Source: Melioribacter roseus
GTDB taxonomy: Bacteria; Bacteroidota; Ignavibacteria; Ignavibacteriales; Melioribacteraceae
NCBI GenBank assembly: GCA_020723165.1
Contig: DYJK01000009.1
Span: 1-56,555, forward strand
Direction: 5' to 3'
Length of the DNA: 56,555 bases
The notes under the pieces were generated by a model. The model ran no database searches and was not told the DNA's origin. It saw only the letters and a program-made list of their open reading frames with translations. The position numbers and the translations under genes were made by a program. Position 1 is the first letter of the stretch. Each line of letters opens with the position of its first letter. This document shows positions 1-56,555 of the stretch, one piece after another.

Positions 1-122
1 CACATATCATAACCAGCATTAATAAAGTTCCCTTTCAAATTCCTTGTACATTTTTTCACTTGCATTATTCAATTTGAAAAGTTAAAATATAAACAAGACT
101 ATCAGTATTTTGTGGGAGAGCT

Positions 123-551
123 ATGAAATCACTTAAAGATTTACTTACATCCAGACCTCTGCATACTGTTTTATCGGGTTCATACATAATTGATGTTATT
201 CATTTTATGGCTGAACGGAATATCGGGCTTGTACCGGTATTATCAATCGATGGCAAATTGCTGGGTGTTTTTTCCGAAAGAGATTTAGTGCGCAGAGTGA
301 TTGCAAAAGAATTGGATCTTGCTTCTACTGTTGTTGATGAGGTAATGTCCAAAGATCTTGTGATTGCAGATGTGAATGAATCATACCAGGTTTGTCTAAA
401 AAAAATGAACGATAGAAAAACCCGCCATATATTAGTCATAGAAAATGAGAAAATGATTGGTATATTATCAATACGAGATTTATTAGAACTCGACATAAAA
501 GTGCAGCAAGAAACAATAGAAGTACTTCACAACTATATATACTCGAAATAA
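123..551 (+). CDS. CBS-domain pair protein
   Basis: This 142-residue soluble protein is built almost entirely of two CBS repeats, at roughly residues 8-60 and 72-132. The segments GVFSERDLVRRV and GILSIRDLLELD are the typical repeat ends. Tandem CBS domains usually bind adenine nucleotides and act as a regulatory sensor, but no catalytic or membrane domain is attached here, so the partner is unknown. The ATG follows GGGAGAG at good spacing, which supports this start. The gene is one base from the next gene and probably begins an operon that runs to aat. The family call is firm; the physiological role is not known. Confidence 0.9.
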   Translation: MKSLKDLLTSRPLHTVLSGSYIIDVIHFMAERNIGLVPVLSIDGKLLGVFSERDLVRRVIAKELDLASTVVDEVMSKDLVIADVNESYQVCLKKMNDRKTRHILVIENEKMIGILSIRDLLELDIKVQQETIEVLHNYIYSK

Positions 552-552
552 T

Positions 553-1044
553 ATGGATAATTTACTTTCCGGACAGCTCAATGCAGTCAGCATCATTCAG
601 TTAATGCTTGCACCGGCTATTATGATAAGCGCATGCGGTTTGTTATTACTTGGCATGAACAATCGTTACTCACTTGTTGTTAATAGAATAAGATTGCTGA
701 ATGAAGAGAAGCGAAGATTGCTTATGAAAGTTGGAGAAAAACCGATAACAACAGATGAAAATGTACGATTGGAAAGCATAGCAAAACAGATCAGCTTTTT
801 GGTTTACCGCGTTAAACTTGTCCGCAATTCTGTTTTAAGCTATGCAATTGCAGTAGGACTTTTTGTACTAACCTCGCTTCTTCTCGGAATTTCTTCGGTG
901 CTATCAATTTTTAAACTAAATTATTTTATCATAATTACTTTTCTTCTAGGAATGGTATCCGTATTAGCCGGGGTTTTATTTGCCGGTTTCGAGACGAAAA
1001 AAGGTTACGATATAATTAAGTTTGAAGTCCAGGCACATGAGTGA
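553..1044 (+). CDS. DUF2721-family membrane protein
   Basis: This 163-residue protein has an N-terminal hydrophobic segment (about residues 14-36), a charged middle containing RIRLLNEEKRRLL, and two C-terminal membrane segments (about 95-117 and 124-148). Size and layout fit the DUF2721 family of small integral membrane proteins, whose function is not established. The gene begins right after the CBS gene and its stop overlaps the probable aat start by eight bases, so the three genes are probably co-transcribed. The family assignment comes from general recall of the pattern and was not checked by a profile search. Confidence 0.75.
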   Translation: MDNLLSGQLNAVSIIQLMLAPAIMISACGLLLLGMNNRYSLVVNRIRLLNEEKRRLLMKVGEKPITTDENVRLESIAKQISFLVYRVKLVRNSVLSYAIAVGLFVLTSLLLGISSVLSIFKLNYFIIITFLLGMVSVLAGVLFAGFETKKGYDIIKFEVQAHE

Positions 1045-1636
1045 GGACAAATATCTTTCGAAGAAAGATTTTCTTAAACCTGAAAATATGATCCGTCTCT
1101 ATGCCCAGGGTGCGTTTCCCATGGCAGATGAATTCGGTGAAATTAATTGGTACTTGCCTGAAATTAGAACGATAATACCGCTTGGTAGTTATAACATTCC
1201 CCGTTCGCTTAAAAAATTTTTACATTCTTCTTATTTCGAATTTCAATACGATACTCATGTGCTGGATATAATACTGAAATGTGCGGAAAGAGAATCAACG
1301 TGGATTTCACCTGAACTGATTGAAGCATATAAAGGATTGATCGGACTTGGCAATCTTCATTCGGTAGAAGTGTTTCAAAATAAATTGCTGGTCGGCGGGT
1401 TATATGGTGTTGCTTACAAAGGTGCGTTCTTCGGCGAATCGATGTTTTCAAAAGTGCCCCAAGCTTCAAAATGTGCATTGGTAAAATTAATAGAACGTTT
1501 GAATGAAAAAGGTTTTGTTCTGCTCGATGTTCAGTACCAAACCGAACATTTGCAAATGTTTGGCGCTAAAGAAATCTCATTTGAGGATTTTAATAAACTA
1601 CTTACTAAAGCTTATTCCTCTGATATATTTTTTTAA
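1037..1636 (+). CDS. aat: Leucyl/phenylalanyl-tRNA-protein transferase
   Basis: This is the enzyme of the bacterial N-end rule that transfers Leu or Phe from charged tRNA to proteins with N-terminal Lys or Arg, marking them for ClpAP/ClpS degradation. The family motifs are in order: YAQGAFPMA, WYLPEIRTIIPL, the ESTWI segment, LHSVEVF, and GGLYGVAYKGAFFGESMFS. The 199-residue length is slightly short but normal. An in-frame TTG exists 15 bases upstream at 1022, but the ATG at 1037 gives the conserved length and has an AGG upstream, so I prefer it. The start overlaps the end of the DUF2721 gene. Confidence 0.93.
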   Translation: MSEDKYLSKKDFLKPENMIRLYAQGAFPMADEFGEINWYLPEIRTIIPLGSYNIPRSLKKFLHSSYFEFQYDTHVLDIILKCAERESTWISPELIEAYKGLIGLGNLHSVEVFQNKLLVGGLYGVAYKGAFFGESMFSKVPQASKCALVKLIERLNEKGFVLLDVQYQTEHLQMFGAKEISFEDFNKLLTKAYSSDIFF

Positions 1637-1799
1637 TAAAATTACTCCTTTCTAACCCCAACATTTTTGAAAATTAGTATATTTGCATCCGAAATATCTT
1701 ACTCTTACTGTAACTTAATTTATAATTTTACTTTAAACTTATCGATCAAGAGTAGGGTCATGGACGTGACTAAGAGATTAAATATAAATTGGAAAGGAA

Positions 1800-2483
1800 A
1801 TGAAAAAGGTTAATTTATTTATAGTAATTATTTTTTGTTTTACAACATTTTTATCGGCACAAACGGCCGGTGTAAGCTTTATGCTTGGTTCCCCACAAGG
1901 TGAATTCAGAAACAATGTCGATCGATTAGGTTATGGGTTACAATTGCAAGGAACGCTTTGGTCACCAAGCAAAGAAAGACCTTTTACGCTAGGATTAAAT
2001 CTCGGTTATTTGGTTTATGGAGAAGTAACCGATCATAGACCCTGGCCCGGATTCCCGGAAGTTACATTAGAAGTGAACCGCATGAATAGTCTGGCAAACT
2101 TACATCTTCTGCTTCAGATATCACCATTCACCGGAACATTAAGACCTTACATCGATGGATTATTTGGCGGTGCATATATTTTTACAACTTCAGAGGTACG
2201 AAGCGAAAACAGCGATGAACAGATTGCCCAGTCAACCAATTATGATGATTTCAATTTCAGCTATGGCGGCGGTATTGGATTGCTGCTTCAAATTTCCCAG
2301 GACTTAGGCGATGTAAAAACTTTATATCTGGATTTAAAAGCACGCTACATGTATGGTACAGAAGCACGTTATTTAACAGAGGAAGATATCGAAGTAGTTT
2401 CGCTGACAGAAGTTCGTTATAGACCGAGAGAATCTAAAACCGATCTTCTAACTTTTCATATAGGTGTAATAGCATATTTTTAA
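1800..2483 (+). CDS. Secreted outer-membrane beta-barrel-like protein
   Basis: This 227-residue protein has a Sec signal peptide (MKKVNLFIVIIFCFTTFLSA, cut near AQT) and a body of alternating aromatic and glycine-rich strands such as GYGLQLQGTLW, LGLNLGYLVYG and FSYGGGIGLLLQI. It ends in a C-terminal strand with a terminal Phe (IGVIAYF), as in outer-membrane barrels. It resembles small eight-stranded outer-membrane proteins of Bacteroidota, but no specific function can be assigned. GGAAAGGAA sits directly upstream of the ATG. The gene stands alone between aat and the class II aldolase. The 163-bp gap before it holds no recognisable element. Confidence 0.7.
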   Translation: MKKVNLFIVIIFCFTTFLSAQTAGVSFMLGSPQGEFRNNVDRLGYGLQLQGTLWSPSKERPFTLGLNLGYLVYGEVTDHRPWPGFPEVTLEVNRMNSLANLHLLLQISPFTGTLRPYIDGLFGGAYIFTTSEVRSENSDEQIAQSTNYDDFNFSYGGGIGLLLQISQDLGDVKTLYLDLKARYMYGTEARYLTEEDIEVVSLTEVRYRPRESKTDLLTFHIGVIAYF

Positions 2484-2551
2484 TATTAATACAATTTAAC
2501 AAGTACAGCTAAAATAAAACGATATTCATTTAATAATTAGTTAGGACAAAA

Positions 2552-3544
2552 ATGATAACTTACAAAGAACTCGGATTAGTAAACTCGAAAGAGCTATTCC
2601 AAAAAGCAGTAAAAGGCGGCTATGCAATACCAGCTTTTAATTTTAATAATCTTGAACAACTTCAAGCAATAATCGGTGCATGTGTAGAAGCCAAATCACC
2701 GGTAATTCTACAAGTTTCCAGTGGTGCACGTAAATATGCAAATCAAACTTTGCTGAAACATCTTGCAAAAGGTGCAGTCGATTATGCTCATGAACTTGGT
2801 TACGATATTCCGATTGTACTCCATCTCGATCACGGCGACACGTTTGAGTTGTGCAAATCGTGTGTGGAATCCGGATTTTCATCGGTAATGATTGACGGCT
2901 CGCATCACCCTTACGAAAAGAACGTTGAACTTACCGCGCAAGTTGTAGAATACGCACACAAATATGATGTAAGCGTTGAAGGCGAACTCGGAGTTTTAGC
3001 CGGCATTGAAGATGAAGTTTCGAGCGAAGTTACACACTATACCAAACCGGAAGAAGTGGAAGACTTTGTTAAAAAGACCGGCGTTGATTCGCTTGCAATT
3101 TCAATTGGTACATCACACGGTGCAAACAAATTTACACCGGCTCAATGCACACGCAATGAAGACGGTATTCTTGTTCCGCCGCCGCTTCGTTTTGATATTC
3201 TTGAAGAATGTGAGAAAAGAATCCCGGGTTTCCCCATAGTTCTGCACGGCGCTTCTTCCGTTCCGGTTGATCTTGTAAAAATAATAAATAGTAATGGCGG
3301 TAAATTAAAAGATGCAGTCGGTATTCCTGAAGATCAATTACGCAGAGCGGCTGCTTCCGCAGTTTGCAAAGTTAATATCGATTCGGACGGCAGATTGGCG
3401 ATGACTGCTGCAGTTAGGAAAGCGTTTGCAGATAACCCGGCGGAGTTTGATCCACGCAAATATTTAGGTCCGGCTCGTGATTCATTGAAAAAACTTTACA
3501 TACATAAAGTTACAAATGTATTGGGAAGTGCTGGAAGAGCGTAA
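2552..3544 (+). CDS. fba: Class II fructose-bisphosphate aldolase
   Basis: This Zn-dependent aldolase interconverts fructose 1,6-bisphosphate with glyceraldehyde 3-phosphate and dihydroxyacetone phosphate in glycolysis and gluconeogenesis. In the 330-residue protein the HLDHGD motif supplies the catalytic Asp93 and Zn ligand His94; further expected metal or substrate residues are Glu145 in VEGELG, His189 in GTSHG, and His232 in LHGAS. The length fits the family. TTAGGACAAAA lies upstream of the ATG. A clear intrinsic terminator follows at 3591-3623, so the gene seems to be a single transcription unit. The second, unrelated aldolase gene lies 544 bp downstream on the same strand. Confidence 0.96.
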   Translation: MITYKELGLVNSKELFQKAVKGGYAIPAFNFNNLEQLQAIIGACVEAKSPVILQVSSGARKYANQTLLKHLAKGAVDYAHELGYDIPIVLHLDHGDTFELCKSCVESGFSSVMIDGSHHPYEKNVELTAQVVEYAHKYDVSVEGELGVLAGIEDEVSSEVTHYTKPEEVEDFVKKTGVDSLAISIGTSHGANKFTPAQCTRNEDGILVPPPLRFDILEECEKRIPGFPIVLHGASSVPVDLVKIINSNGGKLKDAVGIPEDQLRRAAASAVCKVNIDSDGRLAMTAAVRKAFADNPAEFDPRKYLGPARDSLKKLYIHKVTNVLGSAGRA

Positions 3545-3553
3545 CTCTTAAAG

Positions 3554-3581
3554 TACTTAGTACAAAGTATTTAGTATTGAG
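3554..3581. repeat. Degenerate heptanucleotide tandem repeat, 4 units
   Basis: Four consecutive 7-base units follow the TAnnnAG pattern, for example TACTTAG and TATTTAG. They lie between the fba stop codon and its terminator. Other runs with a 7- or 14-base period occur at 5189, 5260, 21153, 34431 and 43364. Confidence 0.65.
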
Positions 3582-3590
3582 ATAATATTA

Positions 3591-3623
3591 AAAAAGGGCG
3601 GTTCGGTGAACTGCCCTTTTTGT
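3591..3623 (+). terminator. Intrinsic terminator of class II aldolase gene
   Basis: The 9-bp stem GGGCGGTTC / GAACTGCCC (3596-3604 with 3608-3616, one G-U pair) has a three-base loop. It is preceded by A-rich sequence and followed by TTTTT at 3617-3621. This is a textbook Rho-independent terminator. Confidence 0.9.
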
Positions 3624-3711
3624 TTATATAACTAAATTTGCTAATTGAGAATTAAGTTTCACTAGTGTACTTCGCTCAAATAAATATGCACTTATTTACA
3701 AGATTTTGTTA

Positions 3712-3749
3712 CACAGAGTAACACTGAGTAGGCACAGAGAACCACCGAG
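3712..3749. repeat. CACAGAG-type repeat cluster with about 10.5-base spacing
   Basis: CACAGAG, CACTGAG, CACAGAG and CACCGAG start at 3712, 3722, 3733 and 3743, which is about one helical turn apart. The complementary phrase TCTCTGTGGAA follows at 3759-3769. A related CTCTGTG / CACAGAG pair occurs at 17636-17663. Confidence 0.55.
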
Positions 3750-3996
3750 TTATTTCATTTCTCTGTGGAACTAAAAAGATGTACCGAAGCGTTAGGGACA
3801 GTACATTAGCGAATTTCTTTTCACACACATAAATATTTTTAACAGCGTAGCTATTCCCCTCTTGAGAGGGGAAACAAAAAGTTTATCCCGTTGTTTTTTA
3901 GCGGAAGGGAGTGTTTTTTATTTTTTATCTCTTTCAACAGAATGTAAATCTCTTTTGCGTCCTTGAATGAAAACCTTTTATCCATCAGTTCAAAAA

Positions 3997-4034
3997 TTTT
4001 TGTGCAAAATGAAAAAACGATTTGCTAACTTTGC
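3997..4034 (+). promoter_or_regulatory. Candidate Bacteroidota-type promoter of fbaB
   Basis: TAACTTTGC at 4026-4034 matches the Bacteroidota -7 consensus TAnnTTTG. TTTTTG at 3997-4002 could be the -33 element, although the 23-base spacer is a little longer than usual. The box lies about 55 bases before the preferred start codon. Confidence 0.45.
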
Positions 4035-4088
4035 ACAAGAGAGCATCCACCCACTTACACAATAAAATCAAGAAAGATGAGGTCAGCT

Positions 4089-5150
4089 ATGATCGATAAA
4101 ATTAAAGAATACCTTGGAAGCGAGGCAGATTCTCTTTTGAACTACAAAGCAAAATTTTCAAAAGAAAAATTGCATTTGCCCGGACCTGATTGGGTAGATA
4201 GAATATTCGCTCAGTCCGATAGAAACATTAACGTTCTAAAAAATTTGGAATGGATGTATCAAACCGGCAGACTCGCCGGCACCGGATATTTATCAATTCT
4301 TCCGGTTGATCAAGGAATCGAACATTCTGCCGGAGCTTCGTTTGCAAAAAACCCGGATTATTTTGATTCGGAGAATATTGTTAAACTTGCAATTGAAGGC
4401 AGTTGCAACGCAGTTGCTTCAACACTCGGCGTGCTTGGCTCTGTTGCAAGAAAATATGCACACAAAATCCCTTTCATACTCAAAATCAATCACAACGAAT
4501 TATTAACATTCCCGAATAAAGCAGACCAAATCATGTTTGCAAAAATTGAACAAGCATGGGATATGGGCGCAGCCGCAGTAGGTGCAACAATCTATTTCGG
4601 TTCCGAAGAAAGCGGAAGACAAATCGTTGAAGTGAGCGAAGCGTTTCAATACGCGCACGAGCTCGGCTTGGCAACAATTTTGTGGTGCTACTTGAGAAAT
4701 CCCGATTTCAAAAAAGATAAAGATTATCATGTCTCTGCCGACTTAACCGGACAGGCAAATCATCTCGGCGTTACAATTCAAGCGGATATTATCAAACAAA
4801 AATTGCCTGAAAATAACGGCGGCTACACTGCACTCAACATAGGTAATTCTTCGTACGGAAAAATTGATAAACGTGTTTACACTGAACTAACAACAGAACA
4901 CCCGATTGATTTAACACGCTATCAAGTTATGAATAATTATATGGGGCGTGCCGGATTAATCAACAGCGGTGGTGCTTCCGGCGAAAATGATTTTGCAGAA
5001 GCAACTCGAACCGCAGTTATTAACAAACGTGCCGGCGGAATGGGATTAATTTCCGGACGCAAAGCTTTCCAGCGTCCGCTTGCAGAAGGTGTTAAATTGC
5101 TGAATGCAATTCAAGATGTTTACCTTTGCAAGGAAGTAACAGTGGCGTGA
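4089..5150 (+). CDS. fbaB: Class I (FbaB/DhnA-type) fructose-bisphosphate aldolase
   Basis: This 353-residue protein is very similar to E. coli FbaB along its whole length, including [50 protein letters not shown] and [10 protein letters not shown]. It catalyses the same aldol cleavage and condensation as the class II enzyme by a Schiff-base mechanism; ADIIKQK carries a candidate lysine. An in-frame ATG exists at 4077, but the ATG at 4089 is preceded by GATGAGG at normal spacing and matches the family N-terminus, so I chose it. FbaB-type enzymes are often linked to gluconeogenic growth. A terminator follows at 5206-5232. Confidence 0.95.
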
Positions 5151-5188
5151 AAAAAAGAAGTCAGTCCAAAGGACTCCTTCGGAGAAGA

Positions 5189-5209
5189 CAGAATTCAGTA
5201 GTCAGAAAA
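5189..5209. repeat. Short heptamer-period repeat
   Basis: Three 7-base units such as TCAGTAG and TCAGAAA directly precede the terminator stem. Just upstream, 5166-5186 holds small hairpin phrases (GTCC...GGAC and CTCC...GGAG). It is short, so support is moderate and comes mainly from similarity to the other runs. Confidence 0.4.
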
Positions 5210-5232
5210 GCGGCTTGATGAGCCGCTTTTTT
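5206..5232. terminator. Bidirectional terminator between fbaB and cytochrome gene
   Basis: AAAAGCGGCT / AGCCGCTTTT forms a perfect 10-bp stem around a five-base loop (5216-5220). It has a T run on the plus-strand side and an A run on the other, so it can end both fbaB and the convergent minus-strand operon. Confidence 0.9.
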
Positions 5233-5259
5233 TATGAATGCATTAATGGATGTGTCTTT

Positions 5260-5294
5260 ATCTCAATACTAAAATCTCAGTACTCAAATCTCGT
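5260..5294. repeat. 14-base-period tandem repeat (2.5 units)
   Basis: Alternating heptamers ATCTCAA/ATCTCAG and TACTAAA/TACTCAA give two near-identical 14-base units and a partial third, ATCTCGT. The run lies downstream of the terminator and ends about 10 bases before the stop codon of the minus-strand cytochrome gene. The same word TCTCAATACT reappears at 34501-34510. Confidence 0.65.
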
Positions 5295-5303
5295 TAAACA
5301 TTT

Positions 5304-5723
5304 TTATCTCGTCTGCAAATACTCAGCAATCTTTCCAAGGTCTTTCACATCAAGGTTGCCGTACGAAGGCATAACAATACCTTTGTATTTTTCACGATAC
5401 TCATCAAATCTAGAATCACCACTGTAAGCTGATGGATTACGTAAATAGTTTAATAACCCGTCACGTGTCCAATGTTCTTTTATATTTACCAGCGCCGGTG
5501 CCATTTTTGTACCATTCAAATCTTGCCCATGACAAGTAATACAACCATTCTGTTTAATAAGAGTTAAACCATCTGCATCTTGCGAAGATGGCTGTTGTTG
5601 CTGCGGTACGTAATTTTCATTCATAACTGGCGTAGTCTCTTCTTCTTTCGTTACTCTACCCAAAATAAATAAAATTAAAAATAATCCTAAAAAAGCAGCA
5701 ACCCATTTTTGTGCATTAGTCAT
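5304..5723 (-). CDS. Membrane-anchored monohaem cytochrome c
   Basis: The 139-residue protein has an uncleaved N-terminal membrane anchor (about residues 8-23, AAFLGLFLILFILG), a Gln/Pro-rich linker (QQQQPSS), and a C-terminal class I cytochrome c domain. CITCH is the haem attachment site, and Met in VMPSYG is the likely distal ligand. It faces the periplasm and probably carries electrons between respiratory complexes. The short GTKMAPAL and LRNPSAY segments are typical of small cbb3/alternative-complex-type cytochromes. It lies just downstream of the amidase gene on the same strand with a 62-bp gap. The electron donor and acceptor cannot be told from here. Confidence 0.9.
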   Translation of the reverse strand: MTNAQKWVAAFLGLFLILFILGRVTKEEETTPVMNENYVPQQQQPSSQDADGLTLIKQNGCITCHGQDLNGTKMAPALVNIKEHWTRDGLLNYLRNPSAYSGDSRFDEYREKYKGIVMPSYGNLDVKDLGKIAEYLQTR

Positions 5724-5785
5724 TTAATCTACCTTTCATAAAAATTTATAATGTAAAGTTAAATTGGTCGTTATTATTAAACAAA

Positions 5786-7402
5786 TTAATCTGTGCTTTC
5801 AACTTTTATAGTTTCATCATAATACTGTTTGAATTTTTTGATAGAATTGAAAATCGATTCGGCTATTTCATTTTGCCCGGCGGAACTATTTAAATATGCC
5901 TCATCTTTCCGGTTTGAAAGAAAGCCGGTTTCAACTAAAACACTAGGCATTGACGCCCCGACCAATACGTAAAACCCGGCTTGTTTAATGCCGAGCGAAG
6001 GTATTCCAACGTTCTTTTTCCAATCCTGGTTAAGAACGTCAGAAAACTTTTCGGAGTAACGCATATATTGAGAATGCGCCATACTAACAAGAATAAAATT
6101 TTCATCCGTTAATTGCTGGTACCGGTTAGGATTGTCTTCGTACTTGATAACACTGTTCTCAAATTCTGCTATTTGTATTGCTTCTTTTGTTCTACCGGGG
6201 CGTAAAAGATAAACTTCAAATCCGCGATGGCTTATATCCTTTTGAACGGTTGAGTTACAATGAATCGAAATAAATAATTTACCGCCGGCTTCGTTTGCAA
6301 TCTTACCCCGTTTATAAAGTTCTATGAATTCGTCCGTTTTGCGAGTGTATACAACTTTAACACTTTCAAATTTCTTTTCGATCAATTTCCCAAGTTTAAG
6401 TGCAACTGCTAAATTCACATCTTTTTCCCTTACGCCGGTCATACCAATCGCACCGGGGTCTTTACCTCCGTGCCCGGCGTCGATTACAACAACATCAAAT
6501 TCCCATTTAGATTTAACATCTGTTGAATCTGATAATTGATCATCGAACAATGTGTTTTGTATCGTTATCAAAATATCATTACTCTCAACATCTTTAAATG
6601 CTTGCGATCCCGAATAACCTTCGGATAACGAAAACTCCAACTGAAAATTCTTTTGTGATAAAGCTACCCTCTTAAATTGTTTTACTAATCCGGCAGCTTT
6701 AAATTGTTTTGTCAGGTCCGGTGTTATAGTAATACCCGGGAAAAACACATACAGAGTATTTTCATTAATTGAATATCGAGGTACAATAATTTTTTTAGAA
6801 GATTTTAACCTTATCAAAGTACCGTTCGATTTTTCTTCAATCTCAATCCCGTAAATGTCATACTTAGAATCTACCTTCCCGGTTTCTTTAATTTCTTTAT
6901 CGTCACTGCTCTGTTTGAGCGAGGTAAGGAAAAAAATTTCTTCCGAGTAAGGTTCCTTGGTAACCGAAACAGTTTGAGTTTTGTTATCGAGAATAATTTT
7001 CCTTCCATAGCAAACGCTGAAATAATCGATGCAGTAATTGAGAGGTATGTAAATTTCATCTTTTATTAAGAGTGTTGATATCGGCAACTGGTAAATATTT
7101 TGTGTGTTATCAACTTTACGGGTTAATATTACAAACTGATTTTTAGCAGTAAACTTTAATGTGTAGTTAGAAAATTTAGCTTCCAGCTTCGCCGCTTCTT
7201 TGTTGTAATAGTGATTTGCTGAAAGCATGTTACTTAGTTCCTTGACCGGGACAAAAAGATTTCCCCTTTTAACAACAAATGATAAATGATTTTTTTTCCC
7301 GTTTACATCAATTAATAATTTCGACTTCTCTTGAGCGGAAATCTGTGGAATTGCAATAATCAACATTAATATTAATAGTGTAGAAATTTTATTCTTCATC
7401 AT
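5786..7402 (-). CDS. N-acetylmuramoyl-L-alanine amidase (Amidase_3)
   Basis: This secreted peptidoglycan hydrolase cuts the bond between MurNAc and the stem peptide. After a signal peptide (KISTLLILMLIIAIPQISAQ), an N-terminal region about 30-130 resembles a stalk or copper-amine-oxidase N-like fold, and an AMIN-like region follows (about 180-275). The Amidase_3 domain fills the C-terminal half: DAGHGGKDPGA (Zn His), EKDVNLA (Zn Glu), SIHCNS (Zn His) and VETGFLSN (catalytic Glu). A TTG at 7405 is possible, but the ATG at 7402 overlaps the stop of the upstream gene as TGATG, indicating translational coupling. Its role is probably cell separation or wall remodelling. Confidence 0.93.
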   Translation of the reverse strand: MMKNKISTLLILMLIIAIPQISAQEKSKLLIDVNGKKNHLSFVVKRGNLFVPVKELSNMLSANHYYNKEAAKLEAKFSNYTLKFTAKNQFVILTRKVDNTQNIYQLPISTLLIKDEIYIPLNYCIDYFSVCYGRKIILDNKTQTVSVTKEPYSEEIFFLTSLKQSSDDKEIKETGKVDSKYDIYGIEIEEKSNGTLIRLKSSKKIIVPRYSINENTLYVFFPGITITPDLTKQFKAAGLVKQFKRVALSQKNFQLEFSLSEGYSGSQAFKDVESNDILITIQNTLFDDQLSDSTDVKSKWEFDVVVIDAGHGGKDPGAIGMTGVREKDVNLAVALKLGKLIEKKFESVKVVYTRKTDEFIELYKRGKIANEAGGKLFISIHCNSTVQKDISHRGFEVYLLRPGRTKEAIQIAEFENSVIKYEDNPNRYQQLTDENFILVSMAHSQYMRYSEKFSDVLNQDWKKNVGIPSLGIKQAGFYVLVGASMPSVLVETGFLSNRKDEAYLNSSAGQNEIAESIFNSIKKFKQYYDETIKVESTD

Positions 7403-7995
7403 CAACCGATAAATGGAATTATAAAACCGCTTCGCTTCTTATATTTTAGAAAATCTTCTTTAAAATGCTTCTCAAGTAATCTTTCTTCGTTTTTGGCACG
7501 CATTATAAAAAGCGGCAGTTCAACCAACAAAACCAATGGAACAACAATGTAGTTCAACAAAGCTAATCCGGCACCCAGATCGGACAATATTTGGCCAACG
7601 TACTGAGGATGCCGTACAAATTTATAAACTCCGGATGTAACCAATTTATGATCTTTCAAAACAACTATATCGGGCGCATAATTAGTGCCGAGATTTTTAT
7701 ATGCTAATACTTGCAGCCACGAAAAAATTATGAATATACACAACCCAACATAGCGCAAAGTTTCCAATTCCTTATTTCCGCTTAAAGAAGCAACCTTAAA
7801 GACACCGGCAATTATCAACACAAGTATCAATGCGGAAAAATTTGGTGGTAGCTTTTGCAGAAAAGTAACTGGTCGATCCACAACCTTAGTTATCGATGTT
7901 TTTAACCCTTTTTTAGCACCACTATAATTTGCAGATATTGAAACAAACAGATTTATTGCCACAAGCAAGTTTACCGGATCCATCTCAGCCGCCAA
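7402..7995 (-). CDS. Isoprenylcysteine/phospholipid methyltransferase-like membrane protein
   Basis: The 197-residue protein has about four or five membrane segments and the ICMT/PEMT motif VTSGVYKFVRHPQYVGQIL followed by the C-terminal PLFIMRAKNEERLLEKHF. In this family RHPxY and the C-terminal Glu pair bind S-adenosylmethionine. Bacterial members methylate lipids or other small hydrophobic substrates, and the substrate here is unknown. The start could be ATG 7995 or the Met at codon 5. It is the first gene of the operon with the amidase. The 236-bp gap upstream separates it from the divergent pilin-like cluster and shows no clear element. Confidence 0.82.
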   Translation of the reverse strand: MAAEMDPVNLLVAINLFVSISANYSGAKKGLKTSITKVVDRPVTFLQKLPPNFSALILVLIIAGVFKVASLSGNKELETLRYVGLCIFIIFSWLQVLAYKNLGTNYAPDIVVLKDHKLVTSGVYKFVRHPQYVGQILSDLGAGLALLNYIVVPLVLLVELPLFIMRAKNEERLLEKHFKEDFLKYKKRSGFIIPFIG

Positions 7996-8231
7996 TCAAA
8001 TTTTACTGATTTTTTAATCTAATATACCAACTTTCGGTTTAATTTATGAATACGCCGTTAGTAAACTATAAGATATTCCAATACTACATGTTAATATTAC
8101 ATCAACCTACGGGCAACTCTACAAAAATTAATTTGTGATGAAAAAAACAGAGATGTTTCTTAGCACAATATTTGATTAGAAATAGATGGTAATTTTTCAT
8201 ATTTTTTTAGCGGCTTAAGAAAAGAGAAACA

Positions 8232-8816
8232 ATGAATACCGGGCAAATGTTAATTACTATTGGCGCTGTGTTCCTTCTTGCGCTTGTTATTTTAAGAGTG
8301 AATACAAATTTCTTCAGTACACAATCGGTATTGTATAATACTCAATTTGGTGTTATGGCAGTTTCATTGGGCACTTCGGTAATAGAAGAAGCTGGAAGCA
8401 AGGCATTTGATAAAGCAACAGACACTACTTCCATAAGTAATGTTCTTAATTTAACAGCCGCCGGTAGTTTGGGTCCCGAGGCGGGAGAGGCTTATCCTAA
8501 CTTTGATGACTTCGACGACTATGATGGATTCAGCAAGATTGTCTCACCGGATTCTGCAAGTATCATAAGATTTTACGGATTTGGATACCCGGCTTATAAA
8601 CAAATTGATACTTCACTAAAATCAGCAATTTATAAAATTGATTGTGTTGTTGATTACGTAAATCCAACTGCACCGGATGTCCCCGTAACTTCTCAAAGAT
8701 GGCATAAGCGATTAAGAGTAACCATAACAAGTCCGCAGTTTCATGATACACTCAGTTATGCTAGTAGGGATACTTTACGAATATCAACAATTTTTAGTTA
8801 TTGGTACTTTAGGTGA
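8232..8816 (+). CDS. PilV-like atypical minor pilin candidate
   Basis: The 194-residue protein begins with MNTGQ and a single hydrophobic helix (about residues 6-24, LITIGAVFLLALVILRV). A globular region of acidic and beta-rich character follows. Size, position and N-terminal helix resemble PilV-type minor pilins, but the usual prepilin leader (basic residues, Gly, then Phe-Thr-Leu-Ile-Glu) is missing. A downstream DDFDDYD stretch is strongly acidic. AAGAAAAGAG supports the start. It is the first of four tightly spaced genes and the next starts three bases later. The family is inferred from architecture and neighbours; no function is proven. Confidence 0.55.
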   Translation: MNTGQMLITIGAVFLLALVILRVNTNFFSTQSVLYNTQFGVMAVSLGTSVIEEAGSKAFDKATDTTSISNVLNLTAAGSLGPEAGEAYPNFDDFDDYDGFSKIVSPDSASIIRFYGFGYPAYKQIDTSLKSAIYKIDCVVDYVNPTAPDVPVTSQRWHKRLRVTITSPQFHDTLSYASRDTLRISTIFSYWYFR

Positions 8817-8819
8817 TAA

Positions 8820-9419
8820 ATGGGCTTTAGTACTTTAATTGACATACTTGGTTCAATGATTGTCGGCGGGATGCTGCTGCTAATTCTGTTCAGACTAAAT
8901 GATGCCGCTATTGAAAACACATTTAATTACGGCGGCGACTTAATTGTTCAGCAAAACCTCGTAGAAGTGGTACAACTACTTGAATATGATTTTAGAAAAA
9001 TTGGTTACTGTAAAGATTGGGAAAAAATTCCGAATCCTACAACCGCTATTCTGAGTGCCGATTCAACCAGTATAAATTTTCTTACAGATGTAGATTCGGA
9101 TGAAGAAGTTGACACTGTGCATTATTATCTTGGTTCACGGGATTCACTGACAAGCACACCAAATCCAAATGATCGGATATTATACAGAGTAGTTAATCAC
9201 GATGCACCAGCTGGTGCTAACCTTGGTGTAACACAATTTCGGCTTCTTTATTTCAATGCACTTGGTGATACAATTAATTTTCCGATCACAGTTCCAGGTC
9301 AAATTCACACGATGCAAATAAACATCACAATTGAAAGTACCGTTGCTTATGATAACAAATATTCGAGCGTTTTTTGGCGGCAGATAAGATTAGCAGCGCG
9401 AAATCTCAATAATCGTTAG
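8820..9419 (+). CDS. PilW-like atypical minor pilin candidate
   Basis: This 199-residue protein starts MGFSTLIDILG, a degenerate form of the GFTLIE prepilin core with one extra residue and Asp in place of Glu. A hydrophobic helix (about 9-25) follows, then VVQLLEYDFRKIGYC, which strongly recalls the conserved LxxDIRxAGY segment of PilW. The C-terminal half is beta-rich, with GSRDSL and NPNDRILYRV. It would be a minor pilin or pseudopilin that primes a filament or secretion pseudopilus. No prepilin peptidase, ATPase or platform gene is in the window. It lies three bases after the PilV-like gene. Confidence 0.6.
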   Translation: MGFSTLIDILGSMIVGGMLLLILFRLNDAAIENTFNYGGDLIVQQNLVEVVQLLEYDFRKIGYCKDWEKIPNPTTAILSADSTSINFLTDVDSDEEVDTVHYYLGSRDSLTSTPNPNDRILYRVVNHDAPAGANLGVTQFRLLYFNALGDTINFPITVPGQIHTMQINITIESTVAYDNKYSSVFWRQIRLAARNLNNR

Positions 9420-9427
9420 AGCAGTGT

Positions 9428-10807
9428 ATGGGCGGCAAAGGTATAATATTAATTGTGTTAGGATTCAGCATTATTTTCCTCGTTATCGGGCATAATTTCG
9501 GGAATTTATCCGGAAGAGCAGTTGATAACGAAACTAAATATTATGTTGAAACCACAGCACATAATATTGCAGTAACCGGTGCAAATATGGCTGCAAATGA
9601 AATATTTATGGATAAACTTTGGGATGATGGATATTCAAACGTAAGTTTTTCAGGTGGAATAATAAATGTGTATGTAAGCAATACTACCGGGGGCTCAACC
9701 GGTAAAGTTAAAATTTGCCACATTCCTCCCGGCGGAAGCGATGGATACACACTAGAAATTGCAAGTAGTGCTGTTCCCGCCCATTTAGCTCACGGTGATT
9801 ACCTTGGTGAATGTGGAGGCGGAGGTTACATCCCTCAAATAGCTACAATAATTTCTGAAGGTACTTATAACGGTGTAACAAAAACTGTTGTAGTTGAACT
9901 ACGCCCGAGTAATTTCGCTAAGTTCGGAAATTTTTATAGCTCAATAAGCGCTTACCCGGCTACCGGGGATACCTTTAATGGGCCTTTCCATGTTAATGCA
10001 AGACTAACTACTTACGGTACGCCGGTATTTTGGGGTAAGGTTACAAGCAAAAACGGTTTAACAAAATTAGGCAGTCCAAAAGATCCAAAATTTTATGGCG
10101 GATTTGAGGATGGTGTTGATATTCCCCTTGAATTTGATACTGCCGGACTTAGAAGTAATGCAGATATTATTTTTAAAGATACAACCGGGAATGGATATAA
10201 AATAGATGTTCAACTTTATTTTAATGCTGATGGAACCATTACACACAGTCAATCAATAAATAGCGGGAGCTGGTCTGCACCACAAACTGAGAATATATCT
10301 ACACTTGCACCAAATGGAATTATTTATGTCGAAAAAGGAAATGTTTATACAAAAGGAACTGTTAACGGCTCTTTAACAATTGTTGCAACTAAGCTGGGAA
10401 AAAACGGCTGCGGCAATGTTTATTTTGAAGATAATATTACTTATAAAGATAACCCGGTTACAACACCAAGTTCTGATGATATGCTTGGTATAGTTGCCGA
10501 AGAAAATATCAGGATTAAAGATAATGCAACCACACGTGGAAAGAATATCTATACCCAGGCATCTATGTTTTCTCAAAACGGAAATATTGGTCCGGAAGAT
10601 GGTTTGGTTTCACAAGACTTTTTAGGTAACTGGAATATATTAGGCGGCCTGATCGCAAAAACAACACGTGTCACTGCAACATATTCCGGCAGTACGCCGG
10701 TAAAAGGATTAAGGTTTGTACATACTTACGATGAGAGATTTCTAATTAAAGTTCCCCCGGCTTTTCCACACACAAAAAACTTTGAAGTTGTTTCCTGGTA
10801 CGAGTAA
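9428..10807 (+). CDS. PilX-like large surface protein with Cys/His insert (paralogue 1)
   Basis: The 459-residue protein has an N-terminal helix starting almost at the initiator (MGGKGIILIVLGFSIIFLVIG), then AHNIAVTGANMAANEIF, which resembles the PilX segment where pilin helices are packed. Residues 97-129 form an insert with Cys97-His98, IPPG, His119, His122, GD and Cys129. The rest is a long beta-rich region with many glycines that ends FEVVSWYE. Its paralogue follows directly. Together with the two genes upstream it looks like a pilin-type cluster without a standard leader. It is probably exported and anchored by the helix; the exact role is unknown. Confidence 0.55.
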   Translation: MGGKGIILIVLGFSIIFLVIGHNFGNLSGRAVDNETKYYVETTAHNIAVTGANMAANEIFMDKLWDDGYSNVSFSGGIINVYVSNTTGGSTGKVKICHIPPGGSDGYTLEIASSAVPAHLAHGDYLGECGGGGYIPQIATIISEGTYNGVTKTVVVELRPSNFAKFGNFYSSISAYPATGDTFNGPFHVNARLTTYGTPVFWGKVTSKNGLTKLGSPKDPKFYGGFEDGVDIPLEFDTAGLRSNADIIFKDTTGNGYKIDVQLYFNADGTITHSQSINSGSWSAPQTENISTLAPNGIIYVEKGNVYTKGTVNGSLTIVATKLGKNGCGNVYFEDNITYKDNPVTTPSSDDMLGIVAEENIRIKDNATTRGKNIYTQASMFSQNGNIGPEDGLVSQDFLGNWNILGGLIAKTTRVTATYSGSTPVKGLRFVHTYDERFLIKVPPAFPHTKNFEVVSWYE

Positions 10808-10823
10808 CAATTCCCGATCCTTA

Positions 10824-10866
10824 AACAGTTGCTCTCTCTCATAGCAATTGTTATTTATTTTTTCTT
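10824..10866 (+). terminator. Possible terminator or attenuator between paralogues
   Basis: AACAGTTGCT / AGCAATTGTT (10824-10833 with 10843-10852, one G-U pair) is a 10-bp stem with a nine-base loop, followed by a T-rich stretch. It may reduce read-through into the second paralogue or give it separate control. Confidence 0.6.
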
Positions 10867-10886
10867 ATTTTAACATCAAATCAAAA

Positions 10887-10892
10887 AAAGGA
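10887..10892 (+). promoter_or_regulatory. Ribosome binding site that fixes a TTG start
   Basis: AAAGGA lies seven bases before TTG at 10900. The encoded MGGKAAILLVLGFS aligns exactly with the ATG-started N-terminus of the preceding paralogue, so TTG is almost certainly the true start. Confidence 0.75.
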
Positions 10893-10899
10893 ATTTTCC

Positions 10900-12285
10900 T
10901 TGGGCGGAAAAGCTGCAATATTATTAGTCCTCGGCTTCAGTATGATATTTTTAATATTTGGTCACAACTTCTCTAATTTATCTACACGAGCAGTAGATAA
11001 TATGACCGACTATTATGCCGAAACTCAAGCGTTCAATATTGCAAATGCCGGCGCTAATATAGCGGCAAATCAAATTTTTATGGATAGAACCTGGGACGAT
11101 GGTTATACAAATCTTAGTTTTGGTGGAGGCACGATTAATGTTTTCGTAACAAATAACGTAGGCGGCACCACCGGTAAAGTAGTTATATGTCATATTCCTC
11201 CCGGTAATCCAGATGCACAACATACAATGAATATCTCGGGCAGTGCACTTGCAGCACATTTAGCTCATGGTGATTATGTTGGGCCATGCGGCGGAGGTGC
11301 AACCTATAATGACCAAATAGCTACCATTATTTCTGAAGGAACATACAACAATGTTACCAAAACAATTATAGTAGAACTGCAGCCAAGTAATTTTGCAAAA
11401 TTTGGAAATTACTACTCAACAATTAGTGCCTACCCGGCAACGGGTGATGTTTTTAATGGACCGTTTCATACCAATGGAAGACTAACGACTTATGGTACAC
11501 CCATTTTCAATGGAAAAGTAACAACACGTAATGGATTGAGAAAATTAGGCAGTCCACCCGATCCTCAATTTTTGGGTGGGTATGAAGACGGCGTTGATGT
11601 TCCTCTTGAATTTGATACTACCGGTTTAAGATCAAGCTCCGATCTCACTTTCCGCGGTACATCAAGTCCGAGCAGAGGTATTGACGTACGACTTTATTTT
11701 AATGATGATGGAACTTTAACATACAGCTCCAAAGCCGAAGGTGCTGGAAGCTGGACTGCAGAACAAACAGTATCGTTAGGTTCTCTTACCAATGGTGTTA
11801 TCTATGTTGAAAAAGGAAATATTTATACTAAAGGAACTGTAAATGGTGCTGTTACAATTGTAGCTACTAAAAAGGGCCGTACCGGTTTTGGAAATGTCTA
11901 CCAGGAAGATAATTTACAATACCACGATAATCCTTTAACTGAAGAAGATTCGGATGATATGCTTGGAATTGTTGCCGAAGAAAATGTACGCATTGATGAT
12001 AATGTCAATACACGGGGAAAAGACATTACTACACAAGCTTCGATGTTTGCAATGAATGGAAATATTGGTCCGGAAGACGGTTTAGTTTCACAAAGTTTTT
12101 TAGGCGACTGGAACATTTTGGGCGGCTTAATTGCCAGCACAACACGCGTTACCGCACAATATTCAGGCAGCACACCAGTTAGAGGATTAAGATTTATACA
12201 CACCTACGATCAGAGATTTTTAGTAAACGTACCGCCGTCATTTCCACATACAAGAAATTTTGAAGTAGTCTCGTGGTACGAATAA
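10900..12285 (+). CDS. PilX-like large surface protein with Cys/His insert (paralogue 2)
   Basis: This 461-residue protein is a close duplicate of the preceding gene product along its whole length. They share the N-terminal helix, the AFNIANAGANIAANQIF segment, the insert with Cys97-His98, His120, His123 and Cys130, and the FEVVSWYE end. The start is TTG, chosen by alignment with the paralogue and by AAAGGA upstream. Duplication has kept both reading frames intact, so both copies are probably used. The stop codon directly abuts the stop of the convergent epimerase-like gene, leaving no space for a terminator. The function is unknown; a pilin-like or surface structural role is inferred. Confidence 0.55.
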   Translation: MGGKAAILLVLGFSMIFLIFGHNFSNLSTRAVDNMTDYYAETQAFNIANAGANIAANQIFMDRTWDDGYTNLSFGGGTINVFVTNNVGGTTGKVVICHIPPGNPDAQHTMNISGSALAAHLAHGDYVGPCGGGATYNDQIATIISEGTYNNVTKTIIVELQPSNFAKFGNYYSTISAYPATGDVFNGPFHTNGRLTTYGTPIFNGKVTTRNGLRKLGSPPDPQFLGGYEDGVDVPLEFDTTGLRSSSDLTFRGTSSPSRGIDVRLYFNDDGTLTYSSKAEGAGSWTAEQTVSLGSLTNGVIYVEKGNIYTKGTVNGAVTIVATKKGRTGFGNVYQEDNLQYHDNPLTEEDSDDMLGIVAEENVRIDDNVNTRGKDITTQASMFAMNGNIGPEDGLVSQSFLGDWNILGGLIASTTRVTAQYSGSTPVRGLRFIHTYDQRFLVNVPPSFPHTRNFEVVSWYE

Positions 12286-13206
12286 TCACCTCAACAAATC
12301 TGTTAATGCATCCTTCAAATACTTAAACTGAAATTCATATCCGGCAGATTTTAATTTATCGGGAACCACTTTTGCCCCGTCCAATATTGAACTTGCTGAT
12401 TCACCTAAAATAATTTTAAGAATGAAAGAAGGAATTTTAAGAATTGATGGACGGTGTAGTATTTTTCCGATTGTATTTGATAGCTCATTCATTGTAACCG
12501 GGTTGGGTGCAACCGCATTAACTGCACCATTAATATTTTCGTTATCAAGAGTATAAAGAAAAATATCTGTCAGATCATTTATATGAATCCAGGGAACCCA
12601 TTGTTTTCCGCTACCTAACGACCCACCGATAAAAAACTTAAACGGTGTAACTAACTTCGGCAGAGCACCGCCATCATTTGCAAACACAATGCCGATTCTA
12701 ATGTTAACCCTTCTTATTCCTAATTCGTCAAGCTGTAAAGTAGATTTTTCCCATACATCAGTTACATCCGATAAAAAACCGCTCCCCTTTGCTGATCTTT
12801 CATCAACTTCATCAAACCTACTTCCGTAATAACCAACCGCTGAAGCGGAGATAAATGTTTTCGGCTTTTTCTTCTCTTTCATTATCGCTTCAACCAACTT
12901 CGAAGTAGATTTAACACGACTTTCAAGAACTATTTTCTTGTGTTCTTTTGTCCAGCGCTTAGCCATAATATTTTCTCCGGCTAAATGTATTATAGCATCG
13001 GATTCATTAATAGCACTGGAAAGATCATCGGTTATTTTTTTATTGTAATCAAATCCTATAAATCTTTTAACACTAGGTAAAATCTTCTTAGCTGTTACCG
13101 GTAATCGTGTCAGCACTACTATTTCATCCCCTCTTTTAATAAGCTTATCAACAATACTTTTACCAATCAACCCGGTAGCACCGGTTACCAATATTTTTTT
13201 TACCAT
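12286..13206 (-). CDS. TIGR01777-family NAD-dependent epimerase-like protein
   Basis: This 306-residue protein belongs to the YfcH/SulA-like branch of the short-chain dehydrogenase superfamily. VTGATGLIGKSIVDKL is the dinucleotide-binding glycine motif; IHLAGENI, SASAVGYYGSR and KQWVPWIHINDL are hallmark segments, and a DUF1731-like region ends the protein. It probably binds NAD(P), but the substrate of this family is not established. It is transcribed alone from the minus strand, head-to-head with the DUF5686 gene across a 146-bp gap. Its stop codon touches the stop of the upstream-facing pilin-like gene. Confidence 0.9.
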   Translation of the reverse strand: MVKKILVTGATGLIGKSIVDKLIKRGDEIVVLTRLPVTAKKILPSVKRFIGFDYNKKITDDLSSAINESDAIIHLAGENIMAKRWTKEHKKIVLESRVKSTSKLVEAIMKEKKKPKTFISASAVGYYGSRFDEVDERSAKGSGFLSDVTDVWEKSTLQLDELGIRRVNIRIGIVFANDGGALPKLVTPFKFFIGGSLGSGKQWVPWIHINDLTDIFLYTLDNENINGAVNAVAPNPVTMNELSNTIGKILHRPSILKIPSFILKIILGESASSILDGAKVVPDKLKSAGYEFQFKYLKDALTDLLR

Positions 13207-13352
13207 GTTTTATTCCGTCAAACGATAGAACTAAAACTACACTAGAAAGTTTATTAACAAGAATCATTAATGGCTTTCAAGATGTAATCTTTTGTTTTAT
13301 TTTAAATACGTTGTCAATAAGTTACTTTTAAATTACCAAAACAGAGATAAAA

Positions 13353-15755
13353 ATGTTCAAATGCCTACTATTTGTACTTGCTTTTACAACAATCAACGCA
13401 CAACAGTTTACATTAAAAGGAAAGGTTTCTGATAAGAATTCCGGAGAATCTTTAAGTTTTGCAAACCTAAGAATTGCCGAAACGTCTTCAGGCACCGCTG
13501 CTAATATCGAAGGCAATTACGAATTGAAACTTGGTCCCGGTTCGTACAATTTAATCGCATCCTACATTGGATACAGATCGGATACGCTAAAAATCAATTT
13601 AACTGAAAACCGTGTTTTCAATTTTCAATTAGAACGCATTGATATAAAATTGCCCGAGATAACCGTTCTGCCCGGGGAGAACCCGGCACTTGAAATTATT
13701 CGCCGTGCAATTATATTTAAGCAAAAAAGAGATGAGAAAATCAACTCGTATGCTTTCAAAGCATATACAAAAGGATTGGTTAAAACTACAAAAGATATTT
13801 CTGCCACAGATAGGAGCGTAGGATTTTCACTCGGTGAAAGCGACACGGCAAAACTCAAAATTACCGGTATAATCGAAAATGAAAGCCGTGGATATTTTAA
13901 AAAACCGAATAACTATAAAGATGAAATCATTGCAAGAAAGCAGAGTGCAAATACTCCCTCTACTATAAATATTTTAACCGGCGGAAGGATAATCCAAAAT
14001 TTCTACACAAATGATATTCAATTTTTCAATAGGCCATTACTAGGTCCAATTGCAGACGATGCAATTGATTATTACGATTTCTTTATAGAAGACACACTGG
14101 CGATGGATAACAAATCGATCTTCGAAATTTCTTTCAAACCTCTAGATAAATCGGACCCGGGTTTCTGGGGTAAGATCTACATAGAAGATGGGTCGTTTGC
14201 AATGGTTAAGTTAGACGTAAATTTAAATGATGCCGCAAATCCCGGTGGAATTTTTTCCAAAGTAAATATTTTCCAGCAGTTTGTTCCAGTCGAGCAAAAT
14301 ATTTTTATGCCGATCGATTACCGCGTTTTCGTTGAAGGAAATTTTTTAGGTCTTGCAAAATTCGGTTTTGAACTCAACTCGGTTTTCTATGATTACCAGA
14401 TCAATAACCAGCTCAATGACGAATTCTTCGATATGGTGATTGTTAAAGTTCTACCTGACGCAGATAAAAAAGATTCTACATACTGGGATTCGATGCAGAG
14501 AATACCCAACACTCTTCAAGAAGTTGAAGCATATGATCGTATTGATAGTCTTGAATCAATCCCCAGAAACTTTTGGGATGATTTTTCACTCCTCTCGTTT
14601 TCCAATAGGATCAGTGATAATATTTCAATCAGCGGTCCCCTTTCACTTTACAGTTTCAATAAAATAGAGGGGCACACACTTAATTTATTTGCAAACATTT
14701 CAAACGAATTCGAAAAAAGATTCAGCGGCAGCATGAATCTATCGTATGGTTTTTCCGATAAGAAATTTAAATCTGAACTCTCACTAAGATATTTACTGGG
14801 AGAATACAGAACAACCTTTTTATCATTTAATGCTTATAATAAGTTAACCGATTTATTCGGTGAATCTGTTCATTACAATAACCTAACTTCTACATTAACA
14901 AGCTTAATCGGCAAATATGATTTTCGAGATTATTATTACACAAAAGGTTGGGATTTCAAAATTGCCGGCGAGGTATTTCCCATTTTGCATATTGGCTTAG
15001 GGTATTTAAATAGAACAGATAATACTGCCATCAACAACTCTGATTTTTCTATTTTCAACAACTCAAAAACTTATAAAACAAACAAAACGATCTACGATAC
15101 CAAAACCAACGCATTAACAGTATCATTCAGTTTAGATTTCAGAAAATTTATTGAAGACGGGTATTTTAGAAGACGTGCTTATCAAGGAAAAGGATATGCT
15201 ATTTTGAGCGGCGAAGCACTCTTCAGCACTAAACCAATCCTAAAAAGCAATTTAGATTTCAGTACTTACCAATTGAATCTGAACGGTTTTGTACCAACTT
15301 TTAAATCGGCAATTTTGAATTTTGAATTGAAAGGAATCTATTCAACCGGCAACGTACCTTTTCAAATGTTATATGCCCTTCCGGGAAATATGGAGAGTTC
15401 CGGCAAAACTTTTACATTCCGCACACTAAATATTTGTGAAGCGTTTGGAGATAGAGGTGCGGTGTTAAATGTTCAACATTTTTTTAATGATGAAATATTT
15501 AAACTGTTGAATATTCCCTTCATAGAAGATTTACAATTAATACTCAATTCATATCTAAATATTGGGTGGCTAAAAATTTCGGATAAGAGCAAAACAATTT
15601 TGCCGCATAACTTTGAAGAATTTAAAAAACCTTTGTGGGAAGTTGGATTCGGTATAGGACAGATTTTATTCCCGATTACGCTTGAATTCACATGGAGACT
15701 AACCCATAGATATAAAAATGATTTTGTTATAGGTATCAATACATTTGTTTTATAA
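13353..15755 (+). CDS. DUF5686 outer-membrane protein with carboxypeptidase-like N-terminus
   Basis: The 800-residue protein has a signal peptide (MFKCLLFVLAFTTINA) and a carboxypeptidase-regulatory-like domain at about 20-95 (LKGKVSDKNSGESLSFANLRI, as in TonB-linked proteins). A large DUF5686 region then spans most of the rest and ends in aromatic-rich strands expected of an outer-membrane barrel. Such proteins are common in Bacteroidota and their relatives. They are assumed to be surface or transport proteins, but their function is not known. No TonB-box or partner lipoprotein is evident. It is followed 13 bases later by the amylase gene, suggesting a shared transcript. Confidence 0.85.
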   Translation: MFKCLLFVLAFTTINAQQFTLKGKVSDKNSGESLSFANLRIAETSSGTAANIEGNYELKLGPGSYNLIASYIGYRSDTLKINLTENRVFNFQLERIDIKLPEITVLPGENPALEIIRRAIIFKQKRDEKINSYAFKAYTKGLVKTTKDISATDRSVGFSLGESDTAKLKITGIIENESRGYFKKPNNYKDEIIARKQSANTPSTINILTGGRIIQNFYTNDIQFFNRPLLGPIADDAIDYYDFFIEDTLAMDNKSIFEISFKPLDKSDPGFWGKIYIEDGSFAMVKLDVNLNDAANPGGIFSKVNIFQQFVPVEQNIFMPIDYRVFVEGNFLGLAKFGFELNSVFYDYQINNQLNDEFFDMVIVKVLPDADKKDSTYWDSMQRIPNTLQEVEAYDRIDSLESIPRNFWDDFSLLSFSNRISDNISISGPLSLYSFNKIEGHTLNLFANISNEFEKRFSGSMNLSYGFSDKKFKSELSLRYLLGEYRTTFLSFNAYNKLTDLFGESVHYNNLTSTLTSLIGKYDFRDYYYTKGWDFKIAGEVFPILHIGLGYLNRTDNTAINNSDFSIFNNSKTYKTNKTIYDTKTNALTVSFSLDFRKFIEDGYFRRRAYQGKGYAILSGEALFSTKPILKSNLDFSTYQLNLNGFVPTFKSAILNFELKGIYSTGNVPFQMLYALPGNMESSGKTFTFRTLNICEAFGDRGAVLNVQHFFNDEIFKLLNIPFIEDLQLILNSYLNIGWLKISDKSKTILPHNFEEFKKPLWEVGFGIGQILFPITLEFTWRLTHRYKNDFVIGINTFVL

Positions 15756-15768
15756 ACCGAGGTCATTA

Positions 15769-17601
15769 ATGAAAAAATATTTTTCTGTTTTATTGTTATT
15801 AACTGCAACGAATTTTCTTTTTTCCCAAAATCTCCGGATTGACAAAATAGAACCACCTAACTGGTGGGCCGGGATGAAGTGGAACAATGTTCAATTGATG
15901 ATCTACGGTGAAAACCTTAAAAATATTAAAGCAGTTTTTAACGATAAAAGAATCAAGGTTGATAAAATTCATAATATCGAAAATCCTTCTTATACATTTA
16001 TTGATATTACAATTCCATCAAATCTTCAGCCCAAGAATTATACTTTAACAATATCTAACAAAAATGAAAAGAAGGAGATTACATTCCCGATACTTGAAAG
16101 AACGAAAGGACAAAACCACCTGGGATTCACAAATAAAGATGTGATCTATTTGATAATGCCCGACCGTTTCGCAAATGGAGATACATCAAATGATTCTATT
16201 GCCGGTTATTACGATTCAATGCAGCATATTCCAAACCAGTGGCGTTTTGGCGGTGACATTCAAGGAATCATAAACAAACTCGATTACATAAGGGAACTTG
16301 GCATTACAGCAATTTGGTCTACTCCATTTACTGAAAACAATACTTTTAGATCTTACCATGGATATTCAACTACCGATTTTTATAAAATCGATCCGCGGTT
16401 AGGTACAAATGAATTATACAAAAAGTTAGTTGATGAAGCTCATCAACGCGGATTGAAAATTATTCTCGATCACGTTGCAAATCATTTTAGTAATAATCAT
16501 CCTTGGATGAAAAATTTACCAACTCCTGATTGGATAACCGGGACATTTGAAAACCACCAATATGCAAATCATCATAAAATGATTTTCACTGATATACATG
16601 CCGATAGTGCAACTATCAAACATGTTGAGCAAGGGTGGTTTGTTAAAGATATGGTCGACTTCAACCAGGAAAATCCTTTTGTTCAAAATTACATTATTCA
16701 AAACACTATCTGGTGGGTAGAGTATTCAGGATTGGATGGAATAAGAGAAGATACACAGCCGTACAACAACCAAAAATTTATTTCGCGTTGGGCTAAAGTT
16801 TTACTTGATGAATATCCAAAACTAAATATAGTAGGCGAGGTTTGGACCGGTGAGAGCGATTTTCTTGCAGCATATCAAAAAGATACTTTTCTGAAAAAAG
16901 GTTTTAACACAAATTTGCCATCTTTAACAGATTTTGGATTACGCGACGCCTTAGTTGATTTAGTTACCGGTCGTGCCGGACTTTACAATGTTTATAATAT
17001 TATTGCAAAAGATTTCTTGTTTACTAACCCGGATTATCTGTTAACATTTGCAGATAACCACGATGTAGACAGAATAATGTATTTAGCAAAAGGCAATACA
17101 GAAAAAGTAAAACTGGCTTACACTTTGATGTTAACAACAAGAGGTATACCGTGCATCTTTTACGGTTCTGAAATCGGAATGGTTGGCGGCAGCGGACATG
17201 GGGAATTACGCGCTCCATTCCCGGGTGGATTTCCAGGTGGTGATAAAAATTCTTTTACTAAATCCGGCAGAAGTGTTTATGAAAATTATTTATTAGATTT
17301 TCTGCACAACCTGATTATGTTAAGACAAGAGAACGATGCTTTTACTACCGGGAAGTTAATTCACTATCCGCCCGTGAATGACGCCTATTACTATTTCAGG
17401 ATATCCGGCGAAAATAAATTCCTGGTAATTTTAAACAATAAAGATTCAAAGCAGACAGTCGATTTGTCTCCGGCAAAAAATTATCTGCCGCAAAATTCAA
17501 AACTTGTAAATGTATCGAGCGGTGTTGAAACAATTCTAAATTTCGATATGAAACTCAACATTGATGGAACACGTGCGGAAATTTATAAAGTGAGCAACTA
17601 A
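15769..17601 (+). CDS. Secreted GH13 alpha-amylase (neopullulanase/cyclomaltodextrinase-like)
   Basis: The 610-residue enzyme has a signal peptide (MKKYFSVLLLLTATNFLFSQ), an immunoglobulin-like N-domain at about 22-120, a GH13 barrel and a short C-terminal beta domain. Catalytic residues are visible: Asp in DGIREDT (nucleophile), Glu in GEVWTG (acid/base), Asp in FADNHDVDR, and the upstream ILDHVANH. It should cleave alpha-1,4 links in malto-oligosaccharides, cyclodextrin or pullulan in the periplasm or at the surface. The TTG at 15745 would overlap the preceding gene, but ATG 15769 has GAGG and starts the signal peptide, so it is preferred. Confidence 0.92.
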   Translation: MKKYFSVLLLLTATNFLFSQNLRIDKIEPPNWWAGMKWNNVQLMIYGENLKNIKAVFNDKRIKVDKIHNIENPSYTFIDITIPSNLQPKNYTLTISNKNEKKEITFPILERTKGQNHLGFTNKDVIYLIMPDRFANGDTSNDSIAGYYDSMQHIPNQWRFGGDIQGIINKLDYIRELGITAIWSTPFTENNTFRSYHGYSTTDFYKIDPRLGTNELYKKLVDEAHQRGLKIILDHVANHFSNNHPWMKNLPTPDWITGTFENHQYANHHKMIFTDIHADSATIKHVEQGWFVKDMVDFNQENPFVQNYIIQNTIWWVEYSGLDGIREDTQPYNNQKFISRWAKVLLDEYPKLNIVGEVWTGESDFLAAYQKDTFLKKGFNTNLPSLTDFGLRDALVDLVTGRAGLYNVYNIIAKDFLFTNPDYLLTFADNHDVDRIMYLAKGNTEKVKLAYTLMLTTRGIPCIFYGSEIGMVGGSGHGELRAPFPGGFPGGDKNSFTKSGRSVYENYLLDFLHNLIMLRQENDAFTTGKLIHYPPVNDAYYYFRISGENKFLVILNNKDSKQTVDLSPAKNYLPQNSKLVNVSSGVETILNFDMKLNIDGTRAEIYKVSN

Positions 17602-17635
17602 AAATTCCGTGTAATTCAGCATCTTCTTTGTGTTC

Positions 17636-17663
17636 CTCTGTGGAATAAAAGAATAACACAGAG
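17636..17663. terminator. Weak convergent hairpin, CACAGAG type
   Basis: CTCTGTG (17636-17642) pairs with CACAGAG (17657-17663) around a 14-base A-rich loop between two convergent genes. It lacks a T tract, so it may be a repeat of the kind seen at 3712 rather than a strong terminator. Confidence 0.4.
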
Positions 17664-17670
17664 AATCAAA

Positions 17671-19296
17671 TTAAATTATTTGGTAGCGACTATTCATAAA
17701 AGTTATCCTGAATGTAGAACCGGAACCTTTTCTACTTTCAACTTCTATTTCCGCATCATTCAATTCACAATATTTCTTGACAATAGCCAGACCGAGACCG
17801 GTGCCTTCAAACATCCGCGAATAACTGTTGTCTTCTTGCGAAAACAAAGTGAACAGATAAGGAATATATTTTTCGTCAATGCCTATACCGCTGTCCGTTA
17901 CTTCTACCGTAACTCTCCCTTGCAGATCCCGATAAGATTTAATTTTAATATGACCTTCGTTTGTGTACTTAATAGCGTTGGATAGAAGATGTCTGAATAT
18001 TTGAATAACACTGTACTTATCAATAATTATAGTTGTATTTGCAACCTGATTATCGAGCGAAAGGTCGATCTCCTTTTTCGATGCGCTTTCTCTGCACTCT
18101 TCACAAACTATTTCAAGTACATCTTTAATTATATCCGTCTCGGCTATATTTGCTTCATAAGTATTTGTGATAAGCAGCGACATTTCCAAAATTAAATCAA
18201 TCGTTCTTTGAATCCGATTCCCTTCACTTTCAATAATCTCGATACTTTCCTTCAATTCTTTTTCGTGAACATTACCGGGATTGCTTTTTAGGAGCCGGGA
18301 AAAATTAATTATTGCATTCAGGGGTGTCCGTATTTCGTGGGATATCGTTGCAAGAAATTCACTCTTCAATTTTTCATATCTTCTAAGCATATCTTTTGCT
18401 TCAATAACATACAGCTCACTTTTTTTCTGAAGAGTTATATCCTGAACAACACCTTCAAAGTAAGAAATATTTCCTTCCGTATCTTTTACAAAAGCAATAC
18501 TGCACAATAAATAAATAATTGATTTATCCTTTCTAAGACAAACGAGTTCCAGATTCTTTGCAACACCATCTTTTTCGATAATCTCGATTAAATTCTCTTT
18601 ATTGATTGCATTTAAAATATCGGTTCCGCCAAAACTAGTTTCGTCTACTTCTTGTAACGAAATTAAACCGAGCATCCGTAAAAAAATATCATTTGCCTTT
18701 ATTAACTTACCACCGGGCGTTATTTTGAAAGTGCCGAACGAGAAACTTTCGCACAGTTCTTGTATTCTTCTGCCTCTTTGTATTTCCCGTGAAATTATAT
18801 TTCTAACTGCGGTAACATCTCTGTTGTTTACATATCTGCCCAGGTAATTATTTTCTTCATCATAAACAGCTTGACAAAAATGTGAAAGCCAGCGTACCTC
18901 CCCGTTCTTTTTTATTATGCGGTATTCATAAGAACATACATTCTCATCAAGTCTAAAATCATTTTTGTGTTTTAGGTATTTTAGTCTGTCCTGGGGATGG
19001 ACTATTTTAAAGAATAAACTTCCATCATTCAAAAACTCTTCACAGCTGAAACCGGTGATAAATTTTGTTGATGGAGAGATAAAAGAAATGGTACTATCCG
19101 GATTTATCCAGTAGATCCAATCGAATGAGAATTCAGCAATAATTTCATAGAGGCTTTTCGGGTTCGCCGAATTAATTGTGGCATCGGTTTGCTGTTTTGC
19201 CGTAAGACGATTACCCGTTAATTCTATCTCTATTGGATTTATATTAAAATGTCCCCCAACACCGGGTTCTTTTAAATCCACTGTTGTTACTTTCAA
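17671..19296 (-). CDS. Soluble PAS-PAS sensor histidine kinase
   Basis: The 541-residue cytoplasmic kinase has two PAS domains (about 50-160 and 175-290), a HisKA dimerisation domain with ATISHEIRTPLN, and a HATPase domain with DSGIGIDEKYI and GTGLGLAIVKKY. No membrane segment is seen, so it probably senses a soluble or redox signal. The first codon is TTG with no obvious ribosome site, and no ATG lies near it in frame, so the true start is uncertain. It is the last minus-strand gene of the left half of the signalling island. Its partner regulator is likely the LytTR regulator upstream. Confidence 0.88.
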   Translation of the reverse strand: MKVTTVDLKEPGVGGHFNINPIEIELTGNRLTAKQQTDATINSANPKSLYEIIAEFSFDWIYWINPDSTISFISPSTKFITGFSCEEFLNDGSLFFKIVHPQDRLKYLKHKNDFRLDENVCSYEYRIIKKNGEVRWLSHFCQAVYDEENNYLGRYVNNRDVTAVRNIISREIQRGRRIQELCESFSFGTFKITPGGKLIKANDIFLRMLGLISLQEVDETSFGGTDILNAINKENLIEIIEKDGVAKNLELVCLRKDKSIIYLLCSIAFVKDTEGNISYFEGVVQDITLQKKSELYVIEAKDMLRRYEKLKSEFLATISHEIRTPLNAIINFSRLLKSNPGNVHEKELKESIEIIESEGNRIQRTIDLILEMSLLITNTYEANIAETDIIKDVLEIVCEECRESASKKEIDLSLDNQVANTTIIIDKYSVIQIFRHLLSNAIKYTNEGHIKIKSYRDLQGRVTVEVTDSGIGIDEKYIPYLFTLFSQEDNSYSRMFEGTGLGLAIVKKYCELNDAEIEVESRKGSGSTFRITFMNSRYQII

Positions 19297-19357
19297 AAGC
19301 TTTTTTAATTATCATGCCCTCAGCATGCATTTACTACTTTTCGGCTGGGAAAAATTA

Positions 19358-19411
19358 AAGTGGAATTGAAAAAAATTTACAGCCGTTGAAATTTATGTTT
19401 CAATTCCACTT
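19358..19411. repeat. Perfect 14-bp inverted repeat upstream of kinase gene
   Basis: AAGTGGAATTGAAA at 19358-19371 is the exact reverse complement of 19398-19411, with a 26-base loop. It fills the 200-bp gap between the LytTR regulator stop and the kinase start. On the minus strand TAATTTTTCCC follows the second arm, so it may be a terminator, an attenuator or an operator. Confidence 0.6.
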
Positions 19412-19496
19412 CTTAGAAGGTGCGGATACAACCTAATAATTAAAGGTGATTTTGGAATTGATAATGAGACGAATGCTTAAATACTGCGACAAACGA

Positions 19497-20276
19497 TTAG
19501 AGATAAGAATCTATGATTTTCATTTTTTTTCTAAATCTTTGACTTACTTCATAAATTTCATTATTTGCTTTCATAAACAAGCGATATCTATTACTGCTTA
19601 TATTTTCTACCTTTTCTACATAATTAACATTTACAATAGTCTGTCTGTGAATTTTTAAAAACTTTCCTTGAGGTAATATTTTTTCCCAATAGGCAAGAGG
19701 CTTTCTTAAAATGAATTTCCTTTCACCATTTAATGATATCTTGGTATAATCTTTCAGACTTTTAATACTAACTATATCGCTTACCAGGTAAAAGCCAGGA
19801 TTTTTTTTATCGTCAATAAAGAAATAATCATCGTAATAAAGAACGTCCCCAATTTCTTTTTTGTTAATAACGTTTCTGTTGTTTTCTACAACGTCTTCTA
19901 TTCTTTCCCTCTTCTTCATTTGAACTTTTATTGAGTTCATTAGCTCGTCAAAAGTAAAGGGCTTTGTTAAATAATCGTCAGCGCCAAGTTCCATCCCTTT
20001 TCTTAAATCTTCCCTTTGAGTTTTCGCTGTTATAAAAATGAAGATAGGCGGTTTTTGTTTATTTAGCTTTTTAGTCTCGTTAAAAATTTTATAACCGCTG
20101 ATATCGGGAAGCATTATATCACAAAGAATTATCCCCGGTTTGTATTCTATAATAGATTGAAGTCCTTCAGCACCTGAATGATATGTATACACTTCGTATC
20201 CACTATCTTTTAGTAAGACCGATATGCTATGAGCAATTTCGCGGTTATCTTCTATTATTACAATTCGCTTGTTCAT
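19497..20276 (-). CDS. Response regulator, REC plus LytTR DNA-binding domain
   Basis: The 259-residue regulator has an N-terminal receiver (acidic EDN, phospho-acceptor Asp in LCDIMLPDISG, Thr in FITAK, Lys in LTKPF) and a C-terminal LytTR domain (KSLKDYTKISLNG, FLKIHRQTIVNVNYVEKVE). LytTR proteins bind direct repeats and usually control surface, adhesion or quorum genes. Its start overlaps the stop of the upstream kinase by four bases (ATGA), so the two are translationally coupled and form a two-component pair. The kinase at 17671 downstream may feed it as well. Confidence 0.94.
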   Translation of the reverse strand: MNKRIVIIEDNREIAHSISVLLKDSGYEVYTYHSGAEGLQSIIEYKPGIILCDIMLPDISGYKIFNETKKLNKQKPPIFIFITAKTQREDLRKGMELGADDYLTKPFTFDELMNSIKVQMKKRERIEDVVENNRNVINKKEIGDVLYYDDYFFIDDKKNPGFYLVSDIVSIKSLKDYTKISLNGERKFILRKPLAYWEKILPQGKFLKIHRQTIVNVNYVEKVENISSNRYRLFMKANNEIYEVSQRFRKKMKIIDSYL

Positions 20277-21052
20277 TGATTGCGCTGTGGAATTTTTACA
20301 ATAAATTCAGTTCCCTTTCCGGTTTCACTCCGGCATTCAATTTTAGCTTGAAGAATAAAGGCAAGCTTTTTAACAATGGCCAATCCCAGACCAACGCCGG
20401 GAATCGAACCAACATTGCTTCCTCTGTAGAAAGGATGATAAAGCTTGTTGTAATCATTCTTCGCAATTCCAATACCTTCATCCTTTACAGAAATTTCTAC
20501 ACTACCTTTATTTTGTCTAAGCAATAACTGAATTTGTCCCCCTTCGGGAGAAAATTTAATGGCGTTTTCAAGAAGATTAAGCAAAATCTGTTTGAGAATT
20601 ATTTCGTCGGTGGTAATTAATTTGATCTCGGTTTCAAAATTAACATTGATAAAGTGATTGTTCCCGGTTTGAATCAAAATATCGTTTAGTAATTCATTTA
20701 CAAATTTTCTTGGATCAACTTTTGTAATACTTGGTTTCTGTTTTTTCAATTCATGTTTGTAAAGCAAAGTTATACGTTCAATCGTACCTTTTAAATTGTC
20801 AACTGATCTTTTGATTTTGTTGATTGCCTGAAGCTGCCGGGTTGTATTTTCTTTTCTTGTATAAAGTTCAAGCAGATCGAGCGAACTTTGCATCTCTGCC
20901 ATTGGAGTCCGAAGCTGATGGGATACAGAACTGATAAATTCATATTGCAATTTTTTAAACTCTTTACTGTCTGCCGGTTTACCGTTCTTTTTTACCGAAG
21001 CTAGAATTTTTCTATCTTTTTTCTTTTTGCTATTTAGATTTTTCTTTTTCAT
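20273..21052 (-). CDS. Short soluble sensor histidine kinase without input domain
   Basis: The 259-residue kinase begins with a Lys-rich tail (KKKNLNSKKKKDRK), then HisKA (SSVSHQLRTPMAEM) and HATPase (DEGIGIAKNDY, GVGLGLAIVKKLA). There is no PAS, GAF or membrane segment, so the signal must come through another protein or through the basic tail. It overlaps the LytTR regulator by four bases and is the first gene of this minus-strand operon. It could be a phosphate relay partner for the neighbouring PAS kinases. The 150-bp region upstream carries a 14-base-period repeat. Confidence 0.9.
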   Translation of the reverse strand: MKKKNLNSKKKKDRKILASVKKNGKPADSKEFKKLQYEFISSVSHQLRTPMAEMQSSLDLLELYTRKENTTRQLQAINKIKRSVDNLKGTIERITLLYKHELKKQKPSITKVDPRKFVNELLNDILIQTGNNHFINVNFETEIKLITTDEIILKQILLNLLENAIKFSPEGGQIQLLLRQNKGSVEISVKDEGIGIAKNDYNKLYHPFYRGSNVGSIPGVGLGLAIVKKLAFILQAKIECRSETGKGTEFIVKIPQRNQ

Positions 21053-21152
21053 AAAAATGAATTAATAAAAATCCTTACGGTTCTTAAATCAAACTGCATA
21101 ACTTTAAAATTTTTCTCAGCACATCTTCGTATCTTCTTTAAACCCTTTGCAC

Positions 21153-21175
21153 TTCACAAAGCAAAGTTCACAAAG
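21153..21175. repeat. 14-base-period repeat (TTCACAAAG twice)
   Basis: TTCACAAAG occurs at 21153-21161 and again at 21167-21175, exactly 14 bases apart, separated by CAAAG. It lies between the divergent kinase promoter region and the DUF1684 gene stop. Confidence 0.55.
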
Positions 21176-21202
21176 GAATAGTGTAGCTCGCAGAAAATAG
21201 CA

Positions 21203-22111
21203 TCAATGATTATGCCCGTAGTTTTTCTCGCCAGCGGTAATTTCTAATTTTAAATGGTTCTGTTTTGGCGGTAAAGGACAGGTTGCATACTTAGTAAAAA
21301 CACACGGCGGATTGTAAGCTTTATTGAAATCAATAAAAATTTTCCCGGTAGAATCCGGTTTGTCAACATACAGAAATCTCCCTCCGCCGTAGGTTTCTAT
21401 TCCGCTTGTTTCATCGGCAAAAATTACAAAGTAGAATTTACCGGCATTCAATACATCAAGTTTATATTCCTTTTGATCAATTTTAAATACAAGTGCGCCC
21501 GGCGATTTTTCCTTATCGATTGTGCCAAGTACGTTTGGTACAGCGATGATTTTATTCGGTGAGTAAGCTTCAAATTTTGCTTCTGCTTTCCAGTCGGAAT
21601 TAATCGGATAAGTTTCAATCCCAGGAAAATTCTTTACTAATTCGGCATCAAGGTCACGCAGCCGGATTCCATAACGTTCACCCCTTTTAATAACAAACCA
21701 CCTTAGTGAGCCATGATCTAAAATTGTAGTGCCCGGCTGTAAATCATGTTTTAGTTCTGTCTCTGTTACTTGTTCGCAATTTTCTAGAAATACTTCAACA
21801 TCACCTTTCACCTTAACAGTAACTACAGAGTCCCTTAGAAAAAAAGAGCCCATGAACAGAGGAGATTTACCAGCCGGGAAATCAATATCATTTGATTTAT
21901 CCGACCCGAATTTATTCTCCCCTTCCTTTAACCAGTATAGTCCAACCAAATTTAACCATCCGTTATCCTTCTTTAAATTTTCAATTCTCTTTTGGTGCCA
22001 ATTCTTGATCTCCTTTATATATTCGGCGGAGCCTTTTTCTTTAAGCTCATTTCCACATGAGTTCATTAATAATACAATCGCCGTTAAGAACAAAAAATTA
22101 TATTTACTCAT
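21203..22111 (-). CDS. DUF1684 lipoprotein
   Basis: The 302-residue protein has a lipoprotein signal (FLFLTAIVLLMNSC, lipobox MNSC) and the DUF1684 fold: LVGLYWLKEGENKFGSD, PGTTILDHGSLRWFVIKRG and PCVFTKYATCPLPPKQN. DUF1684 proteins occur widely in Bacteroidota and actinobacteria; their activity is not established. The YGGGRFLYVD and DFNKAYNPPC segments are the best conserved. The protein is expected to be anchored in a membrane facing the periplasm. It sits between two signalling operons and is divergent from the PAS/GAF kinase gene, with a 181-bp gap between them. Confidence 0.88.
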   Translation of the reverse strand: MSKYNFLFLTAIVLLMNSCGNELKEKGSAEYIKEIKNWHQKRIENLKKDNGWLNLVGLYWLKEGENKFGSDKSNDIDFPAGKSPLFMGSFFLRDSVVTVKVKGDVEVFLENCEQVTETELKHDLQPGTTILDHGSLRWFVIKRGERYGIRLRDLDAELVKNFPGIETYPINSDWKAEAKFEAYSPNKIIAVPNVLGTIDKEKSPGALVFKIDQKEYKLDVLNAGKFYFVIFADETSGIETYGGGRFLYVDKPDSTGKIFIDFNKAYNPPCVFTKYATCPLPPKQNHLKLEITAGEKNYGHNH

Positions 22112-22292
22112 ATATATCTCTTACTGTTATTGATAAAAAGAGGGTAAGTCCAAACTAAAAAAATTTTTTGAAATACATATTAAAAAATATTTACTATTTA
22201 TAAAAAATGATTTCACTATCCAATGTCTTTTCCAAGATTTATTCTTATTTTTAAGATAACAATCATACTACCACATTAGGGTGGTTCAAGAA

Positions 22293-24749
22293 ATGAAAGA
22301 GAAAACTAAAGCTGACCTAATTAAAGAACTAACCGGACTCTTAAGGCAAAATAAGACTCTTTCTAAGAAAATAGAACAGCTCAGCTCGCAACACACGCCC
22401 GATAAAGATGAAAATCTCTTCAGTAAGATATTCGAACAAGCAAAAATCGGCATAGTTATAGTGAATGAATCCGGCAAAATTATTTCAGTAAATAAATACG
22501 TTACAAAAACCACCGGTTACACTATAGATGAACTGACTCACATGGAAATCTCTGAGTTTACACATCCACACGATGTAAAAACAAGTGAAATACTTTTCGA
22601 AGAGTTATTAAAAGGAAAACGCGATTATTATGTCATCGAAAAAAGATATATCAAAAAGGACGGACACATATTGTGGGCTAAATCCACAGCATCTACTATA
22701 AAAGATAAAAAATCGAAAAAAAATTATTTTCTCGTTTTTATTGAAGATATTTCAAGACAAAGAGAAATCGAGAAAAAACTTGCCGGTGAAGAAAGACTTA
22801 TAAGATTATTAATGCAGAATTTACCGGATAGTATTTATTTCAAAGATATTGAAAGCAAGTTTATAAAAGTAAATTATAACAAAGCCAGCAAACATGGATA
22901 CAGCAACCCGGACGATATGATTGGCAAATCCGATTTTGATCTTTACAGTCAGGAACATGCTTCGCAAGCACTTGATGATGAACAAGAAATAATTAAAACC
23001 GGTAAACCAATTATAGATAAAGAGGAAAAAATTTCGGATAAAAGCGGACGCTCTTATTGGGTATCCACTACTAAACTTCCACTTAATAATGAAGACGGTT
23101 CTATTGGCGGAACTTTCGGTATAACGCGAGATATTACTACAAAAAAAGAGACCGAGATAAAATTGCATGAGAGCGAAGAACGATACCGCGGTTTATTTGA
23201 ATCTTCTGCCGATGCAATTTTTATTATGACAGATATTTTTGAGGATTGTAATAATGCGGTATTACAACTCTTTGGATGCGACCGGGAAGATTTGATCGGT
23301 CATCACCCGGCAGAATTTTCACCCACTTTTCAGCCCGATGGAAAAGATTCCGTAACAAAAGCTAATGATAAAATTGAATTAGCTATGAAGGGTACCCCAC
23401 AGCACTTCTACTGGAAACACATAAAAAAAGATGGGACCCCTATAGATGCAGAGGTTACACTTAATTCACTAACACTTAACGGAAGGACCTTATTACAAGC
23501 AACAGTAAGAGATATAGGTGAAAGAGTCTATGCCGAGAAAATCCAAAATGCAGTTTATGAAATCTCGGAAGCAGTAAATGCCGCTGAAGATATTAACTAT
23601 CTTTATAAAAGAATCCATGAAATTATAAGTGCTTTAATGCCAGCCAAGAATTTTTATATAGCACTTTATAACAAAGAAAAAGATATGCTTACCTTTCCTT
23701 ACTTTGTCGATGAGTTTGATCCGCCGCAACCGCCAAAAAAATTAGGTAAGGGTTTAACAGAATATGTTTTAAGAAAAGGAGAAGCAGTATTAATCGATGC
23801 AAAAAAAGATCTTGAACTAAGGGAACAAGGCGAGGTTGAATTAATTGGCGAACCGCAAGCTATTTGGCTCGGTATACCTTTGATAATTTCAGGAAAGATT
23901 ATCGGTGTTATGGTTGTTCAAGATTACAACAATGAAAAAGCTTATGGCGAAGACGAAAGACAACTTCTTATTTTCGTATCCGAACAAATTGCACAAGCTA
24001 TTGAAAGAAAAGCCAATCTCGATGCAATTAAATCCTATGCAGAAGAATTAAAACAACTCAATGCCACAAAAGATAAATTCTTTTCTATAATTGCCCACGA
24101 TCTAAAAAATCCTTTCATAACTATACTCGGTTTTTCCGATCTTCTTCTTACAGATTATAATGAATTGACAGACGAGGAAAAATTATTTTACATAGAAGAG
24201 ATGAAAAAATCGGCTGATGTTTCCCACAGCTTACTGCAAAACCTATTGCAATGGTCGCGCTCCCAAACCGGAAGAATTGATTTCAAACCTAAAAACCTCA
24301 CTTTTGTTGATATAGTTAATGAGAACGCTTTGTTGTTAAAACTTATTGCCCAAAAGAAACAAATCAATATTAATATATCAATCGATCCATCAACATCGGT
24401 TTTTGCAGATGAGGATATGCTCAACACTATTATCCGCAACTTGATTAGTAATGCAATAAAATTTACGAACAGAGACGGTAATGTAAATATTTATTCTAGT
24501 ATGCTCGAAAAATTTGTCCGGGTTACAGTTGAAGACAACGGGGTTGGAATGGATGAAACTACTCGCAGCAAACTGTTTAAGCTGGATGAAACCCACTCAA
24601 CATTCGGCACAGAAAACGAATCCGGTACCGGACTCGGTTTGCTGCTCTGTAAAGAATTCGTAGAAAAACACGGCGGCACTATCAATGTTGAAAGTTCACC
24701 CGGTATAGGTAGCAAATTCATTTTTACATTACCAGCCTCTATTCATTAA
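22293..24749 (+). CDS. Soluble PAS-PAS-PAS-GAF histidine kinase
   Basis: The 818-residue kinase has an N-terminal coiled region (about 5-30), three PAS domains (about 38-155, 165-285 and 290-410), a GAF domain (about 415-570), HisKA with SIIAHDLKNPFITILGFSDLL, and HATPase with DNGVGMDE and GTGLGLLLCKEF. It has no membrane segment. Multiple input domains suggest it combines several signals, perhaps redox or small ligands. A GTG at 22281 is in frame, but the ATG at 22293 follows AGGGTGG and is preferred. It opens the plus-strand half of the signalling island, with the next kinase 41 bases downstream. Confidence 0.9.
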   Translation: MKEKTKADLIKELTGLLRQNKTLSKKIEQLSSQHTPDKDENLFSKIFEQAKIGIVIVNESGKIISVNKYVTKTTGYTIDELTHMEISEFTHPHDVKTSEILFEELLKGKRDYYVIEKRYIKKDGHILWAKSTASTIKDKKSKKNYFLVFIEDISRQREIEKKLAGEERLIRLLMQNLPDSIYFKDIESKFIKVNYNKASKHGYSNPDDMIGKSDFDLYSQEHASQALDDEQEIIKTGKPIIDKEEKISDKSGRSYWVSTTKLPLNNEDGSIGGTFGITRDITTKKETEIKLHESEERYRGLFESSADAIFIMTDIFEDCNNAVLQLFGCDREDLIGHHPAEFSPTFQPDGKDSVTKANDKIELAMKGTPQHFYWKHIKKDGTPIDAEVTLNSLTLNGRTLLQATVRDIGERVYAEKIQNAVYEISEAVNAAEDINYLYKRIHEIISALMPAKNFYIALYNKEKDMLTFPYFVDEFDPPQPPKKLGKGLTEYVLRKGEAVLIDAKKDLELREQGEVELIGEPQAIWLGIPLIISGKIIGVMVVQDYNNEKAYGEDERQLLIFVSEQIAQAIERKANLDAIKSYAEELKQLNATKDKFFSIIAHDLKNPFITILGFSDLLLTDYNELTDEEKLFYIEEMKKSADVSHSLLQNLLQWSRSQTGRIDFKPKNLTFVDIVNENALLLKLIAQKKQININISIDPSTSVFADEDMLNTIIRNLISNAIKFTNRDGNVNIYSSMLEKFVRVTVEDNGVGMDETTRSKLFKLDETHSTFGTENESGTGLGLLLCKEFVEKHGGTINVESSPGIGSKFIFTLPASIH

Positions 24750-24790
24750 CATATTTAATTTCAACAAATTCATAATAGAAGAGGTGTTTC

Positions 24791-27700
24791 ATGAACACCA
24801 CAGGTTTGCCAATCCGAAATCATAGAATAAAACCTTCTAAAACTGCATTGATCTATTTCGTCATTTCATTTCTCTGGATCTTTTTTTCCGATAAATCAAT
24901 CGAACAAATTTTCCCCGATGCTCACACTATTTCTCTTTTCCAAACAATTAAAGGACTTTTTTTCGTTTCCACCACTTCACTGCTCATTTATCTTTTAATA
25001 CGCAGAGATGTTTTTACGCTTCAAAATCAGAATAGACTTTTTGAAAATATTATCGAGACAAGCCCGGTTGGAATTACATTTGTCGATAAAGACGGGAAAA
25101 TCACTTTTGCCAATAATGAAGCGGAAAAAGTTCTAGGATTGAAAAAAGAAAAAATTGAAACAAGAACTTACAATGCACCCGGTTGGAAGATTTCGGCATT
25201 AAACGGTTCCACTTACCTGGATGAAGATTTACCATTTATGAAAGTTAAACGTACAAAAATACCGGTACGGAATATCGAACACGCAATCGAATACCCCGAT
25301 GGTCAAAAAACATTTCTCTCTATCAATGCATCACCTATTTTAGATAATTATTCCGAATTCGACGGGGTGGTGGCAGCTATTGTAGATATTACAGAACAAA
25401 AAAAAATTGAAAGACAAATCCACGAAAAAGATCTATTGCTGGAAGAAACCGGTAGGATTGCAAAAGTGGGCGGCTGGGAATTTGATGCGCTCTCTTTTAA
25501 AGGAACATGGACTGAACAAGTAGCAAGGATTCACGACCTTGATCCTTCTCAACCAACAAATGTGGAATTAGGTGTCAGTTTTTATAAAGATGAATCGAAA
25601 CTTAATGTAGAAAAAGCAATCAATGAGGCAGTAGAACACGGCATACCTTATGATTTGGAATTGGAAATGATAACAGCCAAAGGAAATCATAAATGGGTAA
25701 GAACAATCGGGCATCCCGTTGTTGAAAATAATAAAGTAGTAAAAGTTATCGGGTCATTCCAGGATATAACCGAACAAAAAATTGAAGAGGAAAAAAGAAA
25801 AAAAACTGAAGAAGCATTGATTTCTACCCTGGAAATTAACCGGATTCTAAGCGATAAAATTTATAGAAACGAACAAGAATCAGTTACACAATTCCGATTG
25901 GATAGAACAATAAGAATTCTAAACCTGGATGATAATCCAATGGATAGCGAATTAAACAGACAATCATTAGAAGATGACAATCTTGATATTGAGTTTACAC
26001 ATGTATCAACAAAAGAAGAATTTATTTCGGTACTAAAGAACAATGAATACGATTTAATTTTATCTGATTATCATATGCCTAATTACGATGCGCCTTCTGC
26101 CTTAAATTATGTTAAAGAACATTACCCACATATTCCCGTGATCATCCTTTCAGGAACAGTTTACGATGAAAACATTTTAGTTGAATTATTAAAACAAGGT
26201 GCCCGTGATTACGTTAACAAAAATAAAATTGCAAAACTTCCATTAGCAGTTAGAAGAACATTAAATGAAGTAAGAATATTAAACCAGCAAAGACAAGTTG
26301 AAAAAGCTTTGCGGGAAAGTGAGGAACGTTATCGTCTTGTGTTAGAGAATAGTCTCGATGCAATTCTATTAACAGCACCGGATGGTTTAATTTACTCCGC
26401 CAACCTGGCTGCTTGCGAGATGTTCCAAAGATCCGAAGAAGAAATTTTTCAAGTTGGCAGAAAAGGTTTAGTAGATATGAGTGACCCCCGTTTACATATC
26501 CTAATAGAAGAACGCAAACGTACCGGTAAAGCCAAAGGCGAATTATTAATGCTGAGAAAGGATGGAACTAAGTTTCCGGCAGAAATATCCTCTTCCGTAT
26601 TTACCGATAGTAAAGGACAAATACGCACAAGCATGATTATACGTGACATTACCGAACGCAAACTTGCAGATGAATTGCTAAGAAGGAGCGAAGGAAAATA
26701 CCGCAATTTAATTAACACAATGCAAGAAGGACTTGGTGTTCAAGATAAAAACGGAATCATAACTTTTATGAACAAACGCGGTTGCGAAATGCTCGGTTAT
26801 GAAATGGACGAATTGATAGGAAAACCGGCTACAATTTTATTTGATGAAAAAAACCGGAAAATTCTGCACGATCAAATGCTACAAAGACATAAGGGTATCC
26901 GCCAAAGTTATGAAATTGCATGGCAGCGTAAGGATGGAAGCCAAATTGAGACCATCATTGCACCAAGCCCTAGCTTCGACGAAAACGGAAACCTAATAGA
27001 AAGCGTTGCTGTTTTCACCGATATCACAGAACGTAAATTAGCTGAAAAAGCTTTGCGCGAAAGTGAAGAACGTTATAGAACATTATTAGAACTTGCACCG
27101 GTTGGCATCGCTGTTCACCAGGAAGCAAAAATTGTTTTTACTAATCCGGCCGGACTAAGCTTACTTGGAGCTAATTCGCCGGATCAGGTCATAGGAAAAC
27201 CAATTACTGAAATTATTCACCCGGATTATTTAGCTATGGCTAGTGAACGTATTAAAAAAATGATTAATGGTGAGAAAGGACTTTACCCAACAACCGATGT
27301 CTATTTAAAATTGGACGGAACTCCCATAAATGTAGAAGTTAATTCGGCACCACTGGATTATAACGGTAAGCCGGCAGTTCAAGTAATTGTAGTGGATATA
27401 ACCGAAAAGAAAAAAGTTGAACAAGACCTACTCAATTATCACAAACAGCTTGAAGAATTAACAAAACATTTGCAGAATGCACGCGAGGAAGAACGCGAAG
27501 CCATTGCAAGGGAAATCCACGATGAATTTGGCCAGGTACTGACATCCTTAAAAATGAATTTAACCTTGATGAAAAGAAAATTTGTCGGTACTAACAAAGA
27601 TGAATTTGAAAAAAGTATTAATGAAATGACTCAACTGATCGATAGGGCTGTGCAGCACATGAGAAATTTAATTACCGAACTTAGACCCGAAATACTTGAT

Positions 27701-28096
27701 AAGCTCGGTTTAATTCCGGCAATGGAGTGGCAGATTGACGAGTTCATACAAAGATCTAATATTCAGGTTTCCTTTGAATGCAAATTAGAAAGAACTAAAT
27801 TTAATAAGCACGAAAAGCTTTCCGTTTTCAGAATTCTTCAAGAATCGTTAACTAATATTACCAGGCATTCTAAAGCAACTGAAGTAAAAATTATTTTTGA
27901 GAAGAGCGATAAAAACTACCTCCTTACCATTATTGATAACGGGGTTGGAATTGATGAAACCAAAATTTCATCTAAATCCTTTGGAATCATCGGCATGAAG
28001 GAACGTGCTAAACTAATCGGTGCCGGTTTTAATATTGAATCTGCGGCCGGAAAAGGTACAAGAACAATCTTGACTATCCCGGCAAAAGATAGTTAA
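24791..28096 (+). CDS. Membrane hybrid kinase with five PAS domains, internal receiver and HisKA_3
   Basis: The 1101-residue kinase has two membrane helices near the N-terminus (about 18-33 and 47-66), PAS domains at about 80-195 and 215-325, then a receiver at 373-490 (DDNPMDSEL, Asp in LSDYHMP, VNKNKI). Three more PAS domains follow (about 510-625, 635-750, 757-870). It ends in HisKA_3 with AIAREIHDEFGQ and a HATPase domain, which is the NarX/DegS class. The internal placement of the receiver is unusual. GAAGAGGTG precedes the ATG. The NarL-type regulator 44 bases downstream is the natural partner. Confidence 0.92.
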   Translation: MNTTGLPIRNHRIKPSKTALIYFVISFLWIFFSDKSIEQIFPDAHTISLFQTIKGLFFVSTTSLLIYLLIRRDVFTLQNQNRLFENIIETSPVGITFVDKDGKITFANNEAEKVLGLKKEKIETRTYNAPGWKISALNGSTYLDEDLPFMKVKRTKIPVRNIEHAIEYPDGQKTFLSINASPILDNYSEFDGVVAAIVDITEQKKIERQIHEKDLLLEETGRIAKVGGWEFDALSFKGTWTEQVARIHDLDPSQPTNVELGVSFYKDESKLNVEKAINEAVEHGIPYDLELEMITAKGNHKWVRTIGHPVVENNKVVKVIGSFQDITEQKIEEEKRKKTEEALISTLEINRILSDKIYRNEQESVTQFRLDRTIRILNLDDNPMDSELNRQSLEDDNLDIEFTHVSTKEEFISVLKNNEYDLILSDYHMPNYDAPSALNYVKEHYPHIPVIILSGTVYDENILVELLKQGARDYVNKNKIAKLPLAVRRTLNEVRILNQQRQVEKALRESEERYRLVLENSLDAILLTAPDGLIYSANLAACEMFQRSEEEIFQVGRKGLVDMSDPRLHILIEERKRTGKAKGELLMLRKDGTKFPAEISSSVFTDSKGQIRTSMIIRDITERKLADELLRRSEGKYRNLINTMQEGLGVQDKNGIITFMNKRGCEMLGYEMDELIGKPATILFDEKNRKILHDQMLQRHKGIRQSYEIAWQRKDGSQIETIIAPSPSFDENGNLIESVAVFTDITERKLAEKALRESEERYRTLLELAPVGIAVHQEAKIVFTNPAGLSLLGANSPDQVIGKPITEIIHPDYLAMASERIKKMINGEKGLYPTTDVYLKLDGTPINVEVNSAPLDYNGKPAVQVIVVDITEKKKVEQDLLNYHKQLEELTKHLQNAREEEREAIAREIHDEFGQVLTSLKMNLTLMKRKFVGTNKDEFEKSINEMTQLIDRAVQHMRNLITELRPEILDKLGLIPAMEWQIDEFIQRSNIQVSFECKLERTKFNKHEKLSVFRILQESLTNITRHSKATEVKIIFEKSDKNYLLTIIDNGVGIDETKISSKSFGIIGMKERAKLIGAGFNIESAAGKGTRTILTIPAKDS

Positions 28097-28140
28097 AAGA
28101 AAAAATAAATTTTATATTTATATAAAAGATATTCATAGAT

Positions 28141-28773
28141 ATGATAACAGTATTAATTGCAGACGATCATTCATTTATTCGTGAGGGAATAAAAAATCTT
28201 ATTACCCAGGAATATGATATAAAAGTGATTGCCGAGACTGCTAATCCACTTGAGATAATAGAACTTACACTTAAACACAAACCAAACATACTAATACTTG
28301 ACTTATCGATGCCGGGCAAAGACGGTTTAGATGTTTTGAAAGAGATAAAACTCCAGGTGCCCGACACAAAAGTTTTGATAATGACAATGATGGCTGAAGA
28401 CCAGTTTGCTGTGCGCACATTAAAAGCCGGGGCATCAGGTTACTTAACAAAAAACAGCGCCCCGGAAGAACTTATTAAAGCCATTAGAAAAATATACTCC
28501 GGTAAAAAATATATCAGCACTTCCCTTGCAGAAAAACTCGCAGATGATATTGATGCAACACTTAACAAAAATCCGATAGAGGTTTTATCGGACCGCGAAT
28601 TTCAAATTTTAAAATTACTTGCTGCCGGCAAATCACAAACTGATATTGCCGGTGAACTATCATTAAGCACCAGCACAGTAAACACCTACCGATCACGGAT
28701 ACTCGAGAAGTTAAATCTACACACAAACGCAGAGCTGATTCATTTCGCCTTGACAAACCGTCTTATCGATTAA
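28141..28773 (+). CDS. NarL/FixJ-family response regulator
   Basis: The 210-residue regulator has a receiver (DDHSFIREG, phospho-acceptor Asp in LILDLSMPGKDGL, Lys in YLTKNS) and a C-terminal LuxR-type helix-turn-helix (LSDREFQILKLLAAG, TVNTYRSRILEKL). It should be phosphorylated by the HisKA_3 kinase directly upstream, since this kinase class pairs with NarL-type regulators. It acts as a transcription factor in the cytoplasm. The gaps downstream contain repeated TACTAC words, which are possible targets but do not match the known NarL heptamer. Confidence 0.94.
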   Translation: MITVLIADDHSFIREGIKNLITQEYDIKVIAETANPLEIIELTLKHKPNILILDLSMPGKDGLDVLKEIKLQVPDTKVLIMTMMAEDQFAVRTLKAGASGYLTKNSAPEELIKAIRKIYSGKKYISTSLAEKLADDIDATLNKNPIEVLSDREFQILKLLAAGKSQTDIAGELSLSTSTVNTYRSRILEKLNLHTNAELIHFALTNRLID

Positions 28774-28792
28774 CTACCTCTTGTAATAAAAA

Positions 28793-28820
28793 TACTACAC
28801 AATAATCATATTCTTACTAC
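28793..28820. promoter_or_regulatory. Possible regulator site, TACTAC pair (gap 1)
   Basis: TACTAC is present at 28793-28798 and 28815-28820, with AATCATATTCT before the second copy. A very similar arrangement precedes the next receiver gene at 29260-29308. This is a pattern only; no regulator is proven. Confidence 0.3.
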
Positions 28821-28871
28821 GGTCTTATTTAGCTGCCCTGGTTAATTTGTATCCAAGAATTGAAGGTTAAG

Positions 28872-29237
28872 GTGAAAAAGGTATTATTGGTAGATGATTC
28901 CCCGGAAATTATTAAGTCGTTGGCTCTTATAATTAATGAGATTAAAGGATTGCAAATTGTAGCTTCGGTTTCTAATGGCCTTAACGCCATTAGGGCATTT
29001 AATCTTTATGAACCTGATATTGTTTTACTTGATATCAGTCTGACTAACAGCAATGGTATTGAAGTTCTAAGCGATTTGAAATCTTCGGCGAAACCGCCTA
29101 TCGTGATTATGTTCACAAACTATTCACGGGAATCATTTAGAAAAACTTCTATAAAACTTGGTGCTGATTATTTTTTAGATAAAACAAACGACACCGATAA
29201 ATTAATAGATATCCTCACCCACCTTGCAAAAAGTTAA
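28872..29237 (+). CDS. Stand-alone receiver-domain protein (CheY-like)
   Basis: The protein is a single receiver of about 121 residues with all key residues: DDS acidic pair, phospho-acceptor Asp in LLDISLTNSNG, Thr in MFTNYS and Lys in FLDKTND. With no output domain it probably works as a phosphate shuttle or a protein-binding switch. The in-frame TTG at 28860 lacks a ribosome site. GTG at 28872 has GAAGG five bases upstream and gives the usual VKKVLLVDD start, so I chose it. It lies between the NarL regulator and a degenerate receiver. Confidence 0.85.
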   Translation: MKKVLLVDDSPEIIKSLALIINEIKGLQIVASVSNGLNAIRAFNLYEPDIVLLDISLTNSNGIEVLSDLKSSAKPPIVIMFTNYSRESFRKTSIKLGADYFLDKTNDTDKLIDILTHLAKS

Positions 29238-29259
29238 CCATTACAAATTGTAGAATTTC

Positions 29260-29308
29260 TACTACGAAACAATTAGAGCATTTATTACAATAGAATCATA
29301 ATTACTAC
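29260..29308. promoter_or_regulatory. Possible regulator site, TACTAC pair (gap 2)
   Basis: TACTAC occurs at 29260-29265 and 29303-29308, with GAATCATAAT before the second copy. It resembles the block at 28793-28820. Confidence 0.3.
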
Positions 29309-29367
29309 TATAAACTAACCGGGTAATCAAAAGTATTTTGCGTATGGAAATTAAGAAAGAAGAAAAA

Positions 29368-29775
29368 ATGAAAATATTAATCTTTGAACGCGTTCTTGAA
29401 GCCAAGCAAAGTCTTGAGAATCAAGTTAAACTAATAGATGAAAAGATCGAATTGGTAACAGCAGATAATATTAGCCTTGTACTCTATCTGCTTAAAGAAT
29501 ATTACTTCGACCTGATCGTTATCGATATGGATAACCTCGGCGGTCAATTCCGGGTTCTAAAGAAACTCGCCTTCGAAAAAAACCCCGATGTTACTTTAAT
29601 TATGCTTACACTTTTCCCGTATAAAAACATTATAGATAAGTTTCTTAAAGAAGGTGTTGACTATTGTTTTGACAAAGTTGTAGAGCTTGACAAGTTTTTA
29701 ACTACTGTAGCCGAAACAATAAAAAATATGGAACCGGAATTGAATAGTGACAATTCAGTTTCAAAGGTAAGCTGA
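29368..29775 (+). CDS. Degenerate receiver-like protein
   Basis: The product is about 135 residues with a receiver-like alternation of strands and helices: MKILIFER, YFDLIVIDMDN, VTLIMLTLF and CFDKVVE. The phospho-acceptor-position Asp, Thr and Lys are present, but the acidic pair that binds Mg2+ at the start is replaced by FER, so normal phosphorylation is doubtful. ATG 29368 follows AAGAAAGAAG and gives the family-like start; an upstream ATG at 29344 is possible. It may be a pseudo-receiver that acts by binding. It lies 32 bases before the giant kinase. Confidence 0.75.
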   Translation: MKILIFERVLEAKQSLENQVKLIDEKIELVTADNISLVLYLLKEYYFDLIVIDMDNLGGQFRVLKKLAFEKNPDVTLIMLTLFPYKNIIDKFLKEGVDYCFDKVVELDKFLTTVAETIKNMEPELNSDNSVSKVS

Positions 29776-29807
29776 GTTTTATACTTAGGGTTTTTGAGAA
29801 AAGGCAA

Positions 29808-32800
29808 ATGAAAAAAGAGTTTAACAATATTAGCGTGGATAACAAGGGAGCTGTTAACCTTGTTTTAATCTTAGTAATCGCCAGCATACTTGTTATCGCC
29901 GGCGGTTATATTTTCTATAATAACCAAAGAGTGAAAGAAACAAGGGAGATACAATTACACCTCTCTACTATAGCTGATTATAAAACTAAAGAGATTGAAC
30001 GATGGTTGTCAGATAATTTTTATCAGAGCGTTGCTATATTTTTTAACCAGCATTTTGTGAATCATTTTAACGATTGGCAGCAAGACAGAAACAACGAGAC
30101 TAAGAAACATGAAATTTTATCGCTGTTAGAATATGAGAGAAAAAATAAAAAATTACGTGTAGCTCTTATAAGCGATATTGAAGGGAATACAATACTATCA
30201 TCTAACAACAAAAAAGAAATTTTTGATACACATGAATTAACCTATCTTAAAAAGTCAGTTACAGAACAAACACCGGTCTTCACCAACCTATATCGATGCA
30301 AAATTGATAATGAAATTCATATTGCTACTTACATTCCGTTAGTCCAAAAAATAAATAATATATCTACCGTTTTTGCTGTTGTTGTTTTTGATATCGATCC
30401 GCATACAACCCTTTATCCTTTAATACAAAAATGGCCGCAAGAAAGCGAAACTTCCGAAGCACAAATTGTACGTAAAGAAGGTAACTATGTTCTTTTCCTA
30501 AATGAATTACGATTTACTAAGAGATCCGCTTTGAAATTCCGCATTCCCCTATCGAAAAAGGATGCACCGGCAGTAATGGCAGTAAATAATATCGAGGGCA
30601 TTGTTGAAGGTAAAGATTACCGCGGAGAAGAAGTCCTCGCAGTTATAAAAAAAATCTCAAGATCGGATTGGCATTTAATAACAAAGGTTGACAAAAAAGA
30701 AATTTACCAGTCACTCACCGAGAAAGCATTATTTATTACAGCATTAGTTATCGCGTTTCTTATGGTAATCATTATAGGAGCTTTTTATTATTCCAAAAAA
30801 ACAAAAACGGATTACTACAAAAAACTATATGAATCTGAAAAAGAGAAGTTGTTGATAAAGAAAAGTCACGAAGAATTAATCAATCATGCAAATGATATAA
30901 TACTGCTGACAGATGCGTCGGGTAAAATAATTGAGGCAAACAAAAAGGCAGTTACTACTTACGGTTATACTTTACAAGAACTAAAAAACTTAAATATCAA
31001 GAATCTTCATCCGAGAGAAACACAAAGTAAATTTGAAATTGAAAATGCCAAAACTAAAACCGGTGATGGCAATGTTTACGAAACTACTCATTTAACAAAG
31101 TCCGGCCAATCTGTACCCGTAGAGGTTAGCTCGATATTTATAGTAATTAACGATACCGGTTATGTGCAGAGTATAATAAGAGATATATCCGAAAGAAAAT
31201 ATGCTGAAGAAAAAATAAGGCAGACAAGTAAACTTCTTGAAAATATCATAGATGGCACCCAGGATGCTATATTCATTAAAGATAAAGATGGTAAGTATAT
31301 ACTTGTAAACAAAGCCGCTTCAGAATTTGCACGTAAACCGATCGAAGAAATTATCGGTAAAGATGATTCACATCTGTTTACCGAAGGAATAGATTCTATA
31401 CTCGAAAACGACCGTAAGGTATTGCAAGAAGGAATTACAATTAAAACCGAGGAAACACTTGTCTGTAACGGAATCAGAAGAACATTCGATGTAATTAAAT
31501 TCCCCTGGAAAGATTCTAACAACAACATTATTGGCATTATCGGTATAGATAGAGATGTAACCGAAAAACAAGAAATGGTAGAGCAGCTAAGGGAAAGCGA
31601 AAATCATTATCGTAATTTATTTAACAACAATCCGCACCCAATGTGGGTCTACAATCTTAAGACACTCCAGTTTCTAGAAGTGAACGATGCTGCGGTTGAT
31701 CTTTATGGATACTCTAAAGATGAATTTTTAAGTAAGACAATTAAAGATATCCGTCCAAAAGAAGATATTGAAAAACTGCTTGAGAATGTTCGTTCTTCAA
31801 ATAAACTGTTAGCAAACAATATCGATCATTCAGGAAATTGGCGACATATAAAGAAAGACGGCACTATCATCGACGTTGATATAACTTCGCATCATATAAA
31901 TTATAACAGCTATGACGGTAAATTAGTACTTGTTAATGATATAACTGAACGACTTGCTGCAGAACGGAAATTAATAGAAAGTGAAGAACGCTATAGAAGA
32001 TTTTTCGAAGAAGATTTAACGGGTGACTACGTAACTACCCCGGACGGAAAGATACTTATGTGCAACCAGGCATTTGTAGATATAATGGGGTGCCGCTCGA
32101 TAGATGATCTAAAAAATAAAAATGCTTATGATTTTTACTTCTATAAAAATGACCGTGATAAATTTATTGAAGAACTTAAAAAGAACGGGAAATTAATTCT
32201 GCGTGAAAATACTTTGAGAGCATGCGACGGCAGAATAATTCACGTTGTAGAAAATGTACTTGCTGATCTTGATGATAATGGCGAACTTGTCCAAATTTTC
32301 GGTTACATGTTCGATATTACTCAGCGGGTTAAGGCATTAGAATCATTAAAAAAGAGTGAGGAACGTTATAAATATTTAGCTGAAAATATTACTGACGTAG
32401 TATGGATCTTTGATATAAATTCATATAAACTTTCTTTTATAAGTCCTTCAGTTAAGAAACTCCGCGGCTATAGCGTAGATGAAGCTCTTGAAAAAAGTCT
32501 TGAGGAAGCATTAACGCCGGAATCAGTTAAATTGGTTCAAGAACTATTACCAAAACGTATTGCCTCGTATCTTTCAGGAATACCGGATGTACCGCAGATC
32601 AACGAGATTCAAGAATACCGTAAAGATGGTTCTATTGTAAACGTGGAAGTTTCTACGTCCTTACTTGGCGACGAAAAAACCGGTTTGAAAATATTAGGCG
32701 TAAGCCGTGATATCACCGAACGTAAACTTGCAGAAGAACAGAAAAAACTGAATGAAAGACGTTTGGAAAGTTTAATTAAAATAAATGAACATAATGCTGT

Positions 32801-34346
32801 AACTGAAAAAGAACTTCTCAATTACACACTAGAAGAAGCTATCAATCTTACCTCAAGCAAAATCGGCTATATTTATTTTTATGACGAAGCTACAAAGTTG
32901 TTCACACTTAATTCCTGGTCCAAAGATGTTATGCCGTTATGTGGGATATTAGAACAACAAACGGTTCACGAATTAGATAAAACCGGAATATGGGGTGAAG
33001 CTGTAAGACAAAGAAAAGAAATTATCATTAATGACTTCCAGTTAGCTAACCCAGATAAGAAGGGTTACCCGGAAGGTCATTTAGAATTATCCAGATTTTT
33101 AACTATCCCGGTAATAGTTGATGAAAAAATCGTTGCCGTTGTTGGTGTTGCTGATAAAGAGACCGATTATGATAGTCCCGATGTACGCCAATTAAAACTT
33201 TTGATGGATTCTGCATGGAAAATCGTTCAGAAAAAACGTGCAGAACACGAGATATTAACACTTAGTAAAGCTATAGAGCAGAGCCCGGCTTCAATTATAA
33301 TTACCGACTTAGACGGTAAAATAGAATTTGTCAACAAAAAATTTACTGATGTTACCGGTTATTCGGCTGATGAAGTAAAAGGAAAAAATCCAAGTTTATT
33401 ACAATCCGGTTTTACACCTAAATCCACATACAAAGAATTATGGGAGACATTAAAAGCCGGCAAAATCTGGAGCGGCGAATTATTGAACAAAAAGAAAGAT
33501 GGCAGTCTTTACTGGGAAAACGTTGTTATCAGTCCGGTAAAAAATAAAAATATTTTCAAATACATAGCTGTAAAACTTGATATAACCAGCCAGAAAAAAA
33601 TGTTGTATGAATTAATTGAAGCTAAAGAAAAAGCTGAGAGATCTGATAAATTGAAATCGGAATTTTTAGCTCAAGTATCACACGAAATAAGAACACCTTT
33701 AAACGCAATATTGAGCTACTCCAACTTGCTGCAAGATGATTTACTAGATAGAGACATCACCGATGAAAATACAACGGAAAGTTTAGCCGGGATACAATTT
33801 GCCGGGAAGAGAATAATACGAACAATAGACCTGATACTTAATATGTCCGAACTTAATACCGGCAGTTATAAAATTAGTCCTAAAAATATTAAGCTGTTAA
33901 AGGATCTACTGGATCATATAGTATTTGAATATCAAGCAATAGCAAAAGAAAAAAATCTTGAATTCTGCATTACCAAAAAAACTATTGATGATAGGGTTTT
34001 TGGCGATGAGTATTCTATCAGTCAAATTTTTATCAACCTAATTGATAATGCTATTAAGTATACTAATCATGGTTATGTTAAAATAAATTTATACCATGAC
34101 AATCATTATGATCTAGTTGTGGAAATAGAGGATTCCGGTATTGGCATGTCAAAAGAATTTATGGCTGTAATGTTCGAACCTTTCTCCCAGGAAGATCAAG
34201 GATACTCTAGAAGGTTTGAAGGGAATGGTTTAGGACTTGCACTCGTAAAAAAATACTGCGAACTAAATAACGTAAAAATTGATATAGAAAGTGAAAAAAA
34301 TAAGGGTACAACTTTCAGACTTACATTTCCAATAAAAACTTCATAA
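29808..34346 (+). CDS. Giant membrane PAS/GAF sensor histidine kinase (1512 aa)
   Basis: Two membrane helices (about 15-39 and 305-328) enclose a periplasmic sensor region of about 265 residues. The cytoplasmic part has PAS domains at about 353-465, 474-590, 597-715, 724-840 and 849-975, a GAF domain (987-1140), a sixth PAS (1151-1265), HisKA with AQVSHEIRTPLN, and HATPase with DSGIGMSKEF and GNGLGLALVKKYC. The C-terminal kinase core is similar to that of the soluble kinase at 17671. AAAGG lies before the ATG. A strong terminator follows at 34363-34420, so it is probably the last gene of the plus-strand signalling operon. It should integrate an outside signal with several internal ones. Confidence 0.92.
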   Translation: MKKEFNNISVDNKGAVNLVLILVIASILVIAGGYIFYNNQRVKETREIQLHLSTIADYKTKEIERWLSDNFYQSVAIFFNQHFVNHFNDWQQDRNNETKKHEILSLLEYERKNKKLRVALISDIEGNTILSSNNKKEIFDTHELTYLKKSVTEQTPVFTNLYRCKIDNEIHIATYIPLVQKINNISTVFAVVVFDIDPHTTLYPLIQKWPQESETSEAQIVRKEGNYVLFLNELRFTKRSALKFRIPLSKKDAPAVMAVNNIEGIVEGKDYRGEEVLAVIKKISRSDWHLITKVDKKEIYQSLTEKALFITALVIAFLMVIIIGAFYYSKKTKTDYYKKLYESEKEKLLIKKSHEELINHANDIILLTDASGKIIEANKKAVTTYGYTLQELKNLNIKNLHPRETQSKFEIENAKTKTGDGNVYETTHLTKSGQSVPVEVSSIFIVINDTGYVQSIIRDISERKYAEEKIRQTSKLLENIIDGTQDAIFIKDKDGKYILVNKAASEFARKPIEEIIGKDDSHLFTEGIDSILENDRKVLQEGITIKTEETLVCNGIRRTFDVIKFPWKDSNNNIIGIIGIDRDVTEKQEMVEQLRESENHYRNLFNNNPHPMWVYNLKTLQFLEVNDAAVDLYGYSKDEFLSKTIKDIRPKEDIEKLLENVRSSNKLLANNIDHSGNWRHIKKDGTIIDVDITSHHINYNSYDGKLVLVNDITERLAAERKLIESEERYRRFFEEDLTGDYVTTPDGKILMCNQAFVDIMGCRSIDDLKNKNAYDFYFYKNDRDKFIEELKKNGKLILRENTLRACDGRIIHVVENVLADLDDNGELVQIFGYMFDITQRVKALESLKKSEERYKYLAENITDVVWIFDINSYKLSFISPSVKKLRGYSVDEALEKSLEEALTPESVKLVQELLPKRIASYLSGIPDVPQINEIQEYRKDGSIVNVEVSTSLLGDEKTGLKILGVSRDITERKLAEEQKKLNERRLESLIKINEHNAVTEKELLNYTLEEAINLTSSKIGYIYFYDEATKLFTLNSWSKDVMPLCGILEQQTVHELDKTGIWGEAVRQRKEIIINDFQLANPDKKGYPEGHLELSRFLTIPVIVDEKIVAVVGVADKETDYDSPDVRQLKLLMDSAWKIVQKKRAEHEILTLSKAIEQSPASIIITDLDGKIEFVNKKFTDVTGYSADEVKGKNPSLLQSGFTPKSTYKELWETLKAGKIWSGELLNKKKDGSLYWENVVISPVKNKNIFKYIAVKLDITSQKKMLYELIEAKEKAERSDKLKSEFLAQVSHEIRTPLNAILSYSNLLQDDLLDRDITDENTTESLAGIQFAGKRIIRTIDLILNMSELNTGSYKISPKNIKLLKDLLDHIVFEYQAIAKEKNLEFCITKKTIDDRVFGDEYSISQIFINLIDNAIKYTNHGYVKINLYHDNHYDLVVEIEDSGIGMSKEFMAVMFEPFSQEDQGYSRRFEGNGLGLALVKKYCELNNVKIDIESEKNKGTTFRLTFPIKTS

Positions 34347-34362
34347 GCCCTCATAGCCCTCA

Positions 34363-34420
34363 AGAGACGCTCCGCGGCCGGCCCTCTAAAATAAACGGCT
34401 GCGGAGTGCTCTCTGTTTTT
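34363..34420 (+). terminator. Intrinsic terminator of the signalling operon
   Basis: CTCCGCGGCCG (34370-34380) pairs with CGGCTGCGGAG (34396-34406), an 11-bp stem with one G-U pair, extended imperfectly by AGAG / CTCT. It ends in TTTTT at 34416-34420. This is the strongest GC hairpin in the region. Confidence 0.8.
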
Positions 34421-34430
34421 AAAAGGCAGA

Positions 34431-34486
34431 ATTATGAATTCAGATCAAGGAATAATGAATTAAGAATTGACTTCTAAATTCAGAAT
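34431..34486. repeat. Degenerate heptamer tandem repeat, about 6-8 units
   Basis: Successive 7-base units such as ATTATGA, ATTCAGA and ATTAAGA follow the pattern wTTnnGA, fading into less regular units. The run lies after the terminator of the kinase operon, next to TCTCAATACT at 34501 and the palindrome at 34526. Confidence 0.6.
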
Positions 34487-34525
34487 TCACTGTTTGATAT
34501 TCTCAATACTCTTTTAAAGATTTGA

Positions 34526-34552
34526 TTACCGTCTGCTTTAGCTGACGGATAA
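34526..34552. repeat. ACCGTC-type palindrome, copy 1
   Basis: CCGTC and GACGG (34529-34533 with 34544-34548) enclose TGC-TTTA-GCT. T-rich sequence is on the 5' side and A-rich on the 3' side, the opposite of a terminator. It resembles the copy at 40224 and the arms at 52661-52822. Confidence 0.55.
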
Positions 34553-34601
34553 AAAGAAATTTATTTCATAATTTAATTATCAAAATTACAGATTATCTTT
34601 A

Positions 34602-36269
34602 ATGGCTATCAATATTAACAGATACAAAAAAATAATTCACCTTATAATTACTACTGTGATTTTTTTTACTTCAACTAACTACCCACAACAGACTAATAAT
34701 CATACTAATTTCAAGAAAGAAGCTATCCAAAGACATTTAAATTTTTTAGGGAGCGATCTATTTGAAGGGAGAGGAACCGGCACAACCGGCGGCAACCTTG
34801 CAGCAAAATACCTTGCATTAGAATTCGAACGGATAAATCTTAAGCCTATTGGGAACAACAAAACTTTCTACCAATACATTCCATTACATGGAAGCAAACC
34901 ACTCACATCGTCAAAATTAGAAATTAATATTAAAGACAAAACAATTCCCCTTAGGTTAAATGATGATTATGTATTGCTTCAAGCCGGGGAACAAACATTT
35001 ATTCCCAATCCTATCCCCTTAGTTTTTGTTGGTTACGGAATTATTTCACCGGAATATGATTATAACGATTATTATAATATTGATGTTGAAGGAAAAGTAG
35101 TTGTGTTCTGGGATGGAGAACCTGAACTTGAAGACGAGAGTTTCTTCGACGGAAAAAATCCAACTGTTTACAGTTCGCTTGAAGCAAAACAAAGGATTGC
35201 CTTATCGCGCGGCGCACGAGGTTCCATTTTTATTCCCTCACCGGATAATGTTAAATATAAAGATTGGTACCATGTCGTTAATAATTATTCGTTCGAATAT
35301 CTTTCATTAGCATATTCGGCAGCATCTACATTCGGTGCAATCGTAAAACCCGGTATGGCAAAATTGCTTTTCGAAGATTCGGGTTACAACATCGATGATA
35401 TTAACATCATGGTTAAAACGAACAGCGTTAAAAGTTTTCCTCTCAATTCCAAGTTATCTTTCAGGGGCAATTTTAAGGAAAGAGATTTTCTTGCATCAAA
35501 TGTTATCGGCTTTCTTGAAGGAAAAGATCCCGATTTGAAGAATAGCAATGTAATTGTATCTGCTCATTATGATCATCTTGGTATTGGCCCGCCAATAAAT
35601 AATGATTCCATTTACAACGGGGTTTTCGATAACGCCGCCGGTGTATCGGTGTTGATAGAAATTGCTAAAGAATTTACCAAACCTGAAAATACTCCTAAGC
35701 GTTCAATCATTTTTATTTTGTTAACCGGTGAAGAGAGCGGTCTGCTCGGTTCAAGATATTATATTGATAACCCGGTTGTACCGCTTTATAAAACAGTTGC
35801 CAACATTAATATTGATGGAATTGCCTCATTCGATAAATTTAAAAGCGTTGTAGGTGTCGGTAAAGAGTACTCAACATTAGAAGATGTCCTGAACATTACC
35901 GCTCAGAAATCCGGATTAAGCGTTATCCCGATCCCGCCATTATTTATCCAGGCGGAATCATTTACAAGATCGGACCAGTTAACATTTGCGTCCGCCGGAA
36001 TACCGGCAATACTTATCTCGGAGGGACCAAATTATGTTAACTTGTCATACAAACAAGGGCTTGAAAAGATGATCAACTTTGCGGCAAAAATTTATCATAC
36101 CCCTTTTGATGATCTTTCTTTACCAATAAACTATGATGCGGTAATACAACATGCGGAATTTCTATTTTCTTTTATAGCAGAAATCGCCAATGCTGAAAAC
36201 GAACCCGAATGGTTTAAAGGATCGCCGTATATTAATGCACGACTTCGTTCAATCGCAGAGAAAAAATGA
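34602..36269 (+). CDS. Secreted M28 family metallopeptidase with PA-like insert
   Basis: The 555-residue protein has an N-terminal signal or membrane segment (about 12-30). A protease-associated-like region follows (about 130-260), then an M28 aminopeptidase domain: SAHYDHLG (metal His and Asp), DNAAGVSVL (metal Asp), TGEESGLLGS (catalytic and metal Glu), NINIDGI, and IYHTPFDD (metal His). It should be a Zn-dependent aminopeptidase acting outside the cytoplasm. The start is ATG, without a clear ribosome site. The stop overlaps the start of the PstS-like gene by four bases (ATGA), so the two are coupled. Confidence 0.9.
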   Translation: MAININRYKKIIHLIITTVIFFTSTNYPQQTNNHTNFKKEAIQRHLNFLGSDLFEGRGTGTTGGNLAAKYLALEFERINLKPIGNNKTFYQYIPLHGSKPLTSSKLEINIKDKTIPLRLNDDYVLLQAGEQTFIPNPIPLVFVGYGIISPEYDYNDYYNIDVEGKVVVFWDGEPELEDESFFDGKNPTVYSSLEAKQRIALSRGARGSIFIPSPDNVKYKDWYHVVNNYSFEYLSLAYSAASTFGAIVKPGMAKLLFEDSGYNIDDINIMVKTNSVKSFPLNSKLSFRGNFKERDFLASNVIGFLEGKDPDLKNSNVIVSAHYDHLGIGPPINNDSIYNGVFDNAAGVSVLIEIAKEFTKPENTPKRSIIFILLTGEESGLLGSRYYIDNPVVPLYKTVANINIDGIASFDKFKSVVGVGKEYSTLEDVLNITAQKSGLSVIPIPPLFIQAESFTRSDQLTFASAGIPAILISEGPNYVNLSYKQGLEKMINFAAKIYHTPFDDLSLPINYDAVIQHAEFLFSFIAEIANAENEPEWFKGSPYINARLRSIAEKK

Positions 36270-37096
36270 AAAAAAATATTAACTCACTTCTCTTCTTGTT
36301 ATTAATATTGAGCGGCTGCAGCACAACACAACTGCAAGTAGCAACAATCCGCATAAAAGGTTCAGACACAATGTTGAACCTAACAAGTTTACTTGCGGAA
36401 GAATACATGAAGGAAAATCCGGGTATATCAATTTATGTTGAAGGCGGCGGTACTGCCAGCGGAGTCCGCGCTATGCTTAGAGGTGATGTTGAGATTTGCA
36501 CTGCATCAAGAACATTAGTATCGGATGAAATTAAACTGCTTGCAGATCAATACGGAAGTGTTGGCGTAAGTTACCTGATCGCAAAAGATGGTTTAAGCAT
36601 ATACCTAAATCCGGATAACCAGGTTAATGAAATTTCAATTCAGCAATTAAAAGATATTTACTTGTGTAAAATTAGAAACTGGAAAGATATAGGCGGTACC
36701 AATATGCCGATCATTCCTATTACAAGAACGCCAAACTCAGGTACGTATCTTTATTTCAAAGAACATATACTTGACGGAGCTGATTACTGCTCCAATATTC
36801 TAATTGTACCAACAATGAAAAATGTAATTGAAACGGTTAGCGAAACCGAAAATGCTATCGGGTTTGGCGGTATCGGTTTTCAATCGCAAGTTACAGTTGC
36901 AAAGATAAATGGCATTGAACCTACTGAAGAAAATGTTAGGAACGATATTTACCCGATTAGCCGGTACCTTCATTTTTATACTTTACACCCGCCAGCCGGA
37001 ATCGTTAAGGATTTTATAGATTGGGTAATTAGTCCGAACGGACAAAGAGAAATAAAAGAAGCCGGGTTTATCCCTTTGTTTGAAATTTCTAATTGA
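36266..37096 (+). CDS. PstS-like phosphate-binding lipoprotein
   Basis: The 276-residue protein is a lipoprotein (LFLLLILSGC lipobox) of the PBP-like superfamily. GSDTMLNLTSLLAEEYM, EGGGTASGVRAML, EICTASR and RTPNSGTYLYFKEHIL are typical of PstS phosphate-binding proteins. Normally PstS delivers phosphate to the PstCAB transporter, but no such genes are in the window, so it may sense or capture phosphate for another system. It overlaps the M28 peptidase gene by four bases. The two-gene unit ends without an obvious terminator before the convergent Wzi-like gene. Confidence 0.88.
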   Translation: MKKNINSLLFLLLILSGCSTTQLQVATIRIKGSDTMLNLTSLLAEEYMKENPGISIYVEGGGTASGVRAMLRGDVEICTASRTLVSDEIKLLADQYGSVGVSYLIAKDGLSIYLNPDNQVNEISIQQLKDIYLCKIRNWKDIGGTNMPIIPITRTPNSGTYLYFKEHILDGADYCSNILIVPTMKNVIETVSETENAIGFGGIGFQSQVTVAKINGIEPTEENVRNDIYPISRYLHFYTLHPPAGIVKDFIDWVISPNGQREIKEAGFIPLFEISN

Positions 37097-37134
37097 ATCG
37101 TTTAGCAAGCCGTATCACAAACACACATCAATTA

Positions 37135-38838
37135 TTAAATCTCTAAATTCATCCTGATAAATCCATAACTCGAATAATCCGTTAAGTCTTTGGTAATATT
37201 TTTCTGAATGATATACTTATATAAGATATCAAAATAAACTTCCCTTATTGGTTCAAACCTTATATCAAAGGTGAATATGTTTTGATTGATTCTTTCACCA
37301 TCAAGAAACGCAACATGTTTTGCATCGATATCGATGCGGTGTTCTAAGAACGCGTCGCCGCCTGAATTGAAAACAACATTGCCAAGTGCATCGAACATAT
37401 TTTCACCCGAACGTATAAACTGATATTCAAATTTCCCTCTTATCCAATCATTAATATTGTATGCTGCAGATGAGTAAATCTCGTCGGCGTTCGGTCCGAT
37501 ACGGTGACCCAATAATTCGCCGTGTGCAGTGTAAGAATTTTTATAGTTCACATGCGAATAAACATAAGGACGAATTTTTGTGTATTCAAAAACAAGAGAT
37601 AGATCGTTCAAAGAAATAGGTTCGTACCAAAACAGACCTACTTGATATGCTGTTTTGTTAGAGAATAGATCCATTTCCTGGAGATGGCTTATAATATTTT
37701 CATCCATAAAAAATGTTGCTTGCAATTCCAGGTCTTTCAGAAATCTCGACTGAAAATCGAAGAAAACAACACCGTTATCCCTATCTTGAAGCGACATCTC
37801 AATGAATTTGTAGAATGCGAAAGGATTCAAATAAGCTAAATCAATTCCTCTGCCGGAATAGATTATTGATTCACCAAGGCCGATATCAAAAAGATTTTTG
37901 AGTGAAAGTTTGAATTTATTATACGCAAACATCTTTGTATAATTTTCGTCACGGTCAATATTAAACTCGCCTACTGTTGAACCATGCAAAGAAGTGAAAC
38001 TAAAAACACCATAGTTGAAATCAACTTTTAGAAAATCCAACATTGGATGATCACCCGATAAAACAAGCCGGCTTCCGTAGCCATAACCAAGTTTCAATTT
38101 CTCTCTGCCAATCTGAAAAGCAATATTCATATCTTCAGCCGGTTCGCTGAAAAATCTCAGGTATCCTTCCGTAAAATCATAATTGCCGATGTTTTCCAAT
38201 TTTTCATAAAACTTGAAATTGTATTTTAACCTCGGGTCGAATATAATTGCCAGATCTTGCGATCCGCTCACTCCCCCTTTTTGGATTGTCATACTATAAC
38301 CAACCTTATCAAGTATGGTACCTCTTCCACGGAATCCAATATCGTAAAGTTCGGAATTATTAATAAATGGTTTGAAATTTTGCCCGTATAATGCTCTGCC
38401 TAAAATTTCGAAATAGAAATTAATATTTTCATCCCGGTACGAATAAAAATGTTTGATTTTATTTGAGAAGAGATCAGAGAACCGGTTGGAATAATTGTTA
38501 TTACCATTAATTAGCTGGAATGTGTTTGTACTATCAGCGTTTTCATAAGAGAATTCATCAATATATTTTTTAAGAATTTTTGATTCCGTTCCGCTCAATT
38601 CATTTTTTCTATCAAAAATGATTTTTAAGTAATCATAAACTTCTTTCCTAGACATGCCCGGGTTATCATCATGAATATGCTGCAATATTCCTTTTACCTT
38701 CATCTCTTTTAGAAAAGTATAAACATTATGATCAACCGGAACATTTTCGTGCTGGGCAGACAAGTTGGAATTAAAAATTAAAAAGGAAAAATTAAAAAGT
38801 AGTACAAAGAATATTTTTCTAATCAATCTATTGATCAT
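37135..38838 (-). CDS. Wzi-like outer-membrane beta-barrel protein
   Basis: The 567-residue protein has a long signal peptide (residues about 5-28, ending SAQ), a helical N-terminal part (DHNVYTFLKEMKVKGIL, GMSRKEVYDYLK), then a barrel-like region of aromatic strands such as GYGYGSRLVLSGD and IIYSGRGIDLAYLNPF. It ends in Phe-rich strands. It fits the capsule-assembly Wzi-like group in Bacteroidota relatives. No polysaccharide genes adjoin it, so a capsule role is only a guess. Its start directly abuts the stop of the upstream transporter gene, indicating one transcript. Confidence 0.7.
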   Translation of the reverse strand: MINRLIRKIFFVLLFNFSFLIFNSNLSAQHENVPVDHNVYTFLKEMKVKGILQHIHDDNPGMSRKEVYDYLKIIFDRKNELSGTESKILKKYIDEFSYENADSTNTFQLINGNNNYSNRFSDLFSNKIKHFYSYRDENINFYFEILGRALYGQNFKPFINNSELYDIGFRGRGTILDKVGYSMTIQKGGVSGSQDLAIIFDPRLKYNFKFYEKLENIGNYDFTEGYLRFFSEPAEDMNIAFQIGREKLKLGYGYGSRLVLSGDHPMLDFLKVDFNYGVFSFTSLHGSTVGEFNIDRDENYTKMFAYNKFKLSLKNLFDIGLGESIIYSGRGIDLAYLNPFAFYKFIEMSLQDRDNGVVFFDFQSRFLKDLELQATFFMDENIISHLQEMDLFSNKTAYQVGLFWYEPISLNDLSLVFEYTKIRPYVYSHVNYKNSYTAHGELLGHRIGPNADEIYSSAAYNINDWIRGKFEYQFIRSGENMFDALGNVVFNSGGDAFLEHRIDIDAKHVAFLDGERINQNIFTFDIRFEPIREVYFDILYKYIIQKNITKDLTDYSSYGFIRMNLEI

Positions 38839-40137
38839 TTATACATCCACATTTTTAGGTGCAAGAAATTTATTATATAAAAGTAACCCGATAATTGTAG
38901 CCGCACCTATCATACTAAACGTAATCCAGAGCATTGTAGGGTTATGAAGTGTATCAACAAAATAAACATAAAGATTAGCTCCGAGGATACCTCCGATACC
39001 GCTTCCCAACACGCCGTATAAAAATGAGTAACCGAGGTAAACAGCTTTTTTATCTTCCGGCGCTATCAATCCAACGTAACTGATAAATTTGGGATGTGCG
39101 GTCATTTCACCCACTGAAAAAATAAATATTCCGGCAATGAACACAAACGGATGTGTCGAGATTGCCAAAATTGCAATCCCGATCGTACCCAATGCAATAC
39201 CGGTAATCATTGTAGGAAGTGCTTTCTTATTCTTTACAATATTTGAAACGAATATCTGAAGCAAGATAATTGTACCGGCATTTATAACAGTTACATGTTC
39301 AACATCAAATTTCCAGTTTGGGTTTTGAATAAACAATCCGAGTAGGGAATTCACGGCATTGTTAATCGGGGTTTTATCTACATAATCTTTAAAGTACCAA
39401 AGTACAGAATCAAACTGCTGGAAATATAAAATCCAAAAACCGGAATAGATAACAATCATCAAAATAAATCTAAAATCTTTAAGCACTAAAAGTGCTTCGG
39501 CAAGAACTTTACCAAGCGATTTTGTGTTTTCAGGTTTTTGTGGTTCTTTATAAACAAAGAAATTCAAAAGAAGCAGCCAGCCCGTTCCTACAGCAGCCAT
39601 AACAAAAACATATGAGTAAGAATATTGTTTTAATATGTTAACAAGTATCAAAGGAAAAAGAAAAGCGCCGAGATTAATTGACCAATAATAGATTCCAAAT
39701 GCGAGCGTTGAATTTGATTTATCGGTCACACGTGCAATAGTACCGGAGATCAAAGGTTTAAATGTTCCGGCACCGACCACCATTAATATCAAACATGTAA
39801 ACACCAAGGAATAAGTTGAAACCAAGCCCGTTAATAAATAACCGATACTCATTACGGCAAAAGCAAATACCAAAGTTTTTCTGTACCCAAAACGGTCTCC
39901 TAATGCACCGGCAATGATCGGCAACAAATATAATAGCGGCTGGAACGTACTTGTTATTACGCCAACACTTTCTTTTGAAAAACCTAATCCCCCTTCAGCA
40001 ACACTTAGAACTAAATACACTGATAGTATTGAACGGACACCGTAGTATGAGCCGCGTTCGAAAAATTCCATTACAATTACTGTCCAGAAATTCTTAGGGA
40101 AGGATTTGAATATGCTTACCTTAGGTGTGTCTGCCAT
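38839..40137 (-). CDS. POT/MFS family transporter
   Basis: The 432-residue protein has about 12 membrane segments. EFFERGSYYGVRSIL, close to the N-terminus, matches the ExxERFxYYG motif of proton-dependent peptide transporters; GDRFGYRKTL is the MFS loop motif. It probably imports di- or tripeptides or similar small molecules with protons. An in-frame TTG at 40161 would extend it by eight residues, but ATG 40137 has GGGA upstream and yields the normal N-terminus. It is co-directional with the Wzi-like gene below and lies 134 bp downstream of the RND gene. Confidence 0.85.
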   Translation of the reverse strand: MADTPKVSIFKSFPKNFWTVIVMEFFERGSYYGVRSILSVYLVLSVAEGGLGFSKESVGVITSTFQPLLYLLPIIAGALGDRFGYRKTLVFAFAVMSIGYLLTGLVSTYSLVFTCLILMVVGAGTFKPLISGTIARVTDKSNSTLAFGIYYWSINLGAFLFPLILVNILKQYSYSYVFVMAAVGTGWLLLLNFFVYKEPQKPENTKSLGKVLAEALLVLKDFRFILMIVIYSGFWILYFQQFDSVLWYFKDYVDKTPINNAVNSLLGLFIQNPNWKFDVEHVTVINAGTIILLQIFVSNIVKNKKALPTMITGIALGTIGIAILAISTHPFVFIAGIFIFSVGEMTAHPKFISYVGLIAPEDKKAVYLGYSFLYGVLGSGIGGILGANLYVYFVDTLHNPTMLWITFSMIGAATIIGLLLYNKFLAPKNVDV

Positions 40138-40223
40138 AGTATTCCCGTTTTTAGATAGCAAAATAGGTCGGCTGTGTGATTAAAGCAAAGTGGAAATGAA
40201 GGCGAAGTGGTATTGATTTTTTA

Positions 40224-40251
40224 TTTACCGTCTCTTTAAAGAGACGGTAAA
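40224..40251. repeat. ACCGTC-type perfect palindrome, copy 2
   Basis: A perfect 28-base palindrome is centred on TTTAAA, with ACCGTCTC / GAGACGGT arms. Flanks are T-rich on the 5' side and A-rich on the 3' side on either strand, so no T tract follows the stem. It lies between the RND and MFS genes. Confidence 0.85.
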
Positions 40252-40271
40252 AAAATCGGTACAATTAATTT

Positions 40272-43200
40272 TCACTTCACCCCAACCAATTCTTTTTCTA
40301 CTTCATCGATAACAACATTGCTTACAGATTTTGTTTTTTCAGAGAAGTAAGTATAGATAGCTGGAATAACAAATAAAGTTAGTATAGTCGAAAAAATTAA
40401 TCCGCCGATAACTGCGATACCCATCGAGACGCGGCTTTCGGAACCAGCGCCAAGTGCAAGGGCAATCGGCAGTGCGCCAAGTATTGTAGAAAGACTTGTC
40501 ATAAGTATCGGACGCAATCGCAAACGCGCCGCTTCTTGTACTGCTTCAACTACATTTAATCCTTGTGCTTTTTTCTGGTTGGCAAACTCAACAATTAAAA
40601 TTCCATTTTTAGTTACAAGACCTATCAACATTATCTGTCCAATTTGACTAAAGATGTTTAATGTTTGATTAAAATACCAGAGCGATATTACTGCACCGGC
40701 AATTGCAAGCGGAACTGTGAACATGATTATAAACGGATCGCGGAAACTTTCGAACTGTGCGGCGAGTGTTAAATAGATTAACACAAGCGCTAGTAAAAAT
40801 GTAAATAACAAACTTGAAGAACTTTCAACAAAATCTTTCGATGCACCTTCAAGTGCTGTGGAATAACGATCATCCAAAACTCGATCTGCAATTTTATCCA
40901 TTGCTTCAATTCCATCGCCGATAGTTTTGCCAGGAGCCAAACTAGCAGAGACTGTTGCGCTAACAAACCGGTTAAATCTATAAAGCTGCGGCGGACTGCT
41001 CTTTTCTTTCAGTGTTACAAGATTATCAAGCTGTATTAATTGATTTCTGTTATTGCGTACATAAATTGAAGCAAGATCGATCGGCTTATTCCTATTCTCC
41101 CTGAATACTTGTCCGATAACCTGGTATTGTTTACCGTTCATAATAAAAAATCCAAAGCGCTGACCGGAATAAGCAAGCTGTAAAGTTTGTGCTATATCGA
41201 GAGCAGATACACCAAGTTCTCTCGCTTTAGTTCTGTTGATCTCGATTACAATTTCCGGTTTGTTGAATTTCAAATTCACATCAACATTAGCGAAAGTAGG
41301 ATCATCGCGCGCAACATCAAGAAATTTTGGAACTGCTTCACGCAGCCGTTCAAAATCCGGTGCTTGTATTACATACTGAACCGGCAAACCTCCCCTTCTT
41401 GTAGAGATGGATTGATTTTGTACAACAAAAGAACGGGCATCACTTAATTTTTGCACAATACCGGTAACTTGATCAGCAATTTCTTGTTGTGATCTCTCCC
41501 TCTGATCTCTCTCCTTCAAAATTAATCTTATAAACCCGCTATTAACAGTTCCTCCTCCGCCGGCTGTAACCGATACAACTGCATCTGCTTCTTTAACTGT
41601 ATCCTTTAAAACCTTATACATATTCATTAGGTAACGATCCATCATTTCGTAAGAAGTTCCTTCCGGCATCGTAGATTGAACACGAATATCTCCGCGGTCT
41701 TCAATAGGTGCAAGTTCCGATTGTAAGCTGCTTCCGATAAAATAGATCACGAGAAATGAAACAGCCATAATTACAAATGCGAGCCATCTTTTCTGTAAAA
41801 ACTGTCCTAATAAATTTTTATATGAATTTTCTACCTTATTAAAGAACGGCTCAGTTTTGTAATAGAACCAGCTATGTTTTTCTTTTGATCTTAATATCTT
41901 GGAACTGAGCATCGGCGTTAATGTTAATGCAACAAATGCAGAGATTAATACCGATCCGGCTATTACTACACCAAATTCTACGAACAAGCTGCCGGTTATA
42001 CCTTCCAAAAACATTATCGGTAGAAAAACCGCTGCCAATGTTATTGTTGTGGATATAATTGCAAAAAATATTTCTGCCGATCCTTTTGTACTAGCTTCTA
42101 CAGAACCCATTCCATCTTCAACTTTACGGAAAATATTTTCCAGGACTACTATTGCATCATCAACCACTATCCCGATGGCGAGAACAATCCCGAGGAGTGT
42201 TAAAACGTTAATGGAAAAATCAGCAAGATACATTATAAAGAATGCACCGATAAGTGAGACCGGGATAGCAATGATAGGAATAATCGTAGTACGCCAATCC
42301 CTCAAAAACAAAAAGATGATTAGTATAACCAATGCAAAGGCAAGAAGAATTGTTTCCTGAACTTCGGAAATTGATTGACGTATATATTTTGTTACATCGA
42401 AACCGATAACAAGTTCTATATCTTGAGGTAAATCCTTTTTAATCTGATCAACGCGTTTATAAAATTCATCTGCAATCTGAATATAATTTGCACCCGGTTG
42501 TGGAATCAGAACAACACCGATCATTGGAATACCGTTATTTCTCAGCATAGTTCTTTCATTTTCAGGGAAAAGTTCTGCATTACCAATATCCCTCATTCTT
42601 ACTATTGCACCACCCGATTCTTTTACGATCAAATTGTTAAACTCTTCAACGGATGTTAATCTTCCGAGCGTTCTTACCGTTAACTCGGTATTGCTTCCTT
42701 CAATTCTGCCGGAAGGGAGTTCAATATTTTCTCTATTAAGAGCGTTGCGGATATCAAGTGGTGTAATGCTGTAAGCGGCAAGTTTAGCCGGGTCCATCCA
42801 TAAACGCATCGAATATTTCCGTTCGCCCCAAATAGCAACCTGGCTGACACCCGGTATTGTCGCAAGACGTTCTTTAAAAATATTTTGACCCATATCGGAA
42901 AGATCAAGCAGACTTCTTTTATCGCTCTTCACACCAAGAAAAATTATTGGTACGGCATCTGCATCTTGCTTGGCAACAGTCGGCGGATCAACATCCGGTG
43001 GAAGATTTCTTTGAGCCCGTGATACCCGATCGCGTACATCGTTTGCCGCTGTTTCAAGATCAATGCTAACATCAAATTCAACAGTGATATTGCTTCGCCC
43101 ATCGCGGCTTGTTGATGTTAAAGAACGGATACCGGCTATACCGTTAATCTGTTCTTCGAGCGGTTCGGTTATCTGCGATTCGATCACATCGGCATTTGCA

Positions 43201-43358
43201 CCGGCATAGTTTGTGGATACATTAATAATCGGCGGATCAATACTCGGATATTCTCTTATTCCCAAATATGTATAACCGATAACTCCAAACAGAACAATTG
43301 CTATCGACATTACAATTGCAAGCACCGGTCTACGTATGCTAACTGATGATAAACTCAT
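40272..43358 (-). CDS. RND efflux permease, AcrB/HAE1-type
   Basis: The 1028-residue protein has the RND layout of 12 membrane segments and two large periplasmic loops. The proton relay motif IVVDDAIVVLENIFRK is in TM4; YLTLAAQFESFRDPF and VTKNGILIVEFANQ mark the second half. It exports hydrophobic or amphiphilic compounds across the envelope, driven by protons. It follows the adaptor gene on the same transcript with a 73-bp gap. No TolC-like outer-membrane channel is in the window, so one must be encoded elsewhere. Which compounds are exported is not clear. Confidence 0.95.
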   Translation of the reverse strand: MSLSSVSIRRPVLAIVMSIAIVLFGVIGYTYLGIREYPSIDPPIINVSTNYAGANADVIESQITEPLEEQINGIAGIRSLTSTSRDGRSNITVEFDVSIDLETAANDVRDRVSRAQRNLPPDVDPPTVAKQDADAVPIIFLGVKSDKRSLLDLSDMGQNIFKERLATIPGVSQVAIWGERKYSMRLWMDPAKLAAYSITPLDIRNALNRENIELPSGRIEGSNTELTVRTLGRLTSVEEFNNLIVKESGGAIVRMRDIGNAELFPENERTMLRNNGIPMIGVVLIPQPGANYIQIADEFYKRVDQIKKDLPQDIELVIGFDVTKYIRQSISEVQETILLAFALVILIIFLFLRDWRTTIIPIIAIPVSLIGAFFIMYLADFSINVLTLLGIVLAIGIVVDDAIVVLENIFRKVEDGMGSVEASTKGSAEIFFAIISTTITLAAVFLPIMFLEGITGSLFVEFGVVIAGSVLISAFVALTLTPMLSSKILRSKEKHSWFYYKTEPFFNKVENSYKNLLGQFLQKRWLAFVIMAVSFLVIYFIGSSLQSELAPIEDRGDIRVQSTMPEGTSYEMMDRYLMNMYKVLKDTVKEADAVVSVTAGGGGTVNSGFIRLILKERDQRERSQQEIADQVTGIVQKLSDARSFVVQNQSISTRRGGLPVQYVIQAPDFERLREAVPKFLDVARDDPTFANVDVNLKFNKPEIVIEINRTKARELGVSALDIAQTLQLAYSGQRFGFFIMNGKQYQVIGQVFRENRNKPIDLASIYVRNNRNQLIQLDNLVTLKEKSSPPQLYRFNRFVSATVSASLAPGKTIGDGIEAMDKIADRVLDDRYSTALEGASKDFVESSSSLLFTFLLALVLIYLTLAAQFESFRDPFIIMFTVPLAIAGAVISLWYFNQTLNIFSQIGQIMLIGLVTKNGILIVEFANQKKAQGLNVVEAVQEAARLRLRPILMTSLSTILGALPIALALGAGSESRVSMGIAVIGGLIFSTILTLFVIPAIYTYFSEKTKSVSNVVIDEVEKELVGVK

Positions 43359-43363
43359 ATCTA

Positions 43364-43391
43364 TTTACGATTTTTGATTTACGATTTACGA
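43364..43391. repeat. Heptamer tandem repeat TTTACGA, 4 units
   Basis: Four contiguous units lie at 43364, 43371, 43378 and 43385. Three are exactly TTTACGA and one is TTTTTGA. The run sits just upstream of the RND start codon in the 73-bp gap to the adaptor gene. Confidence 0.8.
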
Positions 43392-43431
43392 ATTAAAACC
43401 AGCTTAATTAATTTTGTTACTACAGCAAAAA

Positions 43432-44496
43432 CTATCTCACCAAACTTAACTTAACCGGCGCATTGGGACGAAGCTGAATAATACCGGAGGCAATCAGAGT
43501 ATCACCTTTACTTAACTCGGAAACAATTTGAACTTCGCTTTCCGTTCTTATCCCGGTTTGAACAATTAGCGGAACAGCTTTTCCGTTCCGGTATACAAAT
43601 ACTTTTTCACCTTCGAGATCGGGTACAAGTGCTTCGGAAGGAATCATTATTGCATCACGCAGTTCTTCAAGTACAATATCAATTTCCACGTAAGCTCCCG
43701 GCGTTAATTCTCCTCTTTCGTTTGGAACAACAGCGCGTGCTTGCACCGTTCTTGTATTTTGATCAATCTTTGGTTCCACCGCATAAATTCTGCCATTAAA
43801 AATTTTACCGGTAGAAGCTAATTTTACGTAAACAGTTTTTCCTTCTTTGATCAATCCAAAATATTTTTGAGGCACGGCAAAATCTATTTTCATCGGGTTA
43901 ATACTTTGAAGTTTTGCAATTGGAGTTTGCGGAGAAATATAACTGCCAACACTAACCGAACGCAGCCCGATAACTCCATCGAACGGTGCGCGTATCTCGG
44001 TCTTTTCTATTTGCGCTTGTGTGAATTCAATATCTGCCAAAACAGAATTCAATTCATTTAATTGTACATCATATTCTTGCTGACTTGTAAGATTTTTTTC
44101 GAGCAATTGTTTGTATCGGAATTCTCTATCCTTTGCAAGGGTCTCACGTGATTTATTCTTTTTAAACGTTGCTTGTAATTCCGCATCGTTTATCTTGAGA
44201 AGCAAATCTCCTTGTTTGACTTGTTTGCCTTCGACAAATAATATTTGGGTTATCTTACCTGATGTTTCGCTTCGCAATTCTACTTCTTCATTGCTTACTA
44301 ACGTACCATTCGAAAAAATTTTATTCTGCAAAGGTTTAGTATCGATGATCAATCCGTTCACCGGAACCATTCGCGATGCCGGATTCGTATTCGATGAGGT
44401 TTCCTCGGAACTTGTAAAATCAATTTTGGGAATTAGAAGGATTAATAGAACAATGATCAATCCTCCCCATATAATGATCTTTTTCTTATTCTTCAT
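43432..44496 (-). CDS. RND periplasmic adaptor (membrane fusion protein)
   Basis: The 354-residue protein has an N-terminal membrane anchor (KIIIWGGLIIVLLILLIP), a biotinyl-lipoyl region (LRSETSGKITQILFVEGKQVKQGDLLLKI pattern, residues about 75-105), a short coiled hairpin and a beta-barrel (VKLASTGKIFNGRIYAVEP, IDQNTRTVQARA, LTPGAYVEIDI). It links the RND pump to an outer channel. It is the first gene of this two-gene efflux unit. The coiled hairpin is short, as in AcrA-type adaptors with few heptads. The export substrate is unknown. Confidence 0.93.
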   Translation of the reverse strand: MKNKKKIIIWGGLIIVLLILLIPKIDFTSSEETSSNTNPASRMVPVNGLIIDTKPLQNKIFSNGTLVSNEEVELRSETSGKITQILFVEGKQVKQGDLLLKINDAELQATFKKNKSRETLAKDREFRYKQLLEKNLTSQQEYDVQLNELNSVLADIEFTQAQIEKTEIRAPFDGVIGLRSVSVGSYISPQTPIAKLQSINPMKIDFAVPQKYFGLIKEGKTVYVKLASTGKIFNGRIYAVEPKIDQNTRTVQARAVVPNERGELTPGAYVEIDIVLEELRDAIMIPSEALVPDLEGEKVFVYRNGKAVPLIVQTGIRTESEVQIVSELSKGDTLIASGIIQLRPNAPVKLSLVR

Positions 44497-44646
44497 TTCA
44501 TCCTTCGATTAATAATAGAGAAAGAGATTATGGTTATGAAAATAAACAATAGTATCAACTAAATCTAAAACGAGACTAATATTTGCCTTATTGCTAAATG
44601 GTCATAATTAGGAAATCCAAAAAATTTTTTCCGTAAAATTTAAAAG

Positions 44647-44672
44647 TTAATTCACGCAACAAGCTAATATTA
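44647..44672. repeat. 3'-end conserved block, copy 1
   Basis: A 26-base block at the 3' end of the small-subunit gene (core TTCACGCAACAAGCTA) closely matches one at 52955-52980 at the 3' end of the SulP gene (core TTCACACAACAAGTTA). Both end at a minus-strand stop codon. Confidence 0.5.
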
Positions 44673-45419
44673 CTTTTTATCCAGCCAATCAATTAAACCA
44701 TTGATGAATGTAAGCGGGTGCGGAGGGCAGCCGGGAATGTATAGATCAATTTTGTTTTCTTCGAGGAATTTTCTTTCAATCTCTTTTGATTCCTTAAATA
44801 TTCCCCCTGAAATTGCACAAGCACCAAAGAGTATAATTATTTTGGGATTAGGCACCGCTTCAAAACAAATCTCGTTTGCTCTTGCCATGTTTTTTGTAAT
44901 AGGTCCGGTAATTACAATTCCATCAGCGTGCCGGGGTGAAGCAACAAACTCAATTCCAAACCGCCCCATATCAAAGTTAACATTACTCAATGCATTCAAT
45001 TCAAGTTCGCAGCCATTACAGCCGCCGGCTGAAACCTGGCGCAGCTTTAATGACTTCCCAAAATATTTTATGATTTTTTCGGACGCCTTTTCCGGGGTAA
45101 TATACTTCGTATCCTTAGTTACTGTAAGTTGTTCGCGTGTACTTGCAGATAAATGACAATCATTTGAAAAATGAATTATTTTTTCGGGGCAGCTCTCTTC
45201 ACAAAGCGGACAAAAAACGCACAAGCCCAAATCAATACTAACCGGATTAGTTGTTATTGCATTTGTCGGACAGACCTCAGCACATTTTTTACATCCGTCC
45301 GCGCAAACTTTATCATCAATAATTGGCAGTCCGCGAAATAATGGAGGCAGTGAAGCATTCCTCACATCATGCACAACCGGATCGCGTTGAAGTATTCTAA
45401 CTTTTATTGCGTCTTTCAT
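44670..45419 (-). CDS. Ehr complex small subunit fused to ferredoxin domain (HycG/NuoB-like)
   Basis: The 249-residue protein joins a HycF/HyfH-like part with two 4Fe-4S motifs (CADGCKKCAEVCP and CVFCPLCEESCP) to a HycG/NuoB-like domain. The proximal cluster Cys are intact in GGCNGCELE, FGACAISGG and PGCPPHP. It carries electrons to the large-subunit interface. In the first ferredoxin motif Cys1 and Cys2 are spaced by three residues rather than two. It is the last gene of the Ehr operon, 27 bases after the large-subunit gene. The NuoB-like domain is certain; the electron partner is not known. Confidence 0.92.
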   Translation of the reverse strand: MKDAIKVRILQRDPVVHDVRNASLPPLFRGLPIIDDKVCADGCKKCAEVCPTNAITTNPVSIDLGLCVFCPLCEESCPEKIIHFSNDCHLSASTREQLTVTKDTKYITPEKASEKIIKYFGKSLKLRQVSAGGCNGCELELNALSNVNFDMGRFGIEFVASPRHADGIVITGPITKNMARANEICFEAVPNPKIIILFGACAISGGIFKESKEIERKFLEENKIDLYIPGCPPHPLTFINGLIDWLDKK

Positions 45420-45446
45420 ATAAGATTAATTCTACCATTTTTCAAC

Positions 45447-46925
45447 TTAGAGATCATGCCCGGCATAAGATAAATCAAAACTTTTATTGCATAATGGAAA
45501 ATCCGAAATGGCTGTTTTTCTTAAAGCCAAACTTAATCCGTACCAATTATTGAATGACGGATCTTTAATTTTATAATGAGAAAGATTTCCTTCATCATTG
45601 GTAAACACAGTGTGAACAATTTCACCGCGCCATCCTTCAACTATTGCAATTACTCCCTGGTTCGATTCTACATTACCAAAGTTGGTTTTGATTTCTCCAT
45701 CCGGGAGATTTTCCAATTGATCGATTACAAATCTCAACGATTCATCAATTTCCATTGCACGTAAACGAGCGCGCGAAAAAACATCTCCCCCGGATAAATT
45801 AATTAACGACACCGGACTGTACCGGTAAGCACCATAAGGAAAATGAATTCGGGCATCTTCTTCAATTCCGCAAGAGCGCGCAGCTAAACCAACCAATCCA
45901 ACTTGAGCTGCTAATTCATTTTGAACGACGCCCGTGTTTTCAAACCGGGCTAAAGCACCAATTGACGAGAACAAATATTGATTTACCGCTTCTACATCGT
46001 CCCGAACAATTTGCAGATTGTTGAGTATACTGTTTACCATCTCATCATTAAGATCAAATCGAACGCCGCCGTAAACAAATAAACCGCGCCCAAACCTCGA
46101 ACCGCATATTAAAGCTAAACTATTTATTACAAGTGTACGCAATCTTCCGTATGAAGAAGCCACAAGCGAAAATCCAATATCATTTGCTACCCCTCCTAAT
46201 CCCGTTAAATGCATTGCAGCTCTCTCAATTTCTTCTGCTATGGAGCGAATCACTTGTGCGCGTAAACTAATTTGCGTTTTGCTCAAACTTTCGATGGCGC
46301 TGCAATGAGCATAGGAATGACCAATCACTGTATCGCCGGCAATTGATTCTGCGAGAACAATACTCTGCGATGAATTTGATTTCAGCAGCAACTTCTCAAT
46401 CCCTCTATGCTGATACCCTAAATTTATTTCCAGGTTATAAACTAATTCACCATGGCATTGAAATCTAAAATGCCCCGGTTCAATAACACCGGCGTGAATA
46501 GGACCGACCGCAACTTCATGAATTTCTTCGCCATCAATTTTATAGAATTGATACGGCTTATTTCCAGAAATCATATTTTGTTTTCTAACCGGTCTAAGCC
46601 AGGGGTGATTCAACAGCATGTAACCATGGTTCTCTGCAAGTTCACACTCAAAATAATTAGTCTGGGGAAATAGATTTGCGAAACTTTCGAATTTAAGATC
46701 GTTTTTATCAAACACACCGCCGGTTAAATGAATCATTGAAGATCTTGCATCGGCAAGAATCGAAATAAGTTTCTCCGGTTCGTCATTATTAAGCGGCGTT
46801 AATCCTATCATTCTATAACCACACACCATACCTTCCAGAACAGAATTTCTAAAGTCTTCCTTCGATAAAAAAGGAATAACGCTTAAATCGAATGATTGAT
46901 TATTCTGAACTTCCAGCGATATCAT
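45447..46925 (-). CDS. Ehr complex large subunit (HycE/HyfG-like) lacking NiFe cysteines
   Basis: The 492-residue protein has a NuoC-like N-terminal part (about 1-110) and a NuoD/HycE-like body (EVAVGPIHAGVIEPGHFRF, LEINLGYQHRGIEKL). A normal group 4 hydrogenase has two CxxC pairs. Here the first reads ESIAGDTVIGHS (Ala196, Thr199) and the C-terminal one reads DLSYAGHD (Ser486, Gly489), so all four NiFe ligands are missing. It cannot bind a NiFe centre by the known chemistry and is better placed with Ehr/complex I-like proteins. It overlaps the antiporter-like gene upstream by four bases. Confidence 0.93.
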   Translation of the reverse strand: MISLEVQNNQSFDLSVIPFLSKEDFRNSVLEGMVCGYRMIGLTPLNNDEPEKLISILADARSSMIHLTGGVFDKNDLKFESFANLFPQTNYFECELAENHGYMLLNHPWLRPVRKQNMISGNKPYQFYKIDGEEIHEVAVGPIHAGVIEPGHFRFQCHGELVYNLEINLGYQHRGIEKLLLKSNSSQSIVLAESIAGDTVIGHSYAHCSAIESLSKTQISLRAQVIRSIAEEIERAAMHLTGLGGVANDIGFSLVASSYGRLRTLVINSLALICGSRFGRGLFVYGGVRFDLNDEMVNSILNNLQIVRDDVEAVNQYLFSSIGALARFENTGVVQNELAAQVGLVGLAARSCGIEEDARIHFPYGAYRYSPVSLINLSGGDVFSRARLRAMEIDESLRFVIDQLENLPDGEIKTNFGNVESNQGVIAIVEGWRGEIVHTVFTNDEGNLSHYKIKDPSFNNWYGLSLALRKTAISDFPLCNKSFDLSYAGHDL

Positions 46926-48376
46926 AAATTCATTCCGAAATCTTTTGTAACATTGATAATATTCTGATAAATAACATCAGGAGATATAACCGCAATTACT
47001 GTTAGAAGGATTAAGAGCAGAATAACCGATAGATGGATAAACTCAAAACGTTCGGTACCGGCTTCCAATTGATCATTCTCGCCTTTTTTGTAAAGCATGG
47101 TAAAAATTATTTTGCCCATATTTATGAAAATAAAAAGGAGGAAAAACATTGAAGCAAAAAGTATCACCGGTTTGTCTGAAAATAGAAGCCCTTCAAATAT
47201 TTTTATCTCGCTGAAAAAAATTCCGAAAGGAGGTATTCCTGAAATAGCAAAGAATGAGAGAAGGAAAAGCCAGCCGGTTATCGGCATTGTCCTTAATGCC
47301 GAGGTAACATTTGAAACTTCTCTTGATTTATATCTGCTGTGGATATTTCCGGCGGTTAAAAACAAAACCACTTTAGTTATTGAATTATAAATTGCATGAT
47401 ACATTGCCCCTACAAAAGCCAGACCTCCCACACCGATTCCAAGCGTGATCAATCCTAAATGCTCAACACTTGAATAAGCGAGCATCCTTTTATAATTGTT
47501 AACTTTGAACATAAATACAAACGCAACAAATAGTGAAAGCAGCCCGCCGATAATTAAGATTATTTTTGCAAATTCATACGAAGAAGTCGGACGAATAATT
47601 TGTAATATTCTTAAAACACCTATCAAAGAAGTAAGGCGGAGTGATCCGGACATTAAAGCAGCAACGGGACTTGGCGCATTACTAGTTGCATCTATATCAC
47701 CGGAGTGCATCGGTGCAATTCCTATTTTAGTACTCAAGCCGGCAAAAATGAAAATGAAACTTGCCTTTAGCCAAATGGGGTTGAGTTCTTTAGCATTCTT
47801 TATAAATTCCCAAAAGAACAATTGCTTTCCTTCAAGCAAAGAACCTTTTGCCGAAAGTGTTAAGAATAGTATACCAATGAATGCAAATGCAATTCCAACC
47901 GATACAAGGAACAAATATTTCCACATTGCTTCAAGTGCTTCTTCATTACGGTAGTAAAAAATCAAAGGCGCTACACTTAGTGTCGTTGCTTCTGCGGCAA
48001 CCCAGTACATTCCGAAATGGTTGCTGAGCATTGCCGCTGAGTTGGCGGTTAAATAAAAATTCAAAAGGAGAAAATAGTATTTCTTACCTTCCTGGGCTTT
48101 GGAAGTAACCGGCCGTTTTAAATATGAGAACGAAACCAGTACAACCCAGAAATAAACATTTGAAAGTATCAAAAGAAAAAATTTGCTGAGTGAATCCACA
48201 CTGAAGAAAAAGGGTAAGTCTGCATGATAATACCCCAGGAATACGCTAAGCGATAATACCAAATGCAAGATACTTACGCCGAGGGAAACGGAGTATTGTA
48301 CGCGGAGATTCCTTATATAATAACAGAATATCGAACTGATTAAAGGCAGCAATATGAAAATAAAAAACTCGAACAT
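46922..48376 (-). CDS. Ehr complex antiporter-like subunit (HyfF-like)
   Basis: The 484-residue protein has about 13 or 14 membrane segments and the Mrp/NuoL-N motifs KRMLAYSSVEHLGLI and MYHAIYNSITKVVLFL. The Lys and Glu in these helices belong to the proton path. It is expected to translocate H+ or Na+ when the complex turns over. The order relative to HyfE-like and large-subunit genes is that of the E. coli hyf operon. It overlaps its neighbours by one and four bases. Confidence 0.9.
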   Translation of the reverse strand: MFEFFIFILLPLISSIFCYYIRNLRVQYSVSLGVSILHLVLSLSVFLGYYHADLPFFFSVDSLSKFFLLILSNVYFWVVLVSFSYLKRPVTSKAQEGKKYYFLLLNFYLTANSAAMLSNHFGMYWVAAEATTLSVAPLIFYYRNEEALEAMWKYLFLVSVGIAFAFIGILFLTLSAKGSLLEGKQLFFWEFIKNAKELNPIWLKASFIFIFAGLSTKIGIAPMHSGDIDATSNAPSPVAALMSGSLRLTSLIGVLRILQIIRPTSSYEFAKIILIIGGLLSLFVAFVFMFKVNNYKRMLAYSSVEHLGLITLGIGVGGLAFVGAMYHAIYNSITKVVLFLTAGNIHSRYKSREVSNVTSALRTMPITGWLFLLSFFAISGIPPFGIFFSEIKIFEGLLFSDKPVILFASMFFLLFIFINMGKIIFTMLYKKGENDQLEAGTERFEFIHLSVILLLILLTVIAVISPDVIYQNIINVTKDFGMNL

Positions 48377-49008
48377 TAATCTTTCAACCTCCCGAGTGCA
48401 GTTACATCAAATCCTTTTAGTGTAGAACTGATATTGTTTAATGCTATTCCCATCAGGAAAACTACAACAAATACATCGAGCAGAATTCCTAATTCGATCA
48501 TCATCGGCAATTCGGAAGCAACGGCAGTGCCAAACAGAAAGATCCCGTTTTCTAATATTAAAAATCCGGCTACATGAACAATCAATTTTTTCCTGAACAT
48601 AATTATATAAATGCCGATTACGATTGCAGAAAAACCGCTTGCAAAAGGAATCACGTTCAATTCTGTTCTCTGCGAAAGAATATTGGAGACCACAAATATT
48701 ACAACCATAGAAACAATAACAAGAAGTAAAAAAGTAAATTGTTGTATCGTCGGTTCTATCATTCTTTTAATATCAAGATCGAGTATAATCTTTTTTATGT
48801 ACTTGGGTATAAGAAACACTTTTACAACAAGCAAAGTAACCGGGAGGATTATACCGAAAATTGAAAAGTCATAAATAAATGGAATTACAATTATTACCGA
48901 TAATAATAATCCTTGCAGTTGAAGAACAGTTACATACCCTTTTACTCTTGAGGAAATTGAGACATAAAAAAGCGATAGACAAAAAAGTATGCTTAAAACA
49001 TTTTCCAT
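48376..49008 (-). CDS. Ehr complex membrane subunit (HyfE-like)
   Basis: The 210-residue protein has about six membrane segments. Its gene lies between the HyfF-like and NuoH-like genes, where HyfE lies in hydrogenase-4 operons. FRKKLIVHVAGFLILENGIFLFG recalls the NuoK-like part of HyfE. It probably forms part of the membrane arm, related to NuoK or MnhC. The call depends on both sequence and gene order. Confidence 0.85.
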   Translation of the reverse strand: MENVLSILFCLSLFYVSISSRVKGYVTVLQLQGLLLSVIIVIPFIYDFSIFGIILPVTLLVVKVFLIPKYIKKIILDLDIKRMIEPTIQQFTFLLLVIVSMVVIFVVSNILSQRTELNVIPFASGFSAIVIGIYIIMFRKKLIVHVAGFLILENGIFLFGTAVASELPMMIELGILLDVFVVVFLMGIALNNISSTLKGFDVTALGRLKD

Positions 49009-49015
49009 AAACAGC

Positions 49016-49939
49016 TCATTTTGTAAAAGTATAAATCAACAAGTTCAATATCCCGATTGCAGTAGCAAACAAAAGGTATTGCGGAATGTTCTTCATTTTG
49101 AACCGGGAAGTAATGGTTTCAACAGTTGCCAAAGTCAAAGCAAGTATAAAACTGCCTATTACAAATATCATAACACCAACTAAATAGCTTTGTGCGCTGA
49201 AGGGATAGAAAAAAGATATTTCGAGAATTGCATAGATAAATAGTTTAATGTAACCCGAATACTGGTAAAGGAATAAATCAATACCGGAATTATCAAGAAT
49301 CATCACCTCGTGGATCATCGTGAGTTCAAGATGTGTGTTGGGATCATCAACCGGCATGCGCGAACATTCGGTTACAGCAAGTAAAAAAGCCGAGATCGAG
49401 CAAATAACTATAAACACGATATACGAAATATTGTTTAGCTGGATTGAATAATATATATCATAAATAGAACTCAACCCGCTTATAAAAGCCACGCTTCCGA
49501 GGGTAAAAAAGAAAATTGGTTCTGCAAACAATGCAAATGTTGCTTCGCGTGCTGCACCCATTCCTTCGAATGAACTGCCAATATCCATTGCCGCCAGAAT
49601 CTGGATGAATCTAGCAAGTCCCAATATGTAGGCAAATAATATTATGTCTCCGTTAAAACTAATTAGCGGTTTCCAAAAACCAATAGGAAGCATAGTAGCA
49701 GCAACAGCAACGGTAACAAAATTTATTACCGGTGAAATTCTACTTACAAAAGAAGAGACAGTTGCATTAATAGTTTCTTTTTTAAAGAGACGTTTTAGAT
49801 CATAGTATGGCTGCCAGACCGGTGCACCGATTCTTCCGGTTAGAACGGCTTTAAGTTTGTTGATCAGCCCGGCAAATAAAGGAGAGAAACCTAAAATGAT
49901 CAATAAAGAAATTATACCTTGTAATATTTCTATTTCCAT
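49016..49939 (-). CDS. Ehr complex NuoH-like subunit (HyfC/HycD-like)
   Basis: The 307-residue protein has about eight membrane segments and NuoH-family motifs: KAVLTGRIGAPVWQPYYDL, ECSRMPVDDPNTHLEL and HEVMILDNSG. This subunit links the soluble catalytic part to the membrane arm. The start overlaps the end of the upstream HyfB-like gene by 10 bases. The acidic residues near the ECSRMP loop that couple electron transfer to ion movement are present. Confidence 0.92.
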   Translation of the reverse strand: MEIEILQGIISLLIILGFSPLFAGLINKLKAVLTGRIGAPVWQPYYDLKRLFKKETINATVSSFVSRISPVINFVTVAVAATMLPIGFWKPLISFNGDIILFAYILGLARFIQILAAMDIGSSFEGMGAAREATFALFAEPIFFFTLGSVAFISGLSSIYDIYYSIQLNNISYIVFIVICSISAFLLAVTECSRMPVDDPNTHLELTMIHEVMILDNSGIDLFLYQYSGYIKLFIYAILEISFFYPFSAQSYLVGVMIFVIGSFILALTLATVETITSRFKMKNIPQYLLFATAIGILNLLIYTFTK

Positions 49940-51915
49940 AAAAACGCAATTATACCATAGACAGTTATAATTATTAATATAAACCCTATGTAATACCTAA
50001 TATCGGTTTGGCTCAAGAATTCAATTTTAGAAATTATTTTTTTTAGAAATCCATACAACGGCAATACTATTTTATTATCGACAAAATCTTGCGAGTGACT
50101 TTCAAAAGCGGTTTGTTTGGGAAACGCACCTTTGGAAATCTCAACTTTTTTATGATACACTAAAATTGTTTTAGGTATGATATTGAGTTCGTCTGCAAAT
50201 GAAGAAGCTGTGTATTGCATCCGGGGTGTGATATTTTCATAACCGCAGCCCCAAGTTGCCGAGGTTCTTCTTCCATATTTTTTTTGAATTTTAACTTTTA
50301 CAAAATATAAAACAACAGCACTAAGCAAGATGGCCGAGAATATTAATGTAAGCGATAACCAATTCATGCCTATCAATGCAGAAGAATCTGCCGAGACAAA
50401 ACCACTACCGATTACTTTATTAACAATTCCGATAAAGATACGCGGATAAAATCCAATTGCGATACAAAGCAGCGATAAAATACCGAGCGATATATAATCA
50501 TAAACCGAAGTATGAAAATGCTTTATTTCTTTTCTTTCGGTTCCTAAAAAAATAATCGAGTTGATTTTTGTAAAACAAGCAACAGCTAATCCGCCTACAA
50601 ACGCCAATCCTACAACAAATATCAGCATAATAAACGGGTAATAATTTTTTAATTCTTTTGCAGCCTGGAAAAATCCATTATAAATAATGAATTCCGAAAC
50701 AAACCCGTTAAATGGCGGAATGCCGCTGATTGCAACCGAACCAATAAGAAAAAATATTGCCAGGTATTTTGCGCGGTGAACAATTCCACCCATCAGTTCA
50801 ATATTTCTTGTACCTAAGTTATTAGAAATTACTCCGCTCCCAAGAAACAACAAACTTTTGAATATTGCATGATTCAAAGTATGTAGCAGCGCACCGCCGA
50901 ATCCCAATACTTCTAGAGCCGGTATTTTATTTGCCGAGCCGATAAACCCGATACCGATGCCAATCCCGATGATTCCAATGTTTTCAACGGAATGATATGC
51001 AAGCAGACGTTTAATATCATGTTGTGCAAGTGCATACCACACGCCAAATATTGCACTTAGAATACTTATCACTAAAACTACCCATCCGCACCATTCCGGT
51101 ATTGGATTCAAAAATTGAAATGTCCTTAATATGCCGTATATACCGGTTTTAATAATCACCCCGGAAAGAAAAGCACTTAATACTGTAGGTGCTATCGGAT
51201 GAGCTTGTGGCAGCCAAAAATGGAAAGGCATAAATCCGGCTTTTATTCCGAAACCGATAAACGACAAAATGAATAATATAGGGAGAGTATTTCTTAATGT
51301 TAACGAAACGTGATAATCGCTCAAGAACCAACTGTTGGTTTGATGATGAAGTAAAAAGAAAAAAATGTATATAACAAACACTATAACATGAGATGCCACT
51401 AAATAATAAAAACTTCCTTTATGTACTTCTTCTTTTTCTCTTTCCAGTATCATCCCGAGATATGCCGACATGCTCATTACTTCCCAGCTAACCAAAAAAA
51501 GTATTGCCTGGTTGGCTATTACTATAAATTGAGTTGAGACGAGAAGAACAGTATAAGATATTACAAAACTCTTTATTGGTCTTTCCTGGTCAATATAATG
51601 CTGGAGATAAGAGAAATTAAAAATGGTTGTAGGAATTGCAACGAGCTGAATAATAAATAAAAAAAAGAGTCCCAGCCCGTCAAGGCGAATCCAATTATCA
51701 AAAAGGAGTGTATCGTTTATAAGCTGTGAGGACGAAAAAAGCGATGAGGATAAGGTTGAGATTAACCCAATTACTAATCCGATCAATAAAATAATGTTCG
51801 AGGTTAAGAAAAATTTACGTTCACTTCTTATAAAAGCAACCGGGATAAGTGCCGAAAGCTGTATTACAAATGCAGCTATAAATAAAACATTACCGGAGTT
51901 TAATAATCCGTTCAT
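49930..51915 (-). CDS. Ehr complex large antiporter-like subunit (HyfB/HycC-like)
   Basis: The 661-residue protein has about 16 membrane segments. Characteristic stretches are SWEVMSMSAYLGMIL, HPIAPTVLSAFLSGVIIKTG, KRLLAYHSVENIGIIGIG and HTLNHAIFKSLLFLGSG. The C-terminal WGCGYENITPRMQYTASSF tail is typical of HyfB/HycC proteins. It probably pumps ions. Together with HyfF the complex has two antiporter-like units; a HyfD-like gene is absent. It overlaps the EIIA gene by four bases. Confidence 0.93.
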   Translation of the reverse strand: MNGLLNSGNVLFIAAFVIQLSALIPVAFIRSERKFFLTSNIILLIGLVIGLISTLSSSLFSSSQLINDTLLFDNWIRLDGLGLFFLFIIQLVAIPTTIFNFSYLQHYIDQERPIKSFVISYTVLLVSTQFIVIANQAILFLVSWEVMSMSAYLGMILEREKEEVHKGSFYYLVASHVIVFVIYIFFFLLHHQTNSWFLSDYHVSLTLRNTLPILFILSFIGFGIKAGFMPFHFWLPQAHPIAPTVLSAFLSGVIIKTGIYGILRTFQFLNPIPEWCGWVVLVISILSAIFGVWYALAQHDIKRLLAYHSVENIGIIGIGIGIGFIGSANKIPALEVLGFGGALLHTLNHAIFKSLLFLGSGVISNNLGTRNIELMGGIVHRAKYLAIFFLIGSVAISGIPPFNGFVSEFIIYNGFFQAAKELKNYYPFIMLIFVVGLAFVGGLAVACFTKINSIIFLGTERKEIKHFHTSVYDYISLGILSLLCIAIGFYPRIFIGIVNKVIGSGFVSADSSALIGMNWLSLTLIFSAILLSAVVLYFVKVKIQKKYGRRTSATWGCGYENITPRMQYTASSFADELNIIPKTILVYHKKVEISKGAFPKQTAFESHSQDFVDNKIVLPLYGFLKKIISKIEFLSQTDIRYYIGFILIIITVYGIIAFLWK

Positions 51916-52586
51916 CGAATCTTTTCTCTTGTTTCCTCAATTTTACTAATGATATCCAGTATTTCTTTACATTCAAGTCTGTTCTCAAGAGCAAACCTGA
52001 AAGTTTCTTTTGATAACAAAAAACTTAAATGTGCAATTAAACTTAGATGTTGTTTAATTGTCTGCGAAATGAGAAGTATTATTGTATGAACCGGTTTACC
52101 ATCAATAGCTTGAAGTTCCAGAGGTTGCCGGGGGAAGAAAAAATTAATTAATGGTCTGTTCTTCCCGATCATTATCGGAACTCTCGGGTGAGGCAGACTA
52201 ATTCCATTCCCGATCGCGGTACTCATTAGTGCTTCCCTACTTTTCAAAAGCTGCACTATAATTCCCCGGTCAACATTTTTTTCAAGATCTAGTTTTGAAA
52301 TCATCTGCGATATATAATCCGCCCCGGAAAAATGACAATCATAATGGAATGATTTTTTATCGAGCAGCGTACTTATTGTTTCTACATGATATTCACTCAG
52401 TTTAACATGATTGGAAACATTGATAGGAAGATTGCGGCCAAGTGCCCACTCGATAATTTGATGCTTATTGAAAAATACTTTATCACGTAGAATCTGGAAA
52501 GGAATTTCTTTCTTCTTGATTAATTGTTGAACTTCCTTTTCCTGGAGCATAAGTAAATGCGAAATATCTTTAATTGTAAGATCCAA
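51912..52586 (-). CDS. Helix-turn-helix/PTS EIIA fusion regulator, first gene of Ehr operon
   Basis: The 224-residue protein begins with an excisionase/MerR-like DNA-binding domain (about 1-52, LTIKDISHLLMLQEKEVQQLI). A PTS fructose/Ntr-type EIIA domain follows (about 65-220), with the phospho-acceptor His133 in GNGISLPHPR and HLSLIAHLSFLL later. EIIA-Ntr proteins report nitrogen, carbon or potassium status. As the leading gene, overlapping the first structural gene by four bases, it probably controls or tunes the complex. No EI or HPr gene is in the window, so the phosphate donor is unknown. Confidence 0.85.
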   Translation of the reverse strand: MDLTIKDISHLLMLQEKEVQQLIKKKEIPFQILRDKVFFNKHQIIEWALGRNLPINVSNHVKLSEYHVETISTLLDKKSFHYDCHFSGADYISQMISKLDLEKNVDRGIIVQLLKSREALMSTAIGNGISLPHPRVPIMIGKNRPLINFFFPRQPLELQAIDGKPVHTIILLISQTIKQHLSLIAHLSFLLSKETFRFALENRLECKEILDIISKIEETREKIR

Positions 52587-52660
52587 TCTTTAATCCCGTT
52601 ATATATTTTTAGGTTAACACCGCAATTATGAGTCTGTTGCAAAACTCAAAAACAAAAACT

Positions 52661-52822
52661 TACCGTCAGTTTTAAAGACTGTGTGAAAATTCAATCTGTA
52701 GGGCGATTCGCTGAATCGCCTATGCAAACATTCATTGAATTCACAATTGTATTTGCCAAAAATGGTCGAAACATCGTTTCGACCTACAATTTTCACACTG
52801 CCTCTAAAGCAGACGGTTATTA
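52661..52822. repeat. Composite nested inverted-repeat element
   Basis: Two outer arms in inverted orientation (ACCGTC...GTGTGAAAATT, 52662-52691 and 52790-52816) each carry an inner hairpin. The inner hairpins are GGCGATTC / GAATCGCC (8 bp, 52702-52720) and GGTCGAAAC / GTTTCGACC (9 bp, 52764-52784). The whole lies in the 394-bp gap between the Ehr operon and SulP. The rest of that gap is AT-rich, with the 3'-end block at 52955-52980. Confidence 0.75.
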
Positions 52823-52954
52823 GAATTCAAATTTATTTTATGCAATAATACTTTACTTATGTAACACACTTTTAATCACCGGGATGAAAAAACAAAATAC
52901 GGTTCTAAAACCTTTTTACCCGTCCAGCTTTTTTCTTACGGAACAATTCACATT

Positions 52955-52980
52955 CTAATTCACACAACAAGTTATATTAA
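52955..52980. repeat. 3'-end conserved block, copy 2
   Basis: This block directly follows the SulP stop codon on the minus strand and resembles the one at 44647-44672. Confidence 0.5.
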
Positions 52981-54690
52981 CTAATTTCTCATCTCTCTTC
53001 TAACAGACGGTACAAAATCCTTCGGTCTGCCTAATTTAGGCAAGCCAAGAATTTCTCTTGCACGATCGAGAGCATCGTCAATATTTCCAAATATATTCTC
53101 TTCACCAACTAGATCAAAAATACCGGCTTGCGTCATAGCATACAAGGGTTGTGTATGAACGCCCGAAAGGATTATATGAGTTCCTTGCTTTTTAGCATCA
53201 TGATAAAAATCTTTTATTGTCTGTAGACCCGTTGCATCAACAGCCGGAACATTTCTCATTCGTATAATCCTGATTTTAGGAGGTTCTTCAATAATCCGCA
53301 TTTCTTCTTTAAATTTTGATGCAGCACCAAAGAAAAATGGCCCGTTAATTTCGAACACTTCAACTCCAGCCGGAATTAACTTTTTATCAACTGCATTGGG
53401 GTCCTGGACATCTTCTTCATCTTCTAATTCTCTTGTAATAACACTAACATTAGAAACTTCAGCCATACGTTTCATAAAAAGTAATACGGCTAATATCATT
53501 CCGATTTCGATAGCAATAGTCAAATCAAAAATTACAGTTAAAAAGAAAGTAGTTAATAAAACTACAACGTCACTCTTAGGACTTTTAAGCAATTCCTTAA
53601 ATGCATGCCATTCACTCATGTTGTAAGAAACAATAACAAGTATAGCCGCTAATGTTGCCATAGGGATTAGTTTTGCGTAGTTCCCGAAGAAGAGCATGAT
53701 AAGTAAAAGTGTTATTGCGTGAATAATGCCGGCTATCGGAGTTCTTCCGCCGTTTTTAATATTTGTTGCTGTCCTCGCTATGGCACCGGTCGCCGGTATT
53801 CCTCCAAAAATCGGTGTAACAATATTAGCCAAACCTTGAGCTACCAATTCCATATTGCTTCTGTGTTTTCCTCCAATCATACCATCGGCAACAACAGCCG
53901 AAAGCAGCGATTCGATTGCAGCGAGTAATGCAATTACAGTCGCCGGTGCAATCAAGTTTTTGATTAGCGTTAAATTTATCTCGATTAGGTGAGGTGCCGG
54001 TAAGTTTGATGGAATTTCTCCGAATTTACTTCCAATCGTATCAACCGGCAATTTGAATATAATCACCAGGACAGTCGATAAAATTATTGCGATCAGGGAG
54101 CCCGGAATTCTATGTGTTACTTTAGGCCAGAAGATCATAATTAATAATGAAAGCAGCGCTATACCGAGCACGTAAAAATTTGTTGTGGAAAAAGCATTAA
54201 AATATGCAATCCATTTTTCATGAAACTCGGACGGAACTTTTTGAATTTGCAGACCGAAGAAATCTTTTATCTGTGTAGAAAAAATCAGTAGTGCAATTCC
54301 GCTTGTGAATCCAACGACAACCGGATAGGGAATAAATTTTATTAATGACCCGAATCGTACTAATCCCATAATAACTAAAATAACACCAGCCATTACGGTT
54401 GCAATTGTTAACCCGGTAACGCCGTAATTTTGAATTATCCCATAAACAATAATGATGAAAGCCCCGGTAGGTCCTCCAATTTGAACGCGGCTTCCGCCGA
54501 ATGCAGAAATAATAAATCCGGCTATTATAGCAGTGATAATTCCTTTTTCGGGTGTTACACCGCTCGCTATTGCAAATGCTATTGCTAGTGGAAGTGCAAC
54601 TATACCAACTATTACACCGGCTGTTAAATCTTTTATTAATTGTTCTTTTGTTAAATCTTTTATAGTTGTTAGTAATTTTGGTTTTAGCAT
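52981..54690 (-). CDS. SulP (SLC26) family anion transporter with STAS domain
   Basis: The 569-residue protein has about 12-14 membrane segments ([35 protein letters not shown] are hallmark stretches) and a C-terminal STAS domain (about 440-550, [20 protein letters not shown]). SulP proteins move sulfate, bicarbonate or C4-dicarboxylates. The substrate here is not known. A TATATTTG box about 20-28 bases before the start, at 54711-54718 on the minus strand, may be part of its promoter. The STAS domain probably regulates transport. Confidence 0.92.
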
Positions 54691-54758
54691 ATGAATCCAA
54701 CTTTGATTAGCAAATATAAAACTTTTCTGAGGAATGATAATTTGAGGTTATTTGGGAA

Positions 54759-54786
54759 ATAAAAAAGCCGCCACAATGGACGGCTT
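54759..54786 (-). terminator. Intrinsic terminator of split-Soret cytochrome operon
   Basis: On the minus strand, AAGCCGTC pairs with GGCGGCTT (8 bp, one G-U) around a short loop, followed by six T. It lies 18 bases after the cytochrome stop codon and separates it from SulP. Confidence 0.85.
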
Positions 54787-54803
54787 AAATAAAGATGAAT
54801 TTT

Positions 54804-55925
54804 TTACTTAACTAAGTTCATTTTTCTTGTTAGTTGGAATGTACCGGCATTCATTCTTACAAAGTAAATACCACTTGAGACTTTATTACTAAAGCTATCT
54901 GTTCCATTCCAATCAACTGTATATTTACCGGGATTCAATAGATCGTGATCGACCAATTTTTTAACTTCCTGGCCAGTAATATCATAAACAATAACAGATA
55001 CTTTTTCAGTACGTGGTATTGCGAATTGTATTTTTGTAGAAGGATTAAACGGATTAGGATAATTCTGAGTAAGTTCGTGTTCATCCGGAATAGCCGGGTC
55101 CTCTTGTACTAAACCGGAAACATGTGGATCACCATGACAAGGTAGACAATTCATTTGAGTCATAACATTATTAAACACTGCAGAACCATGGCAAGTTAAA
55201 CACTGTGCAGCATCTGGATCAGTAACGTATGTTGATTGGAAAGTTTGAGCAAAGTGAGCGTTTAATATTTCAGCAGTCTTTGCCGCTACATCTCCGGCAA
55301 GACGTGCGCATCTTTCTTTTCTTTCAGTATCACTTACTTTTTTATCAGCTATACGACACCACTGTGATACTGAAGCATGGCATAATACACTACCACTTAT
55401 ACTTTGCGGTAATGCCCCTTGATACTTTACATCTTGGTATTTTCCATCAATTGACGCTTGATTAGCAGCATTAGATGGTAATTCTTGTGCCGAAGCATAA
55501 CCCCAAACTTCGTTAATAAGTTTTCCAGAATCTGCTTTTGAGGTAACAAGACTTATTATTGCAGCCGCACCATTAACAGTACCGCATAATGTACCCCATC
55601 CATTGCCGCCGCCTCGTCCAAAAAGCATTACTTCTATAGGCATACCACTCCATGGATCGGGCATTGATTCCGTAAGAGCTTCTACAAAAGCACCGAATAC
55701 ACCTGAAGCACAATCTTTATCACTCCAATATAAATGATGGGCCTTTAACCTAACAACTTCCGGGTCCAACGTTGTATAAGGCCACGGCCAAGCTGTAGAT
55801 TTACTATTTGCCAAAATTTTTCCACCGGCAAGAGCATTCAATCCGACGACACCGGCAACGGCTCCTACAGCATATTTTGAAGTACTTGTTAAAAATTCCT
55901 TTCTGTCAATTTTTTTCCCTTCCAT
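54804..55925 (-). CDS. Split-Soret-type dihaem cytochrome with T9SS sorting domain
   Basis: The 373-residue protein starts with a Tat-like signal (DRKEFLTSTSKYAVGAVAGVVG, but RK not RR). Residues about 50-215 fit the C_GCAxxG_C_C family: WPWPY, Cys72, FGRGGGNGWGTLCG (Cys114), LCHASVSQWC (Cys182, Cys190), Cys206. Two haem c sites follow, CLTCH (242-246) and CLPCH (260-264). Residues about 285-373 are a T9SS type A sorting domain (NYPNPFNPST, KVSSGIYFVRM). It is therefore likely a surface redox protein. Split-Soret relatives also bind an Fe-S cluster, suggesting folded export. Confidence 0.85.
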   Translation of the reverse strand: MEGKKIDRKEFLTSTSKYAVGAVAGVVGLNALAGGKILANSKSTAWPWPYTTLDPEVVRLKAHHLYWSDKDCASGVFGAFVEALTESMPDPWSGMPIEVMLFGRGGGNGWGTLCGTVNGAAAIISLVTSKADSGKLINEVWGYASAQELPSNAANQASIDGKYQDVKYQGALPQSISGSVLCHASVSQWCRIADKKVSDTERKERCARLAGDVAAKTAEILNAHFAQTFQSTYVTDPDAAQCLTCHGSAVFNNVMTQMNCLPCHGDPHVSGLVQEDPAIPDEHELTQNYPNPFNPSTKIQFAIPRTEKVSVIVYDITGQEVKKLVDHDLLNPGKYTVDWNGTDSFSNKVSSGIYFVRMNAGTFQLTRKMNLVK

Positions 55926-55929
55926 ATTG

Positions 55930-56367
55930 TTACTCCGTACGATTAGTTTGATTACACGATTTGTTTAATTTATTCAGTATAAAACGAACATCATCATTTA
56001 CTGGCAGTTTTGAAAAATATTTGATCGAAGTTGATAGATCACAATAAAGCCATAATATTCCCAGAGCTATGTTTCTTTCGTTTGTATCTTCGGCTTCCAG
56101 TGTATTTTCTAATTCATAAATTATTTCCGGGCATGGACAATCATCCAGTATTGGATCTGTATTAATAATAATGTCTATATCTTCATTAATTAGCTGGATA
56201 AAGAGTTTAAGAGCTTTATCAAGCCGGTTAGTTTTCAGGTAACATATGATAAGTTTTTTTCGAATTGACTTATTAAAAAGATCTTTATTCAGGGCTTCTT
56301 CCAATTCGGTCAAAGCTTCGCAAAACTTCCTTGCTAAAAAATATTGATTGCCTAACATTTCGCTCAT
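55930..56367 (-). CDS. TPR-like protein, probable first gene of cytochrome operon
   Basis: The 145-residue protein is mostly helical with TPR-like repeats: FLARKFCEALTELEEALNKD, LIICYLKTNRLDKALKLF and NIALGILWLYCDLSTSIKYF. The middle contains DDCPCPE, a small acidic Cys pair of unknown role. No signal peptide is evident. It is four bases upstream of the cytochrome gene and so may help its maturation or folding. AAGGAG lies 18 bases before the ATG, rather far. Two similar 18-base motifs lie upstream at 56443-56512. Confidence 0.6.
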   Translation of the reverse strand: MSEMLGNQYFLARKFCEALTELEEALNKDLFNKSIRKKLIICYLKTNRLDKALKLFIQLINEDIDIIINTDPILDDCPCPEIIYELENTLEAEDTNERNIALGILWLYCDLSTSIKYFSKLPVNDDVRFILNKLNKSCNQTNRTE

Positions 56368-56442
56368 GTTATAAACGGTACAAACTCCTTGCCATTTTAT
56401 AAGGTGTGTTTTAAAGTAGTATTTAGCTTCAGCAAGAACACA

Positions 56443-56512
56443 ATTGCAACAATATGCAACGGTTGATTTGTAAACTGTTAATATTCAAAATATTAATGCG
56501 ACATTTTGCAAC
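56443..56512. promoter_or_regulatory. Two related TTGCAAC-type motifs upstream of cytochrome operon
   Basis: TTGCAACAATATGCAAC (56444-56460) and TGCGACATTTTGCAAC (56497-56512) match at about 14 of 18 positions when aligned. They are 53 bases apart, close to five helical turns, and lie in the presumed promoter region of the TPR/cytochrome operon. Confidence 0.45.
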
Positions 56513-56555
56513 TATGATAATGTTATTTTTTCTTTTTGTAGGATTTTAACTTGCG

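Follow-up and report, generated by a model that had tools for sequence, protein, structure and literature searches.

The cytochrome gene and its surroundings

Near one end of the window, by which we mean the whole 56,555-nucleotide stretch of DNA analysed here, a compact series of features on the minus strand surrounds the gene of a dihaem cytochrome that combines a Tat-like leader, a split-Soret-like core and a C-terminal T9SS sorting domain:

56379..56394, minus strand: sigma-54-type -24/-12 promoter-like site, TGGCAAGGAGTTTGTA (the best site in 25 of 25 loci)
55930..56367, minus strand: TPR-like protein of 145 aa with a CPCPE motif, co-directional and ending 4 bp before the cytochrome (TPR_19 match; position in relatives)
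54804..55925, minus strand: T9SS-tailed split-Soret-like dihaem cytochrome, 373 aa, ATG start (open reading frame; sequence and fold match to PDB 1h21)
55809..55925, minus strand: Tat-like leader, residues about 1-39 (putative cleavage site), with an IDRKEFLT motif and an Ala/Gly-rich h-region (alignment of 25 leaders; composition against 84 cargo leaders)
55221..55793, minus strand: split-Soret core, residues 45-235, with C72, C114, C182, C206 and mostly C190 (profile, sequence and fold comparison)
55188..55202, minus strand: haem-binding motif 1, CLTCH, residues 242-246 (sequence; 64 of 64 aligned rows)
55134..55148, minus strand: haem-binding motif 2, CLPCH, residues 260-264 (sequence; 64 of 64 aligned rows)
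54804..55076, minus strand: T9SS type A C-terminal sorting domain, residues 284-373 plus the stop codon (TIGR04183, PF18962; CTD-like fold)
54765..54786, minus strand: intrinsic terminator-like hairpin 3' of the cytochrome

A split-Soret-like core with two haem motifs

An earlier note on this DNA had read the protein as a split-Soret cytochrome, and this identity was borne out by comparison with the split-Soret cytochrome c of Desulfovibrio desulfuricans ATCC 27774 (PDB 1h21), which matches residues 45-266 with an E value of 2.1e-31 by sequence and of 2.1e-52 when a profile of 28 aligned sequences is used. The AlphaFold2 model of the cytochrome (mean pLDDT 74.4, pTM 0.59, with values below 50 in the leader, in residues 105-111 and in short stretches near the haem motifs) shares the core fold of 1h21 (Foldseek E 1.7e-13; Z 26.1, rmsd 2.9 over 201 residues). 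Cysteines of 1h21 align with C72, C114, C182, C190 and C206 of the cytochrome and, like the cytochrome, 1h21 carries two CxxCH motifs near the C-terminal end; its chain of 247 residues, however, stops shortly past them and is devoid of a T9SS tail. Split-Soret cytochromes are characterized by an Fe-S centre, a split Soret band and haems that are stacked in the dimer.

The C_GCAxxG_C_C cysteines of the earlier note are likewise recognized by Pfam (PF09719, residues 72-220, 46.1 bits for a cut-off of 27), though the literal GCAxxG string is absent from the cytochrome, where TLCGTVNG occupies that place, and the two CxxCH motifs it had seen are the CLTCH and CLPCH listed above. PF09719, a redox family, is matched by all 28 of the aligned members; here the domain is combined with a leader, with a T9SS tail and with a dihaem stretch. 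The cytochrome falls under the cut-offs of the split-Soret equivalog NF047622 of NCBIfam (152.9 bits for a cut-off of 400) and of the narrower TIGR01909 (31.8 for 47.4), and we therefore term it split-Soret-like rather than filing it as an equivalog.

Conservation across the class

Of the 391 genomes of the class, 65 contain the split-Soret core. We read 66 loci from 64 of these genomes (the partial match of G332 was left out) and all 66 have two CxxCH motifs and keep the T9SS tail, which a pattern recognizes in 65 of them and which is present as a variant in L040; these are related T9SS-tailed proteins of the kind that the earlier note had proposed to look for. In an alignment of 64 rows, which contains one duplicate pair (L003 and L013, whose proteins are identical in start, length and score) and from which a motif filter had dropped L037, L040 and L045, both CxxCH motifs are conserved in every row, as are C114, C182 and C206; C72 is found in 63 rows, the last one having a gap, and C190 in 58. 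Given this conservation, the motifs of the cytochrome are not due to chance.

At the scale of the phylum, 26 of 395 sampled genomes match and every one belongs to the same class, the number of the 395 that lie outside the class not being stated. Four plasmid records match, through the tail only. We conclude that the association of a split-Soret-like cytochrome with an RK-type Tat-like leader and a T9SS tail is a real, conserved and lineage-specific variant; the combination is new within what was searched, and each of its parts is of a known kind.

Promoter-like site, TPR gene and terminator-like hairpin

The TPR-like protein matches TPR_19 with 24 bits (4.8e-05), just below the cut-off of 25. 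Its gene occupies the same position in 25 loci, and in 23 of them a PAS/sigma-54 activator precedes it, which gives the conserved gene order activator, -24/-12 promoter-like site, TPR gene, cytochrome. The activators that are readable in full contain a Cys-rich PAS stretch. When we took the best -24/-12 site within 140 nt upstream, it fell at -41..-34 from the ML.N codon in all 25 loci, which are related, and its mean score reached 9.84 out of 13, compared with 6.55 (sd 0.17) in 300 dinucleotide shuffles. In the window, the site departs from the consensus by a GT in place of GC. The predicted transcript start lies about at the first ATG, and the transcript may thus be almost leaderless (56365-56394). 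Promoters of the sigma-70 type are not in excess (8 found for 7.7 expected), and Rfam gave no match in the window. The hairpin located 3' of the cytochrome is one of three such sites in the region, for 1.2 expected; the downstream sulphate-permease-like gene, as read from the ORF list, is therefore probably separate.

In the TPR-like protein itself, C39, the CPC pair (74-76) and C106 are kept in 23-25 of 25 relatives, a pattern suggesting that this small cytoplasmic protein has a site for a metal or for redox chemistry. For a specific role of this protein as dedicated chaperone of the cytochrome we see no support, since a paralogue occurs in a multihaem cluster (contig C35) and since MarR or ArsR genes take that place in other families.

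An arsenic and thiol neighbourhood

Beyond the TPR gene, in the upstream direction, the contig of the window continues for 188 bp. When the window is read in reverse, its opening 55 bases are identical to the final 55 of another contig, C69, pointing to a putative join (C69/C82). At this end of C69 lies the second-best match to the L003 activator (56% identity), the best one being on C35. The genes of C69 (locus L225) follow each other in one direction:

ArsR (65.5 bits, cut-off 55)
arsenite methyltransferase, ArsM (347 bits, cut-off 263)
ArsC-type reductase (131.5 bits, under the cut-off of 174.3)
oxidoreductase-like ORF
Acr3 (467 bits, cut-off 282.8)
ArsE-type thioredoxin (98 bits, cut-off 62)
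thioredoxin with a hydrophobic leader
CcdA/DsbD-type protein, same direction, before the activator
activator

Through this join the Acr3, ArsC, ArsM and ArsR genes of an arsenic-resistance island would lie upstream of the cytochrome and on the same strand. The gene order in relatives supports the join. Indeed, among 20 of the 66 loci, selected for high identity and for room upstream and read over 6 kb in that direction, activator and TPR gene are both found in 18, and CcdA, thioredoxin and ArsE together in 9; L213 has CcdA alone, and a thioredoxin-CcdA pair is absent within 6 kb from 11 of the 20.

Acr3 is encoded in 18 of the 21 genomes searched (the 20 extended ones and that of the window), as a single copy, G086 alone having an additional weak match. 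Nine of the 18 carry it upstream of the cytochrome, on the same strand and within about 10 kb (G000, by the join, G019, G066, G130, G169, G177, G277, G293 and G327); it is about 16 kb off in G029 and elsewhere in eight. With the three genomes that have none, and the 16-kb case counted as far, Acr3 is far or absent in 12 of the 21. The nine linked genomes fall in three families and are related, and thus do not represent independent events. In some loci of other families, ArsR or MarR precedes the cytochrome, and ArsR, ArsE, ArsF, ArsG or ArsP-like genes follow it.

These neighbours allow the tentative proposal, which we see as possible, that the cytochrome belongs to an arsenic-detoxification island as its outermost redox component, where it would donate electrons to arsenicals or recycle the thiols used against them. 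The run from ArsR to the activator that meets the window by the 55-bp overlap, the close Acr3 genes of three families and the Ars-type neighbours of other families all point in this direction. However, the distant or missing Acr3 of the remaining genomes does not, the 21 genomes were picked from 65 for high identity and upstream room, and it is the activator, not ArsR, that seems to drive the cytochrome gene in this order. Moreover, neighbourhood is not function, and the relatedness of the nine genomes lessens their weight.

The sorting tail and the export machinery

The tail of the cytochrome passes the curated cut-offs of both T9SS models (35.7 bits for a cut-off of 23 with TIGR04183, and 32.9 for 27 with PF18962), in agreement with the type A sorting tail of the earlier note. 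When the last 90 residues of the model were compared with T9SS C-terminal domains, we obtained Z values of 10.3 for PorU, 8.8 for PorZ and 8.2 for mirolase, a level that many other beta-sandwiches also reach. That the tail is a chance Ig-like domain is excluded by these cut-offs and by its presence in all 66 loci. PorU, PorZ and mirolase, as T9SS type A cargo, possess a C-terminal beta-sandwich sorting domain as the cytochrome does; they carry Sec leaders.

Is the corresponding machinery present? Our answer rests on SprA, the PorV family and the PorU-type C25 peptidase. The genome encodes one SprA_N match (2e-52), 22 PorV-family matches, of which 14 are over the cut-off, and one PorU-type Peptidase_C25 (1.6e-90), whose tailed frame on contig C18 stops shortly ahead of the best PorV match. 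The core genes whose absence the earlier note had named as contrary to its reading are thus in the genome, together with 108 T9SS tails and a single TatC (4e-67). The split-Soret homologue of Desulfovibrio alaskensis has been described as periplasmic (PMC4215793), whereas the cytochrome studied here bears a T9SS tail.

The leader and the inner-membrane route

How does the cytochrome leave the cytoplasm? Its leader, MEGKKIDRKEFLTSTSKYAVGAVAGVVGLNALAGGKILA, has RK and not RR. Sixty-three leaders are readable among the 66 loci, and RKxFL is found in 60 of them, the others having KR (L040), RH (L072) and RQ (L045); consecutive twin arginines (S-R-R-x-F-L-K) occur in none of the 63. In the 25 aligned leaders R8, K9, F11 and L12 are invariant. 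The three unreadable leaders are L071, cut at a contig end, L076, split in frame, and L046, where a stop codon lies in frame within an otherwise typical RKQF leader, either through a nonsense change or through an assembly error. When the whole genome was scanned with TIGR01409, a Tat model, up to an E value of 10, nine places were listed, the cytochrome leader not among them, and all nine listed leaders use RR.

We compared the leader with those of other T9SS cargo from the same genome, using 100 of its 107 other tail regions (five very short frames, one frame already taken and one further were left out). The start rule favours hydrophobic leaders, and it yielded 84 complete ones, the other 16 regions having no usable leader (11 run to a contig edge and 5 are without such a leader). 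In the best 15-residue stretch, Ile/Leu/Phe amount to 13% in the cytochrome and to a mean of 58% in the cargo leaders, none of the 84 being lower, and Ala/Gly to 53% and 7%, respectively, none of the 84 being higher. By plain hydropathy, 13 of the 84 are lower than the cytochrome leader, and the separation therefore rests on composition, not on hydropathy. Compared with these 84 leaders, which look Sec-type, the cytochrome h-region looks Tat-like, rich in Ala/Gly and poor in Leu/Ile/Phe. None of the 84 contains RKxFL. Six have RR or RK within the first 20 residues (L101, L107, L126, L132, L137 and L168), the nearest to RKxFL being the MRKLFYL of L137, and all six continue into a strongly hydrophobic stretch.

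A search of the genome with a profile of the leader returned, besides the cytochrome, four weak matches, of which two read as real starts: TRKEFL in a metallo-beta-lactamase-fold protein (L221, E 0.15) and DRKEFL, together with a possible lipobox, in a Rieske protein (PF00355; L223, E 1.45). The frames of the other two matches (E 1.1 and 7.6) are 21 and 65 aa long. Rieske proteins belong to the classical cargo of Tat. A Lys or Arg is present in 59 of 60 proteins between 12 residues past the motif and the WPxPY with which the core starts, a stretch that may include mature residues; such a basic residue may serve Sec avoidance.

In E. coli, Tat leaders accept lysine poorly as a substitute for arginine, and a more hydrophobic h-region can restore the export of leaders with damaged twin arginines (PMC7317946). 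The h-region hydropathy (KD15) is 1.91 in the cytochrome and 1.73 on average in the family (61 rows), for 1.15-1.53 in five RR leaders of the genome, that is, a shift in the same direction as the E. coli rescue. In TatC, Y100 and E103 contact the second arginine (PMC13323110); aligned to the solved TatC 4hts, the host TatC keeps an acidic residue and has a lysine at the position that we take for Y100.

The cytochrome resembles Tat-exported Fe-S/Mo proteins in being a cofactor protein with an RxxFL-type motif and an Ala/Gly-rich leader. It differs from them in having RK, as do 60 of the 63 leaders, where they have RR, and in the onward step to the cell surface that it would make through the T9SS. 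No T9SS cargo with a Tat leader was found in the literature searched, which included parts of PMC9251779, PMC9127263 and PMC7073777, the first of which gives Sec as the inner-membrane route of T9SS substrates.

This statement, together with the lack of RR in the family, the omission of the leader by TIGR01409, whose listed leaders are all RR, and the poor tolerance of lysine in E. coli, could be taken to mean that the leader is a Sec signal of an unusual kind. Export would then concern the unfolded apo-protein, as with other c-type cytochromes and T9SS cargo, the haems and any Fe-S centre would be added outside the cytoplasm, and RKxFL would be retained for another reason, such as a dedicated chaperone. 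We consider this rather unlikely, as the composition of the h-region lies beyond the range of the 84 Sec-looking cargo leaders and as the R, K, F and L positions show no variation among 25 aligned leaders whereas Sec requires no such motif (PMC7317946). DRKEFL in the Rieske protein of the same genome, and the Lys/Arg past the motif insofar as it serves Sec avoidance and is not mature sequence, also speak against it. The RK-type Tat-like leader of the earlier note holds, through RKxFL in 60 of 63 leaders and an outlying composition, and the clear Sec signal without an Fe-S-type site that it had regarded as damaging did not appear, the leader being Tat-like and the cysteines conserved. For the Tat-plus-T9SS route as such, judged from sequence, the case is supported but unproven, because RK is badly accepted in E. 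coli and because TIGR01409 passes over this leader and finds RR in the nine it lists.

Extracellular electron transfer or metalloid and thiol redox

The earlier note had also suggested a part in extracellular electron transfer. In that case, respiration would reach minerals or other cells by a porin-cytochrome route with the cytochrome as its terminal on the surface, which appears rather improbable to us. The genome does hold a second, paralogous activator/TPR pair, on contig C35, clustered with proteins of 4, 14, 7 and 10 CxxCH motifs and with a barrel-like protein (L227), as well as a T9SS-tailed protein with nine CxxCH. Furthermore, a split-Soret cytochrome of Pyrodictium delaneyi was found under ferrihydrite and nitrate alike, its abundance not being differential (PMC8105010). 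However, the cytochrome has only two haem motifs, and no multihaem gene stands beside it, in the window or on C69. Nor is there, next to the gene in the window or on C69, an operon that would unite a porin with multihaem cytochromes as a conduit does, such a cluster being on C35. In addition, split-Soret mutants of Desulfovibrio alaskensis were without phenotype in the energy conditions tested (PMC4215793). In D. desulfuricans, expression of the split-Soret cytochrome is higher on nitrate than on sulphate (cited in PMC5701242) and lower with NO (PMC5701242). No paper on the T9SS with multihaem cytochromes or with extracellular electron transfer was found in the literature searched.

The proposal of the earlier note thus finds an echo in the multihaem cluster of the paralogous pair, but not in the direct neighbours of the cytochrome, which are arsenic and thiol redox genes; its interpretation overall is partly supported. 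Given this neighbourhood and the Acr3 linkage, a metalloid or thiol redox role seems at least as likely as mineral respiration or other extracellular electron transfer.

Two loci of the same genome deserve mention in their own right. The cluster on C35 (L227, 948-9610) comprises the 4-, 14-, 7- and 10-CxxCH proteins, the barrel-like protein, which has no Pfam match, and the activator and TPR paralogues. On C2, the T9SS-tailed protein with nine CxxCH (L126 / L226:6992-9061) has 689 aa and is a surface multihaem candidate; its leader starts with MTRRLTT and contains RR, but has a strongly hydrophobic h-region and was read as Sec-type.

A proposed course of events

Here, we show at the sequence level the architecture of the cytochrome, its conservation, the promoter-like site and the neighbourhood. 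The account that we favour, and hold to be reasonably probable, is that of a redox protein assembled in stages, from sigma-54 activation through folded Tat export, periplasmic haem attachment and T9SS surface display to the delivery of electrons to an outside acceptor. The PAS/sigma-54 activator, encoded upstream (here across the putative contig join), would switch on the -24/-12 promoter and hence the TPR and cytochrome genes. Folding of the split-Soret core about its conserved cysteines, probably with an Fe-S centre, would take place in the cytoplasm, and the folded core would exit by Tat through its RK-type variant leader. Haem would be joined, presumably in the periplasm, to the two CxxCH motifs that lie between core and tail, after which the C-terminal domain would pass the cytochrome to PorV, SprA and PorU for the crossing of the outer membrane. 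At the cell surface, it could relay low-potential electrons between the cell's respiratory or thiol chains and an acceptor outside, for which the neighbouring genes would favour arsenic, another metalloid or an oxidised thiol.

A wider claim, which we regard as unlikely when taken as a whole, is that this two-tag route is used across the class: a natural RK-type Tat signal would feed the T9SS and bring a protein with cytoplasmic Fe-S and periplasmic haem to the outer surface, as the outermost redox part of a sigma-54-controlled arsenic and thiol island. If it were true, a conserved Tat-type cargo would imply that the T9SS can accept proteins folded with their cofactor in the cytoplasm, and the limits of the twin-arginine rule could be probed in a natural example. 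The arsenic neighbourhood also provides the split-Soret family with a testable condition, namely expression and phenotype under arsenic.

Other genes of the window

Elsewhere in the window, a run of minus-strand genes (44670-51915) reads from the ORF list like the membrane complex of a group 4 hydrogenase or of a formate-hydrogenlyase, with proton-pump-like subunits, a large-subunit-like protein and an Fe-S small-subunit-like protein. The same list contains two adjacent and very similar ORFs of 459 and 461 aa (9428-10807 and 10900-12285), an apparent tandem duplication.
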